Below, piece by piece: positions 1 to 64,000 of a stretch of DNA of 64,000 bases (position 1 is the first letter of the stretch; the number at the start of each line of letters is the position of its first letter). The stretch comes from Thermodesulfovibrio aggregans (GTDB lineage Bacteria; Nitrospirota; Thermodesulfovibrionia; Thermodesulfovibrionales; Thermodesulfovibrionaceae): the NCBI RefSeq assembly GCF_001514535.1, contig NZ_BCNO01000002.1, positions 62,001-126,000 on the forward strand. The letters run 5' to 3'. The translations under genes were made by a program, and so were the position numbers. Under the pieces are notes generated by a model. The model was not told the DNA's origin and made no database searches. It saw only the letters and a program-made list of their open reading frames with translations.

Positions 1-548
1 CAATCAATCTCCGAAGTAAATGGCTTAATATTCTTCTGTCCTCTAAGAAACTCTACCACCTCTGATAAATCTTCCACAGCATAAACTTCCACACCTTTTA
101 CAACAGCTGCTTCAGAAGCATTTTTCATGGGAACAATTAATTTTTTTACTCCCAGTTCATTAAGCTTTGAAGCAATACAGAGTGTCCCTTTTACAGGTCT
201 AAGTCTGCCTTCAAGTGCGAGTTCTCCAACAATTAAAAAATCCTTGAGAACATCTTTGGGAATATGCCCTTCTGCAGCCAAGATTCCTACAGCAATGGGA
301 AGGTCAAAGGAAGAGCCCTCTTTTTTTAGGTCTGCTGGAGCAAGATTTACTGTAATCTGCTTGATGGGAAAGGGAAATCCTGTGTTTTTAAAAGCAGCTT
401 TTATTCTATCCCGAGACTCTTTAACTGCTGTGTCTGGAAGTCCCACAATATTAAAATGAGGCAGCCCTCTTTGAGCTATGTCAACCTCTACATCAACAGC
501 ATAGGGCTCTATGCCTATTAAATGAGCACTTTGAACCCTGGCGAGCAT
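1..548 (-). CDS. comM: YifB/ComM-family Mg-chelatase-like AAA protein (N-terminal part, gene runs off the window)
   Basis: About 182 N-terminal residues are present; the rest lies left of the window. The protein begins MLARVQSAHLIG and continues with VDIAQRGLPHFNIVGLPDTAVKES-like segments and IVGELALEGRLRPVKG, typical of the ChlI/Lon-protease-like first domain of ComM/YifB. The AAA+ Walker motifs are expected in the missing part. Known family members are hexameric helicases that promote branch migration during natural transformation. The start at 548 is supported by a GAGGAG-type ribosome site just upstream. The first 56 bases overlap the 3' end of the yhcC-like gene, so the two are probably cotranscribed and translationally coupled. 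A competence role fits the comEC gene elsewhere in the window, but this is inference. Confidence 0.85.
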   Translation of the reverse strand, partial: MLARVQSAHLIGIEPYAVDVEVDIAQRGLPHFNIVGLPDTAVKESRDRIKAAFKNTGFPFPIKQITVNLAPADLKKEGSSFDLPIAVGILAAEGHIPKDVLKDFLIVGELALEGRLRPVKGTLCIASKLNELGVKKLIVPMKNASEAAVVKGVEVYAVEDLSEVVEFLRGQKNIKPFTSEID

Positions 549-1431
549 TTCTCTCCTCAAGCCTTTTATTTATGTCATTCAAAATCTGCTGTTTTGAGCG
601 GTTCCATTTAGGGGCAATTAAAATCTCATCAGGTGAGGTTGCAAAAAGTCTCTGAATTACAATATCTGGACTGAGTCTCTCAAGAAAATCTACCACAAAA
701 TCAAGATACTCTTCATACTCAAAAACCTTAAAAGGCTCTCTCTCATATATACGGGCAAGAACAGTATCTTTTACAACCTGAAGTTGATGAATCTTCAGAA
801 ACTTTATGGGATGGCGATTTATCTCATCTGCCATTGCAAGGGATTCTTCACGAGTTTCAGTTGGAAGTCCAACTATGATGTGTGCTCCAACTAAAATGCC
901 CCTTTCATGTGTATCATAAACAGCCTTAAGAAAAGTGGAATAGTCATGCCCTCTTTTAATAAACTTAAGAGATTTGTCATATATTGATTGTAACCCATAC
1001 TCAATAATTATTAAATGAGTTTTTGATAAATCTCGTAAAAGTTCAAGTTTTTCCTCATCAACACAATCAGGCCTTGTTCCTATAGCAAGACCGATAACCT
1101 CTGGGAAAGAAAGAGCCTCTCTGTAAAGCTTTTCAAGTTTTTCTACTGGCGCATAAGTATTCGTATAGGGCTGAAAATAAACAAGAAAAGCCTCTGCTTT
1201 ATATCTTTTTTTAACATGCTCTATTCCTCTTGAAATCTGCTCTGTTAAAGAGATTTCTGGGACACAGCTTGGAGGTCTGAATGATGCATTGTTGCAGTAA
1301 ATACATCCACCATAACCAAGAGTGCCGTCTCTATTCGGGCATGTGAACCCGGCGTCCACATTTACTTTATAGACTTTTTTCCCAAAAATTTCTTTAAGAT
1401 ATTCTCCAAAAGAATAATAACGCTTTATCAT
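493..1431 (-). CDS. TIGR01212/YhcC-family radical SAM protein
   Basis: 312 residues. The N-terminal part has the family cluster-binding pattern: CPNRDG followed by GGCIYC, with the three cysteines spaced C-x11-C-x2-C around residues 30-46, expected to bind a 4Fe-4S cluster and S-adenosylmethionine. Further family segments are FQPYTNTYAP, GTRPDCVDEE, EYGLQS and HIIVGLPTE, which form the rest of the radical SAM barrel. The substrate is not established for this family. The C-terminus extends 56 bases into comM, so translation is probably coupled. A weak TATTAG box lies 8 nt before the ATG and could make this another leaderless gene. The family is identified with confidence; the reaction is unknown. 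Confidence 0.88.
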   Translation of the reverse strand: MIKRYYSFGEYLKEIFGKKVYKVNVDAGFTCPNRDGTLGYGGCIYCNNASFRPPSCVPEISLTEQISRGIEHVKKRYKAEAFLVYFQPYTNTYAPVEKLEKLYREALSFPEVIGLAIGTRPDCVDEEKLELLRDLSKTHLIIIEYGLQSIYDKSLKFIKRGHDYSTFLKAVYDTHERGILVGAHIIVGLPTETREESLAMADEINRHPIKFLKIHQLQVVKDTVLARIYEREPFKVFEYEEYLDFVVDFLERLSPDIVIQRLFATSPDEILIAPKWNRSKQQILNDINKRLEERNARQGSKCSFNRHRALCC

Positions 1432-1483
1432 AGTTTTTTCTAATACATTTAAGTGCTTTTAGTCAAATACTTCTACAAAGAGC

Positions 1484-1513
1484 TTGAAACAAATTTATGG
1501 TTCTTGCTATTAT
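1484..1513 (+). promoter_or_regulatory. Promoter of tRNA-Leu
   Basis: TTGAAA at 1484-1489 and TATTAT at 1508-1513 are separated by 18 bases. The -10 box ends 8 bases before the first base of the tRNA, the expected distance for a housekeeping sigma-70 promoter with a very short 5' leader. Confidence 0.65.
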
Positions 1514-1521
1514 TAAAAATA

Positions 1522-1603
1522 GCCGAAGTGGTGGAACTGGTAGACACGCACGTTTGAGGGGCGTGTGGGGAAACCCGTGCGGGTTCGAGTCCCGCCTTCG
1601 GCA
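1522..1603 (+). tRNA. tRNA-Leu(GAG)
   Basis: 82 bases plus post-transcriptional CCA (not encoded). Acceptor strands GCCGAAG and CTTCGGC pair fully. The anticodon stem CACGT/GCGTG encloses loop TTGAGGG, giving anticodon GAG for CUC/CUU codons. The long variable arm GGGGAAACCC typical of class II leucine tRNAs is present, as is the T arm CGGGTTCGAGTCCCG. The discriminator is A, as required for leucine tRNAs. Confidence 0.95.
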
Positions 1604-1611
1604 TTCTGTAC

Positions 1612-1920
1612 TACCAAATTCGGACAAAGTTCTGGCAAAATCAAGTTCGTAACAAGAGCAAACTTAAAAGGTACTTCAATCAGTGGACCGATTACAGTAG
1701 CAAGAGCAACAGGAGGATTGAAAGCATCTGAACAATTGAATTAAAAGCAACAAGTATTATTGCAAGTGGACCATTTCCTCCTGCAAGATAGGTAAAAACA
1801 ATTACCATTGCAATACATGGTGCAAATCTATTTTCCAATTGCAATTCCAATAATCATGCTAACAATAACGAAAAAAGGTAGAAGTTTAAAATTATGCAGT
1901 TTTTCAAGAAATTTTCTCAT
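1612..1920 (-). pseudogene. Decayed ACR3-type arsenite permease
   Basis: No intact frame remains. A good ribosome site (GGAGGAG) and ATG at 1920 open a 30-residue membrane-like N-terminus (KLLPFFVIVSMIIGIAIGK) that ends in TAG. A second frame then gives APCIAMVIVFTYLAGGNG, resembling the mid-protein APCTAMV segment of ACR3 permeases. A third frame gives PPVALATVIGPLIEVP, resembling the ACR3 C-terminal ATVVGPLVEVPV segment. The three pieces keep the parental order, but most of the roughly 330-residue protein is missing, so both internal deletions and frameshifts have occurred. It follows the DUF2703 gene on the same strand, consistent with a former arsenic-resistance cluster. ACR3 is preferred over other bile-acid/sodium-symporter relatives on these motifs only. 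Confidence 0.6.
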
Positions 1921-1931
1921 AAACTCCTCCA

Positions 1932-2360
1932 TTACTTAAAATTCAAAACTTTAACTTTTCTTTCGCCTGAAATCAGTTCAGATGCTGCAAGCAGACAGGC
2001 TTTAATTATTAAATTTTCAGGGACAGATTCATAAATTGTTCCATTAAACTGAACTGTTCTGCAGTCATTATCTCCACAAACACTACAACATTTAGATTGC
2101 CCTGCCTCTGCACCAAGCCATTCCTCAAGAGGTTTATCATTGATTAATATAAGATTGGAACTTAAAGGATTTTTACTGAACTCCGATTTATTTAACTCGT
2201 ACTTTTTCAGTATAACCTCTATATTTAAGACTTTTAAAGCTTCTTTTAGTTTTTTGAAAGCCTTTTCAATTTCCTTTTCTGTTTCTGAGCATCGTGGACA
2301 GGTAGTATTATTTTCAACAAGTCTTTGCCATTTGATTATAAGTTTTTCATTTTTCATCAT
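1932..2360 (-). CDS. DUF2703 family cysteine-rich protein
   Basis: 142 residues. The opening IKWQRLVENNTTCPRC, the segment SNLILINDKPLEEWLGAEAG and the cluster KCCSVCGDNDCRTV match the pattern of DUF2703. The family has no proven function. The CxxC near residue 20 and the CCxxC-x4-C cluster near residue 90 suggest metal or metalloid binding. It lies 8 bases after the TSUP transporter gene and just before the ACR3-like remnant, so an arsenic or other metalloid role is a reasonable but untested inference. Confidence 0.8.
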   Translation of the reverse strand: MMKNEKLIIKWQRLVENNTTCPRCSETEKEIEKAFKKLKEALKVLNIEVILKKYELNKSEFSKNPLSSNLILINDKPLEEWLGAEAGQSKCCSVCGDNDCRTVQFNGTIYESVPENLIIKACLLAASELISGERKVKVLNFK

Positions 2361-2367
2361 CTTTTTC

Positions 2368-3108
2368 TCAATTCATAAATAGCGTATAAATTTTGTATCC
2401 TGTAACAACAAGAATTAAAATTGCAAATATCTGTTTTACCTGTGAACCGGGGACAAACCTGCTCGTTGTTCTTGCACCAAAGAAGGAAAATAAAGCTCCA
2501 ACAACTACTAAAGCAATGGTTAGAGAGAAATTCCACTGAGCTGTGCTTAAATGGGGTATTAAAGCAGAAAATGAAGGAGGGCAAACTGCAAAGGAATTTA
2601 TTCCTGCAGCTTTCTTGGGTTCAAAGCCTGCAATAATAAGTGTTGGCATAAGCAGAAAACCAGGTCCCACTCCAAGAAAGCCAGCAAGTATTGAAATAGG
2701 TATTGCTAACAGAGCTGCAAGCTTGAAATTTTCAACATTATGAGAACTCTTTACAGGTTTAAAAAGTCTATAGGCAAGATAAAATACCGAGATAAAATAA
2801 ATAATCCATACATATTTTTGATTGATAAATTGAACAATGTATGCACCGATAGGAGCAGAAACTGTTGTAATGACCGACAGAAGTATTGCTTTTTTCCAGT
2901 CAATAAAGCCACTTCTTGCAAAACCAAATGAAGAAAGCAAAGCTGTAACACCATTTAGCAAAAGACTTAAAGGTTGAACCTGATGAACTAAATCTTGCAT
3001 GAAAAAGCCTAGAAATGGAATGGCAGCAAAGGCTACACCAAGCCCGAGCATACCTGAGATAAAAGATAGAATAGAAAGCCCAAAAATTATAATAATGCTC
3101 TCTTGCAT
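2368..3108 (-). CDS. TauE/SafE (TSUP) family membrane exporter
   Basis: 246 residues with about seven to eight hydrophobic segments. The first half-repeat begins FGLSILSFISGMLGLGVAF, and the second has ILAGFLGVGPGFLLMPTLII: the duplicated G-x-G-G/GLG-type repeat of the TSUP family, whose members move sulfite, sulfoacetate, taurine or other small organosulfur anions across the inner membrane. The substrate cannot be read from sequence. The gene heads a minus-strand run with the DUF2703 gene and the ACR3-like remnant. AT-rich sequence upstream includes TATAAT-like boxes but no clear ribosome site before the ATG. Confidence 0.85.
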   Translation of the reverse strand: MQESIIIIFGLSILSFISGMLGLGVAFAAIPFLGFFMQDLVHQVQPLSLLLNGVTALLSSFGFARSGFIDWKKAILLSVITTVSAPIGAYIVQFINQKYVWIIYFISVFYLAYRLFKPVKSSHNVENFKLAALLAIPISILAGFLGVGPGFLLMPTLIIAGFEPKKAAGINSFAVCPPSFSALIPHLSTAQWNFSLTIALVVVGALFSFFGARTTSRFVPGSQVKQIFAILILVVTGYKIYTLFMN

Positions 3109-3332
3109 AAAAAAATTTTATATAATTATAAAAAAAATTTCAATAGAAGCCCAAAAATTTTTACGAAAAAAATTGAAAATCAGGTAATAGCCATGAATTG
3201 GTATATAAATCATTAGTAGACATACATCTGAAGTCTACAAGGCACATCATCTATTTTGCGCTTATACGATACTTTCCAATAAAGGGAAATTTAAACATAG
3301 AAAAATTTTTTGATAACTGATGAAAGTTTTAT

Positions 3333-3368
3333 TTAAGGGGGATGAATAGGGTTTATCATCCCCCTTAA
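3333..3368. terminator. Bidirectional-type hairpin after acs
   Basis: A perfect 13-bp inverted repeat (TTAAGGGGGATGA at 3333-3345, complement at 3356-3368) with a 10-base loop starts 12 bases after the acs stop codon. On the plus strand it is followed by the T-rich tract ATGTTATTTTATTATTTTC; the minus-strand tail is less U-rich. It probably ends the acs transcript. The rest of the 271-base gap (3109-3379) shows no gene, only AT-rich sequence and a short inverted repeat GTAGAC...GTCTAC at 3216-3238. Confidence 0.65.
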
Positions 3369-3379
3369 ATGTTATTTTA

Positions 3380-5347
3380 TTATTTTCTTCCTGAAACAAG
3401 CTCTTCAACTACAGATGGATCAGCAAGAGTTGAAGTGTCACCAAGATCTTCTAAAGCACCTGAGGCAATTTTTCTTAAAATTCTTCTCATTATCTTACCA
3501 CTTCTTGTCTTTGGAAGTCCTCCAGCAAACTGTATTTTATCAGGTGTTGCAATAGGACCTATCATCTGTCTTATATGAGAGATTAGTAATTTCTCTAAAT
3601 CTTTGGAAGGCTCATATCCTTCCTTTAAAACAACATAAACATAGATACCTTCACCCTTAATATCATGAGGGAAACCAACAACCGCTGCCTTTGCAACTGC
3701 AGGATGAGCTACAAGAGCTGATTCAACCTCTGCTGTTCCGATTCTGTGTCCAGAGACATTTATAACATCATCAATTCTTCCCATTAACCAGTAATCACCG
3801 TCTTCATCCACTCTTGCCCCATCACCTGTAAAGTATTTTCCAGGGAAACGAGAAAAGTAAACTTCCTTAATTCTTTTGTTTTCTGGATCTCCCCATGTTC
3901 CTCTTAACATTCCGGGCCAGGGTTTTTCGATAACAAGGTATCCTCCCTCATTTACTCCTGCAGGAGAACCATCTTCTTTAAGAACTTTCGGAACAACTCC
4001 AAAGAAAGGTTTTGTTGCAGAACCTGGTTTTAATGTCATTGCTCCCGGCAAAGGAGTGATCATAAATCCACCTGTTTCTGTCTGCCACCATGTATCAACT
4101 ATTGGACAGCGTTCTCTGCCTACATGCTTGTAATACCAAATCCATGCCTCAGGATTAATTGGTTCACCAACTGTACCAAGAATTCTAAGACTTGAAAGAT
4201 CATATTTATAGGGCCATTTTTCTCCTTCTCTCATTAGTGCTCTTATGGCAGTTGGAGCTGTATAAAAAATATTAACTCTGTGTTTTTCAACTATTTCCCA
4301 GAATCTTCCAGGATTTGGATATGTTGGAACTCCTTCAAACATCAAAGAAGTAGCACCAGCGCTAAGAGGTCCATAAACTATATAACTGTGACCTGTTACC
4401 CATCCTATATCTGCTGTGCAGAAAAATATTTCCTCAGGTTTGTAATCAAATACCAATTTAAATGTCAAATTTACATAAACCATGTATCCACCAGTTGTGT
4501 GAAGCACTCCCTTTGGCTTTCCTGTTGAGCCTGATGTGTAGAGAATGAACAGTGGGTCTTCGGCATCCATTACCTCTGGCTCACAATAATTGCTTATCTC
4601 TGGATCACTCATAAGATCGTGCCACCAGAAATCTCTTTCAGGATCCATATCAACAAAATTGGGAGTTCTTTTTACAACTATTACTTTTTCAACAGATGGA
4701 GCTCCATCTAAAGCCTGGTCAGCATTTGCTTTTAATGGTACAAGCCTACCACCTCTTACTCCCTGATTTGCTGTAATAAGTAGCTTTGCACCACAGTCAT
4801 TTATTCTGTCTCTAAGGGATTGAGCTGAAAAGCCAGCAAATACAACACTATGAATTGCACCTATTCTTGCACAGGCAAGAAGGGTTATGGGAAGTTCAGG
4901 GATCATGGGTAGATAGACAGCAACTCTATCGCCCTTTTTAATACCGAGCTTTTTTAAGACATTGGCAAATCGATTTACTTCTCTATAGAGTTGCCAGTAC
5001 GTATATGTTCTAACTTCACCATCATCTGCTTCCCATATCAATGCTGCTTTATTACCTAAGGTGGCAAGATTTCGATCAAGGCAGTTATAAGATGCATTAA
5101 GTTTTCCACCTATAAACCACTTTATATAGGGTTTATTGAAATCATAATCTAAGACTTTTTCCCACTTTTTATACCATGTAATGTTCTTTTCTGCAATCTC
5201 ACCCCAAAAACCTTCAGGGTCTTCTACAGAACGCTTATACATTTCTTCATATTCAGCCATGCTTTTGATATAGGCTTTCTCAGAAATCTCCTTTGGTGGA
5301 GGGAATACCCTCTGTTCTTTTAGTAATACATCAATTCCCTGTGTCAT
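3380..5347 (-). CDS. acs: Acetyl-coenzyme A synthetase (AMP-forming)
   Basis: 655 residues, the usual length. It activates acetate with ATP and CoA through acetyl-AMP. Visible motifs are the phosphate loop [10 protein letters not shown] (about residue 275), TWWQTETGG (about residue 420), the hinge/adenine motif [15 protein letters not shown] and the C-terminal [11 protein letters not shown], whose lysine is the catalytic residue that Pat-type enzymes acetylate. The ribosome site AAGGAGGT precedes the ATG. It is the last gene of a run with the symporter, DUF485, exonuclease and DUF294 genes, so acetate import and activation are coordinated. The Pat-like gene at 16510-19203 is a candidate modifier of this enzyme. 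Confidence 0.97.
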
Positions 5348-5382
5348 AGTTTTACCTCCTTTTTTTCTATTGATTTTAACAT

Positions 5383-6924
5383 TTATTCAGCACCAATACC
5401 AACATAGGATCTTATTTTTTCAGATTCAAACTTTTCTTCTGCTTCCTTTTCTCTTGTAAGCAATGAAGTTACAATCCCTGCTATAAAAGAACCAAAAAAT
5501 GAGATTATTCCGGGATTTTTCAAAGGGAATATGGCTTGAGGATTCTTAAATATATCAACCCACACAGTAGGACTTAAAATTATTAAAACAACGCTTAAAA
5601 TAAGTCCTGTATATATGCTCGCCAATGCTCCCTGTGTAGTAAATTTTTTCCAGAATATGGACATAAAAAGAGCAGGAAAATTGGCTGATGCAGCAACTGC
5701 AAAGGCTAAACCAACCATAAATGCAACATTTTGCCCCTTAAATACGATTCCAAGAATTATTGCAAGTAATCCAAGACAAAGAGTAGATATTTTAGCTGCT
5801 TTTACCTCTTGCTTTTCATCTGCCTTTCCTCTTTTAACAACTCCCACATAAATATCGTGTGAAACAGCAGATGCACCAGCTAAAGTTAATCCTGCAACAA
5901 CTGCTAAGATGGTTGCAAAGGCAACCGCTGCTAAAAATCCTAAAAATATCTCACCACCAAGGGCTTCAGCAAGCAGAGGTGCTGCCATATTACCACCCTT
6001 GTCAATTTTACTTATTATCTCATGACCTACAAGAGCTGCAGCACCAAATCCAATTGTAAATGTAAGTATATAAAAATATCCTATAAAGCCTGTTGCATAA
6101 AATACAGATTTTCTTGCTTCTTTTGCATCGGGCACAGTATAAAATCTCATAAGTATATGAGGTAGTCCCGCAGTTCCAAACATTAAGGCAAGTCCTAAGG
6201 AGATTGCATCAATAGGATTCTTTATTAAACCACCTGGCTGAACAAATTTGTCACCATACTTTGAGGTAACACTTGAAAAAAGTTCAATATAATTAAAGCC
6301 AAATTTATAAAGTGTAAGAAAAACTAAAATTGTTGCACCACCAAGAAGAAGACAGGCTTTTATAATTTGAACCCATGTTGTTGCAAGCATTCCGCCGAAT
6401 AGAACATAGGCTATCATAAGGCATCCTACTATAATTATTGCTACTTCATAGGGAAGTCCGAACATAAGTTTTATTAACGAGCCTGCACCAACCATCTGAG
6501 CAATAAGATAAAACAAAACAGTAATTAAAGCGCCTGTTGCTGCAGCTGTTCTGATTGGTCTTTGCTTTAGTCTGTATGCAACAACATCTGCAAAGGTATA
6601 TTTACCAAGATTTCTTAATGGCTCTGCAATTAAAAACATAACTATAGGCCATCCAACAAGCCATCCAACTGCGTAAATTAGTCCATCATAACCTTTAAGT
6701 GACACCAGACCGGCAATTCCTAAAAAGCTTGCTGCAGACATATAGTCTCCTGCAAGGGCAAGTCCATTCTGCAGTCCTGTTATACTTCTTCCAGCTGCAT
6801 AAAACTCTGCTGTTGTTCTAGTTCTTTTAGCTGCCCAATATGTTATATAAAGTGTTGCTGCCACAAAAAGTAGAAAGAAAAATATACCTGTTAATGTTGG
6901 TTGTCCTAAAACTGTTTGCATCAC
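5383..6924 (-). CDS. actP: ActP-like sodium:solute symporter (acetate/monocarboxylate)
   Basis: 513 residues and about 13 membrane spans, standard for the SSS family. It begins like other ActP proteins ([31 protein letters not shown]) and has [24 protein letters not shown], a strong signature of the acetate-permease branch. It is predicted to import acetate with Na+ through the inner membrane. Its start overlaps the stop of the DUF485 gene by 4 bases (ATGA), and acs follows after 35 bases. Substrates other than acetate, such as pyruvate or propionate, are possible. Confidence 0.9.
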
Positions 6925-7217
6925 TCTCCTCCTATTTTTTCTCTAATTTGCGAAACCTTTTCATCGTAAACTTTGTTTGACCATGCTACATAAATTCCAG
7001 TAAAAACCCAGCTTAAAACAATTACGCCTATGCCGAGGGGTATGCCTACAGTTACAGGACCGAAAATTTTCTGCCCTAGAAATTCTTTGTTATAGGCGAT
7101 TAGTAAAATAAAACCAAAATAGATAAACAATTCTAATACTGTTAGAATAAGAGAAATAGAATTCTTACTTTTTACAAGTCTCTTGAATTCTTCTGAATTT
7201 AAAATTTTTTCTTTCAT
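6921..7217 (-). CDS. DUF485 small membrane protein, symporter partner
   Basis: 98 residues with two hydrophobic segments ([20 protein letters not shown] and the [17 protein letters not shown] region) and the closing [11 protein letters not shown] typical of DUF485 (YjcH-like). Genes of this family almost always precede acetate symporters, and this one is joined to the ActP-like gene by an ATGA overlap. It is thought to be a symporter accessory, but its mechanism is unproven. The 12028-14297 module uses the analogous DUF4212 family in the same place. Confidence 0.87.
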
Positions 7218-7231
7218 ATCAAACCTCCTTC

Positions 7232-7924
7232 TTAAAGTTGATAGGCTTCTTTTTTCATCATGTCTGTTAGGCTTTTTGTATGAATTGAGCCTATTTTTAA
7301 TAGTTCACCGACGGTGAATATTTTAAACTCTCCAAGATAGGAGAGTAATTTTTGAAATATCTGCGCTGTAATAAAGGCATCTGAAAGAGCATCGTGTAGT
7401 TCTCTTGCCTCAACTCCCAGTGATAAAGCAATATCTTCAAGAGAATTTTTATTTTCAAAATGAGATGGTAAAACTCCCTTTTTGATAAGCCATTTGTAGA
7501 TTAGTAGAGTATCTAAACCATCTGGATCAAAAGTTTCTCTCAGATTACTTCTAATTTCCTTCTTTAGAAAAACTAAGTCTACGTCAAGGCAATGTCCTAC
7601 AAAAATGCAATTCTTAGAAAATCTCATAAATTCCCTGAGAATTGGTTCTATCCTTGGACATTTTTCAAGTTCAGAGGGTGTTATCTCATGAATCATGATA
7701 CTTTCTTTTCTAAACTTATTTGTTGATGGGCTCACTGTTCTGTAAAAGACTTCTCCTATTTTTATAGTTTTACCTCTCATTTTTATTGCACCAATAGCTA
7801 TGATATTGTCTTTAAATTCATTTAATCCTGTAAGCTCTGTGTCAACTATAACAAAATCTGTCTCACTGATTGGCTGTTCTAAAATCACTTTTTTTTCAAT
7901 TCTTTTTCTGAACAATTTAATCAT
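7232..7924 (-). CDS. DnaQ-like DEDDh 3'-5' exonuclease, acetate module copy A
   Basis: 230 residues. Exo I is DTELTG (about residues 28-33, with catalytic Asp and Glu), Exo II lies in VGHCLDVDLVFLKKEI, and Exo III is HDALSDAFITAQ with the catalytic His and Asp. It resembles the proofreading epsilon subunit of DNA polymerase III but is not the replicative one judging by context. It lies 2 bases after the DUF294 gene and before the DUF485/ActP genes. The same pairing occurs in the second module, so the exonuclease belongs to the acetate-transport context. Its substrate (DNA, RNA or a small nucleotide) is unknown. Confidence 0.85.
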   Translation of the reverse strand: MIKLFRKRIEKKVILEQPISETDFVIVDTELTGLNEFKDNIIAIGAIKMRGKTIKIGEVFYRTVSPSTNKFRKESIMIHEITPSELEKCPRIEPILREFMRFSKNCIFVGHCLDVDLVFLKKEIRSNLRETFDPDGLDTLLIYKWLIKKGVLPSHFENKNSLEDIALSLGVEARELHDALSDAFITAQIFQKLLSYLGEFKIFTVGELLKIGSIHTKSLTDMMKKEAYQL

Positions 7925-7926
7925 CG

Positions 7927-9867
7927 CTATATAATCATCAGTTTGTATCTCTCAATAAGAATATCCTGAAGTTTTGATATAAGCTGGAATGTATCTTTAA
8001 GAAGCTTTTTTTCAAGATTACTTAACGATTCAGGATCAATAAAGTTATCAGGCATTTTATTCTGTAAAACCTTCTCATATTGATGACGAATTCTAAGAAG
8101 CATAAGAAATTCAAATGCATAAATTATTTCATCGGCAAAATCTCTGACGACAGTGTGTTTACTTTTTAAGGCTTCAATTCTCTCTAATGTTGATGTCTCT
8201 CTTACTCCTTTTTCAAGACTGAAAAGTCTTATTATGTCAACGATAGGTGCAATCCCTTTGATTTTTAGATTAAGTTTGTCTTTATGTTCACCGCTTTTCT
8301 CAACAACAAAGGTTTTTAAGAAACCAAGTGGAGGTCTGTTGCGAACTGCAAGATTTGCTAAATATCCAAGAAATACTCTCTGATCTTTAACTATGTTTAA
8401 AAGATAGTCTCTAAGATTTTCTTCAAGGGAGAGGTCTCCATAAATTCCGCGGAAATCAAAAAATATATTTGAAAGATTTATGTTTTCACCTCTGGGAGTA
8501 TAAATCCATTGGGAAAAATATTTTTTCCAGACTTTAAGAGGCTGGCACCATCTTGGATTACTTGCCATAATATCACCAGGGCAAGGAGGGAATCCACATT
8601 TAAGTAAGTTTTCTTTTATGTAACCTGTAAACTCAAAAAAGTATTTCTGAACAGCCTCCTGCTCTGCTGGATTAGGATCGGCATAGATAAGGGCGTTGTC
8701 CTGATCAGTTTTAAAAGTCTGCTCTTTTCTTCCCTCTGAGCCAAGTGCAATCCAGCAGTATGGAACTGGTGGGGGACCAAATTCTCTTTCAGCAAACTGA
8801 ATAATTTTCCTTACTATTCTGTCATTTATCTCCGTTATGATTCTTGTTATGTTGCTTGCTTTGGCACCTTGAGAGATTAGATTGCCTACAACAGCGTTTA
8901 CCTGTTTTGATGCATTCATTAATCCTTCAACTGATTGTTGTATCTCCAGATCTCTTACAATGGTTACAGGAGAAAATCCTTGTAGCATCATTATGTCATG
9001 ATTTGTAATAATTCCGTTAATTTTACCGTTTTTAATTACTAAAAGATGATGAATGTTATATTTAAGCATTCTAACTACAGCTTCAAAACAGAAATCTTTT
9101 GCGTCAATCTTAATGATTGGATAACTCATTATGTTTTTAACAGGTTCATCTACATTTCTTGCGGATGCTACAACTTTTCTACGCAGGTCTTTGTCTGTAA
9201 TTATTCCAACTGGAATTCCCTGTTCGTCCATCACTATAAGTGAACTTATTGAATTTTCACACATTATTTTAGCAGCATCCTTTATGGATGTATTTTCAGG
9301 AACAGAAATTAAATCTTTCGTAGCAATTTCCTCTACAGTTGTTGTAAAAAGAACTTTATCTACTGTATAGGTAATAGCTTTTTTTGATTGTTCCTCTCTG
9401 TATCTTTTGTCAAGATAAATATTCATAAAAGACTTTAAGAAAAAGTCTCTTACTTCAGAATATCTATCAATAAGGTTTAAAACAGTTTCCTTTGGTACGA
9501 GATAACAAATCGTATCATCAATGGCTACTACATTTGCTCTTGATTTATCTCCACTCATAAGAGAAATAAAGCCAAAGCTATCACCTTCGCTTCTGTAATC
9601 GATAACTATATCTTCATTTTCAACTCTTCTGTAAACTTTGACTCCACCTTTTTTAATTACATAAAGAAACTCACTTGGCGGACCATCTTGAAGAAGAATA
9701 TGAGTGCCTTTTGGGTAATACTCCATAGATGTTTTAACTGTTACAGAATTGATAACTTCTTCACTTAAGAATTCAAAGGGAGGTACTGATTTAAGGAAAT
9801 CAATTACATCTTCAATTATTTTCACCATATTATCTAAATATGCAAGAGGTGTGCCAATTTTTAACAT
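7927..9867 (-). CDS. cNMP-binding/CBS/DUF294 putative nucleotidyltransferase, copy A
   Basis: 646 residues. Domain order: a cyclic-nucleotide-binding fold (about 30-145), two CBS domains (about 182-295; IITDKDLRRKV and GIITNHDIM), a nucleotidyltransferase domain with GSEGRKEQTFKTDQD (G376, S377, D388 and D390 form the GS-x10-DxD motif), and the DUF294 C-terminal helical domain. Such proteins probably sense adenine nucleotides and modify a partner by nucleotidyl transfer, as GlnD does; the target is unknown. It has a full-length paralogue immediately upstream (9951-11792). The start could also be the Met at 9828; no ribosome site favours either. Confidence 0.87.
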   Translation of the reverse strand: MLKIGTPLAYLDNMVKIIEDVIDFLKSVPPFEFLSEEVINSVTVKTSMEYYPKGTHILLQDGPPSEFLYVIKKGGVKVYRRVENEDIVIDYRSEGDSFGFISLMSGDKSRANVVAIDDTICYLVPKETVLNLIDRYSEVRDFFLKSFMNIYLDKRYREEQSKKAITYTVDKVLFTTTVEEIATKDLISVPENTSIKDAAKIMCENSISSLIVMDEQGIPVGIITDKDLRRKVVASARNVDEPVKNIMSYPIIKIDAKDFCFEAVVRMLKYNIHHLLVIKNGKINGIITNHDIMMLQGFSPVTIVRDLEIQQSVEGLMNASKQVNAVVGNLISQGAKASNITRIITEINDRIVRKIIQFAEREFGPPPVPYCWIALGSEGRKEQTFKTDQDNALIYADPNPAEQEAVQKYFFEFTGYIKENLLKCGFPPCPGDIMASNPRWCQPLKVWKKYFSQWIYTPRGENINLSNIFFDFRGIYGDLSLEENLRDYLLNIVKDQRVFLGYLANLAVRNRPPLGFLKTFVVEKSGEHKDKLNLKIKGIAPIVDIIRLFSLEKGVRETSTLERIEALKSKHTVVRDFADEIIYAFEFLMLLRIRHQYEKVLQNKMPDNFIDPESLSNLEKKLLKDTFQLISKLQDILIERYKLMII

Positions 9868-9908
9868 GTTGAATATTTAAGAACTCATTTGGTTTAACAA
9901 AAGGGAAA

Positions 9909-9925
9909 TGTTACCAAAAGTAACA
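9909..9925. promoter_or_regulatory. Palindromic operator candidate TGTTAC-N5-GTAACA
   Basis: A perfect 6-5-6 palindrome lies in the 83-base gap between the two DUF294 genes, 42 bases upstream of the ATG at 9867. An extra half-site GGTAACA lies at 9941-9947. A near copy with the same spacing is at 15072-15088 before the other module. It looks like a binding site for a dimeric regulator, but no regulator has been assigned. Confidence 0.4.
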
Positions 9926-9950
9926 ATAAATGTTTAGTTGGGTAACAAAT

Positions 9951-11792
9951 TTAAGAAAAATATCTGAGGTTGTATTTGTCAAAAAGAAGTTTCTGGAATT
10001 CCTCTATTTTTCTAAAAATATTCTTAAGAATCTCTTTTTCTGTTCTGGCTAATTCCTTTGGATTAATGTAATTGTCGGGTAGTACGCCATTCCTAATTTC
10101 CTTTGCCTGTTCTCTAAGCCTCAAAGCCATTAAAAACCTGTATCCTTCTTCCATGTCTCTGGCAAAATCAGATGTAAAAATAGACATCTCTTTCAACTTC
10201 CTGATTCTTTCAAAGGTATTTGTATTTCTTATTTCATTATGAAGAGAAAGGACTCTTATACCCTGTGTTATCGGGAAAATGCCATATTTTTTTATGTCAA
10301 TTTCTCCTTTATGTTTTCCTTCTTTTTCTGTTTTAAAGTTCCCTAAAAAACCAATGGGAACTCTGAATTTTATAGCTTCTGAGGCAAGAAAAGGCAGGAA
10401 ATGTTTTGATGTTTTAATTTTTGTGAAGATGTAATGCCAGAGTTCATCAATCAGCTCTTCGTCGCCGTAAACATTTCTAAAATCAAAAAATATGCTTATG
10501 TTTAAAACATTCTCAGGCTTTGGATTTTCCATCCATCTTGATATTTCTTTAAACCACTCTTCTTTGGTTCTTCTCCAGTAAGCGTTGTTTAACATAACAT
10601 TTCCCTGACAGGGTGGAAATCCAATGTCAAGAAGATACTTTATATATTTCTCTGAGAATTTTTCGAAATAATCTTTACTTTCTTTATTTCCTTCAAAGAC
10701 AAGAGCATTATCCTGATCTGTTTTAAGGCTCTGTTCTCTTCTTCCTTCTGAACCTATTACTATAATGGCATATCTAAAAGAAGGCTTTCCTAATTCTTCT
10801 TCAACAAGTTGAGCTACTCTTGACATGAAATGATCGTTTAATTCGGCAATGTATTTACCTACATATTCAGGGTCCAATCCAGACATTACACCTTCAACTA
10901 CACTTTCGTTGACAAGTGAATAAAAATAAGAGAGTTCTTCTATAGTCTTAGCTCTTTCTATTTCCTTAATAAGAAAAACTATGTTCTTACTTTCATGGGA
11001 TATTACCACTCTGTCATCAAGAATTCCCCATATTGCTCCAGCATTTTTAATAACTAATTTTCTTATCTTGTGTTTTGCCATGGTTAACATAGCATTAAAA
11101 AGTGGTTCAGAAGCATCCATAGCAATTACAGGAAAAGTCGCCACATCCTGAGCTTTTATCTCTGAGGGATTTATTTCCTTTGCAAGAACTTTTTTTATAA
11201 TATCTCTCTCAGTAATGATGCCAATATCTCCATCTCTTTGAACGAGACAGAAGGTTGAGTCATTTTCAGCCATAGTTTTTGCTGTATCTGTTATGTTTGC
11301 ATCACCCCTTATCAGTATCGGTTCTTTGATTTTAATATCCTTTATTCTAACATCAAGAAGCCTCTCAATCTGGAACGAACTTCTTAGCCTTGGAGTCCTG
11401 TGTATTCTTTTGGCAAGCTCTTTTGTGAAGTATCTGGAAAAACTTTGATATTTTGTCAGTAAATCAAGAAATTTTTCCTTTTCTATCTGAAGAATTTTTG
11501 TATTCTCTTCAACAATAATGGCTGTTGACACAGGAGGCATTTCACTAACTAAAGATACATATCCGAAGATGTCTCCACCTTTAAGATGGGCTATGAGCTG
11601 GGAATTTTTTTCAAGAAAAACCTCACCTTCAAGAATTATATACAGAAACTTAAGGGGTTCACTCCCTTCTTTGAAGAGAATTTCATTCTTCTTATAAACT
11701 TTCAATTCAGCCTTTGATACTATGTCTTCAATCTCCTCTGATGGGAGGGTATTAAAGGGATATATCTGTCTTATTATCTCTAAGCCTTCCAT
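9951..11792 (-). CDS. cNMP-binding/CBS/DUF294 putative nucleotidyltransferase, copy B
   Basis: 613 residues with the same layout as copy A: cNMP-binding fold (about 5-125), CBS pair (about 150-265; GIITERDIIKKV is clear), nucleotidyltransferase motif GSEGRREQSLKTDQD (G347, S348, D359, D361), and the C-terminal DUF294 domain ending near LPDNYINPKEL. The catalytic Asp pair is intact. It lies 5 bases after the small YGGT-like gene and ends the second transport module (exonuclease, DUF4212, SSS symporter, YGGT-like). Substrate and ligand are unknown; CBS domains usually bind AMP, ADP, ATP or SAM. Confidence 0.87.
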   Translation of the reverse strand: MEGLEIIRQIYPFNTLPSEEIEDIVSKAELKVYKKNEILFKEGSEPLKFLYIILEGEVFLEKNSQLIAHLKGGDIFGYVSLVSEMPPVSTAIIVEENTKILQIEKEKFLDLLTKYQSFSRYFTKELAKRIHRTPRLRSSFQIERLLDVRIKDIKIKEPILIRGDANITDTAKTMAENDSTFCLVQRDGDIGIITERDIIKKVLAKEINPSEIKAQDVATFPVIAMDASEPLFNAMLTMAKHKIRKLVIKNAGAIWGILDDRVVISHESKNIVFLIKEIERAKTIEELSYFYSLVNESVVEGVMSGLDPEYVGKYIAELNDHFMSRVAQLVEEELGKPSFRYAIIVIGSEGRREQSLKTDQDNALVFEGNKESKDYFEKFSEKYIKYLLDIGFPPCQGNVMLNNAYWRRTKEEWFKEISRWMENPKPENVLNISIFFDFRNVYGDEELIDELWHYIFTKIKTSKHFLPFLASEAIKFRVPIGFLGNFKTEKEGKHKGEIDIKKYGIFPITQGIRVLSLHNEIRNTNTFERIRKLKEMSIFTSDFARDMEEGYRFLMALRLREQAKEIRNGVLPDNYINPKELARTEKEILKNIFRKIEEFQKLLFDKYNLRYFS

Positions 11793-11797
11793 ATCAA

Positions 11798-12031
11798 TTA
11801 AAGGTATTTTACTACCAAGATACGGACAATAACTATAAAGATTATAATAAAAATTGTTGTTCCTTTGGGAAATATCTTTCTTGTCACTTTATAAATCGGT
11901 TCAGTTGCCTTCAGAAAAATTCCATATACGGGATTTCCTGGATCCTTTGTAAATAAGGAGAGGATGGCTCGTCCAATGACGAGCCACATTATGAATGAAA
12001 GGGTATAATTAATAAAAATTTTGAATGTCAT
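11798..12031 (-). CDS. Small two-span membrane protein, YGGT-like
   Basis: 77 residues with a hydrophobic N-terminal span (YTLSFIMWLVIGRAILSLF), a central NPVYGIFLKATEPIYKVTRKIFP stretch resembling the P-x-R-x-x-P region of YGGT proteins, and a second span at the C-terminus. It overlaps the symporter gene by 4 bases (ATGA) and precedes DUF294 copy B by 5 bases, so it belongs to that operon. YGGT membership is tentative because only half of the usual four-span protein is present. Function unknown. Confidence 0.6.
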   Translation of the reverse strand: MTFKIFINYTLSFIMWLVIGRAILSLFTKDPGNPVYGIFLKATEPIYKVTRKIFPKGTTIFIIIFIVIVRILVVKYL

Positions 12032-14037
12032 TCTTCTAATCCACCTCTGATAGCACCTTTTGGGTATCTGATATTGTCAACAAACTCCTGCAATTCCTGA
12101 GAAGGTGCGGCTGTTAGCCTTGATATAACTAAAGCAACAATCAGATTTGCAGGAAGTCCGAATATCCCTGCAGCAATCGTATTTATACCAAACCAGTTAA
12201 CACCATAAAATCTGCTTCCAATTATGTAGTATGCAGTAACTAAAAGTCCAACAATCGTTCCAGATACAGCACCTGCCTTATTCATTCTCTTATCCCAGAT
12301 ACCTAGAACCACTGCCGGGAAAAAGGTTGCAGCAGCAAGTGAGAAAGCCCATGCTACAAGTTCAACAATAATTGCAAGTTTGAAACTTGCCACATAGGCA
12401 CCGATTGCAGCAACTACTATTAAAAGAGCTTTACCGATTTTAACTCTTGTTGATGGCGATATATTTGGATTGATTATCTTGTAGTAAAGATCATGAGATA
12501 TGGCATTTGAGATTGTAATAAGGAGTCCGTCAGCTGTAGAGAGAGCAGCTGCAAGACCACCTGCTGCAATAAGCCCTGCTACCACATATGGAAGTCCTGC
12601 TATTTCTGGTGTGGCAAGGACAACAGCATCAGCCTGTATTATGATCTCAGAAAACTGAATTATTCCGTCACCATTCATATCCTTTATTGAGATTAAACCT
12701 ACAGAAGCCCATTTGGCAACCCAAGCAGGTAATGCTGAAAAAGCCTGACCAACTACATTAGTTAGTATCTCACTTCTTGCAAAGGCAGCATAAGCAGGAG
12801 CAGTGAAATAGAGCAGAAATATGAAAAACAAAGCCCAAGCAGCAGAACTTCGTGCCTCACGAACTGTAGGGGTTGTATAAAATCTCATAAGAACATGGGG
12901 CAGTCCAGCAGTTCCTACCATCAGGCAAAATGTAAGGGCAAGAAAGTTAACTATTCCCTTTGTATCAGTAGGTGGCGCCACATAGGATTTTGGAGGCTTT
13001 GACATAGCCTCTGCTTGCTTCATTGCGGCGGTCCATTTTTCTTTAGCCTCCTCTGATGTTTTCGGATAATCCTTCAAAGCTTTTTCAACCTTTGCTCTAT
13101 CAGGCGAATCGGCTGGAGTATTCCTGAGCTTTTCTTCAAGTTCAGCCCTTTCTTTTTGCCATGTATCAGGAAGTCCTTTTATCTTTGCAGCAATTTCATT
13201 GGCTTTCTTTTTCCACTCCTGCCTGACTTCAATTTCTTTAGCGTCATTTACAAGCTCTTTCTGTTTTGTCTCTATGACCTGCAAAGCCTGTCCATACATT
13301 AGTTGAGGAATTGGAATACCTGTCTGTTTATAGGAAATTGCAACTACCGGTATCATGTAGGCAACTATGAGTATTATGTATTGGGCCACCTGAGTCCATG
13401 TAACCGCCCTCATGCCACCAAGAAAGGAACACACAAGTATTCCTGTAAGTCCAAGAAAAACGCCTGCTTCAAAGGGAATTCCAACAAATCTGCTTGTAAT
13501 AATGCCTACGCCTGTGATCTGAGCAATCAGATAGGCAAAGGAAACGATGATAGCAGATAATATACCTATCATTCTTGGCAGTTTACCACCATATCTTGCC
13601 TCAAGAAAATCGGGAATGGTAAATTGTCCAAATTTTCTTATGTATGGTGCAACCATAACAGCAAGAAGAACATAACCACCTGTCCATCCCATGATAAAGG
13701 CTAAACCATCATATCCCCGAAGATATAGAGCTCCTGCCATACCAATGAATGATGCAGCACTCATCCAGTCTGAGGCAGTTGCCATCCCATTGAAAACTGC
13801 AGGAACTTTTCTTCCAGCTACATAATATTCGGCAACCACTGAAGTTCTTGAGAGGATTCCGATTGCAGCATAAACACCAATTGTTCCAAATAAAAAAGCA
13901 TATCCGATGTACTTTGGGGGAAGTCCCATTCCTTCAGCAATCCAGAGAGCTATTACAAAGAGAACAAATACTCCCGTATAGACTCCATAAATCTGCCTAA
14001 GTTTCTTAGTCCATGCATCCATTGCCTCTCTTGCCAT
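12028..14037 (-). CDS. VC_2705-subfamily sodium:solute symporter with a hydrophilic insert
   Basis: 669 residues, longer than most SSS proteins. The membrane core has family segments such as SVVAEYYVAGRKVPAVFNG, SDWMSAASFIGMAG and GTAGLPHVLMRFYTTPTVREARSS. Two additions stand out: a charged, helix-forming insert at about 252-358, rich in Lys, Glu and Ala, and a loop at 453-464 (DMNGDGIIQFSE) that fits the EF-hand calcium-binding pattern exactly. It probably imports acetate or a related monocarboxylate with Na+. The partner DUF4212 gene lies 2 bases upstream. Confidence 0.88.
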   Translation of the reverse strand: MAREAMDAWTKKLRQIYGVYTGVFVLFVIALWIAEGMGLPPKYIGYAFLFGTIGVYAAIGILSRTSVVAEYYVAGRKVPAVFNGMATASDWMSAASFIGMAGALYLRGYDGLAFIMGWTGGYVLLAVMVAPYIRKFGQFTIPDFLEARYGGKLPRMIGILSAIIVSFAYLIAQITGVGIITSRFVGIPFEAGVFLGLTGILVCSFLGGMRAVTWTQVAQYIILIVAYMIPVVAISYKQTGIPIPQLMYGQALQVIETKQKELVNDAKEIEVRQEWKKKANEIAAKIKGLPDTWQKERAELEEKLRNTPADSPDRAKVEKALKDYPKTSEEAKEKWTAAMKQAEAMSKPPKSYVAPPTDTKGIVNFLALTFCLMVGTAGLPHVLMRFYTTPTVREARSSAAWALFFIFLLYFTAPAYAAFARSEILTNVVGQAFSALPAWVAKWASVGLISIKDMNGDGIIQFSEIIIQADAVVLATPEIAGLPYVVAGLIAAGGLAAALSTADGLLITISNAISHDLYYKIINPNISPSTRVKIGKALLIVVAAIGAYVASFKLAIIVELVAWAFSLAAATFFPAVVLGIWDKRMNKAGAVSGTIVGLLVTAYYIIGSRFYGVNWFGINTIAAGIFGLPANLIVALVISRLTAAPSQELQEFVDNIRYPKGAIRGGLEE

Positions 14038-14039
14038 AG

Positions 14040-14297
14040 TTATTCCTCCTCTAATCCATATTTTTTGTCTAAATCATTCATCTTTTTTGAGTAAATTAGA
14101 TTCAAAATAACAAATACTGTAATCGAACCCTGTGCACCCATATAGTAACCAAGGGGAAATCCAAGTATTGTGATGTTATTAAGGGAAGATGCAAAGACAG
14201 CTGCCACATACGAGACAGTAAACCATACGAGAAGAATCAGATACATGAGCGTTTTGTTTTCTCTCCAATAGGCATCCAATACATCCTTTGTTACCAT
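14040..14297 (-). CDS. DUF4212 symporter small subunit
   Basis: 85 residues with two membrane spans (LILLVWFTVSYVAAVFAS and YYMGAQGSITVFVILNLIY), opening with AYWRENKTLM and ending in MNDLDKKYGLEEE. This is the pattern of the putative solute:sodium symporter small subunit family (DUF4212) that accompanies VC_2705-type transporters. It lies 2 bases before the symporter gene and 15 bases after the exonuclease gene. A ribosome site (GGAGGTGT) precedes the ATG. Its role in transport is presumed from constant co-occurrence. Confidence 0.87.
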   Translation of the reverse strand: MVTKDVLDAYWRENKTLMYLILLVWFTVSYVAAVFASSLNNITILGFPLGYYMGAQGSITVFVILNLIYSKKMNDLDKKYGLEEE

Positions 14298-14312
14298 AAT
14301 ACACCTCCTTCT

Positions 14313-14990
14313 TCAGAATTGATAGTTTTTTTCGTATTGACCAAACATGTATCCGGATACATGAGGTTTCCCTATTTTTTTGATAAAGTCAAACCAGGAA
14401 AGTTGAATTTTTTGAATCAAGGCTATTTCTCTCTGAAAAATCTGAGCTGTTATGAAGGCATCTGAGAGAGAATCATGAAGCGAATCTACTTTTATATTAA
14501 AAGCCTCTGCAATCTCAGATAGTGATTTCGCACCTTTGAATTTTTCAGAGATTAATCCTCTTTCAATAAGCCATTTGAAAATTATATATGTATCGATTGC
14601 CTCGGGCTCGAACTTTATATTCAATGATTTTTTTATCTGTCTCTTTAAAAAATTCAGATCAATCTCAATAAAATGTCCCACAACCGGTCTGTTTTTAACA
14701 AAATCTAGAAATTCCCTGAGAATTGGTTTTGTATCGGGACATTTTTCAAGCTCGGTTGATGTCAACTCGTGGATTAAGACGGACTCTCCCTTTAATTTGC
14801 TCTGAGGATTTAGAATTCTATAGAAAATGTCTCCAACAAGAATGCTTCTCTCTCTCATAAGTATTGCTCCAATGGATATAATGCTATCTTCCTTTTCATT
14901 CAATCCTGTTAGTTCAGTATCAACTACAACAAACTCCTTCTGATGAAGAATTTTAGATTCCACTTTGTTTTTTCTGAAAAAACGAAACAT
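14313..14990 (-). CDS. DnaQ-like DEDDh 3'-5' exonuclease, acetate module copy B
   Basis: About 225 residues from the chosen start. Exo I is DTELTG, Exo II lies in VGHFIEIDLNFLKRQI, and Exo III is HDSLSDAFITAQ, so all catalytic acidic residues and the His are present. It is a paralogue of the 7232-7924 protein. The frame is open upstream to a TTG at 15041, but the paralogue begins MIKLFRK, matching the internal MFRFFRK at 14990, so that ATG is preferred although it lacks a clear ribosome site. It is the first gene of the second transport module. Substrate unknown. Confidence 0.8.
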   Translation of the reverse strand: MFRFFRKNKVESKILHQKEFVVVDTELTGLNEKEDSIISIGAILMRERSILVGDIFYRILNPQSKLKGESVLIHELTSTELEKCPDTKPILREFLDFVKNRPVVGHFIEIDLNFLKRQIKKSLNIKFEPEAIDTYIIFKWLIERGLISEKFKGAKSLSEIAEAFNIKVDSLHDSLSDAFITAQIFQREIALIQKIQLSWFDFIKKIGKPHVSGYMFGQYEKNYQF

Positions 14991-15071
14991 GTAAACATTA
15001 GAATCAAAAAACATACCAGTAGATAAGACTGTTGAAAACAATAAATTTTTATTTTTCAGGGCAGGTGAAAT

Positions 15072-15088
15072 TGTTACATAAAGTAAAA
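15072..15088. promoter_or_regulatory. Second copy of the TGTTAC-N5-GTAA element
   Basis: TGTTAC, five bases, then GTAAAA, matching the 9909-9925 palindrome in spacing and in 10 of 12 arm positions. A further GTAACA half-site is at 15103-15108. It sits upstream of the exonuclease/DUF4212/symporter module, so both acetate modules carry the element. No sigma-54 -24/-12 box was seen in this gap. Confidence 0.35.
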
Positions 15089-15163
15089 ATGAAAGAAAAA
15101 AAGTAACAGATGTCTTTTACTTTGATAGGAATTTTAGGCTAAATTTTTCTAAAAGATAGTAGA

Positions 15164-16513
15164 TTAAGCACTGGAGCGGGGGATTCCCCATTTTTTTCTT
15201 TTCTCCCACAGAGCCTTTCTTGTTATTCCAAGAATGTCTGCAAGTTCCTGTTCTGTGTAAATCGATTGATACTTTAATATGAACTCTTTTGTAAATTCTT
15301 CAATTGATAAAAGAGGAACATCTCTTTTTCTTTCTGTAGTTATTTCCATATTTTTTACATGTTCTGGAAGATGTTCAGGTTTTATTGTATCCGATTCAGT
15401 AAAAACTACTGCCTGTTCTATTACATTTTGAAGTTCTCTTATATTTCCAGGCCAGGGATATCTAAGCAAAATTTGTATTGTCTGCGGATCAATTTTTGTA
15501 ACATTTTTACCCATTTTTATGGCAAACTTTCTCATAAAGTGATACGCAAGAATTTCTATGTCTCTTCCTCTCTCCCTGAGAGGAGGAATTTGAAGAGTTA
15601 TGACATTTAATCTAAAAAAAAGGTCTTCCCTAAAATTGCCTTTTCTTACCTCCTCTAACAAATCCTTATTTGTAGCAGATATAAATCTAAGGTCAACCTT
15701 TTTACTAATAACACTTCCAAGAGGTCGAATTTCCTTGTCTTCAATAACTCTCAAAAGTTTTGCCTGAAGTCCAAGTGGCATATCACCAATCTCATCAAGA
15801 AATACAGTGCCTCCGTCAGCTATTTCAAGAAGTCCCTTTTTGTCAGAGTTGGCACCTGTGAAAGCTCCTTTTACAAATCCAAAAAGTTCTGACTCAAGAA
15901 GATTCTCCGGCAGACTTGCACAATTGATTGCTACAAAGGGTTTTTTCTTTCTATAACTTGCATCATGGATTGCTCTTGCAAAAAGTTCCTTACCTGTTCC
16001 GGTCTCACCAAGAAGCAAAACATTTGTTGGAGTGTTCGCTATTTTTTTTATCTTTTCAAGCAAAAGTTTAATCTCATTTGATTCTCCGATTATTGAAAAG
16101 AAACTCTCTTCAGGAGTTGGATAAGTTTTTTCAGTTTCCTTCAAAATAGTTTTTTTTGTTAATTCCTTGCAAGATTTCAATATTTCATCATAAATGAAAG
16201 GTTTTATAAGATAATCATCTACTTTGAGTTTCAATGCCTTCAGTGCAGTGTTTACTGATGCATAAAATGTTGTTACAATAACTTTTACAGAAGGGTTTAA
16301 AGATTTAATTTTACTTACAAATTCTAATCCATCTCCATCTGGAAGTTCTATCTCAACAATTACAAAGTCATGAATAAAAGATGCGTACGTATTGATTGCT
16401 TCCTGAAATGTTGCTGCTACATCTACATTAAAGCCACGTTTTTTCAAAAAATTGCTTAAGTTGTCTCTTAGCTCACCATCTCCATCTACTATGAGAATTC
16501 TTTCATTCATCAA
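15164..16513 (-). CDS. NtrC-family sigma-54 activator with an altered receiver domain
   Basis: 449 residues: receiver (about 1-120), AAA+ sigma-54-activating domain (about 140-370) and a Fis-like helix-turn-helix ([20 protein letters not shown]). The AAA+ part is intact: Walker A GETGTGKE, the sigma-54 loop GAFTGA and Walker [10 protein letters not shown]. In the receiver, the phosphoacceptor Asp is Glu54 ([12 protein letters not shown]), and the acidic pair before it reads D10-G11-D12 instead of DDD, while the Lys of DYLIKPF remains. Normal phosphorylation is therefore unlikely, and Glu may mimic the active state. It overlaps the Pat-like gene by 4 bases. No histidine kinase is nearby. Confidence 0.9.
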
Positions 16514-19203
16514 GTATTGTCAAGATTCAATAATACCTTAATACTGTCCTCTTCAACATGATGTTTCTGGAATCCTAATCTTTCTGATAGTCCAAGCATA
16601 TAGGTATTTATTCTTAAAATATCCATCCAAATTCTTTTTACACCTAAATCTCTTGCCACCTCAATGGCATAACTGCAAAGTGCTTTTCCAACACCTTTGC
16701 CCTGCCATGCATCTTCAACTAAAATTGCCATCTCAGCATCAGTACCATCAGGATCCTTTGAAAGTCTAACATCTGCAACAATCTTTTCCTCATCTCCTTC
16801 CTTAACAACGCATACAAATGCAAGTTCTCTATCATAGTCAATCTGACAAAATCTGACAAGATTGTCATGCCTTAAATCAATTGCTCTCTGGAAAAATCTC
16901 AAGCTTATTGTTCTTTCTGAACATCTTCCAAGCAGTGCTGCTATGAGGGATTCATCTTCTGCTTTAATGGGCCTTACAATTGCCTTTGTCCCATCCTTTA
17001 ATTCAACCTCTTTGTAAAGATGAACAGGATATGGACATATACTTAAATGGGGAGGGCAAAATTCGCCTTTTATAATTGTCTTTTTCTTTGGAGCTGTTTT
17101 GTCAAGAATTATACTGCAGTCAAGAGCAAACATCTCTGAATCGGTAATGAATATAGGATTAATATCAAACTCCTTTATTTGTGGGAAATCAGATATAAGA
17201 TAAGAAAATTTCACTACAGTCTGTTCAAGCTTGCTTAAAATATCTTCATAGTAGGGATATTTTTTTAGAAAATGATAAATCTTTGTCTCTTCCATAAGTC
17301 TTTTTGCAAGAGTTTGATTAAGTGGAGGAAGTCCTACTGAGTAATCTTCAAGTGCTTCAAGAAGATTTCCTCCTGTACCAAATATGATAACTGAACCAAA
17401 AGTTGGATCTTTTTTAGCTCCTAAAGCTATCTCATATCCATATGTTATAACCATTGGCTGAACAATAACAGAAGCTTCAGGGTCTCCATTTTCAGTAGCA
17501 AGTCTTTTAAGCCATTTAAATCCTTCGGTTGCCTCAAGTTCATCTCTTACATCAAGTATTACTCCACCTTTTTTGAATTTGTGTATAATCTTTGGTGTAT
17601 CTATTTTTAAAACAATTGGAAATCCGATTTCAGCTATTGCCTGCTTAAGTTCTTCAATATTGTCAGCTTTCTTTGTGAGAATTACAGGAATATCATAGCT
17701 TGATAGAATTTCAGAGGCTTCAAAAAAAGTAAGTATAGACCTTCCTTTTGATATAGCATTTTCTATTATATTCTCTGCTTTTTCAGAGTCAAATTTAACA
17801 TCTTTAAGAATTGTCTGCGGAGTCTCAAGAAGCAGTTTTAAGTTAAAATCATAACGATACATGTACATAAAAGTTCTTACTGCCTGTTCAGGGGTTACAA
17901 AAGTTGGTATGCCATGTACATTGAGTAAATCCCTTGCTTCATTAACTTGTGTTGCGCCCATCCAGTTAGTAAGTACAGGTTTGTAGGGATTTTCTTTTAA
18001 CACCTTTATAACTCTATTAGCAGTCTCAACAGGTTCTGTTCCTAAAGAAGGAGTAAGCATTACAAGTATACCATCTACATTTTTATCTTTAATTACTATT
18101 CTTAAGGCTTTTTCATAGTCATCAGGTTTTGCATCTGAGACTAAATCTAACGGATTTCTTATAAAACGAGTTGGCACATTTCCTTCAAGTTCTGTTACTG
18201 TCTGTTCTGAAAATTCAGCAAGCTGCCCACCAAGTTTTAAAAGACTGTCTACAGCAGTAACAGCTGGAGCACCAGCATTTGTAATTATTGCAAGTCTTTT
18301 GCCCCTTGGTCTACGCTGTTTTGAAAGAGTCTCAGTAATATAAAACATATCAAGTGTTTCATCAACCCTTACAGCACCTGCTCTTTTAAAGGCAGCGTCA
18401 TAAACTTTGTCTTCACCTGCAAGAAGCCCTGAGTGAGTTAAAGCAACTTCAATTGATTCAACAAATTTCCCTGATTTTACTATGACTATAGGCTTTGAAA
18501 AAGCAAAAGATCGAGCAGAAGTCATAAACTTTCTTCCAGTCTTTATAGACTGCATATAGATAACAATAGCTCTTGTAGATGGATCAACACCAAAAAAATC
18601 TATAAGATCAGCAAAATCTATGTCTATATCAGAACCGAGAGAGACAAAATAACTAAACCCAATATTTTTATCAGCAGCTCTATCTAACAAAGCCACTGAG
18701 AGAGTTGCACTCTGAACTATCAGGGCGATATTGCCTTTTTTAAGTTTTCTTCTAAAAAGACTCACATTTAAATTTATTCCTGGTCTAATAAAACCAAGAG
18801 TGTTTGGCCCAAGAAGCCTGAATCCGTATTTTCTGTGGATTTCTTCTATTTTTTCCTCAAGAAGCATTGCTTCTTTGACCTTTGTTCTAAAGTCAGGACA
18901 GAGAAGAATAACTCCTTTTACTCCTTTCTGTCCGCATTCTTCAAGAGTATCCAGAATATTTGCACCGCATTCTTCCGCTAAAACAACAAGATCAACTTCT
19001 TTTGAGATATCACTTATAGTTTTGTATGACTCGACTCCCTGAACAGAGTCTGCTTTGGGGTTTACAGGATAGACAATTCCTCTGTAGCCTTCGCCAATCA
19101 GGTTTCTAAATACGGTATAACCAATGCTTCCAGGTGTATCATTTGCTCCTATTACTGCAATTCTTCTTGGATTAAAAAAATAATCAAGATTGTAAATTGA
19201 CAT
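16510..19203 (-). CDS. Pat-like protein: NDP-forming acyl-CoA synthetase domains fused to a GNAT acetyltransferase
   Basis: 897 residues: CoA-binding Rossmann domain ([17 protein letters not shown]), succinyl-CoA-ligase-like domain with [10 protein letters not shown] carrying the phosphohistidine-type His, an ATP-grasp domain (about 490-700) and a C-terminal GNAT domain ([18 protein letters not shown]...[13 protein letters not shown]). This is the layout of YfiQ/Pat lysine acetyltransferases, which inactivate Acs. Unlike the classical enzyme, the His of the synthetase half appears retained, so ligase activity is possible. Start 19203 is chosen because AAGGAGAGG precedes it; an upstream ATG at 19239 lies further inside gyrA. 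It overlaps gyrA by 20 bases. Confidence 0.87.
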
Positions 19204-21676
19204 TTTCCTCTCCTTCACCTTCCAAAATTCTACCGACACTTACTACAGTATCATCAGTGGAGAGATCTATCAATCTGACCCCTGTTGTAGATCTTCCCTG
19301 CGGTCTAATCTGAGAAACCTTAAGTCTAATAATCTTGCTACTGCTACAGATTATGACTTCATCATCTTCTTTTACCTGTAAAGAAGCCACTACATTCCCT
19401 GTTTTTGGAGAAAGTTTAATATTTTTTACTCCACTACCTCCTCTGTGCTGAAGTCTGTATTCCTCAATTGGTGTTTTTTTCCCAATTCCTTTTTCAGTAA
19501 TAGTGAGAACATATGAACCTTCAGAGACAACATCAGCAGATACTACCTCATCCTCTGGCTCTGTAAATCTTATTCCAATGACACCTCTTGCTGTTCTACC
19601 CATAGGTCTTACATTATTTTCATCAAATCTTATTGCCATACCCTTTTTAGTTGCAATTATTAGTTGTGCTTTACCATCTGTCTTTACTACTGATATTAAT
19701 TCATCTGAATCTTCAAGATCTATTGCAATAACCCCTTTACTACGTATGTTTTTAAACTCTTCAAGAGATGTTTTCTTTACAAATCCCTTTTTTGTAAACA
19801 TCATAAGATAACCCTGTTCAAGGTCTTTGCACACCAGAGCAGTGGTGATTTTCTCCCCTTCTCTTAATGGCAGTAGATTAACAATTGCTTTTCCACGAGA
19901 AAGTCTGCCTGCTTCTGGAATTTGATAAACTTTAAGACAATAAACTCTTCCCTGATTGCTGAAAAACATGATATGATCGTGAGTTGAGCCTACTAAAACA
20001 TTTGTAAGATAATCTTCTGAGACTGTTTCCATTGGAGTAAGCCCCTTACCACCCCTTTTCTGACTGCGATAATCAGAAAGAGATGTTCTTTTGATGTAAC
20101 CAAGATGAGTGAGAGTAATCACCATATCTTCCTGAGTAATTAGATCTTCTACATTTATTTCCTTTACTTCAGACACTATCTGAGTTCTTCTTTCATCACC
20201 GTATTTTTGTTTAATTTCAAGGAGTTCATCTCTGATAATTTCTCTTACAAGAGTTTCACTTTCAAGTATTGCTTTAAGACGTTCAATTTCTTTTAAGATT
20301 GCTTCATAATCCTGAACTATCTTTTCCCTTTCAAGTCCTGTAAGTCTTTGCAGTCTCATGTCAAGTATTGCCTGTGCCTGAATTTCTGTTAGAGGGAATC
20401 TGCTCATGAGACGTGCTTTAGCTTCTTCTGGATTTTTAGATTTTCTTATAATAGAGATTACCTCATCAAGATTTTCAACAGCAATCTTTAAGCCAAGTAA
20501 AATGTGAGCCTGATGTTCTGCTTTCTTTAAATCAAAAGCTGTTCTTTTAAGTACAACATCTTTTCTATGCTTGAGAAATTCCCATAGTGAATCTTTCAGA
20601 TTTAAAATTTTTGGTTGACCATCAACAATAGCAAGCATTATTGCCCCAAAGGTGGTTTCCATCTGTGTATGTTTATATAAATTATTCAAAATAACCTGAG
20701 GCATCTCTCCCCTTTTAAGTTCAAGTACAACCCTTATACCTTCTCTATTTGATTCATCTCTTATTTCAGTTATACCTTCAATCTTTTTTTCTCTTACAAG
20801 TTCTGCAATCTTCTCAATTAGTCTTGCTTTGTTTACCTGATAGGGAATTTCTGTAATTACAATTCTTTCTTTAGCTGATTTACCTTCCTGTTCTTGTTCA
20901 AAAAGTGAAATCTCTCTGGCTTTTTTCCCTTTTGCTTCTCTTTCAATCTTGACTTTTGCTCTTACCTTAATAAGTCCTTTACCAGTTAAATAAAACTCTT
21001 TAATTCCCTCTAAGCCATAAATTATCCCACCTGTTGGAAAATCAGGTCCCTTTACAAAATGCATAAGTTCTTCTGCCGAAGTCTCAGGTTCTTCAAGAAG
21101 TTTAACCAATGCATCTATGATTTCATTGAGATTATGTGGGGGAATATTGGTTGCCATACCAACAGCAATTCCTGAAGATCCATTTATAAGAAGATTGGGA
21201 ATTCTTGTTGGAAGCACAAGAGGCTCTTGGGTTGTAGCATCAAAATTTGGGACAAAAGGAACTGTTTCCTTATCGATGTCCTGAAGAAGTTCTTCAGCTA
21301 TTTTTGTTAGTCTTGCCTCTGTGTATCTGTAGGCTGCTGGAGGGTCTCCATCAATAGAACCAAAATTTCCCTGTCCATCAATGAGCGGATATCGCATATT
21401 AAAATCCTGTGCAAGCCTGACAAGCGCATCATAAACAGCTTGATCACCATGGGGATGATATTTTTTTAAAACCTCACCGACTACACCAGCACATTTTGAG
21501 TATTTCTTACCTGCAAGAAGCCCTTCCCTGAACATAGCATAGAGAATTCTTCTTTGAACTGGCTTAAGTCCATCTCTTACATCAGGAAGAGCTCTACCAA
21601 TGATTACGCTCATGGCGTAATCAAGATAGCTTGTTTTCATTTCCTCTTCAATACTAACCTTTAAAACATTTGGCAT
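19184..21676 (-). CDS. gyrA: DNA gyrase subunit A
   Basis: 830 residues, normal length. It forms the DNA-cleaving half of gyrase with GyrB. Motifs: N-terminal [28 protein letters not shown], catalytic Tyr118 in AYRYTEAR, and QKRGGKG as the GyrA box, which marks gyrase rather than topoisomerase IV. The C-terminal domain carries repeated beta-pinwheel blades. In the quinolone region ([12 protein letters not shown]), the position matching E. coli Ser83 is Gln79, while the Asp matching Asp87 is kept. It lies 47 bases after the zinc-ribbon gene; the ribosome site AAGGAG precedes the ATG. Confidence 0.97.
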
Positions 21677-21723
21677 AGGAACTCCTTATTAAGAAACTTT
21701 AGTTTATGAATGAAAATGATAAA

Positions 21724-21924
21724 TTATTTACAGGAACTGCAAGAAGAAGCTCCACAGGAAGCACACTTGGAGTTTCCTTTTTGTACTCCCTTCATCGCAA
21801 ATGTGGAAAATTTTTTGATCAGTTGGTCTGAGCCGCATTTAGGGCATGAAACACTTTTATTCCCAAAAACCAGTAGTTCAAAAGCCTCTCCACATTTTTT
21901 GCATTCATACTCATAAATAGGCAT
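21724..21924 (-). CDS. FmdB-family zinc-ribbon protein
   Basis: 66 residues. It starts MPIYEYECKKCGEAFE and continues SCPKCGSDQLIKKFS, the FmdB-type CxxC...CxxC zinc ribbon, then a Cys/Ser-rich tail with CASCGASSCSSC that gives additional ligand-like cysteines. The family was named for a putative regulator of formamidase genes, but most members are uncharacterised. It is the first gene before gyrA on this strand. A TATAAT box on the minus strand at 21961-21966 is a candidate promoter. Confidence 0.85.
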   Translation of the reverse strand: MPIYEYECKKCGEAFELLVFGNKSVSCPKCGSDQLIKKFSTFAMKGVQKGNSKCASCGASSCSSCK

Positions 21925-22034
21925 TATTTCACCTCATAAAGTTTTGATTTGAGCTTTTTTATTATATCATAGCTTGCCTTATGTTAAAAAATTCTTTTAA
22001 AGTAAAAGAGTTAACTTATTTTAGGAGGTTCAAT

Positions 22035-22625
22035 GTGATAAAAACACTCAGAAAAAATGCAAAATACTTTTACTTTCTATTTTTCCTTGTAATTATTACC
22101 TTTGTTTTCTGGGGAGTAGGAACTGTAGATAAACAGCATTCTCCCGTAGTAGCAGAAGTAGAAGGACAGAAAATTACAGCAGAAAGATTCTGGAGAAACT
22201 ATGAAGAGACAAGAAGAATTTACAGAGAATTATTCAAAGAGAAAGCTACAGAGTTAGAACAGAGCCTAAAAGAAAAGGTTCTTGAAGATTTAATTAATGA
22301 GGAGGTCTTGCTTTATTTGGCAAAAAAGTATGAAATAGAGGTAACAGATAAAGAAATTCAGGATGCAATCATCAATGACCCGAGATTTCAAAGGAATGGA
22401 GTTTTCCAGAGAGATATTTATTTTCAAATTTTAAAACTCAATAGAATAACTCCACAACAATATGAAACTTCACTGCAAAGAGAGATGACAATCAGAAAAA
22501 CCCTGCAGACTATCATGTTAGCAAAGGATAGAACTGATATATCTGATGAAGCTTTTCTTAAATCATTTTTAAAGGCTGTTAAGTCAAAAATTTCAATAAA
22601 AATTAATAAAGAAGCGATTTCATAG
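22035..22625 (+). CDS. SurA/PpiD N-terminal-domain chaperone-like protein without PPIase domain
   Basis: 196 residues from a GTG start; AGGAGG at 22023-22028 with 6-base spacing decides this start over an upstream ATG at 21981. A short cytoplasmic tail is followed by one membrane anchor (FYFLFFLVIITFVFWGVG) and a periplasmic part with VAEVEGQKITAERFWRNYEE and long helices, as in the SurA_N/PpiD N-terminal chaperone domain. No parvulin domain follows, so it is much shorter than PpiD (about 620 residues). It is predicted to be an anchored chaperone for exported proteins. It is the first gene of the cdaA operon, and its stop overlaps the next gene region. Confidence 0.75.
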   Translation: MIKTLRKNAKYFYFLFFLVIITFVFWGVGTVDKQHSPVVAEVEGQKITAERFWRNYEETRRIYRELFKEKATELEQSLKEKVLEDLINEEVLLYLAKKYEIEVTDKEIQDAIINDPRFQRNGVFQRDIYFQILKLNRITPQQYETSLQREMTIRKTLQTIMLAKDRTDISDEAFLKSFLKAVKSKISIKINKEAIS

Positions 22626-22627
22626 TG

Positions 22628-23395
22628 ATGGAGAAAATTTTTGAACAACTTAGATGGCAAGATTTAGCTGATATTGCTATTGTCTCTTTTATCATTTATA
22701 AAGTTTTCATTCTGGTTAAAGGTACCCGTGCAGCAAGAATGCTTATAGGAGTCGGCTTTCTACTTGCAATTTCTCTGATCTCACGATTTTTTGAACTGTA
22801 CACACTTGACTGGCTAATTCAAAGTTTCTGGACGCAAATAGTGATAGTTTTAATAATTTTGTTTCAGCCAGAAATAAGAAAAGCTCTTGCCCAGATGGGT
22901 GAGACTTCCATACTTCACAGATTCAGTTCTGCAGAAGAGATGAAAACAATTGAAGAAATTGTTAAAGCCTCTCAGGGACTTGCGAATAAAAAAATTGGTG
23001 CTTTAATTGTTTTTGAGAGAGATGTAAGTCTGTCAGAATATGTTGAGATAGGAGTTCCTCTTGATGCTAGGGTTACAAAAGAGCTTTTGATGAGTATTTT
23101 TCATCCCACAAGCCCTATTCATGACGGAGCTGTAATTATAAAAAAGAATAGAATAGTAGCTGCAGGATGCTTTCTTCCTATAAAGCTTGGTGCAGAATTA
23201 AAAAAAACCTATGGAACAAGACATAGAGCTGCTCTTGGTATCACAGAGGAAACAGATGCTGTTGCTGTAGTAGTCTCAGAAGAGACAGGAGCAATTTCTT
23301 TGGCAGTAGATGGACAACTTCACGGTAATCTTGATATAGAGAGTCTTAGAGAGAAACTAACAAATCTATTTACTACAGAAAGACAAAAGAGATGA
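22628..23395 (+). CDS. cdaA: Diadenylate cyclase CdaA
   Basis: 255 residues. Three membrane spans in the first 80 residues are followed by the DisA_N catalytic domain with DGA (about 166-168, in SPIHDGAVI) and TRHRAALG (about 197), the two motifs required to make c-di-AMP from two ATP. A GTG at 22625 would add one residue. Its neighbours cdaR and glmM form the conserved trio seen in Firmicutes and other phyla, linking c-di-AMP to cell-wall precursor supply and osmotic control. The start lies at the stop codon of the preceding gene, so translation is coupled. Confidence 0.93.
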   Translation: MEKIFEQLRWQDLADIAIVSFIIYKVFILVKGTRAARMLIGVGFLLAISLISRFFELYTLDWLIQSFWTQIVIVLIILFQPEIRKALAQMGETSILHRFSSAEEMKTIEEIVKASQGLANKKIGALIVFERDVSLSEYVEIGVPLDARVTKELLMSIFHPTSPIHDGAVIIKKNRIVAAGCFLPIKLGAELKKTYGTRHRAALGITEETDAVAVVVSEETGAISLAVDGQLHGNLDIESLREKLTNLFTTERQKR

Positions 23396-24051
23396 ACAGA
23401 GTTTTTAAAAAGCTTATAACAGAAAATATTACATTTAAATTAATATCCATTGCATTAGCAATATTTCTTTGGTTTTTTGTTACTTTTAAAGGACAGACAG
23501 AAACATCTGTTGAAGTACCCATTGAATTCAAAAGCACCCCTGCAGAGATGGAAATTTTAAAACAGAGTGTAAAAAAGGTAACAGTTACAATATCTGCGAG
23601 AGAGAGAATTCTTAAAGAGTTAATACAAAAAAATATCAGAGTTGTAATTGATTTATCTAATGTTAAACTTGGTGAAAACTCAATCCCCATAACAAAATCC
23701 TCAGTTAAACTTCCAAGAGGAATTGAGATACTTAAAATTGAACCCTCTCAGATAAAGGTTTACATGGATGAAAAAACCCAGAAAATAGTACCAATAAGAG
23801 TAGTTCTTTCAGGAAAACCTGCCAAAGATTTTTACATCGCATCAGTGAGTTCTGATCCTTCTTCAATAAAAATAGAAGGTGCTAAAAAAGAACTTAACAG
23901 AATTCGGGTAATTAAAACCGAACCAATAGACATAGAGGGACTAAGCGAGGATTTAAAAATTCAGGCAAAAATAGATCCTGAAGGAAAAATTTTCAGAACT
24001 GACCAAGATACAGTCTATATAAATGTAAAACTTCTTAGGAGGAAGTTATGA
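23392..24051 (+). CDS. cdaR: CdaR/YbbR-domain regulator of CdaA
   Basis: 219 residues: an N-terminal membrane anchor (LISIALAIFLWFFVTF) and about two extracytoplasmic YbbR repeats (for example SVEVPIEFKSTP...VTVTISARE and IVPIRVVLSGKPAKDFYI). In studied bacteria CdaR binds CdaA and modulates c-di-AMP synthesis. Firmicute CdaR has four repeats, so this is a short version. It overlaps cdaA and glmM by 4 bases each, so the three are translated together. Confidence 0.88.
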   Translation: MNRVFKKLITENITFKLISIALAIFLWFFVTFKGQTETSVEVPIEFKSTPAEMEILKQSVKKVTVTISARERILKELIQKNIRVVIDLSNVKLGENSIPITKSSVKLPRGIEILKIEPSQIKVYMDEKTQKIVPIRVVLSGKPAKDFYIASVSSDPSSIKIEGAKKELNRIRVIKTEPIDIEGLSEDLKIQAKIDPEGKIFRTDQDTVYINVKLLRRKL

Positions 24052-25403
24052 CACTTTTTGGCACCGATGGAATTAGAGGCACAATAAATCAATATCCCAT
24101 GATACCTGAATTGTGTATGAAAGTAGGTATGTCTCTTTGTTTTTTATTGAAAAAGAAACTTACTCATAAGCCAAAAATCTTAATTGGTAAAGATACAAGA
24201 ATTTCAGGATATTTAATTGAGACAGCTTTAACAGCTGGAATAACTTCAATGGGTGGAGATGTTTATCTTGTTGGACCAATTCCTACTCCAGCAGTTGCCT
24301 TTCTTGTGAAAAGCATGCGTCAGGATGCAGGGGTGGTAATATCTGCATCTCATAATCCATTCTCTGACAATGGAATAAAAATATTCTCAAATGACGGTCA
24401 TAAAATAACTGAAAATCTTGAGACAGCCATTGAAAAACTTATAAACGACCAAAACTTTCCTCAAAATAGACCCAATGCAGAAACTCTTGGAAAAGCTTTT
24501 AGAATTGAAGATGCTGTTGGAAGATATATTGAGTTTGTTAAGTCAACTTTACCGAAAAATTCAAACTTTGAAGGGCTCAGAGTAGTAATTGATCCTGCTA
24601 ATGGAGCTGCCTATAAGATTACTCCTACCCTTTTTAAGGAACTTGGTGCTGAGGTAATAACAATAAATGACAAGCCCGATGGAGTGAACATAAACAGGGA
24701 CTGTGGGGCAATTTATCCTGAGGGATTGATAAAAAAAGTTAAAGAAACTCAGGCACATCTTGGAATTGCCCATGACGGAGATGCAGACAGAACAATTCTC
24801 ATTGATGAAAAAGGAAATATCGTTGATGGGGATTTTATTCTATCTGTGTGGGCAATGGAGTTAAAAAAAGAGAAAAAACTTAAAAAAAATACAGTCGTTG
24901 CCACTGTAATGACCAATATGGGTGTAGAAAACTATTTAAAAAAGCAAGGCATAAAGCTTATTAGAACACAGGTTGGTGACAAGTATGTTGTTGAGGAGAT
25001 GCTTAAGGGTGATTATAATCTCGGCGGAGAACAGTCCGGACACATTGTATGTCGGGATTATACATGCACAGGGGACGGAGCAATAACAGCTGTTCAGATG
25101 GCTCATATTATGATGAAAAATGAAAAACCTCTCAGTGAACTAACAAAAGATATAACAAAGTATCCACAACTTTTGAAAAACATTAAAATCCCTGAAGGGA
25201 TTTCAAGAAATGAAGCTGTAGAAAAACTTAAAGATTTAGAGAAGAAAATATTAAAGCTTCAAAAAGAAATAAATGGAAGAATACTCATAAGGCCTTCAGG
25301 AACAGAGCCAAAGATAAGAATTATGGTTGAAGAAGAAGATTTAGAAAAGGCAAATAATATCCTGGAAGAACTGCAAGAGTTAATAAAACATAAACTCTCA
25401 TAA
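24048..25403 (+). CDS. glmM: Phosphoglucosamine mutase
   Basis: 451 residues. It converts glucosamine-6-phosphate to glucosamine-1-phosphate for peptidoglycan and LPS. It begins TLFGTDGIRG; the active-site serine is in VISASHNPFSDNGIK (about Ser100), the metal loop is DGDADR, and the phosphate-binding end is RPSGTEPKIRIMVE. The complete set of motifs identifies GlmM rather than a general phosphomannomutase, as does the cdaA-cdaR context, in which GlmM binds and inhibits CdaA in some bacteria. The ribosome site AGGAGG precedes the ATG. Confidence 0.95.
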   Translation: MTLFGTDGIRGTINQYPMIPELCMKVGMSLCFLLKKKLTHKPKILIGKDTRISGYLIETALTAGITSMGGDVYLVGPIPTPAVAFLVKSMRQDAGVVISASHNPFSDNGIKIFSNDGHKITENLETAIEKLINDQNFPQNRPNAETLGKAFRIEDAVGRYIEFVKSTLPKNSNFEGLRVVIDPANGAAYKITPTLFKELGAEVITINDKPDGVNINRDCGAIYPEGLIKKVKETQAHLGIAHDGDADRTILIDEKGNIVDGDFILSVWAMELKKEKKLKKNTVVATVMTNMGVENYLKKQGIKLIRTQVGDKYVVEEMLKGDYNLGGEQSGHIVCRDYTCTGDGAITAVQMAHIMMKNEKPLSELTKDITKYPQLLKNIKIPEGISRNEAVEKLKDLEKKILKLQKEINGRILIRPSGTEPKIRIMVEEEDLEKANNILEELQELIKHKLS

Positions 25404-27664
25404 TGCCTATTATCCCTAGTTTAGTTGCAGGGATTGTCTTAGGACATCTGTTTATTTACTTTCCGGTAACAGTAATAATTCTCTCGATCCTCTTAATATT
25501 TGTTTTCAAAAACAGAGTTGCCATAATCCTTGCCATATCTATTATTTTAGGAATTTTTTATGTGCTTATTACTGTCAGCAAGGATTCAGTAGTCTCTGAA
25601 AGTATCAACTTCACAGGATATTTAAATAATAACACTGCAAATTTATACGAATTTAAGATCATCGAAAGCAGTCCCAAAATAGAGAAAACATCTCTTAAAG
25701 TCTATTCAATACAATATCTCGAGTCTGGAAAAACTTATAAAATTGAATGTGCGTTGGGCAAAAAACATCTAAATCCTTATCAATATGGAGATTCTCTTTG
25801 TTTTTTAAAAAAAGCACAACCTGCAGAGTATTCGCATAAAACAGTTTTTGATGAAACAAGAGAAAAAATAAACGAGAAAATCTCAAAATCCATTGATAAG
25901 GAAATCTCCGGGGTTCTTATTGCGATGACAACAGGTGAAAGAACTCAAATTCCTTCAGAGATTCAGGAAGATTTCAGAAAAACAGGATTAATTCATCTTC
26001 TAAGTATATCGGGAGCTCATTTCGGTTTCTTATTTACTGTATGTTTTTTTGTTTTTAAATTTCTAATTAAAAGGCTTCCTTCCTCTATACTTTTGAGAAT
26101 TACCCTCTATCTTAAACCCTCTCAAATGGCAACTTTCTTAACTTTCCCTGTGATTTTTTGTTACTTTCTTTTGGTTGAACCTAATTATCCAAGTACTCGC
26201 TCCTTCATTATGGCAACGCTTTTTATGGTTGGTGTGCTATCAGAGAGAAAATCTATATGGATTTTTACAGTAAGTTTTGCCTGTCTTGTAATTTTAATTT
26301 TTAAACCTGCTGCAATAAAAGACATTTCTTTTCAACTTAGCTTTCTTGCCACTGTAGGAATTGGCTTTGTATCAGATATTTACAAGAACTTTAAAGATAA
26401 AATCCATAACAAGATTATTTCTTATATCTTTTTAAGTCTTCTTATAAGTTTGGGAGCAATGTTAATCACAGCACCATTGATAATTTATAGATTTCACTAC
26501 ATATCTCTTATCTCCCCTTTGGCAAATCTTACAGCAGGGCTTTTAATTGGAATGATTCTGTTTCCTTTACATATATTCTTTGTAACAATTTTTACACTCA
26601 CAGGATATTATCCCGTGCCGGAATTGATTAATTTTATCGGAGCAATATCATTCAAAGTAATGCACTGGCTTGCCTCTTTCAGATACTCATCAATATGGAT
26701 TCCACCTTTGCCGAAAGGAGCAGTAGCAATATTTTATTTTGCTGTTTTTGTTTCATTAATTGGCTTTTATGCTTTAAAGAGAAGGGAAGTCAAAGCATTA
26801 AGCTGGAGTCTTTCGTTTATTTTATTTTTATTTTCGATTTTTATACCAGCTTTTATGCATTTGAAAGATAAGGAAACCTTAAAGATTACCTTTCTTGATG
26901 TTGGTCAGGCAGAGGCTATTGTTTTAAAAATACCCTCTGGATTTGTTCTTATAGATACAGGTAAAACTGGTTGGGAAGTAACTCAGTTTCTTAAATCATA
27001 CGGTGTAAAAGAGTTGACAGTTATTATTACTCATGAACAAAAAGATCATGCAGGAGGATTAGAAAGAGTCTTAAAAAACTTTAAAATAAAGGAAATATGG
27101 GATACGGGATACATTGATTACGATAAAGAGTTTATACATAATATTTTAATCAGACATCTTGAAAGAGGCGATATTTTAAAAATTGGTAGTTGCTCTTTCA
27201 CTATACTTCATCCTTATAAAGGATTCTGGAGCCCCTCTCTAACAGTAGATAGTAATGACCTAAGTCTCATATTTAAGCTTCAATGCTTTAAAAATGGCTA
27301 CCTTTTTACATCAGATGCCGGAGTTAATGCTTTACAAACAATTCCTGTAAATTATTTAAAATCAGAATTGATTAAAATTCCCCATCATGGAAGTAAACAC
27401 TCTTTTTATCCTGAATTTTATAAAGCCGTAGGACCCGCAATCTGCATAATAAGTGCAGGAAAACAAAATCCTTACGGACATCCACATAAAGAAGTTATAG
27501 CGAATGTTAGTAAAATATGTAAAATATATAGAACTGATGAAAACGGTGCAATTCAGGTTAAAGAAACACCAGATGGAGTTCTTAAAGTGCAGACCTTTAA
27601 AGATACCCTGTTTAAGCCATTTGAAGACTGGGAAAATTTAAAAAAACTTTTTATTTTGTGGTAA
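25403..27664 (+). CDS. comEC: ComEC/Rec2-family DNA uptake channel with metallo-beta-lactamase domain
   Basis: 753 residues: N-terminal hydrophobic and OB-like region, competence domain with about ten spans (GLIHLLSISGAHFGFLF and LVEPNYPSTRSFIMA are typical), and a C-terminal metallo-beta-lactamase-like domain (ITFLDVGQAEAIVL, THEQKDHAGG, PHHGSKHS). It is expected to carry single-stranded DNA across the inner membrane during transformation, with the C-terminal domain a possible nuclease. It starts on the last base of the glmM stop. With the ComM-like gene at the left edge, it suggests natural competence, but no pilus genes are in the window. Confidence 0.92.
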   Translation: MPIIPSLVAGIVLGHLFIYFPVTVIILSILLIFVFKNRVAIILAISIILGIFYVLITVSKDSVVSESINFTGYLNNNTANLYEFKIIESSPKIEKTSLKVYSIQYLESGKTYKIECALGKKHLNPYQYGDSLCFLKKAQPAEYSHKTVFDETREKINEKISKSIDKEISGVLIAMTTGERTQIPSEIQEDFRKTGLIHLLSISGAHFGFLFTVCFFVFKFLIKRLPSSILLRITLYLKPSQMATFLTFPVIFCYFLLVEPNYPSTRSFIMATLFMVGVLSERKSIWIFTVSFACLVILIFKPAAIKDISFQLSFLATVGIGFVSDIYKNFKDKIHNKIISYIFLSLLISLGAMLITAPLIIYRFHYISLISPLANLTAGLLIGMILFPLHIFFVTIFTLTGYYPVPELINFIGAISFKVMHWLASFRYSSIWIPPLPKGAVAIFYFAVFVSLIGFYALKRREVKALSWSLSFILFLFSIFIPAFMHLKDKETLKITFLDVGQAEAIVLKIPSGFVLIDTGKTGWEVTQFLKSYGVKELTVIITHEQKDHAGGLERVLKNFKIKEIWDTGYIDYDKEFIHNILIRHLERGDILKIGSCSFTILHPYKGFWSPSLTVDSNDLSLIFKLQCFKNGYLFTSDAGVNALQTIPVNYLKSELIKIPHHGSKHSFYPEFYKAVGPAICIISAGKQNPYGHPHKEVIANVSKICKIYRTDENGAIQVKETPDGVLKVQTFKDTLFKPFEDWENLKKLFILW

Positions 27665-27673
27665 ACTTTTAAG

Positions 27674-28285
27674 ATGATATCAGTTATTGATTATGGAATG
27701 GGAAATATAAAAAGTGTTTCAAAGGCACTTGAGGCAGTTGGTGCTCAAATAAAGATCACCCAAAATCCTGAGGATATTAAAAAATCAAAAGCTATTGTTC
27801 TTCCTGGAGTTGGAGCTTTCCGTGATTGCATGCAAAATCTCACAAATTTGGGACTTCTCTCAACTCTCAAAGAGGAAATATTGAATGGTAAACCTTATCT
27901 TGGAATATGTCTTGGTATGCAGATACTCTTTAGTGAATCTGAAGAATTCGGATTTTGTAAAGGTCTTGACATACTAAAAGGAAAGGTTATAAGATTCAAA
28001 CTTGCGAAGGATTACAAAATTCCCCATATGGGATGGAATACTGTGAAATTAAAGAAAAAAAGCAAAATACTTGATCAAATTCCTGATGATTCTTATTTTT
28101 ACTTCGTTCACTCTTACTATGTTGTACCTGAACAGGATAAAGTAATTGCGGGTGTTACAAACTATGGAATGGATTTTACCTCAATGATAATACATGAAAA
28201 CATATTTGCAACCCAGTTTCATCCCGAAAAATCCCAGAAAACTGGATTAAAACTTCTCAGTAATTTTATTCAACTCGTTAAATGA
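27674..28285 (+). CDS. hisH: Imidazole glycerol phosphate synthase glutaminase subunit
   Basis: 203 residues, class I glutamine amidotransferase. The oxyanion and nucleophile motif GICLGMQ (about Cys79) and the catalytic His-x-Glu in QFHPEKSQ are present. It supplies ammonia to HisF for histidine and purine-intermediate formation. Opening VIDYGMGNIKSVSKALEAVG is typical of HisH. No other his gene is near; it sits between comEC and selB, 9 bases after comEC, with its stop overlapping selB by 4 bases. Confidence 0.94.
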   Translation: MISVIDYGMGNIKSVSKALEAVGAQIKITQNPEDIKKSKAIVLPGVGAFRDCMQNLTNLGLLSTLKEEILNGKPYLGICLGMQILFSESEEFGFCKGLDILKGKVIRFKLAKDYKIPHMGWNTVKLKKKSKILDQIPDDSYFYFVHSYYVVPEQDKVIAGVTNYGMDFTSMIIHENIFATQFHPEKSQKTGLKLLSNFIQLVK

Positions 28286-30153
28286 AAAAGGTAGTTCTTG
28301 GTACAGCAGGACATATTGATCATGGCAAAAGTGCTATTGTAAAAGCATTAACAGGCATTGATCCTGACAGGCTTAAGGAAGAAAAAGAAAGAGGCATCAC
28401 AATTGACCTGGGATTTGCAAACATAAAGTATCCAGACCTTATTGTTGGCATTGTTGATGTTCCAGGACATGAGAGACTTATCAGAAATATGCTTGCTGGT
28501 GTTGGTGGAATTGATATAGTTATGCTTGTGGTAGCTGCAGATGAGGGAGTAATGCCCCAGACAAAAGAACACATGGCAATATGTGATTTACTTCAAATAA
28601 AATCAGGGTTGATTGCACTAAATAAAGTTGATCTTGTTGATGAGGAAACATTGGAGTTTGCAAAAGAAGACATAAAAGAAGCAGTTAAAGGAACATTTCT
28701 TGAAAATGCTCAAATAATACCTATTTCAGCAAAAACTGGATATAATATTGAACTTCTAAAAGAAAAAATCAGAGAACTCGCACTTTCAGTCAAAGAAAAA
28801 TCAACAGGTGGAATATTTAGAATGCCAATTGACAGAGTCTTTACTTTAAAAGGCTTTGGAACTGTTGTTACGGGCACTGTTCTTTCAGGAAAAATCTCTG
28901 TTGACTCTCCAGTAGAGATTATTCCAGCAGGAATCAGTTCAAAAATAAGAGGACTTCAGAGTCACGGACAAAAGCTTGAAGAAGCCTATGCAGGACAGAG
29001 AGTTGGAATTAATCTTCATGGAGTATCCAGGGAAGAGATTAAAAGAGGAGATGTTGTAACAGTGCCACAAAAACTCAAACCTACCAACTTTCTGGAAGTA
29101 AGAATAAAACTTTTAAAAGACATAAAACCCTTGAAAGATGGCTCACCTATTCACTTTTATCTTACTACATCAGAAACAGTGGGAAAGATAAAGCTTTTTA
29201 ATAAATCTGAAATTTTACCTCAAGAGGAAGCATTTGCTTATGTGAAACTACAGAAACCCATCGTTGCCATGGCTCAGGATAAGTTTATTCTGAGAAGATT
29301 TTCTCCCCTTGAAACCATCGGAGGAGGAGTTGTTCTTGACCCTCAGCCACCTTTAAAGAAAAAAGACAGAACACTCGAGCATCTTGAAGTGCTATCCAAT
29401 GGAAGTCTTACAGAAAAAATAGAAATTAAAATCAAAAGAAAAGCATTTGCAGGTATGTCAATCTCAGAGCTGGAGGGCTGGATAAATGAAGATATAAAAG
29501 ATATAAGAAAAGCAGTGGACGAACTTACAGAAAAAGGAAAAATTATAAAAGCAGAAGATCATCTCTTCCATATTGAAGTATTCAATACCTTTAAACTGTC
29601 TGTTTTGAATTTTCTTAGGGAATTTCACAGGGAAAATCCATTTAAAGATGGCTTACCCAAGGAGGAACTGAAGACAAAGCTTGCGCTTGACAGGTCACTC
29701 GAAGTTTTAAAACTTTTACCACATATTGGGGAAATTTCATTAGAAGGTAATAAAATAAAACTAAAATCAGCTACCACAGAAGAGATTGATCCTTCCCTTG
29801 AGGAAAAAATAATAAAGGAACTGAAAAAAGACTTTCAACCACCACTTTTAGAAGATCTAGCTCAGATACTCTCAATTTCCCAGTCAAAATTAGCAGACAT
29901 ATTAAAAATAATCACGAAAAAAGGAAAGATAGTGCGAATAAATGATTCCCTCTATCTTACTGCTGAGAATTATGTTAAAATGCTTGAATTAGTTAAAGAA
30001 TTCTTTTCAAAAAAGAACGAAATGACAGTTTCAGAATTTAGAACTCTTCTCAATACTACAAGAAGATATGCCATAGCCTATCTTGAACATCTTGATTCTC
30101 AAAAAATTACACTTCGCATCGGAGATATAAGAAAGATGGTTAAAAGAGGATAA
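28282..30153 (+). CDS. selB: Selenocysteine-specific elongation factor
   Basis: 623 residues. The GTPase domain has GHIDHGKS (residues 10-17), ERGITIDLGFA and DVPGHERLI, the SelB version of the EF-Tu G motifs, with NKVD further on. EF-Tu-like domains II and III follow, then a series of winged-helix domains at the C-terminus that bind the SECIS hairpin in mRNA. The length is normal. Its presence implies selenocysteine incorporation in this organism; selA, selC and selD are not in the window. It is translationally coupled to hisH, and the htrA gene starts 2 bases after its stop. Confidence 0.95.
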   Translation: MKKVVLGTAGHIDHGKSAIVKALTGIDPDRLKEEKERGITIDLGFANIKYPDLIVGIVDVPGHERLIRNMLAGVGGIDIVMLVVAADEGVMPQTKEHMAICDLLQIKSGLIALNKVDLVDEETLEFAKEDIKEAVKGTFLENAQIIPISAKTGYNIELLKEKIRELALSVKEKSTGGIFRMPIDRVFTLKGFGTVVTGTVLSGKISVDSPVEIIPAGISSKIRGLQSHGQKLEEAYAGQRVGINLHGVSREEIKRGDVVTVPQKLKPTNFLEVRIKLLKDIKPLKDGSPIHFYLTTSETVGKIKLFNKSEILPQEEAFAYVKLQKPIVAMAQDKFILRRFSPLETIGGGVVLDPQPPLKKKDRTLEHLEVLSNGSLTEKIEIKIKRKAFAGMSISELEGWINEDIKDIRKAVDELTEKGKIIKAEDHLFHIEVFNTFKLSVLNFLREFHRENPFKDGLPKEELKTKLALDRSLEVLKLLPHIGEISLEGNKIKLKSATTEEIDPSLEEKIIKELKKDFQPPLLEDLAQILSISQSKLADILKIITKKGKIVRINDSLYLTAENYVKMLELVKEFFSKKNEMTVSEFRTLLNTTRRYAIAYLEHLDSQKITLRIGDIRKMVKRG

Positions 30154-30154
30154 A

Positions 30155-31585
30155 ATGACAAAAAGAAAAGTTGCTCTAATTATTTTAGCTTTTCTCTTTG
30201 GTTGTCTAACAGGAATAACAATATTTTATCTGAAAACTACTCCAAGACACTCTATCCCTATTTACAGAGATATTGCTGAACCTGTTAAAAGTTTTGCTGA
30301 AATAGTGAAGACAGTTTCTCCTTCAGTTGTAAATATCTCTACAACAAGAACAGTACAGAACCCTCCAACACTTGAAGATCTTTTTGAATTTTTACCACCC
30401 TATGGAAATTCTCAGGGTAAAAAATGGAAAGAAACAAGCATGGGCTCAGGTGTCATTGTTTCTCCTGATGGATATATTCTTACAAACTATCATGTTATTG
30501 AACAAGCAGAAGAGATAAAGGTAACTCTTTATGACAGAAGAGCTTTTAGAGCTTCTCTGGTAGGTGCTGATCCAAAAACAGATCTTGCAGTAATTAAAAT
30601 AGATGCAAAAGATTTACCTGTAGCTTCATGGGGAAATTCAGACAATCTTCAAGTAGGAGATTTTGTTCTTGCCATAGGCAATCCCTATGGATTAACTCAC
30701 ACAGTTACAATGGGAATTATAAGTGCTACAGGAAGGGCAGATGTAGGAATAGCTGATTACGAAGATTTTATTCAAACAGATGCAGCCATTAATCCTGGAA
30801 ACTCAGGAGGTCCTCTTGTAAACATAAAAGGAGAGATTATAGGAATAAACACAGCAATATTTTCAAGAACAGGTGGATATCAAGGGATAGGTTTTGCTGT
30901 TCCAAGCAATATGGCTCGCATAATAAAAGATAGCTTAATAAAAGAGGGCAAAGTAATAAGAGGATGGATAGGAATAATGGTTCAGGACTTAACAGCAGAG
31001 CTTGCAGAAAGATTTGATCTAAAAGAATCATATGGAGTAATAATTACTGATGTAACGAAACAATCACCCGCTTATAAAGCAGGACTAAGAAGAGGTGACA
31101 TTATTCTTGAGTATGATGGTAAGAAGATAACAGAGAGCGCTATACTCAGAAATCTTGTAGCTCAAAGCAAAATTGGTTCAATTATGAATTTAAAATTTTT
31201 TAGAGAGGGACAAATTTATACAACCTCTTTAACAATTGCTCAACTTCCTTCAGAACCTGTTCAAGAACTTAAAATTTTAAAAAAATCAACAGGAAAAGCT
31301 GAAAACCCTCTTAAGGGACTATCAGTAGTAGATCTTGATCCATCTATGGCAAAACAAATTGGAGCTGATCCTGATGACAGAGGTGTTGTGGTCTACAAAA
31401 TTGAACCAGGTTCACCTGCTGAAAATACAGGACTTAAAAAAGGGGATTTAATAATGGAAATTGAAAGGCAGAGAATAATGTCTGTGTCCGATTTTCAAAA
31501 AGCAGTACAGAAAATCTCAAGACCTGATATTCTGGTTTTGATAAACAGAGGTGGCAAAAAATTTTATGTGATTTTGGGATCATGA
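30155..31585 (+). CDS. degP: DegP/DegQ (HtrA)-family periplasmic serine protease
   Basis: 476 residues. An N-terminal signal anchor (ALIILAFLFGCLTGITIF) is followed by a trypsin-like domain with catalytic His (TNYHVIEQ), Asp (TDLAVIKI) and Ser (NPGNSGGPLVN), then two PDZ domains (about 275-360 and 390-476). It degrades or refolds damaged proteins in the periplasm. A proline-rich segment (FEFLPPYGNSQGKKWK) forms the LA-loop region. It is packed between selB (2 bases) and the PIN-TRAM gene (4-base overlap). DegP versus DegQ cannot be settled from sequence alone. Confidence 0.92.
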   Translation: MTKRKVALIILAFLFGCLTGITIFYLKTTPRHSIPIYRDIAEPVKSFAEIVKTVSPSVVNISTTRTVQNPPTLEDLFEFLPPYGNSQGKKWKETSMGSGVIVSPDGYILTNYHVIEQAEEIKVTLYDRRAFRASLVGADPKTDLAVIKIDAKDLPVASWGNSDNLQVGDFVLAIGNPYGLTHTVTMGIISATGRADVGIADYEDFIQTDAAINPGNSGGPLVNIKGEIIGINTAIFSRTGGYQGIGFAVPSNMARIIKDSLIKEGKVIRGWIGIMVQDLTAELAERFDLKESYGVIITDVTKQSPAYKAGLRRGDIILEYDGKKITESAILRNLVAQSKIGSIMNLKFFREGQIYTTSLTIAQLPSEPVQELKILKKSTGKAENPLKGLSVVDLDPSMAKQIGADPDDRGVVVYKIEPGSPAENTGLKKGDLIMEIERQRIMSVSDFQKAVQKISRPDILVLINRGGKKFYVILGS

Positions 31586-32637
31586 GCCTGTTAATTTTTC
31601 TTTTTTTGATAACTCTGTTTATAGGAAGTTTTGTTCATTTAGAGACTTCAACCTTCATCAATCCTTTTATAAAAAGCATAATTGTCTTGTTTTGTAGCCT
31701 TCTTTTATTCATTTTTATCTACCTGAAACTTAGAAAAATGAAAAGTTCTCAAATTTTATTCGGAATTTCAGGACTTTTTTTAGGAATTCTCACGGGATTT
31801 CTTCTAAGCATACCTCTACTAATTTTATCCAATTATTCTGTCATTCCGAGGGACTCGATGTCCCGAGAAATCTCACTTTCCTATCTTCAGTTTCTTGCCT
31901 TCAGCATTATCACTGGCTTTGGATATGCTGGTGCACTTCTTGGTCTAAAACAAGCTAAAACAACTAAAATTGCAGATATTTTATGGATAATTAAAAAAGA
32001 GGTTATATGGGAAGAGCCAAAAATTCTTGATACCAATGTTCTTATTGATGGTAGAATTGCTGATCTTGTAGAACTAGGTTTTATAAAAGGAACAATATTG
32101 ATTCCAAGATTTGTTCTAAGAGAAATCCAATATATTGCCGACTCACCGGATCCTCTTAGAAGAGCTAAAGGCAAAAGAGCACTTGATATACTTCAAAAAA
32201 TAAAAAAGGCAGAAAAAATAAAATTTGACATCATAGAAAAAGACATCCCAGAGATAAAAGACGTTGATACAAAACTTGTTGAAATTACAAGAACCCTTAG
32301 GGGTACCCTTATTACAAATGATTTAAATCTTATAAAAATCGCCCAATTAAGAGGTGTGCCTGTGTTAAATATAAATGAACTTGCTCAGGTAATGAGACCT
32401 CCTGTGCTCCCTGGTGAGGTTTTAAAACTTTTTATAGTTAAAGAGGGAAAAGAGCCTGATCAGGGAGTTGGTTATCTTGATGATGGAACAATGGTAGTAG
32501 TTGAGGAAGGGAGACAATACATTGGAAAAAGCATAGATGTAGTGATTCATAGTGTTTTGCAAACATCAACAGGAAGAATGATATTTGGAAAACCAAAAAT
32601 TAAAGATTCCTCTGACGAAATTCAAGATGAAGTGTAG
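31582..32637 (+). CDS. Membrane-anchored PIN-TRAM domain protein (YacL-like)
   Basis: 351 residues: about four membrane spans in the first 130 residues, a PIN nuclease domain with acidic residues in LDTNVLIDGRIAD, and TNDLNLIKIA, then a TRAM RNA-binding domain (GVGYLDDGTMVVVEEGRQYIG). It resembles Bacillus YacL. PIN domains usually cut RNA, but no target is known for this family. It overlaps degP by 4 bases and ispDF by 11 bases; a PIN-TRAM gene next to ispD is a common arrangement. Confidence 0.9.
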   Translation: MSLLIFLFLITLFIGSFVHLETSTFINPFIKSIIVLFCSLLLFIFIYLKLRKMKSSQILFGISGLFLGILTGFLLSIPLLILSNYSVIPRDSMSREISLSYLQFLAFSIITGFGYAGALLGLKQAKTTKIADILWIIKKEVIWEEPKILDTNVLIDGRIADLVELGFIKGTILIPRFVLREIQYIADSPDPLRRAKGKRALDILQKIKKAEKIKFDIIEKDIPEIKDVDTKLVEITRTLRGTLITNDLNLIKIAQLRGVPVLNINELAQVMRPPVLPGEVLKLFIVKEGKEPDQGVGYLDDGTMVVVEEGRQYIGKSIDVVIHSVLQTSTGRMIFGKPKIKDSSDEIQDEV

Positions 32638-33790
32638 CGCCATAATAGTTGCAGCAGGCATAGGGAAAAGATTTGGTTCATCAGAGAAAGTTTTTTTTGA
32701 AGTCAATGGTAAACCTCTTTTTATATGGGCTTTACAGATATTTGAAAATCTAGAATTTATCAATGATATCTGGATTGTAACAAGAAAAGAAGCATTTGAA
32801 AAAGCATACGGATACTTAAAAAAATTCAACATTAAAAAAGTTAGAGAAATCATAGAAGGGGGAAAAGAAAGACAGGACTCTGTTTACAATGCTTTAAAAT
32901 CAATTTCTCATAATACAGATATTGTTTTAATTCATGATGCAGCCCGTCCTCTTGTAAGTAAAGAGTTAGTAGAAAGAGTTTATTATTCTCTTGATCCAAA
33001 TATTGACGGAGTAGTGCCAGTTACAAAAATATCTGATACAGTTAAATGGATAAAAAGAGGGAACATAATTGGTGGTACTCTTAATAGAGAAATTCTCAGA
33101 GCAGTGCAAACACCGCAAGCATTTTGGTATAAAAAAATCATGGAAGCCTATAAAAAAGCTTACGATGAGGGTGTTTACGGAACAGATGATGCATTCCTGA
33201 TAGAAAGATACGGTGGTAAAGTCTGTACAGTTGAAGGAGATGAAAAAAACATTAAAATAACCACAAAACAGGATATTGAAAAGATGGAATCATATCTAAA
33301 TATTAACAGTATTTACAACATAAGAGTTGGTATTGGATATGACAGCCACAGGCTTGTCTCAGGAAGAAAACTTATCATTGGTGGAGTTGAAATACCCTAT
33401 GAAAAAGGCCTCGCAGGACACTCAGATGCTGATGTACTCATTCATGCAATAATTGATGCATTAATGGGGGCTGCAGGAGCAGGTGATATAGGAATGCATT
33501 TTCCCGATTCGGATCCTCAGTATAAAGATATTTCAAGCCTTGTTTTACTTGAAAAAGCTTTAAAGTTTGTAAAAGAGCAAAAAATTGAACCACTCTGGAT
33601 TGATTGCACAGTCTTTGCAGAAAAACCAAAACTAAGTCCCTATATTCCAAAAATGATAGAAAACTTACAGAAACTTGGATTAAATGTAAACATTAAAGCT
33701 AAAACTGGCGAAGGAATTGGATTTGTAGGAAGAGGTGAAGGGATAGCTGCTCAGGCAGTATGCCTGAGCAGAATTAAGTTAGAACCTTAA
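32627..33790 (+). CDS. ispDF: Bifunctional IspD/IspF of the MEP isoprenoid pathway
   Basis: 387 residues. The N-terminal half is the cytidylyltransferase (IVAAGIGKRFGSSEKVFF, HDAARPLVS, AVQTPQAF), which makes CDP-methylerythritol. The C-terminal half is the cyclodiphosphate synthase with metal ligands in VGIGYDSHR and GHSDADVLIHAI, and FPDSDPQYK. Fusion of two non-consecutive steps is known in several phyla. Start ATG 32627 is chosen at the beginning of the conserved sequence; it overlaps the preceding gene by 11 bases. The 3' end overlaps the convergent FMN-enzyme gene by 12 bases. Confidence 0.93.
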   Translation: MKCSAIIVAAGIGKRFGSSEKVFFEVNGKPLFIWALQIFENLEFINDIWIVTRKEAFEKAYGYLKKFNIKKVREIIEGGKERQDSVYNALKSISHNTDIVLIHDAARPLVSKELVERVYYSLDPNIDGVVPVTKISDTVKWIKRGNIIGGTLNREILRAVQTPQAFWYKKIMEAYKKAYDEGVYGTDDAFLIERYGGKVCTVEGDEKNIKITTKQDIEKMESYLNINSIYNIRVGIGYDSHRLVSGRKLIIGGVEIPYEKGLAGHSDADVLIHAIIDALMGAAGAGDIGMHFPDSDPQYKDISSLVLLEKALKFVKEQKIEPLWIDCTVFAEKPKLSPYIPKMIENLQKLGLNVNIKAKTGEGIGFVGRGEGIAAQAVCLSRIKLEP

Positions 33791-34795
33791 AATAGTTTTC
33801 GGAACGCTCTTGACTGAGGCAACACCAGTAAGAAGCATCGCCTGTTTAAGTTCGTTCTTTATGTTTTCAAAATAAAGCTTAAGTCCATCTCTTCCACCGC
33901 CAAAAACAGCAACCACAACAGGTCTTCCAATAAGCACAGCATCTGCGCCTAAAGCGAGAAGTTTAAGAACATCAACACCTGAACGAACTCCCCCATCGGC
34001 AATAATTGTTATCTTACCCTTAAGTTTCTCAGTAATCTCAGGCAAAACATCTGCAACACCCGGGGTATGGTCAAGAATTCTTCCACCGTGATTTGACACA
34101 ACAATTGCTTTAACACCAAGGTTGTATGCTATCTCAGCTTCTTTAAGGGTCATAATTCCTTTTAAAATAAAGGGAAGTTCTGTTGCCTTAACAAGCTCTT
34201 CTATCTCCTTTGGAGACTTTGGGCTTACTGGCTGCCCCTTGAGTGCCATCGTAATCAAACCTGCGCCGTCAATATCAACTCCCACAGCTATTGCTCCAGC
34301 ATCCTCTGCCTGCCTAATTCTCTTTATTATCTCCTCCTGTGCCCGTGGTTTAATTATAGGAACTCCTTTACCATTGTTTTTCTTAATTGCACTAATTCCA
34401 CTTCCATACATTGTCGGATCTGCTCCGTCACCGGTCCATCCAATCGTTCCTGCCATAAGTGAGCCTGCAATTACTTCCTCACAGTAAACCTCCTCGGTAA
34501 TAGCTCCTCCCATGTTGTATGTTGTGCCAGTTATTGGAGCTGCCATTACAGGAAGAGAAAGATTCTGCCCAAAAATTTCAATTGCTGTCTCAGGCTCTTT
34601 AACATCATGAATAGTTGAAAGATTTAGCTTAATTCTATTTAAGGCTTCCACATTAGCTTTAAAAGAAGAACCAGTTCCAACTCCTCCCATCCCTGGCACT
34701 TCTCCTGCACAGGCAATACCGTTACATACAGGACATACACGACAGTAAGGCTTGAGTTTTTCTCTTGCAGTTTTTTTAATTTCTTGCCAGTTCAT
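33779..34795 (-). CDS. FMN-dependent alpha-hydroxy-acid dehydrogenase-like protein
   Basis: 338 residues from ATG 34795, where AAGGAGGT is well spaced; a further Met at 34837 lacks a site. The TIM-barrel end is clear: LPFILKGIMT, VVSNHGGR and IIADGGVRSG with the phosphate-binding GADAVLIGRP. This resembles the lactate/glycolate oxidase family, with the catalytic His in SNHGGR. The N-terminus adds CRVCPVCNGIACAGEVPGMGG, whose cysteines (CxxC-x4-C) are unusual for that family and could bind metal. The substrate is unknown; lactate-type and isopentenyl-isomerase-like roles are both possible. Confidence 0.8.
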   Translation of the reverse strand: MNWQEIKKTAREKLKPYCRVCPVCNGIACAGEVPGMGGVGTGSSFKANVEALNRIKLNLSTIHDVKEPETAIEIFGQNLSLPVMAAPITGTTYNMGGAITEEVYCEEVIAGSLMAGTIGWTGDGADPTMYGSGISAIKKNNGKGVPIIKPRAQEEIIKRIRQAEDAGAIAVGVDIDGAGLITMALKGQPVSPKSPKEIEELVKATELPFILKGIMTLKEAEIAYNLGVKAIVVSNHGGRILDHTPGVADVLPEITEKLKGKITIIADGGVRSGVDVLKLLALGADAVLIGRPVVVAVFGGGRDGLKLYFENIKNELKQAMLLTGVASVKSVPKTILRF

Positions 34796-34840
34796 CCCGA
34801 CCTCCTTAAAATGTGATAAAATTATATTATAAAACAAATC

Positions 34841-34913
34841 GGGCGGTTAGCTCAGTTGGGAGAGCGCCAGAATCGCACTCTGGAGGTCGGGGGTTCGACT
34901 CCCCCACCGTCCA
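34841..34913 (+). tRNA. tRNA-Ala(CGC)
   Basis: 73 bases, CCA not encoded. Acceptor GGGCGGT pairs with ACCGTCC, including the G3-U70 pair that defines alanine tRNAs. Anticodon stem CCAGA/TCTGG encloses ATCGCAC, so the anticodon is CGC (reads GCG). T arm GGGGGTTCGACTCCCCC. A TATTAT box at 34825-34830 lies 10 bases upstream. An integrase remnant starts 38 bases downstream, as is common where elements insert at tRNA genes. Confidence 0.95.
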
Positions 34914-34951
34914 TTAAGTAAAATCAAGGGTTTCCACCACATAGCACAATC

Positions 34952-35386
34952 CTAAAAATTGGTTACTGTGTCAGTTTTTGTGTCACTTATTTTTTTTGAT
35001 GTTGAAAAAATGCGGCTGAGACAGCTTACAGCTCTGGATTTATGTTCTGGTGCAAGGTGTGAGTATCTTAAGGTCATCTTAATGTCTTTGTGTCCCAAGA
35101 GTTCTTTAACAGTTGTAAGGTCAACTCCGTTCATAACAAGCTGGCTTGCAAAGGTGTGTCTTAAGTCGTGGAAGTGGAAGTCTTTAATGTCAGCCTTTCT
35201 TAAAACATGATTAAAGCTTCTTTTTACATCATAGTATCTTGTATTTGTTAGAGGATTCACAAAAACATAATCAACATCAATCTTTCTTTCTGTAAAAAGC
35301 GTTCTGAACAAAGACAGTAAAGTATCGTCCATTGGAATGTCTCTTCTTTCTGAGTTTTTTGTTTTCTCAATGTGGATGTATCCCCG
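34952..35386 (-). pseudogene. C-terminal remnant of a tyrosine recombinase (phage-type integrase)
   Basis: About 145 codons of the catalytic domain remain. IHIEKTKNSERRDIPM is the central strand region, FHDLRHTFASQL contains the second catalytic Arg box, HKDIKMTLRYSHL gives the His/Lys and the tyrosine. The first catalytic Arg box and the whole N-terminal DNA-binding part are missing; the frame meets a stop 24 codons before the internal Met at 35332. Beyond this the sequence no longer looks like integrase. Its 3' end points to tRNA-Ala(CGC). It marks the left end of the accessory island and is unlikely to be active. Confidence 0.75.
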
Positions 35387-35448
35387 ACTTTGACAGTTAA
35401 AAATTTAAAATCCTTTATTTTCAATATGTTAGGGCGCACCTGTCCTGT

Positions 35449-35640
35449 TTACTCCACTACAACTTCTTTGAGGATTACTGGCGGGATTTTTACTCCTAAG
35501 GCTCTCAATATCTGATTACTCTCTCTGCAGCTGTCCTTGCATAAACCTCTGTTTTTTCCGTCCTTATCTTTATCGCTCTTACTCTGTCAAGTTCCTCAAT
35601 AGCTTGCTCTGCCGTTATCCTCTGTTAACTTCCTCTGTAT
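35449..35640 (-). pseudogene. C-terminal fragment of an IS transposase (IS1634-like)
   Basis: On the minus strand one frame reads ITAEQAIEELDRVRAIKIRT and continues to ARTAAERVI, then a second frame completes ILRALGVKIPPVILKEVVVE with a stop at 35449. This resembles the tail of IS1634-type DDE transposases. One frameshift and the absence of the catalytic core show it is dead. The rest of the gene-free stretch 35387-35941 holds only AT-rich sequence and the repeat at 35798-35862. The family assignment is from memory of the C-terminal pattern and is moderate. Confidence 0.4.
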
Positions 35641-35797
35641 TACTCTTAATACGTAAAAACTTAAAAAACATAGCATTATATGTCCTGAAAATTCTCACTG
35701 AAAAATTACATTCTTCGATAAGTTTCTTTTCAATTTTTGTTTATTTAATATTTTCATAACTTGCATTCTATCTTTCCTCCTTACACATTTTTTCTCC

Positions 35798-35862
35798 CAT
35801 CTCCGTGTCCCCCCGTGTTCTCCGTGGTGAAAAAAATTATAAACCACAGAGGAGCACAGAGT
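35798..35862. repeat. Intergenic CTCCGTGT / CACAGAG repeat cluster
   Basis: Three tandem variants of CTCCGTGT (35800-35828) are followed, after an AT spacer, by complementary CCACAGAGGAGCACAGAG (35844-35861). TCCGTGGT and ACCACAGA form an imperfect hairpin. Short CACAGAG/CTCCGTG strings like this recur between genes in many bacteria. Purpose unknown; it lies in the gene-free part of the island. Confidence 0.45.
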
Positions 35863-35941
35863 GATTTTAAAACGAATAGAATTTGAGTTTTATAACTAAA
35901 GCTTGGTTTCATAAATAGTACTTTTTTTAATATTTCATTTA

Positions 35942-36613
35942 TTATAGTCTTAAAAGATATCCATTGTTTTTTAACCAATCCCTTGAATTTTCATAATTTG
36001 GCATTAGCATTTTTACTATATTCCAAAAAGCTTTTGAATGATTTTTTTGTTCAAGATGAGCAAGTTCATGGACAACAACATAGTCAATGACCGATAGAGG
36101 AGCCATTATTAGTCGCCAGGAAAAATTTAAGTTACCTCTGTGAGAGCAAGAACCCCATCTTACATTTGCATTCGTAATAGAGATTTTATTATATGTAAAT
36201 CCTCTTTTTTGAGCGTACCATTGGACCCGTTCCGAGATTTTTTCATAGGCTCTTTCTTTATACCAGCTGATAAGTAACTGCCTTGCCATTGGCTGATAAT
36301 CTCTCAAGAGAAAGAAACCATTATTAAACTTCAGTGGTGTATCCTGCTCATTAACTATGTACAATTGGTATGATTTTCCAAGATAGAGAAATCCCTCTCC
36401 ATTTACAAACTCTTTTTTGGCAAAATGTGGGTCTCTGGTGAGCACTTCATTTTTCTTTTTTTCTATCCACCTTATGTGTTTTGTGACAACTTTTTTTATA
36501 GTTTCTTCACTAACATCAAAGGGCGCCCTAACTATTAGGGTTGCATCGTCAGTTACCTGAAGGGCTATGGTTTTTCTTTTTGAGCGAATTATTTTGTCAA
36601 TTTTGAGTGTCAT
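35942..36613 (-). CDS. YgjP-like zinc metallopeptidase (DUF45)
   Basis: 223 residues. The zinc motif VVHELAHLEQKNHSKAFW carries HExxH with a downstream His, and NVRWGSCSHRGNLNFSWRLIM is the family signature before it. Proteins of this group (DUF45, YgjP/SprT-like) often sit beside type I restriction genes, as here, directly after hsdR with 3 bases between. The link to restriction is by location only; no substrate is known. Confidence 0.88.
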   Translation of the reverse strand: MTLKIDKIIRSKRKTIALQVTDDATLIVRAPFDVSEETIKKVVTKHIRWIEKKKNEVLTRDPHFAKKEFVNGEGFLYLGKSYQLYIVNEQDTPLKFNNGFFLLRDYQPMARQLLISWYKERAYEKISERVQWYAQKRGFTYNKISITNANVRWGSCSHRGNLNFSWRLIMAPLSVIDYVVVHELAHLEQKNHSKAFWNIVKMLMPNYENSRDWLKNNGYLLRL

Positions 36614-36616
36614 TGA

Positions 36617-39600
36617 TTAATTGTTACCTCCATAAATGTGATATGCAAGTTCCAATAGTCTTTGGGCTATTTCATTTCTTTTATTGAACAGATTAACCTC
36701 ATTTTTGGTAAGGTATGGATGTGTCTCTTCTGCTACACTTCCTATTCTTGTTTGTTTAGATGGTTCTCTTTGTTTCAATAGATGAGCAATTATAAATGAC
36801 TTTAATCTTTTTTGTTTTGAGTAGTTTTCCCAGAAATCAACTGAGTTTATTTCTCCTTTGATAATTGATAAAATGTCCTGTGTTAGGGTAACCAGGAAAT
36901 TAATTTGATTTTCATCATAATTTTCTATAGGCTCCTTACCCAAGATCATCTGTTTTAGTAATCCAAAAAATGGCATTTCTTTTTTCGGATCAAATCCAAA
37001 GTTTTTTTCGGCATCTCTTCCTTTTTTAATTTCACCTCTCAGGTTTTCTAATTCCTGAGCCAGTAAGTCCCAATTTTCTTTGTATTCTTCAAGTATCTTT
37101 TTCAATCTATCTGAAAAGCGCTCATATAACTCAGGGTCTTCCTCAAAGTGTTTTTCAATATGTTCTCTTATCGCATATTCCAATTCTTCTGCTCTGGCTT
37201 TTGAGGTCTTTTGCCTTGATTTCGGAATAAAATCCTCTGATAGCAGTGGAATAGGCGGAATCTTTGGATCTATTCCTTTTGATACTAAGTATTCCTCTAC
37301 AATTTCTCTTATCTTTTTACTCGCATCTTTTATGCTGAGTTTATCATCTCTGTATCTCTGTCTTGCAGATTCTTTTATGAAGTTGATAATTTTTAGGTCT
37401 GTTGTATATTTTAAGGCTTCCGGATCGGGAAGAACTTTGTCCAGTGCCCTATTGAATGTACGAACAACGTTTATAAATTCATCTCTTATTTCTTCATCTA
37501 CCAGTAAATCTATACATTCTTCGACATTTTCTCGCCAGTTGTCAATTTGAAATTTTTTGAAGAAATCTTCAATCTGACTGTGTGTATATCTAAGTTCATC
37601 TTTAGTCCTTGCTTTATTGACAACGACCTGACTTATCTCTTCAATATCCTCATCAGCGTATATTGCAAGAGCTTCCTTTAAATGTTTCAAAACACCAACA
37701 TAATCGACCACAAAGCCACAGTATTTATTTTTATAAACTCTATTAACCCTTGCAATTGCCTGTAAAAGCCTATGTTCTTTGAGGACATTATCAAGGTACA
37801 GAACCTGCTCTATTGGAGCATCAAAACCTGTAATAAGCATCTCGTTTACCACAATTATACTGACATCTCCGTTTATTCCACTTTGTTCGTCGGTTTTGTC
37901 AAATGGCATCTTAAAACTTTTTATATTTCTGTCGTGTTCGTTAACATCTGTATATTCTCTTTTATAAATTTGCGGGTCATCGTTGGGTGCACCGGATATT
38001 ATAACGGCTACTTTAAGCCTTTTCAGTGTATCTATGTCAAGATTATAGGGATTATTTTTTTCCAGTTCTGCTATTTTTTCTTTAAGGGCATTCTCAAGTT
38101 TTTCTTTATACCTTATTGCTGCAAGTCTTGATACAGCAACAACCTGAGCTTTAAAACCATTAGGGAAAACATGGGTTATATAGTGTTCTATCATATCTTT
38201 TGCCTTGTCCCTTATTACATTTGCATCTTCAAGATAAGCCCGCCAGGTATATCTTCCCATAATCTGCCGTTTTTGTTTCTCATCAACTGCGTGGAAGACA
38301 TCTTCAAATTTTGCATTAGCAGCATCTTCGTCGGAGATTTCTGCTGAATGTGTCCTTCCTTCGTATACAATTTCAACTGTTACCCCATCCTTAACAGATT
38401 GACTTATAGTATACTTATCAATGTAATCGCCAAAGGTAAGCTCAGTTTTTTCTATTGGTGTGCCGGTAAAGGCTATTTTTATTGAGTTTGGAAGAGCTTT
38501 TCTTAAATTGGCTCCTAAAATATTGTATTGAGTTCTGTGAGCCTCATCTATCATTACAAGAATTTTATCAGAGTTGTTAAGCAGTGGAAATTCTTCTCCA
38601 AGCTCCCTTTCCTGAAATTTATGTATCATTGCCATTACTAAATCGGGCGTATTTGTTCTTAGAAATTCTTTCAATTTTTCAATGCTGTCGGCGTGGTGAA
38701 TAGTGTAACCCACACTTTTTGAAGTTTCTTTGAGTTGTTTTTCAAGTTGTTCCCTGTCTGTTATAAAGACGATTTTAAAATCACTTAGATCAGGATCCCG
38801 ATAAATAGCTCTCACAGTTTGCATCATTGTCAAAGATTTACCTGACCCCTGTGTATGCCAGACTATACCACCTTTTTCTTCTGGTGTTTTCCCTCCCTTG
38901 ATTTTGTTGATTATTTTTTTTACAGTCCTGAATTGTTGATACCTTGGAGCGATTTTAATCAAACCTGTGCCTTTGGAATCTTCAACAAAAAGAGTAAAAA
39001 TGCGAAGTATATCCAGTAAATTACTTTTTGTAAGTGTTCCTTGAACCAGCAATTCCTGGCTTGTAACTATACTTTTTTCACTTATGTCTGAAAGTGTATA
39101 AGGATATGGATCTTTCCATTCATTGAAATGCTCATATTCTGATGTTATAGTGCCTAATTTTGCCACCTGATTGGATGTAGCAATCATAAATAGGTTATAC
39201 CAGAAAAGTTTTTCATTTCCCTCTCTTATACCTCTTCTGTTTGCATATCTCATAAGTTGAGTTATGGCTTCATTTACAGGGTCTGCTATTGCTGGGGATT
39301 TGCACTCTACAACAACCAAAGGCATGCCGTTGACAAAAAGGACTATATCGGGAATTATGTGTTTTTCAGTGCCTGGAATGTTCACTTTAAATTGAGAAAT
39401 GGCAATGAAAGAATTGTTTTCTGGGTTTTGAAAATCTATGTATCTCACTGTTGGACTTCTTTCCCCTGTTTTTTTATTTTCCGAGACAGAAGTATTTTCT
39501 AAGAGTAAATCGTGGATTTCTCTGTTGGCTTCAAGCAAAGAATTGGCCTGTGGTGTTGTTATTCTTCGCACAACTTCGTTTATCTGGTCATCTTCTATCC

Positions 39601-39838
39601 ATTGATTTATTCTCTTAATAGATGCTTTAAGTTCGTCTTCAAGAATTACTCCTCTAAAACTTTCTCTAAACTTTATAGTATTACCGTAAACAGGTTCGCC
39701 ATTACTATCAAAGCTGATAATTTCTCTTACATCCTCAGGATTATCTTTATTTTGCCTGTAAATCTTCCAACCAATCCTTTGAAGATGTGTAAGAAACGGG
39801 TTTTCTACATAATGTTCTTCGTCAAGTTTGGCATACAT
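36617..39838 (-). CDS. hsdR: Type I restriction enzyme subunit R
   Basis: 1073 residues. An N-terminal PD-(D/E)xK nuclease (IPDIVLFVNGMPLVVVECKS, about 165-190) is followed by a superfamily 2 helicase with Walker A in HTQGSGKSLTMM (about 330), the DEAH box in VMIDEAHRTQ, and motif VI region ARVNRVYK. It translocates DNA and cuts it at a distance when complexed with HsdM and HsdS. The C-terminal helical part is full length, so it looks functional. It follows hsdS after a short broken gene; the ribosome site AAGGAGG precedes the ATG. Confidence 0.95.
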   Translation of the reverse strand: MYAKLDEEHYVENPFLTHLQRIGWKIYRQNKDNPEDVREIISFDSNGEPVYGNTIKFRESFRGVILEDELKASIKRINQWIEDDQINEVVRRITTPQANSLLEANREIHDLLLENTSVSENKKTGERSPTVRYIDFQNPENNSFIAISQFKVNIPGTEKHIIPDIVLFVNGMPLVVVECKSPAIADPVNEAITQLMRYANRRGIREGNEKLFWYNLFMIATSNQVAKLGTITSEYEHFNEWKDPYPYTLSDISEKSIVTSQELLVQGTLTKSNLLDILRIFTLFVEDSKGTGLIKIAPRYQQFRTVKKIINKIKGGKTPEEKGGIVWHTQGSGKSLTMMQTVRAIYRDPDLSDFKIVFITDREQLEKQLKETSKSVGYTIHHADSIEKLKEFLRTNTPDLVMAMIHKFQERELGEEFPLLNNSDKILVMIDEAHRTQYNILGANLRKALPNSIKIAFTGTPIEKTELTFGDYIDKYTISQSVKDGVTVEIVYEGRTHSAEISDEDAANAKFEDVFHAVDEKQKRQIMGRYTWRAYLEDANVIRDKAKDMIEHYITHVFPNGFKAQVVAVSRLAAIRYKEKLENALKEKIAELEKNNPYNLDIDTLKRLKVAVIISGAPNDDPQIYKREYTDVNEHDRNIKSFKMPFDKTDEQSGINGDVSIIVVNEMLITGFDAPIEQVLYLDNVLKEHRLLQAIARVNRVYKNKYCGFVVDYVGVLKHLKEALAIYADEDIEEISQVVVNKARTKDELRYTHSQIEDFFKKFQIDNWRENVEECIDLLVDEEIRDEFINVVRTFNRALDKVLPDPEALKYTTDLKIINFIKESARQRYRDDKLSIKDASKKIREIVEEYLVSKGIDPKIPPIPLLSEDFIPKSRQKTSKARAEELEYAIREHIEKHFEEDPELYERFSDRLKKILEEYKENWDLLAQELENLRGEIKKGRDAEKNFGFDPKKEMPFFGLLKQMILGKEPIENYDENQINFLVTLTQDILSIIKGEINSVDFWENYSKQKRLKSFIIAHLLKQREPSKQTRIGSVAEETHPYLTKNEVNLFNKRNEIAQRLLELAYHIYGGNN

Positions 39839-39867
39839 TTTTTAATCCTCCTTTTCAAGAAGAAAAT

Positions 39868-40017
39868 TTACTGCCTTTTCCAGCTAATGTCCACATCACT
39901 CTCACTGCTCTCTTCTCCTCTTGCATAAGAGCCAAAGAGAGCTATCTCACTTACACCAAATTTTTCCACTAAATAATTTTTATGTTCCTGTAAAATTTGA
40001 TGTATTTTATTTTTCAT
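39868..40017 (-). pseudogene. Truncated MNT-type nucleotidyltransferase
   Basis: Only 49 codons: the N-terminal helix and the catalytic hairpin ALFGSYARGEESSESDVDI, which has the GSYxRG-x8-DxD motif of minimal nucleotidyltransferases (MntA-type antitoxins). The usual C-terminal half is missing; after DVDI the frame runs into SWKRQ and stop. Another frame yields LEKAVNFLLEKED, so part of the original tail may remain out of frame. It overlaps the hsdS stop by 4 bases (ATGA). Probably an inactive remnant, although a short functional peptide cannot be excluded. Confidence 0.6.
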
Positions 40018-41249
40018 TTTTTGTCTTCTTCCTCAATTAATTTATTTACCCTAACCTTTCCTGTAAGCAAATCTTCCATCAAACCTTTTTTGATACGCTC
40101 AAGTTTTTGCTTGTAGGCTTCTTCTTTTTCTATGGTGTTGTCTATCTGTGAAAGAATTTCAGCAATGCGCTGTTGCTCGAGGAGGGGAGGGAGAGGGATT
40201 TGAATTTTTTTCACTATTGTTGTGTTTAAATTTCCTTGTGTTCCTATTTGACCCAAAGAATTTATTTCTGTTTCTTTAAGCTCAAGTAAGTAATACAGAA
40301 ATTCCGATATTATTCTATTAGAAAGATCTTTTAATGCCACAAAACCATCGTGTATACAAGAATGTATCTTAACAATTGTTGGTCGCCCAATTGTTGCACA
40401 TATGCTCATAATAACTTCATTCGGTTCTACTTTTACGCTTTTTTCCTCTCCTATTTTTGAAAGGTATTGATTAGTCTCTAATAAATACTTTCCCTTAATA
40501 TCTTCAATTCGTATCCATGCTCTACCTATTCCTTTTTGAGTAAAGTAAATTGGATCATCAATAGGTCTTGGAGAAGCTCCTCTCTTAACATTACAAACTT
40601 CCCCCAATCTCACAACTTCCCACTCTTCTGGAATTCTTCCAATTGGTGAATCTTTAAATTTATGTGTTTTCTCACTTCGTATTTTTCCATTTTCATCAAT
40701 GCCTTTTGTGAGTAAATCCTGCATCAAGCCCTGTTTTATACGTTTGTATTTCTCTATGATTTTTTCAGTTTTTTCTATGGCATTGTCAACAGTTTCAAAG
40801 ATTTCTGCAATTTTTTGCTGTTCGGGGAGGGGAGGAAGTGAGATTTGAAATTTTGAGAATTCCGAAATCCAAAATCGCTTATGCTCACTTCCAGGTTTAA
40901 AGTTTAATATTTGTAATATGCAATATGCTACATATAAATTATTTTCTTCATTTTTTGTATTTAGTATTTTTATTGCAGAGGATTTTAATTTAAAAGGGAA
41001 ATTGATATATTTACTTTCAGTTGTAAAATCATCAAAAATAATTACGGGCAAGTTTTCAAATATTCCAAATTTTTCATCAGTATAACCTAAAATAAAAGTT
41101 TTTCCTGGAGTCAAAACAGGGATACCACTATTTTTATCATAATTTTCATTTTTTACTAGATATTTTGTAGGTTGTTCATACTTTAAAATCTCCCCCAACC
41201 TTACCCTTTTCCACCCTTCTGGAACTTTTATATTGTCATTCATTTGCAT
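40014..41249 (-). CDS. hsdS: Type I restriction-modification specificity subunit
   Basis: 411 residues with the classical double layout: target recognition domain 1, conserved helix region ([20 protein letters not shown]...GLMQDLL), target recognition domain 2, and the second conserved region ([20 protein letters not shown]...GLMEDLL). Each domain reads one half of a split DNA target. The two conserved regions are similar at DNA level as well. It overlaps hsdM by 14 bases and is upstream of hsdR on the same transcript. The target site cannot be predicted from sequence. Confidence 0.94.
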
Positions 41250-43677
41250 ACCCCAGTTGTTTTAAAAATTCATTAAGTTTTTTTACCTCCTCATCTCTCT
41301 CTGTTATCAGCTGATTTAAAGAAATTTTATAATTATCCCATAACTTTTCAAAAATTTTTATAACTTCTTTCTTTTCAGCGTTTATGTATTTTTCTAACCC
41401 TTGTTTTAGGGTTTCTTTAAATTTTTCCAAAAGCAACTCTTTTGCTTCTTCCTCGGTCAATGTTTCTCTTTTTTGTTTTACGCTTTCTTCAAGTGTTTGT
41501 TGTTTTTGTTTTAGTTCTTTGTTTATTTTTTTCAATTCTTTGTCTTTTTCCTCTATTTTTCTGATCAAATCTTGCCACTTCTGTGCTTCTTTAATTGCTG
41601 CTTCCTGCTTGCTTGATAATAAATCATTAATAATTTGTTTTAAAAATTCTTTTACTTTGCCTGCTGTTTTTTGTCCCTGTTCTTCCTCATCCCAGTCTTC
41701 CACTTCTTCAAGAATTTCGTTTAATTCACCTTCTGTCTGTGCAATGTTGCTTTCAATTTCTTCAATCTCTTCTAACTCCTTTGCAAAAAACTTCCTTTCA
41801 ATCATCTCATCATCAATAAGCATTTTACTCCACCCAGACGAAACCACAGTTTTAAAATCATACTTTAAATCTTCCCACCAGTTGACAAATACGCCAGCAA
41901 TTTTAAATTCATCCAGTAATCCTAAAGGCAGTAACTTCTCTTTTAAACTTTTCAAGGCTTTCTCTCTGAAGTTCCAGAGATTATTATTCTTAGGAAATGC
42001 CTCAATATCTTTTTCAACATCAGCCCACCATTCGTTTAGTTTATGGAAATGTCTATCATACGTTTCTTTTACACCTGCGTAATTTTCAATAATTTCCTTT
42101 ATTTTGCTTTTTTCATCAATATCACTTATAAAGTCAAGGCTTTCATTATCTGTTTCAGTAAATAAGTTATCCACCTTAAGATTAAACTTCTCCATCTGTT
42201 GTTTATAAAGCTCAAGCTCCTGTTTTGGTATGTGTCCGTTTATGTGGTGATGGACATTTTCTATTTCTGGCTCGGGTGAATTATCCACATATCTGCGAAT
42301 ATTTAAATTAAAATCGTTTTCTTCTATTTCTTTGATATCTACAAGCCTTGAATATTTTGGAATTTCTAAATTGTTATCAAACACTGTAACAATCTTTTCA
42401 ATATCCTCAGGTCTTAAATAATTTTGATTTCTTCCTTCTCCATATTCTCTGTCTGCGTTGATAAATAAAATCTTGTTTTTAAGATGCTCTGGCTTTCTTT
42501 TATTGATGACAACAATACATGCAGGAATGCCTGTATTATAGAAAAGTTTTGGTGGTAATCCTATTATTGCCTGAATAAGGTCATCTTTAACTATACCTTC
42601 TCTTATAACTTTTTCCTGCCCGCCTCTAAACAAAACACCATGGGGCATAACAGTTGCCATTATCCCATCTGGTTTTAAGCTTGCAATCATATGCTGCAGG
42701 AACATCAAATCTGCCTTTTTACCAGTCTCTGGCGTAAAGCCATATTTAAACCTTTCAGGGAACTGCATATTTGCTTTTGTATAGTTTTGAGAAAAAGGCG
42801 GATTTGCTAAAACCCTATCAAATTGTCTAATGTAACCCTTCTCAACAAACTTTGGTGTGGTAAGTGTATCCTCATTCTCAATATGTGCATCCGGGATATC
42901 GTGAAGTATCATGTTCATTTTGCAAATAGACCAGGTTACTCCATTATTTTCCTGTCCGTAAAGAGCCAGATTCTTGGGATTTTGACCTTTTTCCTCTACA
43001 TATTGTCTTGCTTCAATTAAAAAACCACCAGACCCGACGGTTGGGTCGTAAATTCTCATGCCTTCCTGGGGTTTTACAAGTCTTACCATTAAGGTTTTCA
43101 CATGCGGTGGAGTATAAAATTCTCCGCCCTTTTTCCCTGCCGAGTCGGCAAATTCTTTGAGTAAGTATTCATAAGCTGCTCCGAGAAGGTCGGGAAATTC
43201 AAAATCCTCGTTTCTTAAACGGTATTTATTAAAATGGTGGATTAAGTCGATAAGTTGCTGGTCTTTCAGGCGAGTTTTACCCTTCACAGCATTGAAATCT
43301 ATATGTTTCAAAACACCATCAAGTTCAGGGTTTGCTTCTTCCAAAGCTGCAAGTGCTTTATTTAGCTGATTGCCAACATCTTCTTTTAAGCTCAAAATAT
43401 TTTTCCATCGGGCTCTTTCTGGAACGAAAAAGGTATCGCCATAGGTAGTTTGATCTTCTAAAAGTTCTTCTATTTGCTTTTCAGAAAATCCCTGGTTTTT
43501 AAATTCTTCAAAAAGTTTTTCTCTCTTTTCCTCAAACACATCTGACATACGCTTCAAAAAAAGCATACCGAAGATGTATTCTTTATATTCGGAGGCATCC
43601 ATTTTGCCTCTTAAAATGTCGGCAGCTTTAAATAGGTGGGTCTCAAGTTGCCTAAGTGTAATCTTTCCGTTATTCAT
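41236..43677 (-). CDS. hsdM: Type I restriction-modification methyltransferase subunit
   Basis: 813 residues, longer than the common 500-550. It transfers methyl groups to adenine N6. The SAM-binding motif [13 protein letters not shown] (about 210) and catalytic NPPF (in VLANPPFSQ, about 290) are present, as is an N-terminal helical HsdM_N domain ([20 protein letters not shown]). The last 320 residues are highly charged and likely coiled coil ([18 protein letters not shown]), which probably supports HsdS/HsdR assembly. It is the first gene of the hsd operon. The ribosome site AGGAGAATAGG precedes the ATG. Confidence 0.94.
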
Positions 43678-43748
43678 ATCCTATTCTCCTACTTATGGTT
43701 GAGTTTTGTTCGGTATTTATATAACTAATTTTATTTCATTTTGCATAA

Positions 43749-43777
43749 ATTATACTATGTTTTACCCTGTCAAACAA
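43749..43777 (-). promoter_or_regulatory. Promoter of the hsd operon
   Basis: On the minus strand TTGTTT (43777-43772) and TATAAT (43754-43749) are separated by exactly 17 bases and lie about 70 bases before the hsdM ATG. The perfect -10 box and spacing support a housekeeping promoter for hsdM-hsdS-hsdR. Confidence 0.55.
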
Positions 43778-43855
43778 GGAAAATGGAGAAAAAAAAGATA
43801 AAATATCGCCAAAGTCAGACTTAAAATTGACATGTTTTAGAAAAGTGGGGGATCT

Positions 43856-44067
43856 ATGAAATGGATAATTCAGTATTCCAATAAAGCCTTAGATTTTATT
43901 AAGAGAGAAAAAATTTCTGACGAGGTTAAAACTGAAATAAAAAATTGATTTGGAAGGTTAAAGGAGAGAACATAAACCTTGATATAAAAAAACTAAAAGG
44001 AGAATGGTAAGGTTATTACAGAATAAAGAGAGGATTGATATTTACAAAGGAGCAAAGGAATCAATAA
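43856..44067 (+). pseudogene. Decayed RelE/ParE-family toxin gene
   Basis: The frame from ATG 43856 reads MKWIIQYSNKALDFIKREKI and continues to DEVKTEIKN before a TGA. After a one-base shift the same protein continues as GENINLDIKKLKGEW, stop, GYYRIKRGLIF, a recognisable RelE-type core. At least two stops and one frameshift show the gene is dead. No antitoxin gene is visible beside it. It lies in the 627-base gap 43678-44304 at the right edge of the island. Confidence 0.65.
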
Positions 44068-44133
44068 GGGATTTTTTAAGTCTATCCGAAGCAAAAATAA
44101 AATGCAATAAAATCAATAGGTTACAACCTGTTG

Positions 44134-44163
44134 ACGCGGGTTCGATTCCCGCCGCCTCCACCA
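44134..44163 (+). other. Isolated 3' end of a tmRNA (ssrA) gene, probable att scar
   Basis: GACGCGGGTTCGATTCCCGC followed by CGCCTCC, A and an encoded CCA. The T arm GCGGG-TTCGATT-CCCGC is perfect (44136-44152). The acceptor half CGCCTCC places U at position 70, as in tmRNA and tRNA-Ala. The preceding GACGCGGGTTCGA string is typical of tmRNA 3' ends. No tmRNA 5' half, pseudoknots or tag frame exist upstream, so this is only the 3' piece left when an element integrates into ssrA. Confidence 0.6.
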
Positions 44164-44269
44164 ACAGAGATAATCCTTCCATGAAAATTGTAAAAAGTAA
44201 ATGCCTCTCACATCTGAGATAGACTATCTAAAGATTTTCAAAAATTAGCTAACATACTAATCTATGTGT

Positions 44270-44275
44270 TATAAT
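44270..44275 (+). promoter_or_regulatory. -10 box upstream of ilvC
   Basis: TATAAT 29 bases before the ilvC ATG; the -35 region is poor (AGCTAA at 17-base spacing). The ATG is preceded by GGAGGTGG. No leader peptide or terminator is seen between 44164 and 44304. Confidence 0.4.
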
Positions 44276-44289
44276 TTTTAAATTTTTAG

Positions 44290-45931
<1,642 letters not shown>

Positions 45932-45935
<4 letters not shown>

Positions 45936-46711
45936 TAAGACCTAAAAGAAAAATAAAAGATCCGGATAGAAAACCAAGAAAAGGTGTTTACATTCTTCCA
46001 AATGCTCTTACACTTTGTGGGATGTTTTTAGGCTTTTATGCAATAATATCAGCTATAAATGGAAAATTCATTCACTCCGCGTGGGCGATAATCTTAGCTA
46101 ACATATTTGATGGACTCGATGGACTGGTTGCAAGACTTACAAAAACAACTACCCGTTTTGGTATTGAGCTTGATTCTCTATCAGATCTCGTTAGTTTTGG
46201 GATAGCTCCTGCAATTCTCATTTACAAATGGGGGTTGTCAGATTTCGGAAGAGTTGGTTTTGCAATAGCCTTTTTATTTGTTGCCTGCGGAGCTCTAAGA
46301 CTTGCAAGGTTCAACATTCAAGTAGGTTTTACTAAATCATTTAAAGGACTGCCAATACCTGGAGCTGCCACAATGCTTGCTGCTATAGTTATTTTTTGTC
46401 AGGAAATACTAAATTTTGTTCCCCATAGAGATTTAATTTTCCCTGTAATTACTTTCATTCTATCGCTTTTGATGGTCAGCAATCTTAAATTTCATGGACT
46501 TAAAGAGATTGATTTTAGAGAAAAAAAACCTTTCTGGATACTTTTATTTTTTATGCTCATATTAATCTTTATAGTAATCCATCCAAATTTTGCAATATTC
46601 ATACTTGTAAGTGTTTATGTTTTTTCAGGTATAATTGAAAATATAATAATTTTAATCAAAAAAAGAAAACAAAAAACTGAGGTGGAAGATGAGAAGAATA
46701 AAGATATTTGA
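45932..46711 (+). CDS. pssA: CDP-diacylglycerol-serine O-phosphatidyltransferase
   Basis: 259 residues with about seven membrane spans. The CDP-alcohol phosphatidyltransferase motif is present as [18 protein letters not shown] followed by ELDSLSD, which holds the four catalytic aspartates in the pattern DGxxAR-x8-G-x3-D-x3-D. It makes phosphatidylserine, the substrate for the preceding psd product, so the two form a pathway pair. It overlaps psd by 4 bases and leuA by 23 bases. Confidence 0.94.
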
Positions 46712-48203
46712 TACAACTTTGAGAGATGGAGAGCAGTCTCCCGGAGCTTCAATGAATGTAGAAGAAAAAATTCAGGTTGCAAAACAGCTAAAAAAACTTG
46801 GAGTTGACATAATAGAGGCAGGTTTCCCAATTGCCTCACCAGGTGATTTTGAAGCAGTAAACAGAATTTCAAAGGAAGTAAAAGGCTTAGTCATTGCCGG
46901 GCTTTGCAGAGCACGGGATGAAGATATTGAAAGGGCTGCAGAAGCTTTAAAGCCTGCAGAACAGAGAAGAATTCACACATTTATTGCCACATCAGATATT
47001 CATCTTAAATACAAACTTAGAATGGACCGTCAGCAGGTAATTGAGGCAGCAGTTAAAGCAGTTAAGAAAGCAAGACAGTACACTGATGATGTTGAGTTTT
47101 CAGCTGAAGATGCTACCCGTTCTGACTGGGATTATCTGTGTAAAGTAACTGAAGAAGTAATAAAAGCAGGTGCTACTACTGTAAACATACCTGACACAGT
47201 GGGTTACACCATCCCTCAGGAATATGGAGAGCTTATTGAATATCTCATGAACAAAGTTCCAAACATTGACAAAGCTACAATTAGTGTTCACTGTCATAAT
47301 GACCTCGGTCTTGCTGTTGCTAATTCCCTTACGGCAATACTAAAAGGCGCAGGGCAAGTAGAGTGCACCATAAATGGAATTGGTGAAAGAGCAGGAAATG
47401 CTGCGCTGGAGGAAATTGTCATGGCACTTAAAGTTAGGGGAGACTTTTTCAAAGCAGATACAGGAATTGTTACTCAAGAGCTTTACAGAACAAGCAGACT
47501 TGTGAGCAAGATTACAGGAATGGTTGTTCAGCCCAATAAAGCAATTGTTGGAGCAAATGCCTTTGCGCATGAAGCAGGAATTCATCAGGACGGTGTTCTA
47601 AAAGAAAGAACAACCTATGAAATCATGAGACCTGAAGATATAGGAATTCCAAGTTCAAAAATTGTTCTTGGCAAACACTCGGGCCGACATGCGTTCAAGA
47701 AAAGACTTGAAGAGCTTGGCTTTAGCCTCACAGAAGACGAAATAAACAGAGCTTTTGAGAGATTTAAAAGGCTCGCTGATCAGAAAAAGTACATATTCAA
47801 CGAAGACATTGAAGCACTTGTTTCCGATGAAGTATTGAAAATTACAGAAGTGTATCAATTAATAGACCTTGAAATAGCAAGTGGAACAAAGAAAAAGCCA
47901 ACTGCTACAGTAAGAATGAAGATAAACGGAGAAGAAAAAGAAATTACCACCTCAGGTGATGGACCTGTTGATGCAGTATATAAAGCAATTACTGAACTTA
48001 CTGGCTCAAAGGCTGAATTAAATAAATTTGAAATAAAAGCAATCACCGGTGGAACAGATGCTCTTGGAGAGGTAACAGTTATACTTGAAGAAGGAGGGCA
48101 CACTGTGAGAGGACATGGTTCTGACACAGATATAATTGTTGCCTCTGCAAAAGCTTATATTAATGCTCTGAATAAGCTTGCACTAAGGAATTTGAAGGCT
48201 TAA
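46689..48203 (+). CDS. leuA: 2-Isopropylmalate synthase
   Basis: 504 residues. It condenses acetyl-CoA with 2-ketoisovalerate in the first leucine-specific step. [12 protein letters not shown] marks the metal and substrate site, HCHNDLG the second metal box, and [11 protein letters not shown] and [15 protein letters not shown] the rest of the barrel. A C-terminal LeuA allosteric domain (about 370-500) would bind leucine for feedback inhibition. The ATG has GAGGTGG just upstream and lies inside pssA. Its 3' end overlaps the convergent DUF815 gene by 21 bases with no visible terminator. Confidence 0.95.
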
Positions 48204-48920
48204 CACAAACTGATAGGCTGATCTCCCTGTTGTTCCATGAACCAAAGCCCATTCATGGGCTTTTTTTATTAATTCATTTTGGGACAAACTAATTCCATTC
48301 TTGCTGGCATAATGCTTTACTATTTCAAGATACTGCTCTTCCGAAAATCTATAAAATCCAATTCTCAATCCAAATCTCTCAATCAAGGAAGCACGCTCCT
48401 GAAGAGTATCCTCAGGGAAAAGTTCATTGTCAGACTGAGATACTGCTGGCATAAGAGTTCTTCTGTTTGAAGTAGCATAAATTACTGAATTTTCAGGGAA
48501 CTCCTCAAGCCCACCATCCATTATCAGTTTTAAGTCTCTAAACTCCTCTTCGTTTTCATTAAAAGAAAGGTCATCTATGAATATGATGCATCTGAACTGA
48601 GGATTTTCGTAAATAATGTCATAAAGATAAGAAATTGTGATGATATCACTCTTTAAAACTTGAATCATTCTAAGAGGAGTGTCCTTGAAATAGTTAAGCA
48701 AACTTTTTATTAGCGTGGTTTTACCTGTCCCTCTTTCACCCCATAATAGAACATTATTTACTCTTTTACCTTCAATAAAAGCCTTTGTGTTTTCAATAAG
48801 AAGTTTTTTCTGTTCTTCAATGCCGTAGAGTTCATCTATTTTTTGTGTAGGAATTCTAATAACAGGCTTTAATTGCTTTTCTTTTCCATTCCATATGAAT
48901 GCCTGAGATTTATTAAACAT
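48183..48920 (-). CDS. DUF815-family AAA ATPase
   Basis: 245 residues from ATG 48920. Walker A is [12 protein letters not shown] and Walker B is [21 protein letters not shown] is sensor 1. This matches the DUF815 group of AAA proteins; no function is established. An upstream ATG at 48989 would overlap ogt by 61 bases. The 48920 start is preferred because TATAAT at 48928-48933 on this strand lies 7 bases before it, suggesting an own leaderless transcript. Confidence 0.85.
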
Positions 48921-48927
48921 AATTTTT

Positions 48928-48933
48928 ATTATA
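48928..48933 (-). promoter_or_regulatory. -10 box predicting a leaderless DUF815 mRNA
   Basis: TATAAT with 7 bases (AAAAATT) before ATG 48920. Because transcription starts about 7 bases after the -10 box, the mRNA would begin at or near the start codon. The box overlaps the ogt stop codon. Confidence 0.45.
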
Positions 48934-49402
48934 GCATCTCCTGATAGGATTTCACTAAAGATACTGATCTTTCGTGCTCTATGAGCCATTTTTTGACTTC
49001 AATTCCAAGAGAGTATCCACCCTGTGTTCCGTCAGATTTAATCACTCTATGACATGGAATTATAATTGGAATTGGATTCCGCCTTAAAGCCTGACCAATA
49101 GCTCTTGGTGATGTATTAATTTTTTCAGCCATAAGTTTATAGGTAACAGTATGTCCATAGGGAATTTTACGAGTTAAATCAAGAACTTTTTTATCAAAGT
49201 TAGATAGACCTTGAATGTTGATTGGGTAGTTAAACTCTAAGAGTTTGCCTTCAAAATATGCAATTAACTGCTCAATAAACTCTGATGCAGCTATTGGAAT
49301 AAATATTTCTTTAGGTCTTACTAATGATATTTTTTTAACTGCAAAACTCTGATCAAAGAAAATCTCAAGAAAACCAATGGGAGTTTTTACGCAGGCAAGC
49401 AT
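48929..49402 (-). CDS. ogt: Methylated-DNA-protein-cysteine methyltransferase
   Basis: 157 residues. The active site is IIIPCHRVI (Cys takes the alkyl group from O6-methylguanine), with LTRKIPYGHTVTYKLMAEKIN as the helix-turn-helix region and GGYSLGIEVKKWLIEHE at the end. It repairs DNA alkylation and is a single-use enzyme. The N-terminal domain is the short MGMT_N form. It ends just ahead of the DUF815 gene and has its own leaderless-type promoter. Confidence 0.94.
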   Translation of the reverse strand: MLACVKTPIGFLEIFFDQSFAVKKISLVRPKEIFIPIAASEFIEQLIAYFEGKLLEFNYPINIQGLSNFDKKVLDLTRKIPYGHTVTYKLMAEKINTSPRAIGQALRRNPIPIIIPCHRVIKSDGTQGGYSLGIEVKKWLIEHERSVSLVKSYQEML

Positions 49403-49409
49403 TAATTTT

Positions 49410-49415
49410 ATTATA
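49410..49415 (-). promoter_or_regulatory. -10 box predicting a leaderless ogt mRNA
   Basis: TATAAT on the minus strand with 7 bases (AAAATTA) before ATG 49402. No ribosome-binding site is present between them. Confidence 0.5.
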
Positions 49416-49498
49416 GCATTTAATTTTTGTTAAAATTATTAATGCTTGGGGAATTTTGATTTCCAGAGTATTAGAGTTAGAAGATAGGAGGAAGTTTT

Positions 49499-49699
49499 AT
49501 GGAATGCAAAGTTGAGAGAAACAAAAAAATCTGTACCTGCAGTTATGAACCCTGTGAAAAAAAGGGAATCTGCTGTGAATGTTTACATTATCACAGAAAA
49601 AGGGGAGAACTCCCTGCATGTTATTTCACTCCAGAGGTGGAAGCTACCTATGACAGAAGCATAAAGAGATTTATTTCGATGTATCAAGGTAAAAAGTAA
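49499..49699 (+). CDS. DUF6485 small cysteine-rich protein
   Basis: 66 residues with nine cysteines: [21 protein letters not shown] and LPACYF. This matches the DUF6485 family, which has no known function; the cysteine pattern suggests metal or Fe-S binding. AGGAGG precedes the ATG with proper spacing. Its last 29 bases overlap the convergent phosphatase gene. Confidence 0.8.
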
Positions 49700-50546
49700 G
49701 GTCTTCTAAAACTATATCAGTAGCATCTTTAATTTTTTTTGATAGATCAACTTTTGCAACAATAATGCCTGCCCGTGAAGCGTATCTGCGGCAGGTAAAG
49801 ACAGTAATACATCTGTTTGAGTATATGGCTCTGCCTGCTAAGTTGTAGTCGTGAGCCCTTAAAAAACATGAGGCACCTGTCAATTTTAAGAAATCAATAA
49901 GTTGCTCTTCAGTAAATTTAGGAATTCCAAATCCTCTAAAGATTGGAGAGATTTCAGGATCTGCCCATAAAATTTCTATAATTAAATCTTCCCGAGATTT
50001 ATCATCTACTGCTTGCCCTCTCATAGGAAATCCACTATGGGAAGCTATAACTCCATTTGCTGTCTGAAGCATGAGAGGCATCTGTCTAAAAACATTTAAA
50101 GCATGATCGTGTAGTTTTACTCCTATACTCCCAAAAATCTCAACAAGTTCATCACTAAATTCGTATGGAAAGCATCTTACTGCGTAGTCTGCTTCGTGGT
50201 TACCTTTTAGTAAAAAAACTCTATCTGGGAAATTCATTTTAAGCAAACAAAGATAGACGATGTTCCAAACAGAACCTGCTGGCTCCGGTTCTCTGTCAAT
50301 GTAGTCTCCAAGAAATATGAGATACTGTTTATCTGAGTTCTGTAAAAATCTTCCAGTTATGTATTGTGTTGTTGAAAAATCACCATGTGTATCTCCTACA
50401 AATACAGATTCTCCATTCTGAGAGGAAAGTTTAACCAAAGCAGGTTCTTTTGCCAGAATTTCTGAACAGCCTTTTAAAATTTGAATAATATCATCTGGCT
50501 CAAAATCTCGTATTAAATCAGGATTATAGAGAACCTCCGAAAGCAT
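49671..50546 (-). CDS. PPP-family (eukaryote-type) serine/threonine phosphatase
   Basis: 291 residues. Metal-binding signatures in order: VGDTHGDF (GDxHG), LGDYIDRE (GDxxDR), LLKGNHEAD (GNHE) and two later His residues in IASHSGFP and LRAHDYNL. The KGNHE plus DYIDRE set places it in the PPP phosphatase group rather than general metallophosphoesterases. It is cytoplasmic and probably dephosphorylates proteins, but bis(5'-nucleosyl) tetraphosphate is another possible substrate. Its start overlaps the upstream HEAT-repeat gene by 23 bases, so the two are coupled. Confidence 0.85.
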
Positions 50547-51162
50547 CTATTAATTCTCTATGATTTCCGTCAGAGGCTATTTTCTTTATAAAATCTTTTG
50601 CCTCAGGTGTGTTAATTGATTTCAGTGCATTAACTATTGCTATCCTCACGGCAAGAGCTTTTTCCATAAGAAAAGCTTCTTTTAAGTATTCAACTGCCTC
50701 TCTCATCTTAAGTCTTCCTAATGATTTAGCAGTAGCTTCCCTTACAAGAATTTCAGCGTCTTTCAATCCTTCTTTGAGAATTTCAAGAAGTCTTCTGCTC
50801 GGCTCGCAATCACCTAATGCATCAGCTACATAAGATTTTAACGAAGGACATTCATGATGAAAAAAGGGATCCTGAAACATCTGAAGTAGAGCTTCTTTTG
50901 CCTGAGGAGTTCCAATATTGCCAAGAAGTCTTATGGCACGAATTCTGTATCTCCAGTCATAACCTCTTGCATTTGCAAGATCTATAACTGTTGAAAGTCT
51001 TTCAGAAGTTTTGAACTTTTCAACAAAAGCAGGATCTGAAATTTTTTCTCTCCAATGGGGGACATCAAGTTCCTTAAGAAGCTCATCAATTGTAAGACTG
51101 TAGCTATTGGTGCAAGGAATAAGTAGAAATGCTAAAATAAGCAGTTTCACAACAAACTTCAT
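50524..51162 (-). CDS. Exported HEAT-repeat protein
   Basis: 212 residues with a signal peptide (KLLILAFLLIPCTNSYS) and about four to five HEAT-like helical pairs, for example IRAIRLLGNIGTPQAKEALL and LVREATAKSLGRLKMREAVE. HEAT repeats form protein-binding scaffolds. Because of the signal peptide it should be periplasmic, whereas the overlapping phosphatase appears cytoplasmic, so a direct complex is doubtful. GGAGGAG precedes the ATG. No specific function known. Confidence 0.8.
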   Translation of the reverse strand: MKFVVKLLILAFLLIPCTNSYSLTIDELLKELDVPHWREKISDPAFVEKFKTSERLSTVIDLANARGYDWRYRIRAIRLLGNIGTPQAKEALLQMFQDPFFHHECPSLKSYVADALGDCEPSRRLLEILKEGLKDAEILVREATAKSLGRLKMREAVEYLKEAFLMEKALAVRIAIVNALKSINTPEAKDFIKKIASDGNHRELIDAFGGSL

Positions 51163-51196
51163 AAAAATCTCCTCCTTAAAAAGTTATTATATTGTT

Positions 51197-51202
51197 TATA
51201 AT
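51197..51202 (+). promoter_or_regulatory. -10 box predicting a leaderless aldolase mRNA
   Basis: TATAAT with 6 bases (AAAACT) before ATG 51209; no ribosome site between. The divergent HEAT-repeat gene uses its own GGAGGAG site on the other strand. Confidence 0.5.
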
Positions 51203-51208
51203 AAAACT

Positions 51209-51784
51209 ATGCAATGGAAAAAAGAAAGAGAACAAATTGTCAGGGCAGCAAAAAAGATTTACAGAAAAGGGCTTGTTACTGGATATAGTGGAAATATCAG
51301 CACGAGATTGAATGAAAAACTTATTGCAATAACCCCAAAATCAAAATCTTACAGTAAACTTAAAGCATCGGATATCGTGATCATTGATTTTGATGGAAAT
51401 TTAGTGGAAGGTAGCAATGAACCGTCTTCTGAAAGGATGCTCCATATTGAAATATACAAAAATAGAAAAGATGTAAACGCCATAATTCATACTCACTCTA
51501 CCTTTGCATGCACAATTGCAGCTTTAAATTTTTCTCTCCCTCTGATTCTTGATGAACAGATTGAAATTCTTGGTGGTGAGATAGGTGTTACAAAGTATGC
51601 TCCTTCAGGAACAAAAGAGCTTGCAGAGGAAACTGTGAAGACATTAGCTCAAAAAAAAGCTGTTTTATTGTCCAAGCATGGAGCTGTTGGTGTTGGCTCT
51701 ACAATAGAAGAGGCATTTTTAGTCTGTGAACTTCTTGAAAAACTCTGTAAAATTTATGTTTTTATGAGATCAATTGGACAATGA
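51209..51784 (+). CDS. Class II aldolase/adducin-family protein
   Basis: 191 residues. Zinc ligands are in IIHTHSTFA (HxH) and KHGAVGVG, and YSGNISTRL near the N-terminus is the phosphate-binding loop. This is the fold of fuculose-phosphate aldolase and of methylthioribulose-phosphate dehydratase; which reaction it performs cannot be decided. The ATG at 51209 is the first codon of the conserved region and has an immediate -10 box. It ends 1 base before the convergent hldD gene. Confidence 0.88.
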   Translation: MQWKKEREQIVRAAKKIYRKGLVTGYSGNISTRLNEKLIAITPKSKSYSKLKASDIVIIDFDGNLVEGSNEPSSERMLHIEIYKNRKDVNAIIHTHSTFACTIAALNFSLPLILDEQIEILGGEIGVTKYAPSGTKELAEETVKTLAQKKAVLLSKHGAVGVGSTIEEAFLVCELLEKLCKIYVFMRSIGQ

Positions 51785-51785
51785 A

Positions 51786-52745
51786 TCAAGATTTTTCAAG
51801 ATAATTAATGATATAGTCCTCTACACCTCTTTCAAGAGAAAAAGTAGGTTTATCATATCCAACTTTTTTCAATTTACCCATATCAGCCTTTGTAAAATAT
51901 TGATACTTGCCTTTTATATCCTCTGGCATGTCAATGTATTCAATCTTAGGAGTAATACCGAGAGATGAAAAAACAGCTTTTGCTAAATCGTTCCATGAAC
52001 GGGGAATTCCTGTTCCTATATTGAATATTCCATTTATCTCAGTTTTTTCAAAAAAGAATAAAGTCATCTCTACAGCATCTTTAACATATATGAAATCCCT
52101 CATTTGTTCACCGTCTCTATAGGCAGGATTATAGGATTTAAAAAGCCTAATTTTCCCATCTCTTTTAATTTGCTCATATGCTTTCAAAACCATGCTTCGC
52201 ATATCACCTTTATGAGCTTCTCCTGGACCATAAACATTGAAGTATTTTAAGCCAACGATTTTATCAAGAACCCCATTTTTCAATGCCCATAGATCAAATA
52301 TTTGTTTAGAGTATGCATAGGCATTAAGTGGTTTTAACTGAGGAATTAAGCTATGGTCATCGTTAAATCCCTTGGAACCATCTCCATAAGTAGCTGCGCT
52401 TGATGCATATATAAATCTAACATTATTTCGTATAGACCATGTAGCCAGTTTTTTAGTATATTCATAGTTGTTTTTCATGAGAAAATCAACGTCTTTTTCA
52501 GTGGTGCTACTTCTTGCTCCGAGATGAATTATAGCTCTGGTGGAAATTTTAAATTCATCTATTTTCTCAATAAACTCATCTTTATGAATGTAGTCTTCAA
52601 AGGTGAGATCAACAAGATTTTTCCACTTTTCCGATGTATTTAAGTTATCCACTATAAAGATCCTATCTTCACCAAGTTCATTAAGCCTTTTTACTACATT
52701 TGAACCAATAAATCCTGCTCCTCCTGTAACAATTATATAGCTCAT
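51786..52745 (-). CDS. hldD: ADP-L-glycero-D-manno-heptose-6-epimerase
   Basis: 319 residues, extended short-chain dehydrogenase. NADP-binding VTGGAGFIGSNVVKRL at the start, the catalytic YAYSK (YxxxK) and RYFNVYGPGE-like LKYFNVYGPGEAHKG are present. It makes L,D-heptose for the LPS inner core, so the cell should have an outer membrane with heptose-containing LPS. GGAGGT precedes the ATG. The other hld genes are not in the window. Confidence 0.93.
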   Translation of the reverse strand: MSYIIVTGGAGFIGSNVVKRLNELGEDRIFIVDNLNTSEKWKNLVDLTFEDYIHKDEFIEKIDEFKISTRAIIHLGARSSTTEKDVDFLMKNNYEYTKKLATWSIRNNVRFIYASSAATYGDGSKGFNDDHSLIPQLKPLNAYAYSKQIFDLWALKNGVLDKIVGLKYFNVYGPGEAHKGDMRSMVLKAYEQIKRDGKIRLFKSYNPAYRDGEQMRDFIYVKDAVEMTLFFFEKTEINGIFNIGTGIPRSWNDLAKAVFSSLGITPKIEYIDMPEDIKGKYQYFTKADMGKLKKVGYDKPTFSLERGVEDYIINYLEKS

Positions 52746-52818
52746 TTTACCTCCAGAGAGTGTTTAGTTTTTTATTTTACCATAACCCGCTTTTTTATCG
52801 TGTATCCTTTATGAATGT

Positions 52819-52824
52819 TATAAT
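52819..52824 (+). promoter_or_regulatory. Extended -10 box predicting a leaderless truA mRNA
   Basis: TGTTATAAT, an extended -10 element, with 7 bases (TTAAACT) before ATG 52832; no ribosome site between. Confidence 0.55.
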
Positions 52825-52831
52825 TTAAACT

Positions 52832-53596
52832 ATGGCTCATATTAAAATGATAATTCAATATGATGGAACCAACTACTTTGGATGGCAGAGTCAGAAAAAG
52901 GGGCAAACTATTCAGGGAAAAATTGAAGAGATTCTCTACAAAATTCTTAAAAAGCCGATCAAAATTCGTGGAGCTGGAAGAACAGATGCAGGTGTGCATG
53001 CTCTTGCACAGGTTGCTTCATTTAAAGCTGATCTTAAAATATCTTTGAGTGTTCTTAAAAAAGTCTTGAATTCTCTTCTGCCTAAAGACATAAGGATAAT
53101 CAATCTTGAAGAAGTTGATGATCATTTTCATCCCCAATATTCAGTAAAAAGAAAATCTTACATCTACTATTTATGCATTGATGAAGAGTGTTCCTGTTTC
53201 ATACAAAGATATGTGTGGCATTATCCAAGAAAACTTAATTTAGATTTGATAGATGAAGCTCTATCTTTATTTAAAGGGACAAAAGACTTTACAGCTTTTT
53301 CAGGTAGTACTGATGTAAAAAATAGAGTAAGAACCGTCTATGATTTTACAATGCAAAAACTTGACAGTCTAAGTTTTATGGATATGCAAATAAATGGAAG
53401 TTTTATCAAATTCAGGATAGAAGCAGATGGTTTTTTAAGATACATGGTGAGAAACATAGTTGGATGCATTGTAGAAGTTGGCAGAGAAAAACTGAGTATT
53501 GATGCAATTCGAAAAGCTTTTAATTCAGGGGAAAGACCATCTTCTATGCAGACAGCCCCTCCCCATGGACTTTTTTTGGAGGAAATATATTACTGA
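52832..53596 (+). CDS. truA: tRNA pseudouridine synthase A
   Basis: 254 residues. It makes pseudouridines at positions 38-40 of tRNA anticodon stems. Catalytic Asp is in GRTDAGVHA (about Asp51), followed by LPKDIRI and the C-terminal FLRYMVRNIVG. Normal length. Its end overlaps the convergent DksA-like gene by 7 bases. Transcribed divergently from hldD. Confidence 0.95.
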   Translation: MAHIKMIIQYDGTNYFGWQSQKKGQTIQGKIEEILYKILKKPIKIRGAGRTDAGVHALAQVASFKADLKISLSVLKKVLNSLLPKDIRIINLEEVDDHFHPQYSVKRKSYIYYLCIDEECSCFIQRYVWHYPRKLNLDLIDEALSLFKGTKDFTAFSGSTDVKNRVRTVYDFTMQKLDSLSFMDMQINGSFIKFRIEADGFLRYMVRNIVGCIVEVGREKLSIDAIRKAFNSGERPSSMQTAPPHGLFLEEIYY

Positions 53597-53982
53597 GATT
53601 CCTCACCTTCAAATTTTTCCATCATTTCAATTTTTTCCTGACAGTCTCTGCAGTATATGGCAAATGGAAGAATTTTGAGTCTTTCCTCAGGAATTTCATC
53701 TCCGCACATCTCGCATATTCCATAAGTACCTTCTTCAATTTTTCTTAGAGCTTCCTCAATTTTTTTAAGAATATCTCTGTGTGTGCTTAACTGTTTCAAG
53801 CTTATGTCTTCTGAAAGATCAATGGCACTTAAATCAGCATCATCCATTACTGCCTCAACAATCTGGCGTTTTTCTCCAGTTTGAAATTTTTTCATCTCTT
53901 CACGAGCTTCCTTTAGAATCTGCTCCTTCATCTTGTTGAGCATTTTTTTTAATCTATCTTTTCTTTCCTGATCAATTTTCAT
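53590..53982 (-). CDS. DksA/TraR-family zinc-finger protein
   Basis: 130 residues: a long N-terminal coiled coil (KMLNKMKEQILKEAREEMKK) followed by a four-cysteine zinc finger CEMCGDEIP...CRDCQ. An acidic DDADLS segment at the coiled-coil tip region resembles the DxxDxA tip of DksA. It probably binds RNA polymerase through the secondary channel and modulates rRNA or stress promoters with ppGpp. It is the last gene of the rpsB-tsf-pyrH-frr run, immediately next to frr. Confidence 0.88.
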   Translation of the reverse strand: MKIDQERKDRLKKMLNKMKEQILKEAREEMKKFQTGEKRQIVEAVMDDADLSAIDLSEDISLKQLSTHRDILKKIEEALRKIEEGTYGICEMCGDEIPEERLKILPFAIYCRDCQEKIEMMEKFEGEESQ

Positions 53983-55850
<1,868 letters not shown>

Positions 55851-55862
55851 TTGTCTCCTCCT

Positions 55863-56648
55863 TTACTGTTCAATGTATTCATCCATTGATTTTTGATACT
55901 CTTCTTCCTGAAGTATCTTTTCCTTTATTGCCGCCTTTTCAGCTTCTTCTTCAAAACGTTTCATTAAAATTTCCTTACCTTCAAGCACCGCGTCAGCCAT
56001 CTTTGATGTAATAAGCTTTATTGCTCTAATTGCATCATCATTGCCAGGAATTACATAATCAACGAGGTCAGGATCACAATTTGTATCAACAATTGCAACG
56101 ATAGGAATTCCAAGCTTTATTGCTTCCTCAACAGCTATTTTTTCTTTTTTAATATCAACAATATAAATTGCTTTTGGAAGTTCCATCATATCTTTAATTC
56201 CAATCAGGTTTATTTCAAGCTTCTGTCTTTCTTTTTCTAATTTTGAAATCTCCTTTTTAGTGTGTAAATAAAGTGTTCCATCTTCTTTCATCTGCTCAAT
56301 TCTTTGCCATTTTTCCACACTTTTCCTAACAGTGGAAAAGTTTGTAAGCATACCTCCAAGCCAGCGATGGTTTACATAAAAAACTCCTGCTCTTTTTGCT
56401 TCTTCAGCTATTGCTTCCTGAGCCTGCTTTTTGGTGCCGACAAAGAGAATGCCACCTCCCTGAGAAGCAACTGTTTTTAAAAACTCATAAGCCTCTTCAA
56501 TACCTTTAACTGTTTTCTGAAGATCAATGATATGGATTCCGTTACGCTCTGCAAAAATGTACTTTTTCATTTTTGGGTTCCATCTTTTGACCTGATGACC
56601 AAAGTGAGCGCCTGCTTCAAGAAGTTCTTTCATTGTGATTACTGACAT
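55863..56648 (-). CDS. rpsB: 30S ribosomal protein S2
   Basis: 261 residues. [25 protein letters not shown]-type start, [10 protein letters not shown] and VDTNCDP are typical of S2. AGGAGG precedes the ATG. The leader upstream (56676-56724) is strongly structured, suggesting autoregulation by S2. Excess S2 is known to repress its own operon in some bacteria. Confidence 0.97.
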
Positions 56649-56675
56649 AAAGACCTCCTAAAATGGTTTTACCTC

Positions 56676-56724
56676 CGCTCTTTCTCCTTAACCCTTTCGG
56701 GACCATCGGAGAATTCTAAGAGCG
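56676..56724 (-). promoter_or_regulatory. Structured rpsB leader (candidate S2 binding site)
   Basis: Read on the minus strand, CGCTCTT pairs with AAGAGCG (7 bp outer stem), TTCTCC pairs with GGAGAA (6 bp inner stem), and CCC-GAAA-GGG forms an apical tetraloop hairpin. The element lies 28 bases before the rpsB ATG and contains no terminator-like U tail. It resembles an autogenous ribosomal-protein leader. Confidence 0.5.
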
Positions 56725-56732
56725 TGTGTTTT

Positions 56733-56751
56733 AAAGAGTCAAAGACTCTTT
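56733..56751 (-). terminator. Hairpin between GGDEF gene and rpsB leader
   Basis: A perfect 8-bp stem AAAGAGTC/GACTCTTT with a 3-base loop lies 31 bases after the GGDEF stop codon. A U tail on the minus strand is poor, so it could be a weak terminator for the GGDEF gene or an upstream arm of the rpsB leader. Confidence 0.35.
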
Positions 56752-56781
56752 TACATTAAGTTTAAAATTTATCATATTTTT

Positions 56782-58023
56782 TCAATCTGTTTCAATTACC
56801 TCTATTTTATCCTTTATTTTTTTAGCTTCAAGAAGAGCTTTATCAACTTGCTTAAAAAAGTCTTTATAATCTTTGTAAAATCTGAAACTCTCACCTTTTC
56901 CGATACAGCCTACAGCACCACTTACAGAAACTTTAATTTTTTTATATTTATTCTTAAATTCTTCTCTTATTCTTTCGGCAAATTTTTTACCACCCTCAGT
57001 AGAACTCCCTATAAGAATACATCCAAATTCGTCTCCACCTATTCTTGCGACAATATCTTCTTTTCTTTTAACAGCCTTTAAAATTCTTGCAAAAAGCTTT
57101 ATAAGTCTATCCCCTTCAGGATGTCCAAACATGTCATTGACTTTTTTTAATCCATCAAGGTCAAAAAGAATAAAACAAAAGTTGTTTCCATACCTTAAGG
57201 CTCTTGCATACTCTTCTTCAAGTCGCTGAAAGAAATACTTTCTGTTGTATATTCCTGTTAAAGAATCTGTTATAGATGCTTTGTAAAGCTTTTTATTTAT
57301 TTTTTGAAGTTCTAATGTTTTCTTATTAACCTCTTTTTGTAAAGTCTCATTAAACTGTAAACTTTCATTGTAAAACTTAAAAAGTGTTATTACTGCAGAG
57401 AAAAGCTGCACCATTGAAACAAGAAAGAAAATACAGGCTTCATCAAAAGCATTTGCTTCAGGATGGGAAAAATTAATCACACCAATTGTTTTATTTTGAA
57501 TTTTTACTGGCACTGATAAAACTGATCTTATCGGAAGTGTTGAAAGTTTCGGGTCAAATCTTTCATCTTTTTTGACATCAGGACTATAAATAAAATTGTC
57601 CTGTTTAAATGCCGCACCTGCCAGTGTTTTGGCAATGTTAAATAATTTTGTTTTGAAATCTTTTAGTTTAATTTTTCCTGTTGCAACCTTTAAAACAAGG
57701 CATTCTAATTCAGGATGTTTTTCAAGAAATGATATGTTTTCAACAGGAAGCAATTTAATAAATTCATCAAAACAGTATGATATGAATTTATAGAAATCTC
57801 TCTCGCTATAAATCCGATCAAGAATCCGATTAATGGAAGAGATCACTCTTACAGAGAGTTCAGCACTACATGCAAAATCTTCAGTTAATTCAAAGAGAGA
57901 TTTTTCTATAATCTGTTCTCTTTTTAAATACTCTAAAATTTTTTGCTTCAGTTCTTCATCACAGTAACTTTGGAGATCTTTAATTTTCAGCAGGTTACCA
58001 ATCTCTAATAAAAACTCTCTCAT
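56782..58023 (-). CDS. GAF-GGDEF diguanylate cyclase
   Basis: 413 residues: an N-terminal helical region, a GAF-like sensor (about 95-230, IRSVLSVPVKIQNKTIGVINF), a coiled linker (KEVNKKTLELQKINKKL) and a GGDEF domain with the full active site RIGGDEFGCIL. The inhibitory I-site RKED lies five residues before it. It should make c-di-GMP with product inhibition. It overlaps the HDOD gene by 4 bases. Confidence 0.9.
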   Translation of the reverse strand: MREFLLEIGNLLKIKDLQSYCDEELKQKILEYLKREQIIEKSLFELTEDFACSAELSVRVISSINRILDRIYSERDFYKFISYCFDEFIKLLPVENISFLEKHPELECLVLKVATGKIKLKDFKTKLFNIAKTLAGAAFKQDNFIYSPDVKKDERFDPKLSTLPIRSVLSVPVKIQNKTIGVINFSHPEANAFDEACIFFLVSMVQLFSAVITLFKFYNESLQFNETLQKEVNKKTLELQKINKKLYKASITDSLTGIYNRKYFFQRLEEEYARALRYGNNFCFILFDLDGLKKVNDMFGHPEGDRLIKLFARILKAVKRKEDIVARIGGDEFGCILIGSSTEGGKKFAERIREEFKNKYKKIKVSVSGAVGCIGKGESFRFYKDYKDFFKQVDKALLEAKKIKDKIEVIETD

Positions 58024-58862
58024 AAGTCTTCTATATCCTTAACCATTTCTTTTAGTTCAAAGATGAGTTCTTCTGGTTGTGGAAGATTTAAAATTTTATA
58101 AACTCTTTCTTTGTGAAATTCTGTTTCACTCTTTTTACCCAGAGGATAATAATCAAGCTTTTCAGCTATATAGTTGGAAAGTTGAACCAGCGCAACTTGC
58201 TTTGCATATTTCAATGATTTATCAGGAAAATCGTGATGATAAAGAATAACCTCCTGAACTACCTCTGGCAGTCCCCACATCTCAGCAAGCCATTTTCCCA
58301 CCTGTGCATGATTTGTTCCGATAATTTCTTCTTCTGCTTTAATTAGAGTAATCTCCTCTGAGACAGTTTCTTCTATTTTCTTAAAATGATTATTAAAAGC
58401 ATAATAAAGCGCAAAAAGTCCAATATCGTGAAGAACTCCTGCTGTAAAGTTTTCGTCTGAAGTTTCTTCTAAAAACTTATCTGCAATAATCTGAGCTATT
58501 GAGCCTGTAGCAATAGAATGCTTAAAAAGCCTTGCATAAGTTTTTTCTTTTTCAGGAGATGATTTAAACAGGCTAAATATCGCTATTCCCAGTGCAATGT
58601 TTCTTAAAGTCTTAAATCCTATTTTAAGAAGTGCGTCTTTAATAGTTGTAATCGGCTTATAAACACCAAGATAAACTATATTAGCAACACCAAGAACCTT
58701 TGACATAATTGGAGGGTCTCTTTCAATAATACTGACAAGTTCGTCAAGATGAGTTAGTTCTTTTGATGTTAAGTTGAGTATCTTTTCAGCCGTATAAGAG
58801 AGAGTAGGAAGTTTTTTTAGTTTCTGGATATCAATTCTTATATCATTAACTTTTGAATTCAT
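58020..58862 (-). CDS. HDOD-domain protein
   Basis: 280 residues from ATG 58862, which has AAGGGATAAG before it. The HDOD fold shows LPTLSYTAEKILNL, LGVYKPITTIKDALLKIGFKTLRNI and VLHDIGLFALY, followed by LAEMWGLPEVVQEVILYHHDFP. HDOD proteins are signalling scaffolds with degenerate HD residues, and the partner is usually the neighbouring regulator, here the GGDEF enzyme translated from the overlapping start. Confidence 0.88.
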   Translation of the reverse strand: MNSKVNDIRIDIQKLKKLPTLSYTAEKILNLTSKELTHLDELVSIIERDPPIMSKVLGVANIVYLGVYKPITTIKDALLKIGFKTLRNIALGIAIFSLFKSSPEKEKTYARLFKHSIATGSIAQIIADKFLEETSDENFTAGVLHDIGLFALYYAFNNHFKKIEETVSEEITLIKAEEEIIGTNHAQVGKWLAEMWGLPEVVQEVILYHHDFPDKSLKYAKQVALVQLSNYIAEKLDYYPLGKKSETEFHKERVYKILNLPQPEELIFELKEMVKDIEDL

Positions 58863-58895
58863 TCTTATCCCTTGTTTTAAAATTATTCTAAATAA

Positions 58896-58901
58896 TACAA
58901 T
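58896..58901 (+). promoter_or_regulatory. -10 box predicting a leaderless semiSWEET mRNA
   Basis: TACAAT with 7 bases (ATAGATT) before ATG 58909; TATAGA is an overlapping alternative. No ribosome site precedes the ATG. Confidence 0.4.
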
Positions 58902-58908
58902 ATAGATT

Positions 58909-59175
58909 ATGAAGTTTTCAATAGATTTGAACAACATCATCGGAATAATTGCAGGAGCAATAACAACATCTGCTCTTATTCCGCAGGCATTAAAAATATA
59001 TAAAACCAAATCTGCCCGAGATGTCTCACTCATGATGTTTATTTTTCTGGCAATAGGAATAGCACTCTGGTTTATTTACGGAATTTTAATCAAAGAAATT
59101 CCCGTAATTTTAGCAAACTTTATTTCTTTAATTCTAATCTTTACAATTATCTTTATGAAAATCCGTTACGGCTGA
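58909..59175 (+). CDS. SemiSWEET/PQ-loop sugar transporter-like protein
   Basis: 88 residues with three membrane helices and the PQ motif in [21 protein letters not shown]. It is the single-repeat bacterial form of SWEET proteins, which work as dimers and move sugars or related small solutes. Second-helix [16 protein letters not shown] and third-helix [17 protein letters not shown] follow. The 3' end overlaps the convergent aroF gene by 10 bases. Confidence 0.88.
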
Positions 59176-60185
59176 CCTCTTTCTATAATTGATGTAAAGA
59201 GTCTCAATTTTTCAACCATTTTACCAAAGGAACTGAAATTCAACGATTGCGGTCCATCTGAAAATGCTTTTTCAGGCTGAGGATGAACTTCTATCATAAG
59301 ACCGTCTGCACCTGCAGCAACTGCAGCATAAGCCATTGAAGGAACATATTTTGCATATCCTGTTGCATGGCTTGGATCAACAATTACCGGAAGATGGGTT
59401 TCCTCCTTAAGCACCGCAATAGCTGAAAGGTCAAGGGTGTTTCTTGTAGCAGTCTCAAAAGTTCTGATTCCTCGTTCGCATAAAATAACATTTCTATTGC
59501 CTTCGCTCAGAATGTATTCAGCACTCATGAGCCATTCTTTGATTGTCATTGACATTCCTCTTTTAAGTATTACAGGTTTCTGAACCTGTCCCACTCTTTT
59601 TAAAAGTTCAAAATTCTGGGCATTCCTCGTTCCAATCTGGAGAATATCAACATATTCTGAGACAAGGTCAACATGTTCAGGATTGACCACTTCTGTTACC
59701 ACAGGCATTCGGGCAATCTCACCAGCCTTTTTAAGTAATTCAAGTCCTTCTTTGCCAAGTCCCTGAAAGGAGTAAGGAGAGGTTCTCGGCTTGTAAGCAC
59801 CTCCTCTTAAAATATGAGCACCAATTGATTTTACAGCCTTTGCAGTACTGATAATCTGTTCTTCATTTTCAACAGCACAGGGACCAGCGATTATAACAAT
59901 TTCTTTGCCTCCAATTGAAACATCACCCACTTTGATAACAGTCTTTTCCTTTTTTACTTCCTTTGAGGCAAGCTTATAGGGCTTAAGAATCGGTATAACA
60001 GCCTCTACTCCATCAAGACTCTCAAGAGTTTGAAGTATAAATTTGCCCCTTTCGTCTCCAACAGCTCCAATTACATTTCTTGTAGCACCGTAGATTACAT
60101 GAGGCTTGTATCCAAGTTCCTCAATTTTTGATATCACCTGTTTAAGTTGCTCTTCAGTTGCCTCAGGCTTCATTACAATTACCAT
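59166..60185 (-). CDS. aroF: DAHP synthase with N-terminal ferredoxin-like domain (type I-beta)
   Basis: 339 residues. It catalyses the first step of aromatic amino acid synthesis (phosphoenolpyruvate plus erythrose-4-phosphate). The N-terminal ferredoxin-like domain (about 1-70, [21 protein letters not shown]) resembles the regulatory domain of Thermotoga DAHP synthase, which senses Tyr/Phe. Barrel motifs: [39 protein letters not shown] and DPSHATG. GGAGGT precedes the ATG. The upstream leader (60211-60350) looks like an attenuator, giving a second level of control. Confidence 0.95.
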
Positions 60186-60210
60186 TTTTAAACCTCCATG
60201 AAAGTTTTTT

Positions 60211-60267
60211 AATAAATAAAAAAGGCAGACAAATCAGGAGCACCTTTCTGCCCCTGACCTGTCTGCC
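60211..60267 (-). terminator. Attenuator terminator upstream of aroF
   Basis: On the minus strand GGCAGACA pairs with TGTCTGCC (8 bp), and inside it TCAGG pairs with CCTGA (5 bp) around a 14-base loop; a 2-by-2 internal loop separates the stems. The tail TTTTTTATTTATT follows immediately. It lies 25 bases before the aroF ATG, so transcription would stop before aroF when the hairpin forms. Confidence 0.8.
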
Positions 60268-60305
60268 TTGAAATTTCTTGCCAGACTTAAACTGCCAGAG
60301 GCAGA
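60262..60305 (-). promoter_or_regulatory. Candidate antiterminator of the aroF attenuator
   Basis: TCTGCCT at 60305-60299, beginning one base after the leader peptide stop codon, is complementary over 7 bases to AGGCAGA at 60268-60262, which is the 5' arm of the terminator. The two structures are mutually exclusive. A small CTGCC-TCT-GGCAG hairpin (60304-60292) could also sequester this arm. Confidence 0.65.
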
Positions 60306-60350
60306 TTATCTAAAATAAAAACCAAACCAGAAATAAAACGTTTTTATCAT
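60306..60350 (-). CDS. Aromatic-rich attenuation leader peptide of aroF
   Basis: A 14-residue frame, MIKTFYFWFGFYFR, with its own AGGAG ribosome site 5 bases upstream. Eight of fourteen residues are aromatic (five Phe, two Tyr, one Trp). Stalling of the ribosome here when any aromatic aminoacyl-tRNA is scarce would free the antiterminator arm after the stop codon. It matches the design of the phe, trp and pheA leaders known in Enterobacteria, but the sequence is different. It begins 16 bases downstream of tRNA-Pro. Confidence 0.75.
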   Translation of the reverse strand: MIKTFYFWFGFYFR

Positions 60351-60365
60351 TTTCTCTCCTTTTTA

Positions 60366-60439
60366 TCGGGGTGAGAGGATTTGAACCTCCGACACCACGG
60401 TCCCGAACCGTGCGCGCTGCCAGACTGCGCTACACCCCG
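60366..60439 (-). tRNA. tRNA-Pro(CGG)
   Basis: 74 bases, CCA not encoded. Acceptor CGGGGTG pairs with CACCCCG; anticodon stem CACGG/CCGTG encloses TTCGGGA, anticodon CGG. The C1-G72 start is usual for bacterial proline tRNAs. A TATAAT box at 60454-60449 on this strand overlaps the pgeF stop codon and may drive the tRNA, unless it is transcribed with pgeF. Confidence 0.95.
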
Positions 60440-60449
60440 TTTTTTATTA

Positions 60450-61109
60450 TTATAACATCCCGATTATTCCGTATTGCCTTTCTGCCTTTTTACCATGAAA
60501 TCTGTAAGATGCGTATTCATTGTTTTTACAGTATGTGCAATCCTCTGAAATCCATATGTTTTGTCTCTTTACACCTGCTGAAATAGCTTGAATGAAATTT
60601 GCCACTCCAATATCAATATGTATTTTGCCATTTACTCTAAGAATGTAATCATCTTCTGGAGTCTGCTGTTTCAATGCTTCAATAACTTCCTCACCCACCT
60701 CATAACAGCATCCTTTAATGTATGGTCCGAAGGCGATAAGAAGATTTTTAGGATCACTTCCATAAATTTCATTCATTTTTAGTATTGTTTTTTTCAAAAT
60801 TCCCTTTGCTGTTCCACGCCATCCAGCATGAACTGCCGCTACTACTTTATTTTCTGGATCAAATATAAGCACAGGTAGGCAATCTGCGGTTTTTACTCCT
60901 ATGAATAAATTTTTTTGAGCTGTAATCACAGCATCTGCTATTGATGGCTCTGAGCAAAGATGTAGAACTGTTATGCCGTCTGTATGCCTTTGAATAGGTA
61001 GATAAAGCTTAAAAGGAAGTGAATTTTTAAAATCTTCAAAATCTTCTACCTTTCTTGTAAAAAATGCCTGAATCTGGTGATCTTTGAATATTTCTGGATA
61101 AATGAACAT
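60450..61109 (-). CDS. pgeF: PgeF-like peptidoglycan editing factor / multicopper polyphenol oxidase family (laccase domain)
   Basis: 219 residues. Conserved GVKTADCLPVLI, AAVHAGWRGTAKGIL and FGPYIKGCCYEVG with metal-ligand His and Cys (HAGWRG, CCYEVG) match the YfiH/PgeF family. In E. coli YfiH edits a misincorporated L-serine in peptidoglycan precursors; purine nucleosidase and adenosine deaminase activity is reported for relatives. It is directly before tRNA-Pro, 10 bases from its stop codon. It has a leaderless-type promoter. Confidence 0.92.
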   Translation of the reverse strand: MFIYPEIFKDHQIQAFFTRKVEDFEDFKNSLPFKLYLPIQRHTDGITVLHLCSEPSIADAVITAQKNLFIGVKTADCLPVLIFDPENKVVAAVHAGWRGTAKGILKKTILKMNEIYGSDPKNLLIAFGPYIKGCCYEVGEEVIEALKQQTPEDDYILRVNGKIHIDIGVANFIQAISAGVKRQNIWISEDCTYCKNNEYASYRFHGKKAERQYGIIGML

Positions 61110-61114
61110 TTTTT

Positions 61115-61120
61115 ATTATA
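61115..61120 (-). promoter_or_regulatory. -10 box predicting a leaderless pgeF mRNA
   Basis: TATAAT on the minus strand with 5 bases (AAAAA) before ATG 61109; no ribosome site. It may drive pgeF, tRNA-Pro and the aroF attenuator as one unit. Confidence 0.5.
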
Positions 61121-61215
61121 CCTGTTAAACATCTAATTTGGCGATATATATTAACTATGGATAATATAATCTTCGCTACGGAGATGTCTAACTTTTTCAT
61201 CACCCTCTAAATTCC

Positions 61216-61272
61216 TGCGAGAGTGTAAGACGAGAGCGTCTGTTCTGGTAAAAAATGCCTTATACTCTCGCA
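61216..61272. repeat. Long imperfect inverted repeat of unknown role
   Basis: TGCGAGAGTGTAAG (61216-61229) and its complement (61259-61272) form a 14-bp stem with one G-U pair. The 29-base loop starts with a second hairpin AGACG-AGAG-CGTCT. It lies in the 316-base gap 61110-61425, which otherwise holds only two promoters and AT-rich sequence with a near-palindrome TTAATTACC...GGTTAATTAA around 61318-61340. It has no U tail on either strand and does not match a known riboswitch that I can recognise. Confidence 0.5.
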
Positions 61273-61413
61273 AACAAAATTGGAAGAACAATTGCAAGCA
61301 TCTGAAAAACCACTCTATTAATTACCTGTATGGTTAATTAAACTTAATCACTGAGTAAATAGCAATCCGTTATTCCATTAAAAATCATGTTCCATTTTAT
61401 CTTGATTTTTTGT

Positions 61414-61419
61414 GATAAT
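61414..61419 (+). promoter_or_regulatory. Extended -10 box predicting a leaderless HD-GYP mRNA
   Basis: TGTGATAAT, an extended -10, with 6 bases (TAATTA) before ATG 61426; no ribosome site. Confidence 0.45.
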
Positions 61420-61425
61420 TAATTA

Positions 61426-62657
61426 ATGAGCTATACAACAAAAACAAAAAAAATTCAGGAAATAGAACTCATTAAAATTGATCTTAACGATTTAAAGATA
61501 AACAAACCTTTACCATATGATGTTTATGTTCGTGACGCTGGAATAAATAAAAAAGTTTTCAATAAAGGCACAATACTTTCAAACAGCTTTATTGATGTTT
61601 TAAAGGAAAAAGGGATAAGTCATGTTTATGTTGAAAAATCTGAAATAGAGATTTCCAAATCAAGTTTAATCTCTGAATCAATTTTAGACTCTCCTGTAGC
61701 TTTTAAAAACTACTCTTTTTTTAAAGAAAATTTCGTTCAGATAGACAGACACCTCTTGATACCAGGAGTTGAGGTGGAGTTTCCCATCTATCATCTAAGA
61801 GATTTTAACTTCAAAAAAGTTATTGAAGCTTCAGAGAAAAATCCAGCTATGATCTCTGACTATACAATTCCCAGAGATGGTGATATATTAATTGAAAAAA
61901 AAGACTTACCTCTATTCAAAGAATACATTGAATTTTTAAATCAAAGAGTTGATAAGCTATCAGAAGGGAATAAAGAGCTTAAAAATTTAATAATAAAAGA
62001 ATCTGCAAAAGTCCTGATGACTGAGATTTTGAATGAACCAAGAAGCGGAGAAAAGATAAAAAAAGTAGGTGAGATGATCCAGAATATTGTAGAAACCATG
62101 CTTGATAATCCTGACTCAATTTATAGCCTTCTAAATCTCAAAAGTTATGATTACTATACATATACTCACTCTGTTAATGTAGGAATTCTATCAACAGGGC
62201 TTGGGATACAGATAGGCATGGATAAAGATAAACTGTACAATTGGGGATTGGTGCAATGCTTCATGATCTTGGAAAGTCGCAGATTCCCCATGAAATACTC
62301 AATAAACAGGGAAAACTTAATGATACAGAATACAACATTATAAAACAACATGTTTTATTTGGCTATGAACTTCTTGAAAATCAGAAGGAGTTTCCAAAAG
62401 ATTCTTTGACAGCAGTGCTTCAGCATCATGAAAAGCTTTCAGGAAAAGGTTATCCATTTGGATTGAAAGCAGATGAAATAAAACTTTTTGGAAGAATTAC
62501 AGCAATAGCTGACTGTTATGATGCTTTAACAACTCGGAGGCCCTATAAACCGCCATTAACCTCTTATTTTGCTCTTTCCATAATTGTTAAAGAAAAGGGA
62601 GATTATGATCCTGAACTCTTAAAGGCTTTTATAAAGATGCTCGGTAAGATAAAATGA
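61426..62657 (+). pseudogene. HD-GYP phosphodiesterase gene broken by a one-base deletion
   Basis: The first frame covers an N-terminal regulatory region and the beginning of the HD-GYP domain (YTYTHSVNVGILSTGLG) up to residue 272, then reads nonsense to a stop at 62343. The second frame restores the domain: GAMLHDLGKSQIPHEIL (HD), HHEKLSGKGYPFGL (GYP) and ITAIADCYDALTTRRPY. At 62239-62247 the sequence AATTGGGGATTGG appears to have lost one T relative to a conserved LGIGAMLHD. c-di-GMP breakdown would be lost unless the shift is a sequencing error or is bypassed. The two halves match one 410-residue protein. Confidence 0.75.
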
Positions 62658-63898
62658 GTGATCTGTTTGATAAACCCTCAGAAACATCAAAAATTCAACC
62701 TCTTGCCTACAGAATGATGCCAAGAAATCTTGAAGAATATGTTGGACAGAGTCATATTCTTTCAGAGGGAAAACTTCTAAGAAGAGCAATAGATTCAGAC
62801 AGAATAACTTCTCTTATTTTATACGGACCTCCAGGCACTGGGAAAACAGCTCTTGCAAGAATTATCGCAAATAAAACAAAGGCTCATTTTCAGTGGCTGA
62901 ATGCAACAACGCTGAATATTGAGGAAATAAGAAAGCAACTCTATTCGGCAAAGCAAAGACTCAGTAAAGGTGTAAAAACGATTCTTTTTATAGATGAAAT
63001 TCACAGACTCAACAGAGTCTCTCAGGATGCCCTGCTTCCTGATATTGAGGAGGGAAACATAATCCTTATTGGAGCCACTACTGAAAATCCCTTTTTTTAT
63101 CTCAATTCGGCTTTGCTTTCCAGAAGTCATGTTTTTGAACTAAAACCTTTGAGTGAAGAAGAGATTATAACAATTCTTAAAAGAGCTTTAAATGATAGGG
63201 AAAGGGGATTTGGAGACTTAAAAATTGAAATTACCTCTGAAGCACTTCTTCATCTGGCAAAATCCTCAGATGGAGATGCCAGAAAGGCTCTATCAGCCCT
63301 TGAGATTGCTGTTTTAACTACTGAAATGGATAAAGATGGCGTTATTAGAATTGATGTTAAAGTTGCTGAAGAAAGTATTCAGAAAAAGCACATTGTCTAT
63401 GACAGAGCTGGAGATGAACACTATGATACAGCTTCAGCTTTTATTAAAAGCATGCGCGGAAGTGATCCAGATGCAACAGTTTACTGGCTTGCCAAAATGA
63501 TTTACGCCGGTGAAGATCCTCGTTTTATAGCACGAAGAATAGTAATTGCAGCAAGTGAGGATGTGGGAAATGCTGATCCAATGGCTTTGGTTGTTGCCAC
63601 AAATGCAGCTCAGGCAGTTGAGTTTATAGGAATGCCAGAGGCAAGAATAATTCTTGCTCAGGCTGCAATTTATGTAGCCAATGCTCCAAAAAGTAATGCC
63701 TGTTACAGGGCAATAGAGGAAGCTCTAAAAGATATTGAAAAAGAACGGACTTTTCAGGTTCCCGAGCATCTTAAAGATGCCCATTACAAGGGTGCTAAAA
63801 GACTCGGGCACGGAAAAGGATATAAATATCCCCATGACTACGGAGGATACGTAGAGCAGGACTATCTTCCTCTGAAGAAAAAGTACTATAAACCCTAA
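62654..63898 (+). CDS. rarA: Replication-associated recombination protein A
   Basis: 414 residues. AAA+ ATPase with Walker A LYGPPGTGKTALA, Walker B LFIDEIHRLNR, and the tetramerisation and C-terminal MgsA region (GGDEDPRFIARRIV-like GEDPRFIARRIVIAASEDVG, NAPKSNACYRAI). It acts at stalled replication forks. It overlaps the HD-GYP frame by 4 bases, so its translation may depend on the upstream reading frame. The 3' end overlaps convergent queE by 4 bases. Confidence 0.95.
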   Translation: MSDLFDKPSETSKIQPLAYRMMPRNLEEYVGQSHILSEGKLLRRAIDSDRITSLILYGPPGTGKTALARIIANKTKAHFQWLNATTLNIEEIRKQLYSAKQRLSKGVKTILFIDEIHRLNRVSQDALLPDIEEGNIILIGATTENPFFYLNSALLSRSHVFELKPLSEEEIITILKRALNDRERGFGDLKIEITSEALLHLAKSSDGDARKALSALEIAVLTTEMDKDGVIRIDVKVAEESIQKKHIVYDRAGDEHYDTASAFIKSMRGSDPDATVYWLAKMIYAGEDPRFIARRIVIAASEDVGNADPMALVVATNAAQAVEFIGMPEARIILAQAAIYVANAPKSNACYRAIEEALKDIEKERTFQVPEHLKDAHYKGAKRLGHGKGYKYPHDYGGYVEQDYLPLKKKYYKP

Positions 63899-64000
63899 GC
63901 TCCTCTTATATCACCAAAAATGTATTTATGAATCTGAAGATTAAGACGCACAGGCAGAGCATCATTAATTATCCATTTAGCAAGTTCTTTAGGTTCAAGA
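63895..64000 (-). CDS. queE: 7-Carboxy-7-deazaguanine synthase QueE (C-terminal end, gene runs off the window)
   Basis: Only the last 34 residues are visible. ELAKWIINDALPVRLNLQIH followed by KYIFG matches the C-terminus of QueE, a radical SAM enzyme of queuosine precursor synthesis. The catalytic part lies outside the window. The stop codon overlaps that of rarA. Confidence 0.7.
   Translation of the reverse strand, partial: LEPKELAKWIINDALPVRLNLQIHKYIFGDIRGA

Follow-up and report, generated by a model that had tools for sequence, protein, structure and literature searches.

The stretch of DNA analysed here, hereafter the window, comprises 64,000 nucleotides of contig C2 of the Thermodesulfovibrio aggregans genome (G000:C2:62001-126000). 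Within it, a tRNA-Ala(CGC) gene at 34841..34913 (plus strand; called by ARAGORN and from the loci of relatives) is the attachment gene of a tRNA-Ala element. It is followed by the C-terminal remnant of a tyrosine integrase of this tRNA-Ala-targeting element (34952..35386, minus strand), which is cut by an insertion sequence (IS) and has a full copy at tRNA-Ala(GGC). The left-end remnant of the IS (35383..35685, plus strand) matches the IS copy that lies after the intact ssrA at 95.2% over 314 positions. Next come a gene for a YgjP-like metallopeptidase (35942..36613; family match) and the genes of a type I restriction-modification system, hsdR for the restriction subunit (36617..39838), hsdS for the specificity subunit (40014..41249) and hsdM for the DNA methyltransferase (41236..43677), all on the minus strand. 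The remaining features are on the plus strand. A decayed, weakly ParE-like toxin gene remnant (43851..44077), homologous to the same genome from C1:671571 onwards, is the last gene of a second element before its P arm (44078..44132). This arm holds a single CTATCCGAA arm-type repeat, is defined by three matching arms beside ssrA-type cores, and leads into a 32-nt att core (44133..44164). Beyond the core lie the upstream region of ilvC (44243..44304), kept in relatives G013 (82%) and G010 (81%), and ilvC itself (44305..45318), identified by comparison of the loci in the genus.

The att core is the 3′ end of ssrA, namely the T arm, the 3′ strand of the acceptor stem, CCA and one further A. The genome has a single intact ssrA of 352 nt, with the tag ANSELALAA, on the other contig (G000:C1:357199-357550), and the fragment lies at least about 463 kb from it, whichever way C1 and C2 join. 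The original prediction placed a displaced tmRNA 3′ end at 44134-44163, with no tmRNA body upstream. Its T arm, acceptor strand and CCA are as predicted; the segment was one base short on each side, and the match to the intact gene is exact over the 32 nt. The lack of a tmRNA body was likewise confirmed, as ARAGORN detected three tRNAs and no tmRNA in the window, Rfam at the gathering cut-off returned the same three tRNAs only, and a match to RF00023 at 44049-44163 reached 25.6 bits (E 1.4e-8), below the cut-off of 47. The sequences of these three tRNA genes also agree with the prediction in having no encoded CCA, which is nevertheless not peculiar to ssrA here because a tRNA-Asp gene on C1 encodes it too. 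A 26-nt probe for the ssrA 3′ end, allowing up to 3 mismatches, found two copies in the 2.0-Mb genome and the reversed probe found none, which excludes a chance origin of the fragment. With a 25-nt probe and up to 2 mismatches, exactly one match was obtained in 14 of the 15 other genomes of the genus and none in G011, which is 63% complete. The second copy is therefore peculiar to this genome among the 16 searched.

On its right side the fragment borders a native gene set. The next gene after ilvC is psd at all 11 loci of the genus that were compared, and leuA is next in line at one of them. The fragment ends 141 nt ahead of the ilvC start codon, a position that would suit a functional RNA element of the ilvC leader or a decayed tRNA or tmRNA pseudogene. 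However, the identity begins sharply at the T arm with no tmRNA sequence upstream, and a TATAAT box resembling a promoter (by eye), which G013 has kept as well, is located downstream of it, so that the fragment should not be in the ilvC mRNA. We find such an origin hardly credible. A comparison for an empty site upstream of ilvC, as the prediction had proposed, was uninformative since eight different upstream neighbours occur among 11 loci of the genus (by eye); it did establish that relatives have no ssrA copy there. No tmRNA was found within 1.5 kb of ilvC at any of 12 other loci in the genus, and thus the right flank of the fragment is not demonstrable as a former right neighbour of ssrA.

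On the left side of the fragment, the 55 nt ahead of the core (44078-44132) recur before an ssrA-type core at three other sites, C1:671.9k of the same genome and one site each in relatives G002 and G007. When a 100-nt window arm was compared with the core left out, it scored 106, 62 and 52 against these sites respectively, and none of 1000 dinucleotide shuffles reached any of these scores. The arms of C1 and G002 contain a tandem repeat of CTCTATCCGAACTCTATCCG, with one mismatch in G002, of which the window arm keeps one unit; when the whole window was scanned for the 13-nt arm unit, allowing 2 mismatches, one further match appeared at 1619 on the minus strand and looks like chance. The site in G002 lies about 7.6 kb downstream of that genome's ssrA and in the same orientation, while that in G007 is on a contig other than that of ssrA and has a degenerate core. 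The C1 site shares the decayed toxin gene with the window as well (90% over 43851-44034 and 83% over 44046-44149), and its core consists of the first 17 nt only. One of the two pieces of the C1 toxin copy matched ParE_toxin with E 0.0014 and 19.6 bits against a cut-off of 23; the second piece matched no family, and an antitoxin-like ORF adjoining it matched no Pfam family. The ssrA element is assignable only over about 280 bp adjoining the fragment. The pattern of the P-core junction occurred at 14 loci in public genome contigs, in scattered groups that we take as chance, and at none in viral contigs. A search of plasmid and phage DNA with 43678-44304 gave no match.

If the fragment is one end of an element, a second arm should follow the intact gene. 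The sequence 3′ of the intact ssrA, up to an insertion sequence, is AAAAAGTCTTAAAAATCAATAATTTTTT, and it matches the P′ arm of relative G015 with a score of 39, the alignment covering 27 nt up to the IS; no shuffle reached this score in runs of 500 and 1000. The ssrA flanks of G001, G004 and G008 match the same arm with scores of 40, 102 and 76, and P′ also follows the P-arm-bearing cores of G002 (score 65) and G007 (score 36), each reached by 0 of 500 shuffles. The matching ssrA flanks thus reach 39 to 102, whereas control flanks taken from 21 tRNA genes reach 11 to 24 against the same arm. Ten of 14 other ssrA flanks do not match; for those of G009 and G006, 22 of 500 shuffles reach the score, and from G011 no ssrA flank was obtained. 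The P and P′ arms share repeats, with CTCTATCC repeats flanking the core on both sides, and P, core and P′ are found in one piece in G002 and in G007, where they lie away from ssrA. Because P′ stands behind P and the core in these two relatives, and because P and P′ have repeats in common, we take P′ to be part of the attachment site. We infer that the arm after the intact ssrA is the P′ of an element and not native flank; P′ after ssrA in five genomes could still represent native flank. The right flank of the window fragment does not match P′ (248 of 500 shuffles reach the score), as expected outside an attR. Since P precedes the fragment and P′ follows the intact gene, ssrA looks like an attL and the fragment like an attR. 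The prediction that the fragment is an attachment-site copy of the ssrA 3′ end is upheld by the P arm that it has in common with the island of G002 and by the P′ at the intact ssrA. Two other ssrA loci of the genus deserve mention. In G009 (L097) and G012 (L095) a frame resembling a P4-type integrase begins soon after ssrA (by eye), and the ssrA of G009 has CCATAA in place of the encoded CCA.

We therefore consider it likely that the fragment represents the attR left by a mobile element whose attB was the ssrA 3′ end and which was later parted from ssrA. The attP would have been composed of the P arm, the ssrA 3′ end and the P′ arm, with CTCTATCCGAACTCTATCCG repeats and the AAAATCAATAA motif flanking the core on either side. 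The crossover would probably have occurred at the T loop, with which the C1 junction at TTCGATTCC agrees, although no empty site was seen. Integration would have regenerated ssrA as attL, the intact gene with its P′ arm that is now on C1, and would have left behind at window 44133 an attR made of the P arm and the displaced 32-nt ssrA 3′ end. Rearrangement with IS copies taking part probably separated attL and attR later, placing attR upstream of ilvC and about 9 kb from the truncated end of the tRNA-Ala-targeting element; the scar would be inert without a matching integrase. Because the presumed attL and attR fall on separate contigs, no island can be seen connecting them, and the fragment is filed as a stranded island end, not an intact island. 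Counting against the attR reading are the degenerate core of G007, the 17-nt core at C1:671.9k and the fact that no integrase is tied to the site.

The P-arm copies away from ssrA bear on a different reading, integration at a secondary site upstream of ilvC. The fragment would then be the element's own ssrA-like core, no island would have been split, and the sequence after the intact ssrA would be native flank or the trace of another element. Ends of the ssrA-element family do occur elsewhere, as seen from the P, core and P′ of G007, and at C1:671.9k a copy of the P arm meets a segment of an integrase gene at TTCGATTCC. Yet this same C1 junction suggests a crossover within TTCGATTCC, in which case a secondary insertion would retain nothing of the core beyond the T loop, whereas the window fragment has the full acceptor end through CCACCAA. 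Moreover, no P′ arm stands out in the window, where the best local scores are 29 and 28 (without a control). Secondary integration is thus unlikely, if still worth weighing. The C1 locus has a further peculiarity in the form of a 984-bp direct repeat (98.3%; L073:13487-14470 and 16951-17932, that is C1:668.5k and 671.95k) that begins exactly at TTCGATTCC. One copy lies within an integrase gene at tRNA-Asp and the other is joined directly to the ssrA element's P arm; the repeat looks like the product of site-specific recombination at the T-loop core.

The insertion sequence bears on how the two halves came apart. Behind the intact ssrA and its P′ lies an IS copy of about 855 bp, which starts 28 nt after ssrA and has no evident target duplication (by eye), and then a gene that we take to be mqnA-like. 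In all 13 relatives with a match, the mqnA-like gene is away from ssrA, either on another contig or more than 460 kb distant; the two are on one contig in three relatives, and the distance there exceeds 460 kb. In G013 and G010 the mqnA-like gene converges on a gene whose counterpart in T. aggregans, at C1:878.6k, adjoins a 97.5% copy of the ssrA-side IS. The same IS has a remnant in the window as well, where it interrupts the tRNA-Ala integrase. Given that the right joint of ssrA is lineage-specific and that IS copies sit at the joints, the right side of ssrA has been rearranged in this lineage, and this rearrangement probably parted the halves. One exchange between IS copies does not account for the window and the ssrA joints, as the two large copies, one at ssrA and one at the former mqnA neighbour, have the separated genes at the same IS end. 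About 100 bp of the end of mqnA are duplicated (by eye), and the path of rearrangement is more complex than a single homologous exchange. A misassembly at the 32-nt repeat would leave the same two flanks swapped. Elsewhere on C1 (L009:9338-12229) we noted a 963-aa RtcB-like protein that is 481 aa longer than its counterpart in G010 and possibly contains an intein (by eye).

The original prediction had further suggested that everything from the integrase remnant to the fragment may be a former genomic island. The right end does belong to an ssrA element, but the integrase remnant belongs to another one. It is 97% identical over 143 residues to a copy with a 366-aa open frame at tRNA-Ala(GGC) on C1, and the same flank follows the tRNA-Ala gene in both. 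Relatives of the remnant occur at tRNA-Ala(CGC) in G010 and G003 with the same adjoining gene, presumably a dehydrogenase. Since remnant and flank are found at tRNA-Ala here and in relatives, the left end is that of a tRNA-Ala element and the right end that of an ssrA element, and the stretch from 35 to 44 kb is composite. One island extending from the tRNA-Ala integrase remnant to 44163 would fit the contiguity of the stretch, with an integrase at one end and an att copy at the other, and the flanks of the remnant's family are laid out like the ssrA P′ arm, with a AAAATCAA motif and then tandem repeats (by eye). Against this, integrase and flank go with tRNA-Ala, the tRNA-Ala gene and the fragment have only the generic T arm in common, and the flank of the window tRNA-Ala scores 19 against the P′ arm, a chance level reached by 54 of 500 shuffles. 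We regard a single island as highly improbable. TTCCACCA at 34930-34937 was considered for the other half of the attachment site at ssrA and rejected because the same flank occurs at tRNA-Ala(GGC) with the full integrase. More generally, tRNA-targeting integrases of the genus lie behind a common AAAATCAAGGGTTT-like motif, followed by tandem repeats that differ per element, for example CTGTGATAAAATTGTGATAAA; the motif was seen at tRNA flanks in L085-L093, L022 and L072 and at 34914-35010 of the window.

The type I genes between the two ends have relatives in G001, where an hsdM gene 71% identical to that of the window is clustered with a YgjP gene, and with hsdR and hsdS genes named by eye, beside a tyrosine integrase. 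From this gene neighbourhood, the type I restriction-modification cargo is probably mobile. Either element, or neither of them, may have brought these genes.

Two groups of enzymes come into question for the ssrA site. No match to the integrase on the ssrA contig of G015 was found in the T. aggregans genome at 1e-15; other tyrosine integrases are present. The same query gave 22 rows in 20 of 81 genomes, and all 22 loci were scanned within 1.5 kb for tRNA, tmRNA and the ssrA core. An ssrA core or tmRNA was found near three of them, in two genomes (G031, and G053 twice). These two are among the four best genomes besides the query's own; in the other two the integrase lies beside tRNA-SeC (G077) or has no tRNA, tmRNA or core within 1.5 kb (G073). 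The integrase of G053 directly adjoins ssrA. That of G031 ends at a displaced ssrA core (L165:7604-8861), another stranded copy, with the intact ssrA on a different contig. The remaining, weaker rows are away from ssrA, and at the query locus in G015 no core lies within 1.5 kb, with ssrA 3.7 kb away. Pfam names Phage_integrase and SAM-like domains in integrases of this type, and a zinc ribbon was seen by eye. Judged by sequence and position, one candidate enzyme for the ssrA site is this tyrosine integrase, which relatives carry at ssrA. A second candidate is the family of the window remnant, whose members sit at several tRNA genes, tRNA-Ala among them, with flanks laid out like the ssrA P′ arm; in sequence, these flanks do not match P′ beyond chance. 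The flank of tRNA-Pro scores 24 against P′, reached by no shuffle, and no integrase is known beside tRNA-Pro. No serine recombinase was recognised by eye among the ORFs within 12.4 kb downstream of the T. aggregans ssrA.

In G002, an island at ssrA, about 7.6 kb long and closed by the site with P, core and P′, holds type III restriction-modification, PIN, RadC and HepT genes, and no integrase was recognised among its listed ORFs of at least 80 aa. Behind this island, P′ agrees with the ssrA flank of G004 at 45 of 46 aligned positions, as expected if the island entered an ssrA already bearing that flank. G035 has a very small att-bounded unit without an integrase, a cassette of about 0.7 kb that holds a DUF5615 gene and is enclosed by ssrA and a second ssrA 3′ end (L167:8653-9370). 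One might speculate, though we doubt it, that in this genus att-bounded defence cassettes without an integrase are moved in trans at ssrA by a tyrosine integrase, and that split attL and attR sites like those of T. aggregans remain recombinogenic. If so, separated pairs of such sites would drive chromosome rearrangement whenever a tyrosine integrase of this kind enters the cell.

The displaced ssrA end of T. aggregans is thus traceable to its own attachment system through both arms, even though the island is split, and such scars would escape any method that needs the two ends on a single contig. In this genus, the region to the right of ssrA appears to be a busy landing site, and at least one relative has defence genes as its cargo. 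Among the matches listed in a search of the literature on Thermodesulfovibrio together with tmRNA or genomic islands, there was no paper on ssrA islands of this genus. The mechanism is ordinary and known; it is met here in an unusually legible, broken state. Cis-mobilizable elements (CIMEs) are cargo bounded by att sites without recombination genes. The ssrA island of G002 resembles them in that it appears to be att-bounded and to have no recombination genes. Unlike the pair of ends of a CIME, the window has one end only.

Displaced ends of tRNA and tmRNA genes are a standard mark of genomic islands under the Islander concept, in the available text of that work (PMC4383910). As in the islands described there, the target gene looks regenerated at one end and a displaced 3′ fragment marks the other; unlike them, the two ends in T. 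aggregans fall on separate contigs, and the genome has no known integrase to go with them. The ssrA islands of Dehalococcoides, as far as described in the available part of the source (PMC3146451), have displaced ssrA 3′ repeats of 20 bp, each preceded by a motif specific to the element and none farther than 100 kb downstream of ssrA. Insertion there is at the T loop, and an integration module, with serine recombinases, is present in 16 of 31 islands. In comparison with that description, the repeat of T. aggregans is longer, at 32 nt, and on the contigs as assembled at least about 460 kb separate its copy from ssrA. A displaced ssrA 3′ repeat with an element-specific motif ahead of it is common to both, and by that account the Dehalococcoides islands are the nearest described set (PMC3146451).

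Follow-up and report, generated by a model that had tools for sequence, protein, structure and literature searches.

The best-documented cases of leader-peptide attenuation come from Proteobacteria and Actinobacteria. Before describing their hisS leaders of Firmicutes, Naville and Gautheret knew of no such attenuation beyond these two groups (PMC2965389). In C. glutamicum aroR–aroF, Phe/Tyr codons control the DAHP synthase operon (Neshat et al. 2014, via PMC11802643; PMC4046766). The locus analyzed here resembles that system in having an aromatic leader (Phe-Tyr-Phe in C. glutamicum) before a DAHP synthase gene, and stalling at the Phe/Tyr codons of aroR is described as raising transcription, as is proposed here (PMC11802643). 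Unlike the present leader, aroR belongs to another phylum, has only three aromatic residues in the description given there, and is described as responding to Phe but not to Tyr (PMC11802643); it should be noted that the two were likened by published description (PMC11802643, PMC4046766). The E. coli pheA leader (pheL) likewise combines a Phe-rich peptide with alternative hairpins and an intrinsic terminator, but it is rich in Phe only and controls chorismate mutase/prephenate dehydratase. In E. coli trpL, as in the mechanism proposed below, a stalled ribosome favors the antiterminator and a ribosome that has finished translation favors the terminator, whereas the present leader has mixed Phe/Tyr/Trp codons and an arm adjoining the stop codon whose partner comprises the upper arm of the terminator together with its loop; moreover, unlike in E. 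coli trp, folding suggests antitermination without translation. The T-boxes of Firmicutes aroF (RF00230) share the gene, the position and transcription attenuation by amino acid supply, but they bind tRNA directly, whereas the leader considered here is a predicted translated peptide, and no match to the T-box covariance model was found in the window or in its own genome.

The window, namely, the whole stretch of DNA that was analyzed (64 kb), carries on its minus strand, in this order, tRNA-Pro(CGG), an AGGAG sequence, the leader frame, a 20-bp hairpin, a U-rich tail and aroF. The signature of a leader-peptide attenuator before aroF was confirmed, and its parts were as follows:

60366..60439, minus strand: tRNA-Pro, anticodon CGG, directly 5′ of the leader (ARAGORN, Rfam)
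60356..60360, minus strand: Shine–Dalgarno site AGGAG of the leader peptide (sequence)
60306..60350, minus strand: leader ORF MIKTFYFWFGFYFR with the putative regulatory Phe/Tyr/Trp codons, ATG at 60350, stop codon TAA (sequence and conservation)
60294..60305, minus strand: antiterminator 5′ arm UCUGCCUCUGGC, adjoining the stop codon (folding and comparison)
60288..60308, minus strand: tentatively, a small hairpin UAAUCUGCC-UCU-GGCAGUUUA spanning the stop codon, which may compete as a pause or protector element
60261..60286, minus strand: inner antiterminator stem, GUCUG (60286–60282) with CAGAC (60265–60261) (fold of the truncated transcript)
60247..60258, minus strand: antiterminator 3′ arm GUCAGGGGCAGA, that is, the upper 5′ arm and loop of the terminator (folding and comparison)
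60222..60269, minus strand: intrinsic terminator hairpin of 20 bp (terminator scan; covariation)
60211..60221, minus strand: U-rich tail of the terminator (sequence)
59166..60185, minus strand: aroF, type I-beta DAHP synthase with an N-terminal ferredoxin-like domain, the putative controlled gene (Pfam and NCBIfam)

The aroF product matched PF00793, PF18152 (the ferredoxin-like domain) and NF006421, and its ATG at 60185 lies about 25 nt past the terminator tail. The spacer between 60205 and 60365 folded far more stably than expected (z = −6.15; none of 200 shuffles was equally stable), and a terminator scan recovered the same 20-bp stem before aroF. Eight of the 14 codons of the leader frame are aromatic, and eight aromatic residues within ten codons were matched in only 4 of 20,000 dinucleotide shuffles of the tRNA–aroF spacer. 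On both strands of the window, this was the aromatically densest short frame, and among the 16 densest short frames (at least six aromatic residues), it alone had a Shine–Dalgarno site. An earlier sequence-only reading of this DNA, which had read the Shine–Dalgarno site, the 14-codon frame with eight aromatic residues, the stop codon, the adjoining arm, the terminator and its tail about 25 nt before aroF directly from the letters and had proposed a ribosome-stalling attenuator, was supported. Both sequence-based findings that could have refuted it turned out in its favor: the aromatic frame was conserved in 25 of 25 relatives, and compensatory changes were present in the stems of both the terminator and the antiterminator (in the latter between families).

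The relatives included named Thermodesulfovibrio species and related metagenome genomes. An aromatic-rich leader followed by a terminator was found at the same place in each of the 13 genus members with this aroF (the window's genome included) and before all 12 aroF orthologues of the order outside the genus (68–74% identity, three further families); examples of the latter leader peptides are MIQNMFSYFSFGYWFGFYFRPSALGRVN, MEKYFFGNFHFWFGFYFSRSACGRG and MNTIYFSYFHFYFWYGFYFRPSTRGKG, and the most divergent was that of G169 (...HYFCCWCFRKSACGRG; HYFCCWCFRK). The other members of the genus also had a purine-rich, Shine–Dalgarno-like sequence 5′ of the leader ATG. In the 25 genomes, the N-termini of the peptides were variable and the C-terminal F/Y/W run was conserved, with the last Phe codon located exactly 9 nt (three codons) before the antiterminator arm in every case (TTT in 24). 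Counting codons back from the arm alone, with the peptides unaligned, Phe was found at position −3 in 25 of 25, Tyr in 19 and Phe in 4 at position −4, Phe in 22 at position −5, Gly in 18 and Ser in 5 at position −6, and Trp in 21 at position −8. The codon adjoining the arm is a stop codon in the genus; the other families have a sense codon there, with the frame continuing through the arm for 2–8 codons. By this comparison, the invariant codons of the predicted leader are those for Phe and Tyr. As regards the claim that the peptide mixes Phe, Tyr and Trp, the first two held throughout, and Trp occupied its usual position in 21 of 25 leaders and was absent in three members of the genus (G012, G013 and G015), so that sensing of Trp is probably secondary and sensing of all three aminoacyl-tRNAs is possible.

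The arm UCUGCCUCUGGC (60305–60294) pairs with GUCAGGGGCAGA (60258–60247) over 12 bp, and the predicted fold of a transcript ending at the terminator loop comprised this pairing together with the GUCUG/CAGAC stem, with −27.2 kcal/mol in all. In the 13 genomes of the genus, 10–12 of the 12 antiterminator pairs were kept, and the inner stem was paired in 93.5% of cells. In the comparison between families, the core pairing was kept in 149 of 150 cells, with compensatory changes: changes occurred on both sides (GUCUGCC/GGCAGAC, GUCUACC/GGUAGAC and GUCUAUC/GAUAGAC, with G–U intermediates), and the covariation score was reached by none of 500 shuffles; within the genus alone, the changes were almost only one-sided and covariation was not significant. 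When targets were shuffled between genomes, the observed pairing was reached in 57 of 20,000 cases, the targets having been chosen with a degenerate pattern, which favors pairing. RNA duplex prediction, run with no pairing imposed, selected this arm in 10 of the 12 relatives outside the genus, the exceptions being G120 and G169, in which the first terminator was not picked by the hairpin finder. The terminator itself was conserved and covarying (0 of 500 shuffles), and in G006 its base is replaced by ACGGAU/AUCCGU. The AGA of the antiterminator target sits in the terminator loop and stays complementary to the arm, so the terminator does not account for its conservation. The terminator and antiterminator pairings are mutually exclusive, and the antiterminator is conserved by covariation between families.

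The sequence-only reading had paired the arm UCUGCCU (60305–60299) with AGGCAGA (60268–60262) at the base of the terminator. The arm was correct, and the partner exists in the window but is not the conserved one: as a 7-bp pairing, it is complete in 7 of the 13 members of the genus and imperfect in 6, of which G006 has nearly lost it, and it is inapplicable in the other families, where the terminator base is unrelated. The small hairpin across the stop codon (60288–60308) had a predicted energy of −6.4 kcal/mol, stayed paired in 87% of cells and was weakened in G001. A second GC-rich hairpin, mostly with a U-run, was observed between the first terminator and aroF in L138–L140, L152, L154–L156, L158–L160 and L162; in several genomes its 5′ arm was complementary to the first terminator's 3′ arm, and a cascade of alternative pairings could result.

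These comparisons make it highly probable that the leader is a ribosome-mediated transcription attenuator of aroF that responds to the charging state of Phe- and Tyr-tRNA, and of Trp-tRNA in most members. The predicted course, from translation of the leader ORF and stalling to termination and the amino acid response, would be as follows. With sufficient aromatic amino acids, the ribosome would get to the UAA at 60308–60306, where its leading edge would cover the antiterminator 5′ arm to about 9–10 nt past the stop codon; with the arm covered, the 20-bp terminator (60269–60222) would form, and transcription would end before aroF. With Phe or Tyr in short supply, the ribosome would stall in the FYFWFGFY run, the free UCUGCCUCUGGC would pair with GUCAGGGGCAGA, and the inner stem would also take up the base of the terminator 5′ arm, so that the terminator would be blocked and aroF transcribed. 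In footprint-mask folding of the genus leaders, a ribosome with the stop codon in its A site covered about 13 nt counted from the stop codon, the footprint size being the standard value assumed from general knowledge. The antiterminator probability was 0 with the ribosome at the stop codon and 0.94–1.00 at 37 °C with the ribosome on the last aromatic codons, and a ribosome that had advanced no further than the Tyr at position −4 left the arm free. Thus, the modeled footprint (of assumed size) together with the fixed 9-nt spacing gives the geometry of an attenuator. This agrees with the earlier proposal that a ribosome at the stop codon masks the arm; the proposal that stalling on codons 5–13 frees it was upheld for codons 5–12, since in the model a ribosome with codon 13 in the A site would cover about 3 nt of the arm. 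It should be noted that thermodynamic folding gave antitermination even without a ribosome, which counts against the attenuation reading.

The conservation of the peptide extends beyond its aromatic codons, with Trp in 21 and Gly in 18 (Ser in 5) of 25 leaders at fixed positions, and the Gly is kept with three synonymous codons. This is what would be expected if a W-x-G-[FY]-[YF]-F segment stalled the ribosome on a free aromatic amino acid or metabolite, as in TnaC, and not on uncharged tRNA. Such an arrest-peptide sensor is nevertheless very unlikely: within the genus, Cys or Tyr can stand in place of Trp and Ser in place of Gly, the peptide of G169 is strongly divergent, and induction by stalling under excess would have the wrong sign for a biosynthetic enzyme.

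The tRNA-Pro gene lies upstream in the window and in 10 relatives; in G004 it is partly masked, and G014 lacks it. The first terminator downstream of this tRNA is that of the attenuator. Since a terminator is expected immediately after a tRNA, the hairpin might be a constitutive terminator of the tRNA-Pro transcript, with the aromatic frame arising by chance in an AT-rich spacer and aroF having its own promoter. This is less probable still and is largely refuted by the comparison, given that the frame is present in 25 of 25 genomes, including those with no adjoining tRNA (G014 and the other families), that its chance occurrence was 4 in 20,000, and that the terminator loop is conserved as the complement of the arm. 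A leader that binds a ligand or a protein, in the manner of a riboswitch, a T-box or TRAP, and acts independently of ORF translation has the least to recommend it, because, although T-boxes occupy the same place before related aroF genes of Firmicutes, no Rfam family reached its cut-off in the leader, the genome has no T-box, and conservation is low outside the ORF, arm and terminator, leaving no aptamer.

Rfam RF01859 (Phe_leader) gave a full-length but weak match in the window (29 bits vs a gathering score of 55) and no match in the 16 relatives tested, and assignment to this family was rejected as sub-threshold in the window and absent in relatives. The Firmicutes aroF homologues had a T-box directly upstream (L011, L015, L016, L022 and L035; at about 600 nt in L015). 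In the genome of the window, a second DAHP synthase gene (C1:895743) had no such leader before it, and no attenuator was seen upstream of trpE and pheA. The second DAHP synthase is 57% identical to the first and lies downstream of pheA and an aminotransferase-like gene (L097, L191; C1:893753–896744), the three apparently forming one operon.

Returning to the attenuator of aroF, its leader is probably co-transcribed with tRNA-Pro. The tRNA-Pro(CGG) transcript apparently has no terminator of its own, and the attenuator terminator would end it, which would make the tRNA supply independent of attenuation and aroF dependent on the tRNA promoter. The PgeF gene (peptidoglycan editing factor, Cu-oxidase_4; 60450–61109) ends just before the tRNA, and a TATAAT-like box overlapping its stop codon may be the −10 element of the tRNA–leader–aroF unit. 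In 12 of 12 relatives outside the genus (L138, L139, L140, L151–L162), a TTGAC[AT] box was found 35–40 nt 5′ of the leader ATG, placed like a −35 element for a start at the ATG, so that these leaders are predicted to be leaderless. Judging by the position of this box, translation of the peptide outside the genus probably starts on a leaderless transcript, in contrast to the Shine–Dalgarno-led version of the genus, and a switch from a leaderless start to the Shine–Dalgarno/tRNA-Pro start would have occurred in the genus. In all four families, the W-x-G-[FY]-[YF]-F segment keeps a constant distance to the antiterminator arm. A more speculative and rather improbable elaboration is that its nascent chain slows or arrests the ribosome, thereby integrating Phe, Tyr and Trp, and that the genus re-wired the attenuator from a leaderless start at its own promoter to the tRNA-Pro transcript with a Shine–Dalgarno site.

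A covariance model built from the 13 genus leaders and run on 396 genomes of the phylum matched within the genus and in three genomes from a second family of the order (E = 0.0001, 0.04 and 0.05), and all matches sat directly before aroF; G030, G031 and G035 were reached only with this model. Opposite-strand matches at the same places were rejected as reverse complements of the palindromic terminator. An exact-pattern search in 176 genomes of the order recovered the genus only, plus apparent chance matches outside it. In three genomes of the genus (G002, G007 and G008, two of them incomplete), aroF of this type was not found, so the leader is not universal there. For the nearest aroF orthologues from the phylum's other families (G176, G185, G193, G202 and G234), inspection of the upstream DNA revealed no leader, and the upstream sequence of G212 was too short for this check. 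On comparative evidence, the predicted attenuator spans at least four families of one order. The more distant aroF orthologues (59–62% identity) L166 (G075), L167 (G173), L168 (G040), L174 (G039), L176 (G174) and L179 (G070) were also preceded by short F/Y-containing frames and a terminator, and in G075, G173 and G174 an upstream arm of differing sequence was clearly complementary to the terminator 5′ arm; these leaders are possibly diverged forms of the same attenuator.

For Nitrospirae and Thermodesulfovibrio, the open-access literature yielded no description of leader peptides, and an earlier one elsewhere is possible. The principle is known from other bacteria, and this aroF switch is new to the Thermodesulfovibrio-related order. 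The analysis gives comparative support for attenuation in a Thermodesulfovibrio-related order that is deep and for the most part uncultured, at a gene through which carbon is committed to Phe, Tyr and Trp alike. This enzyme gene has T-boxes in Firmicutes, a predicted peptide leader here and no recognizable leader in the close orthologues that were sampled from the rest of the phylum, which makes aroF a good case for studying sensor replacement. Meanwhile, the fixed codon-to-arm spacing and the predicted change from a leaderless to a tRNA-coupled start make the evolution of the attenuator traceable.
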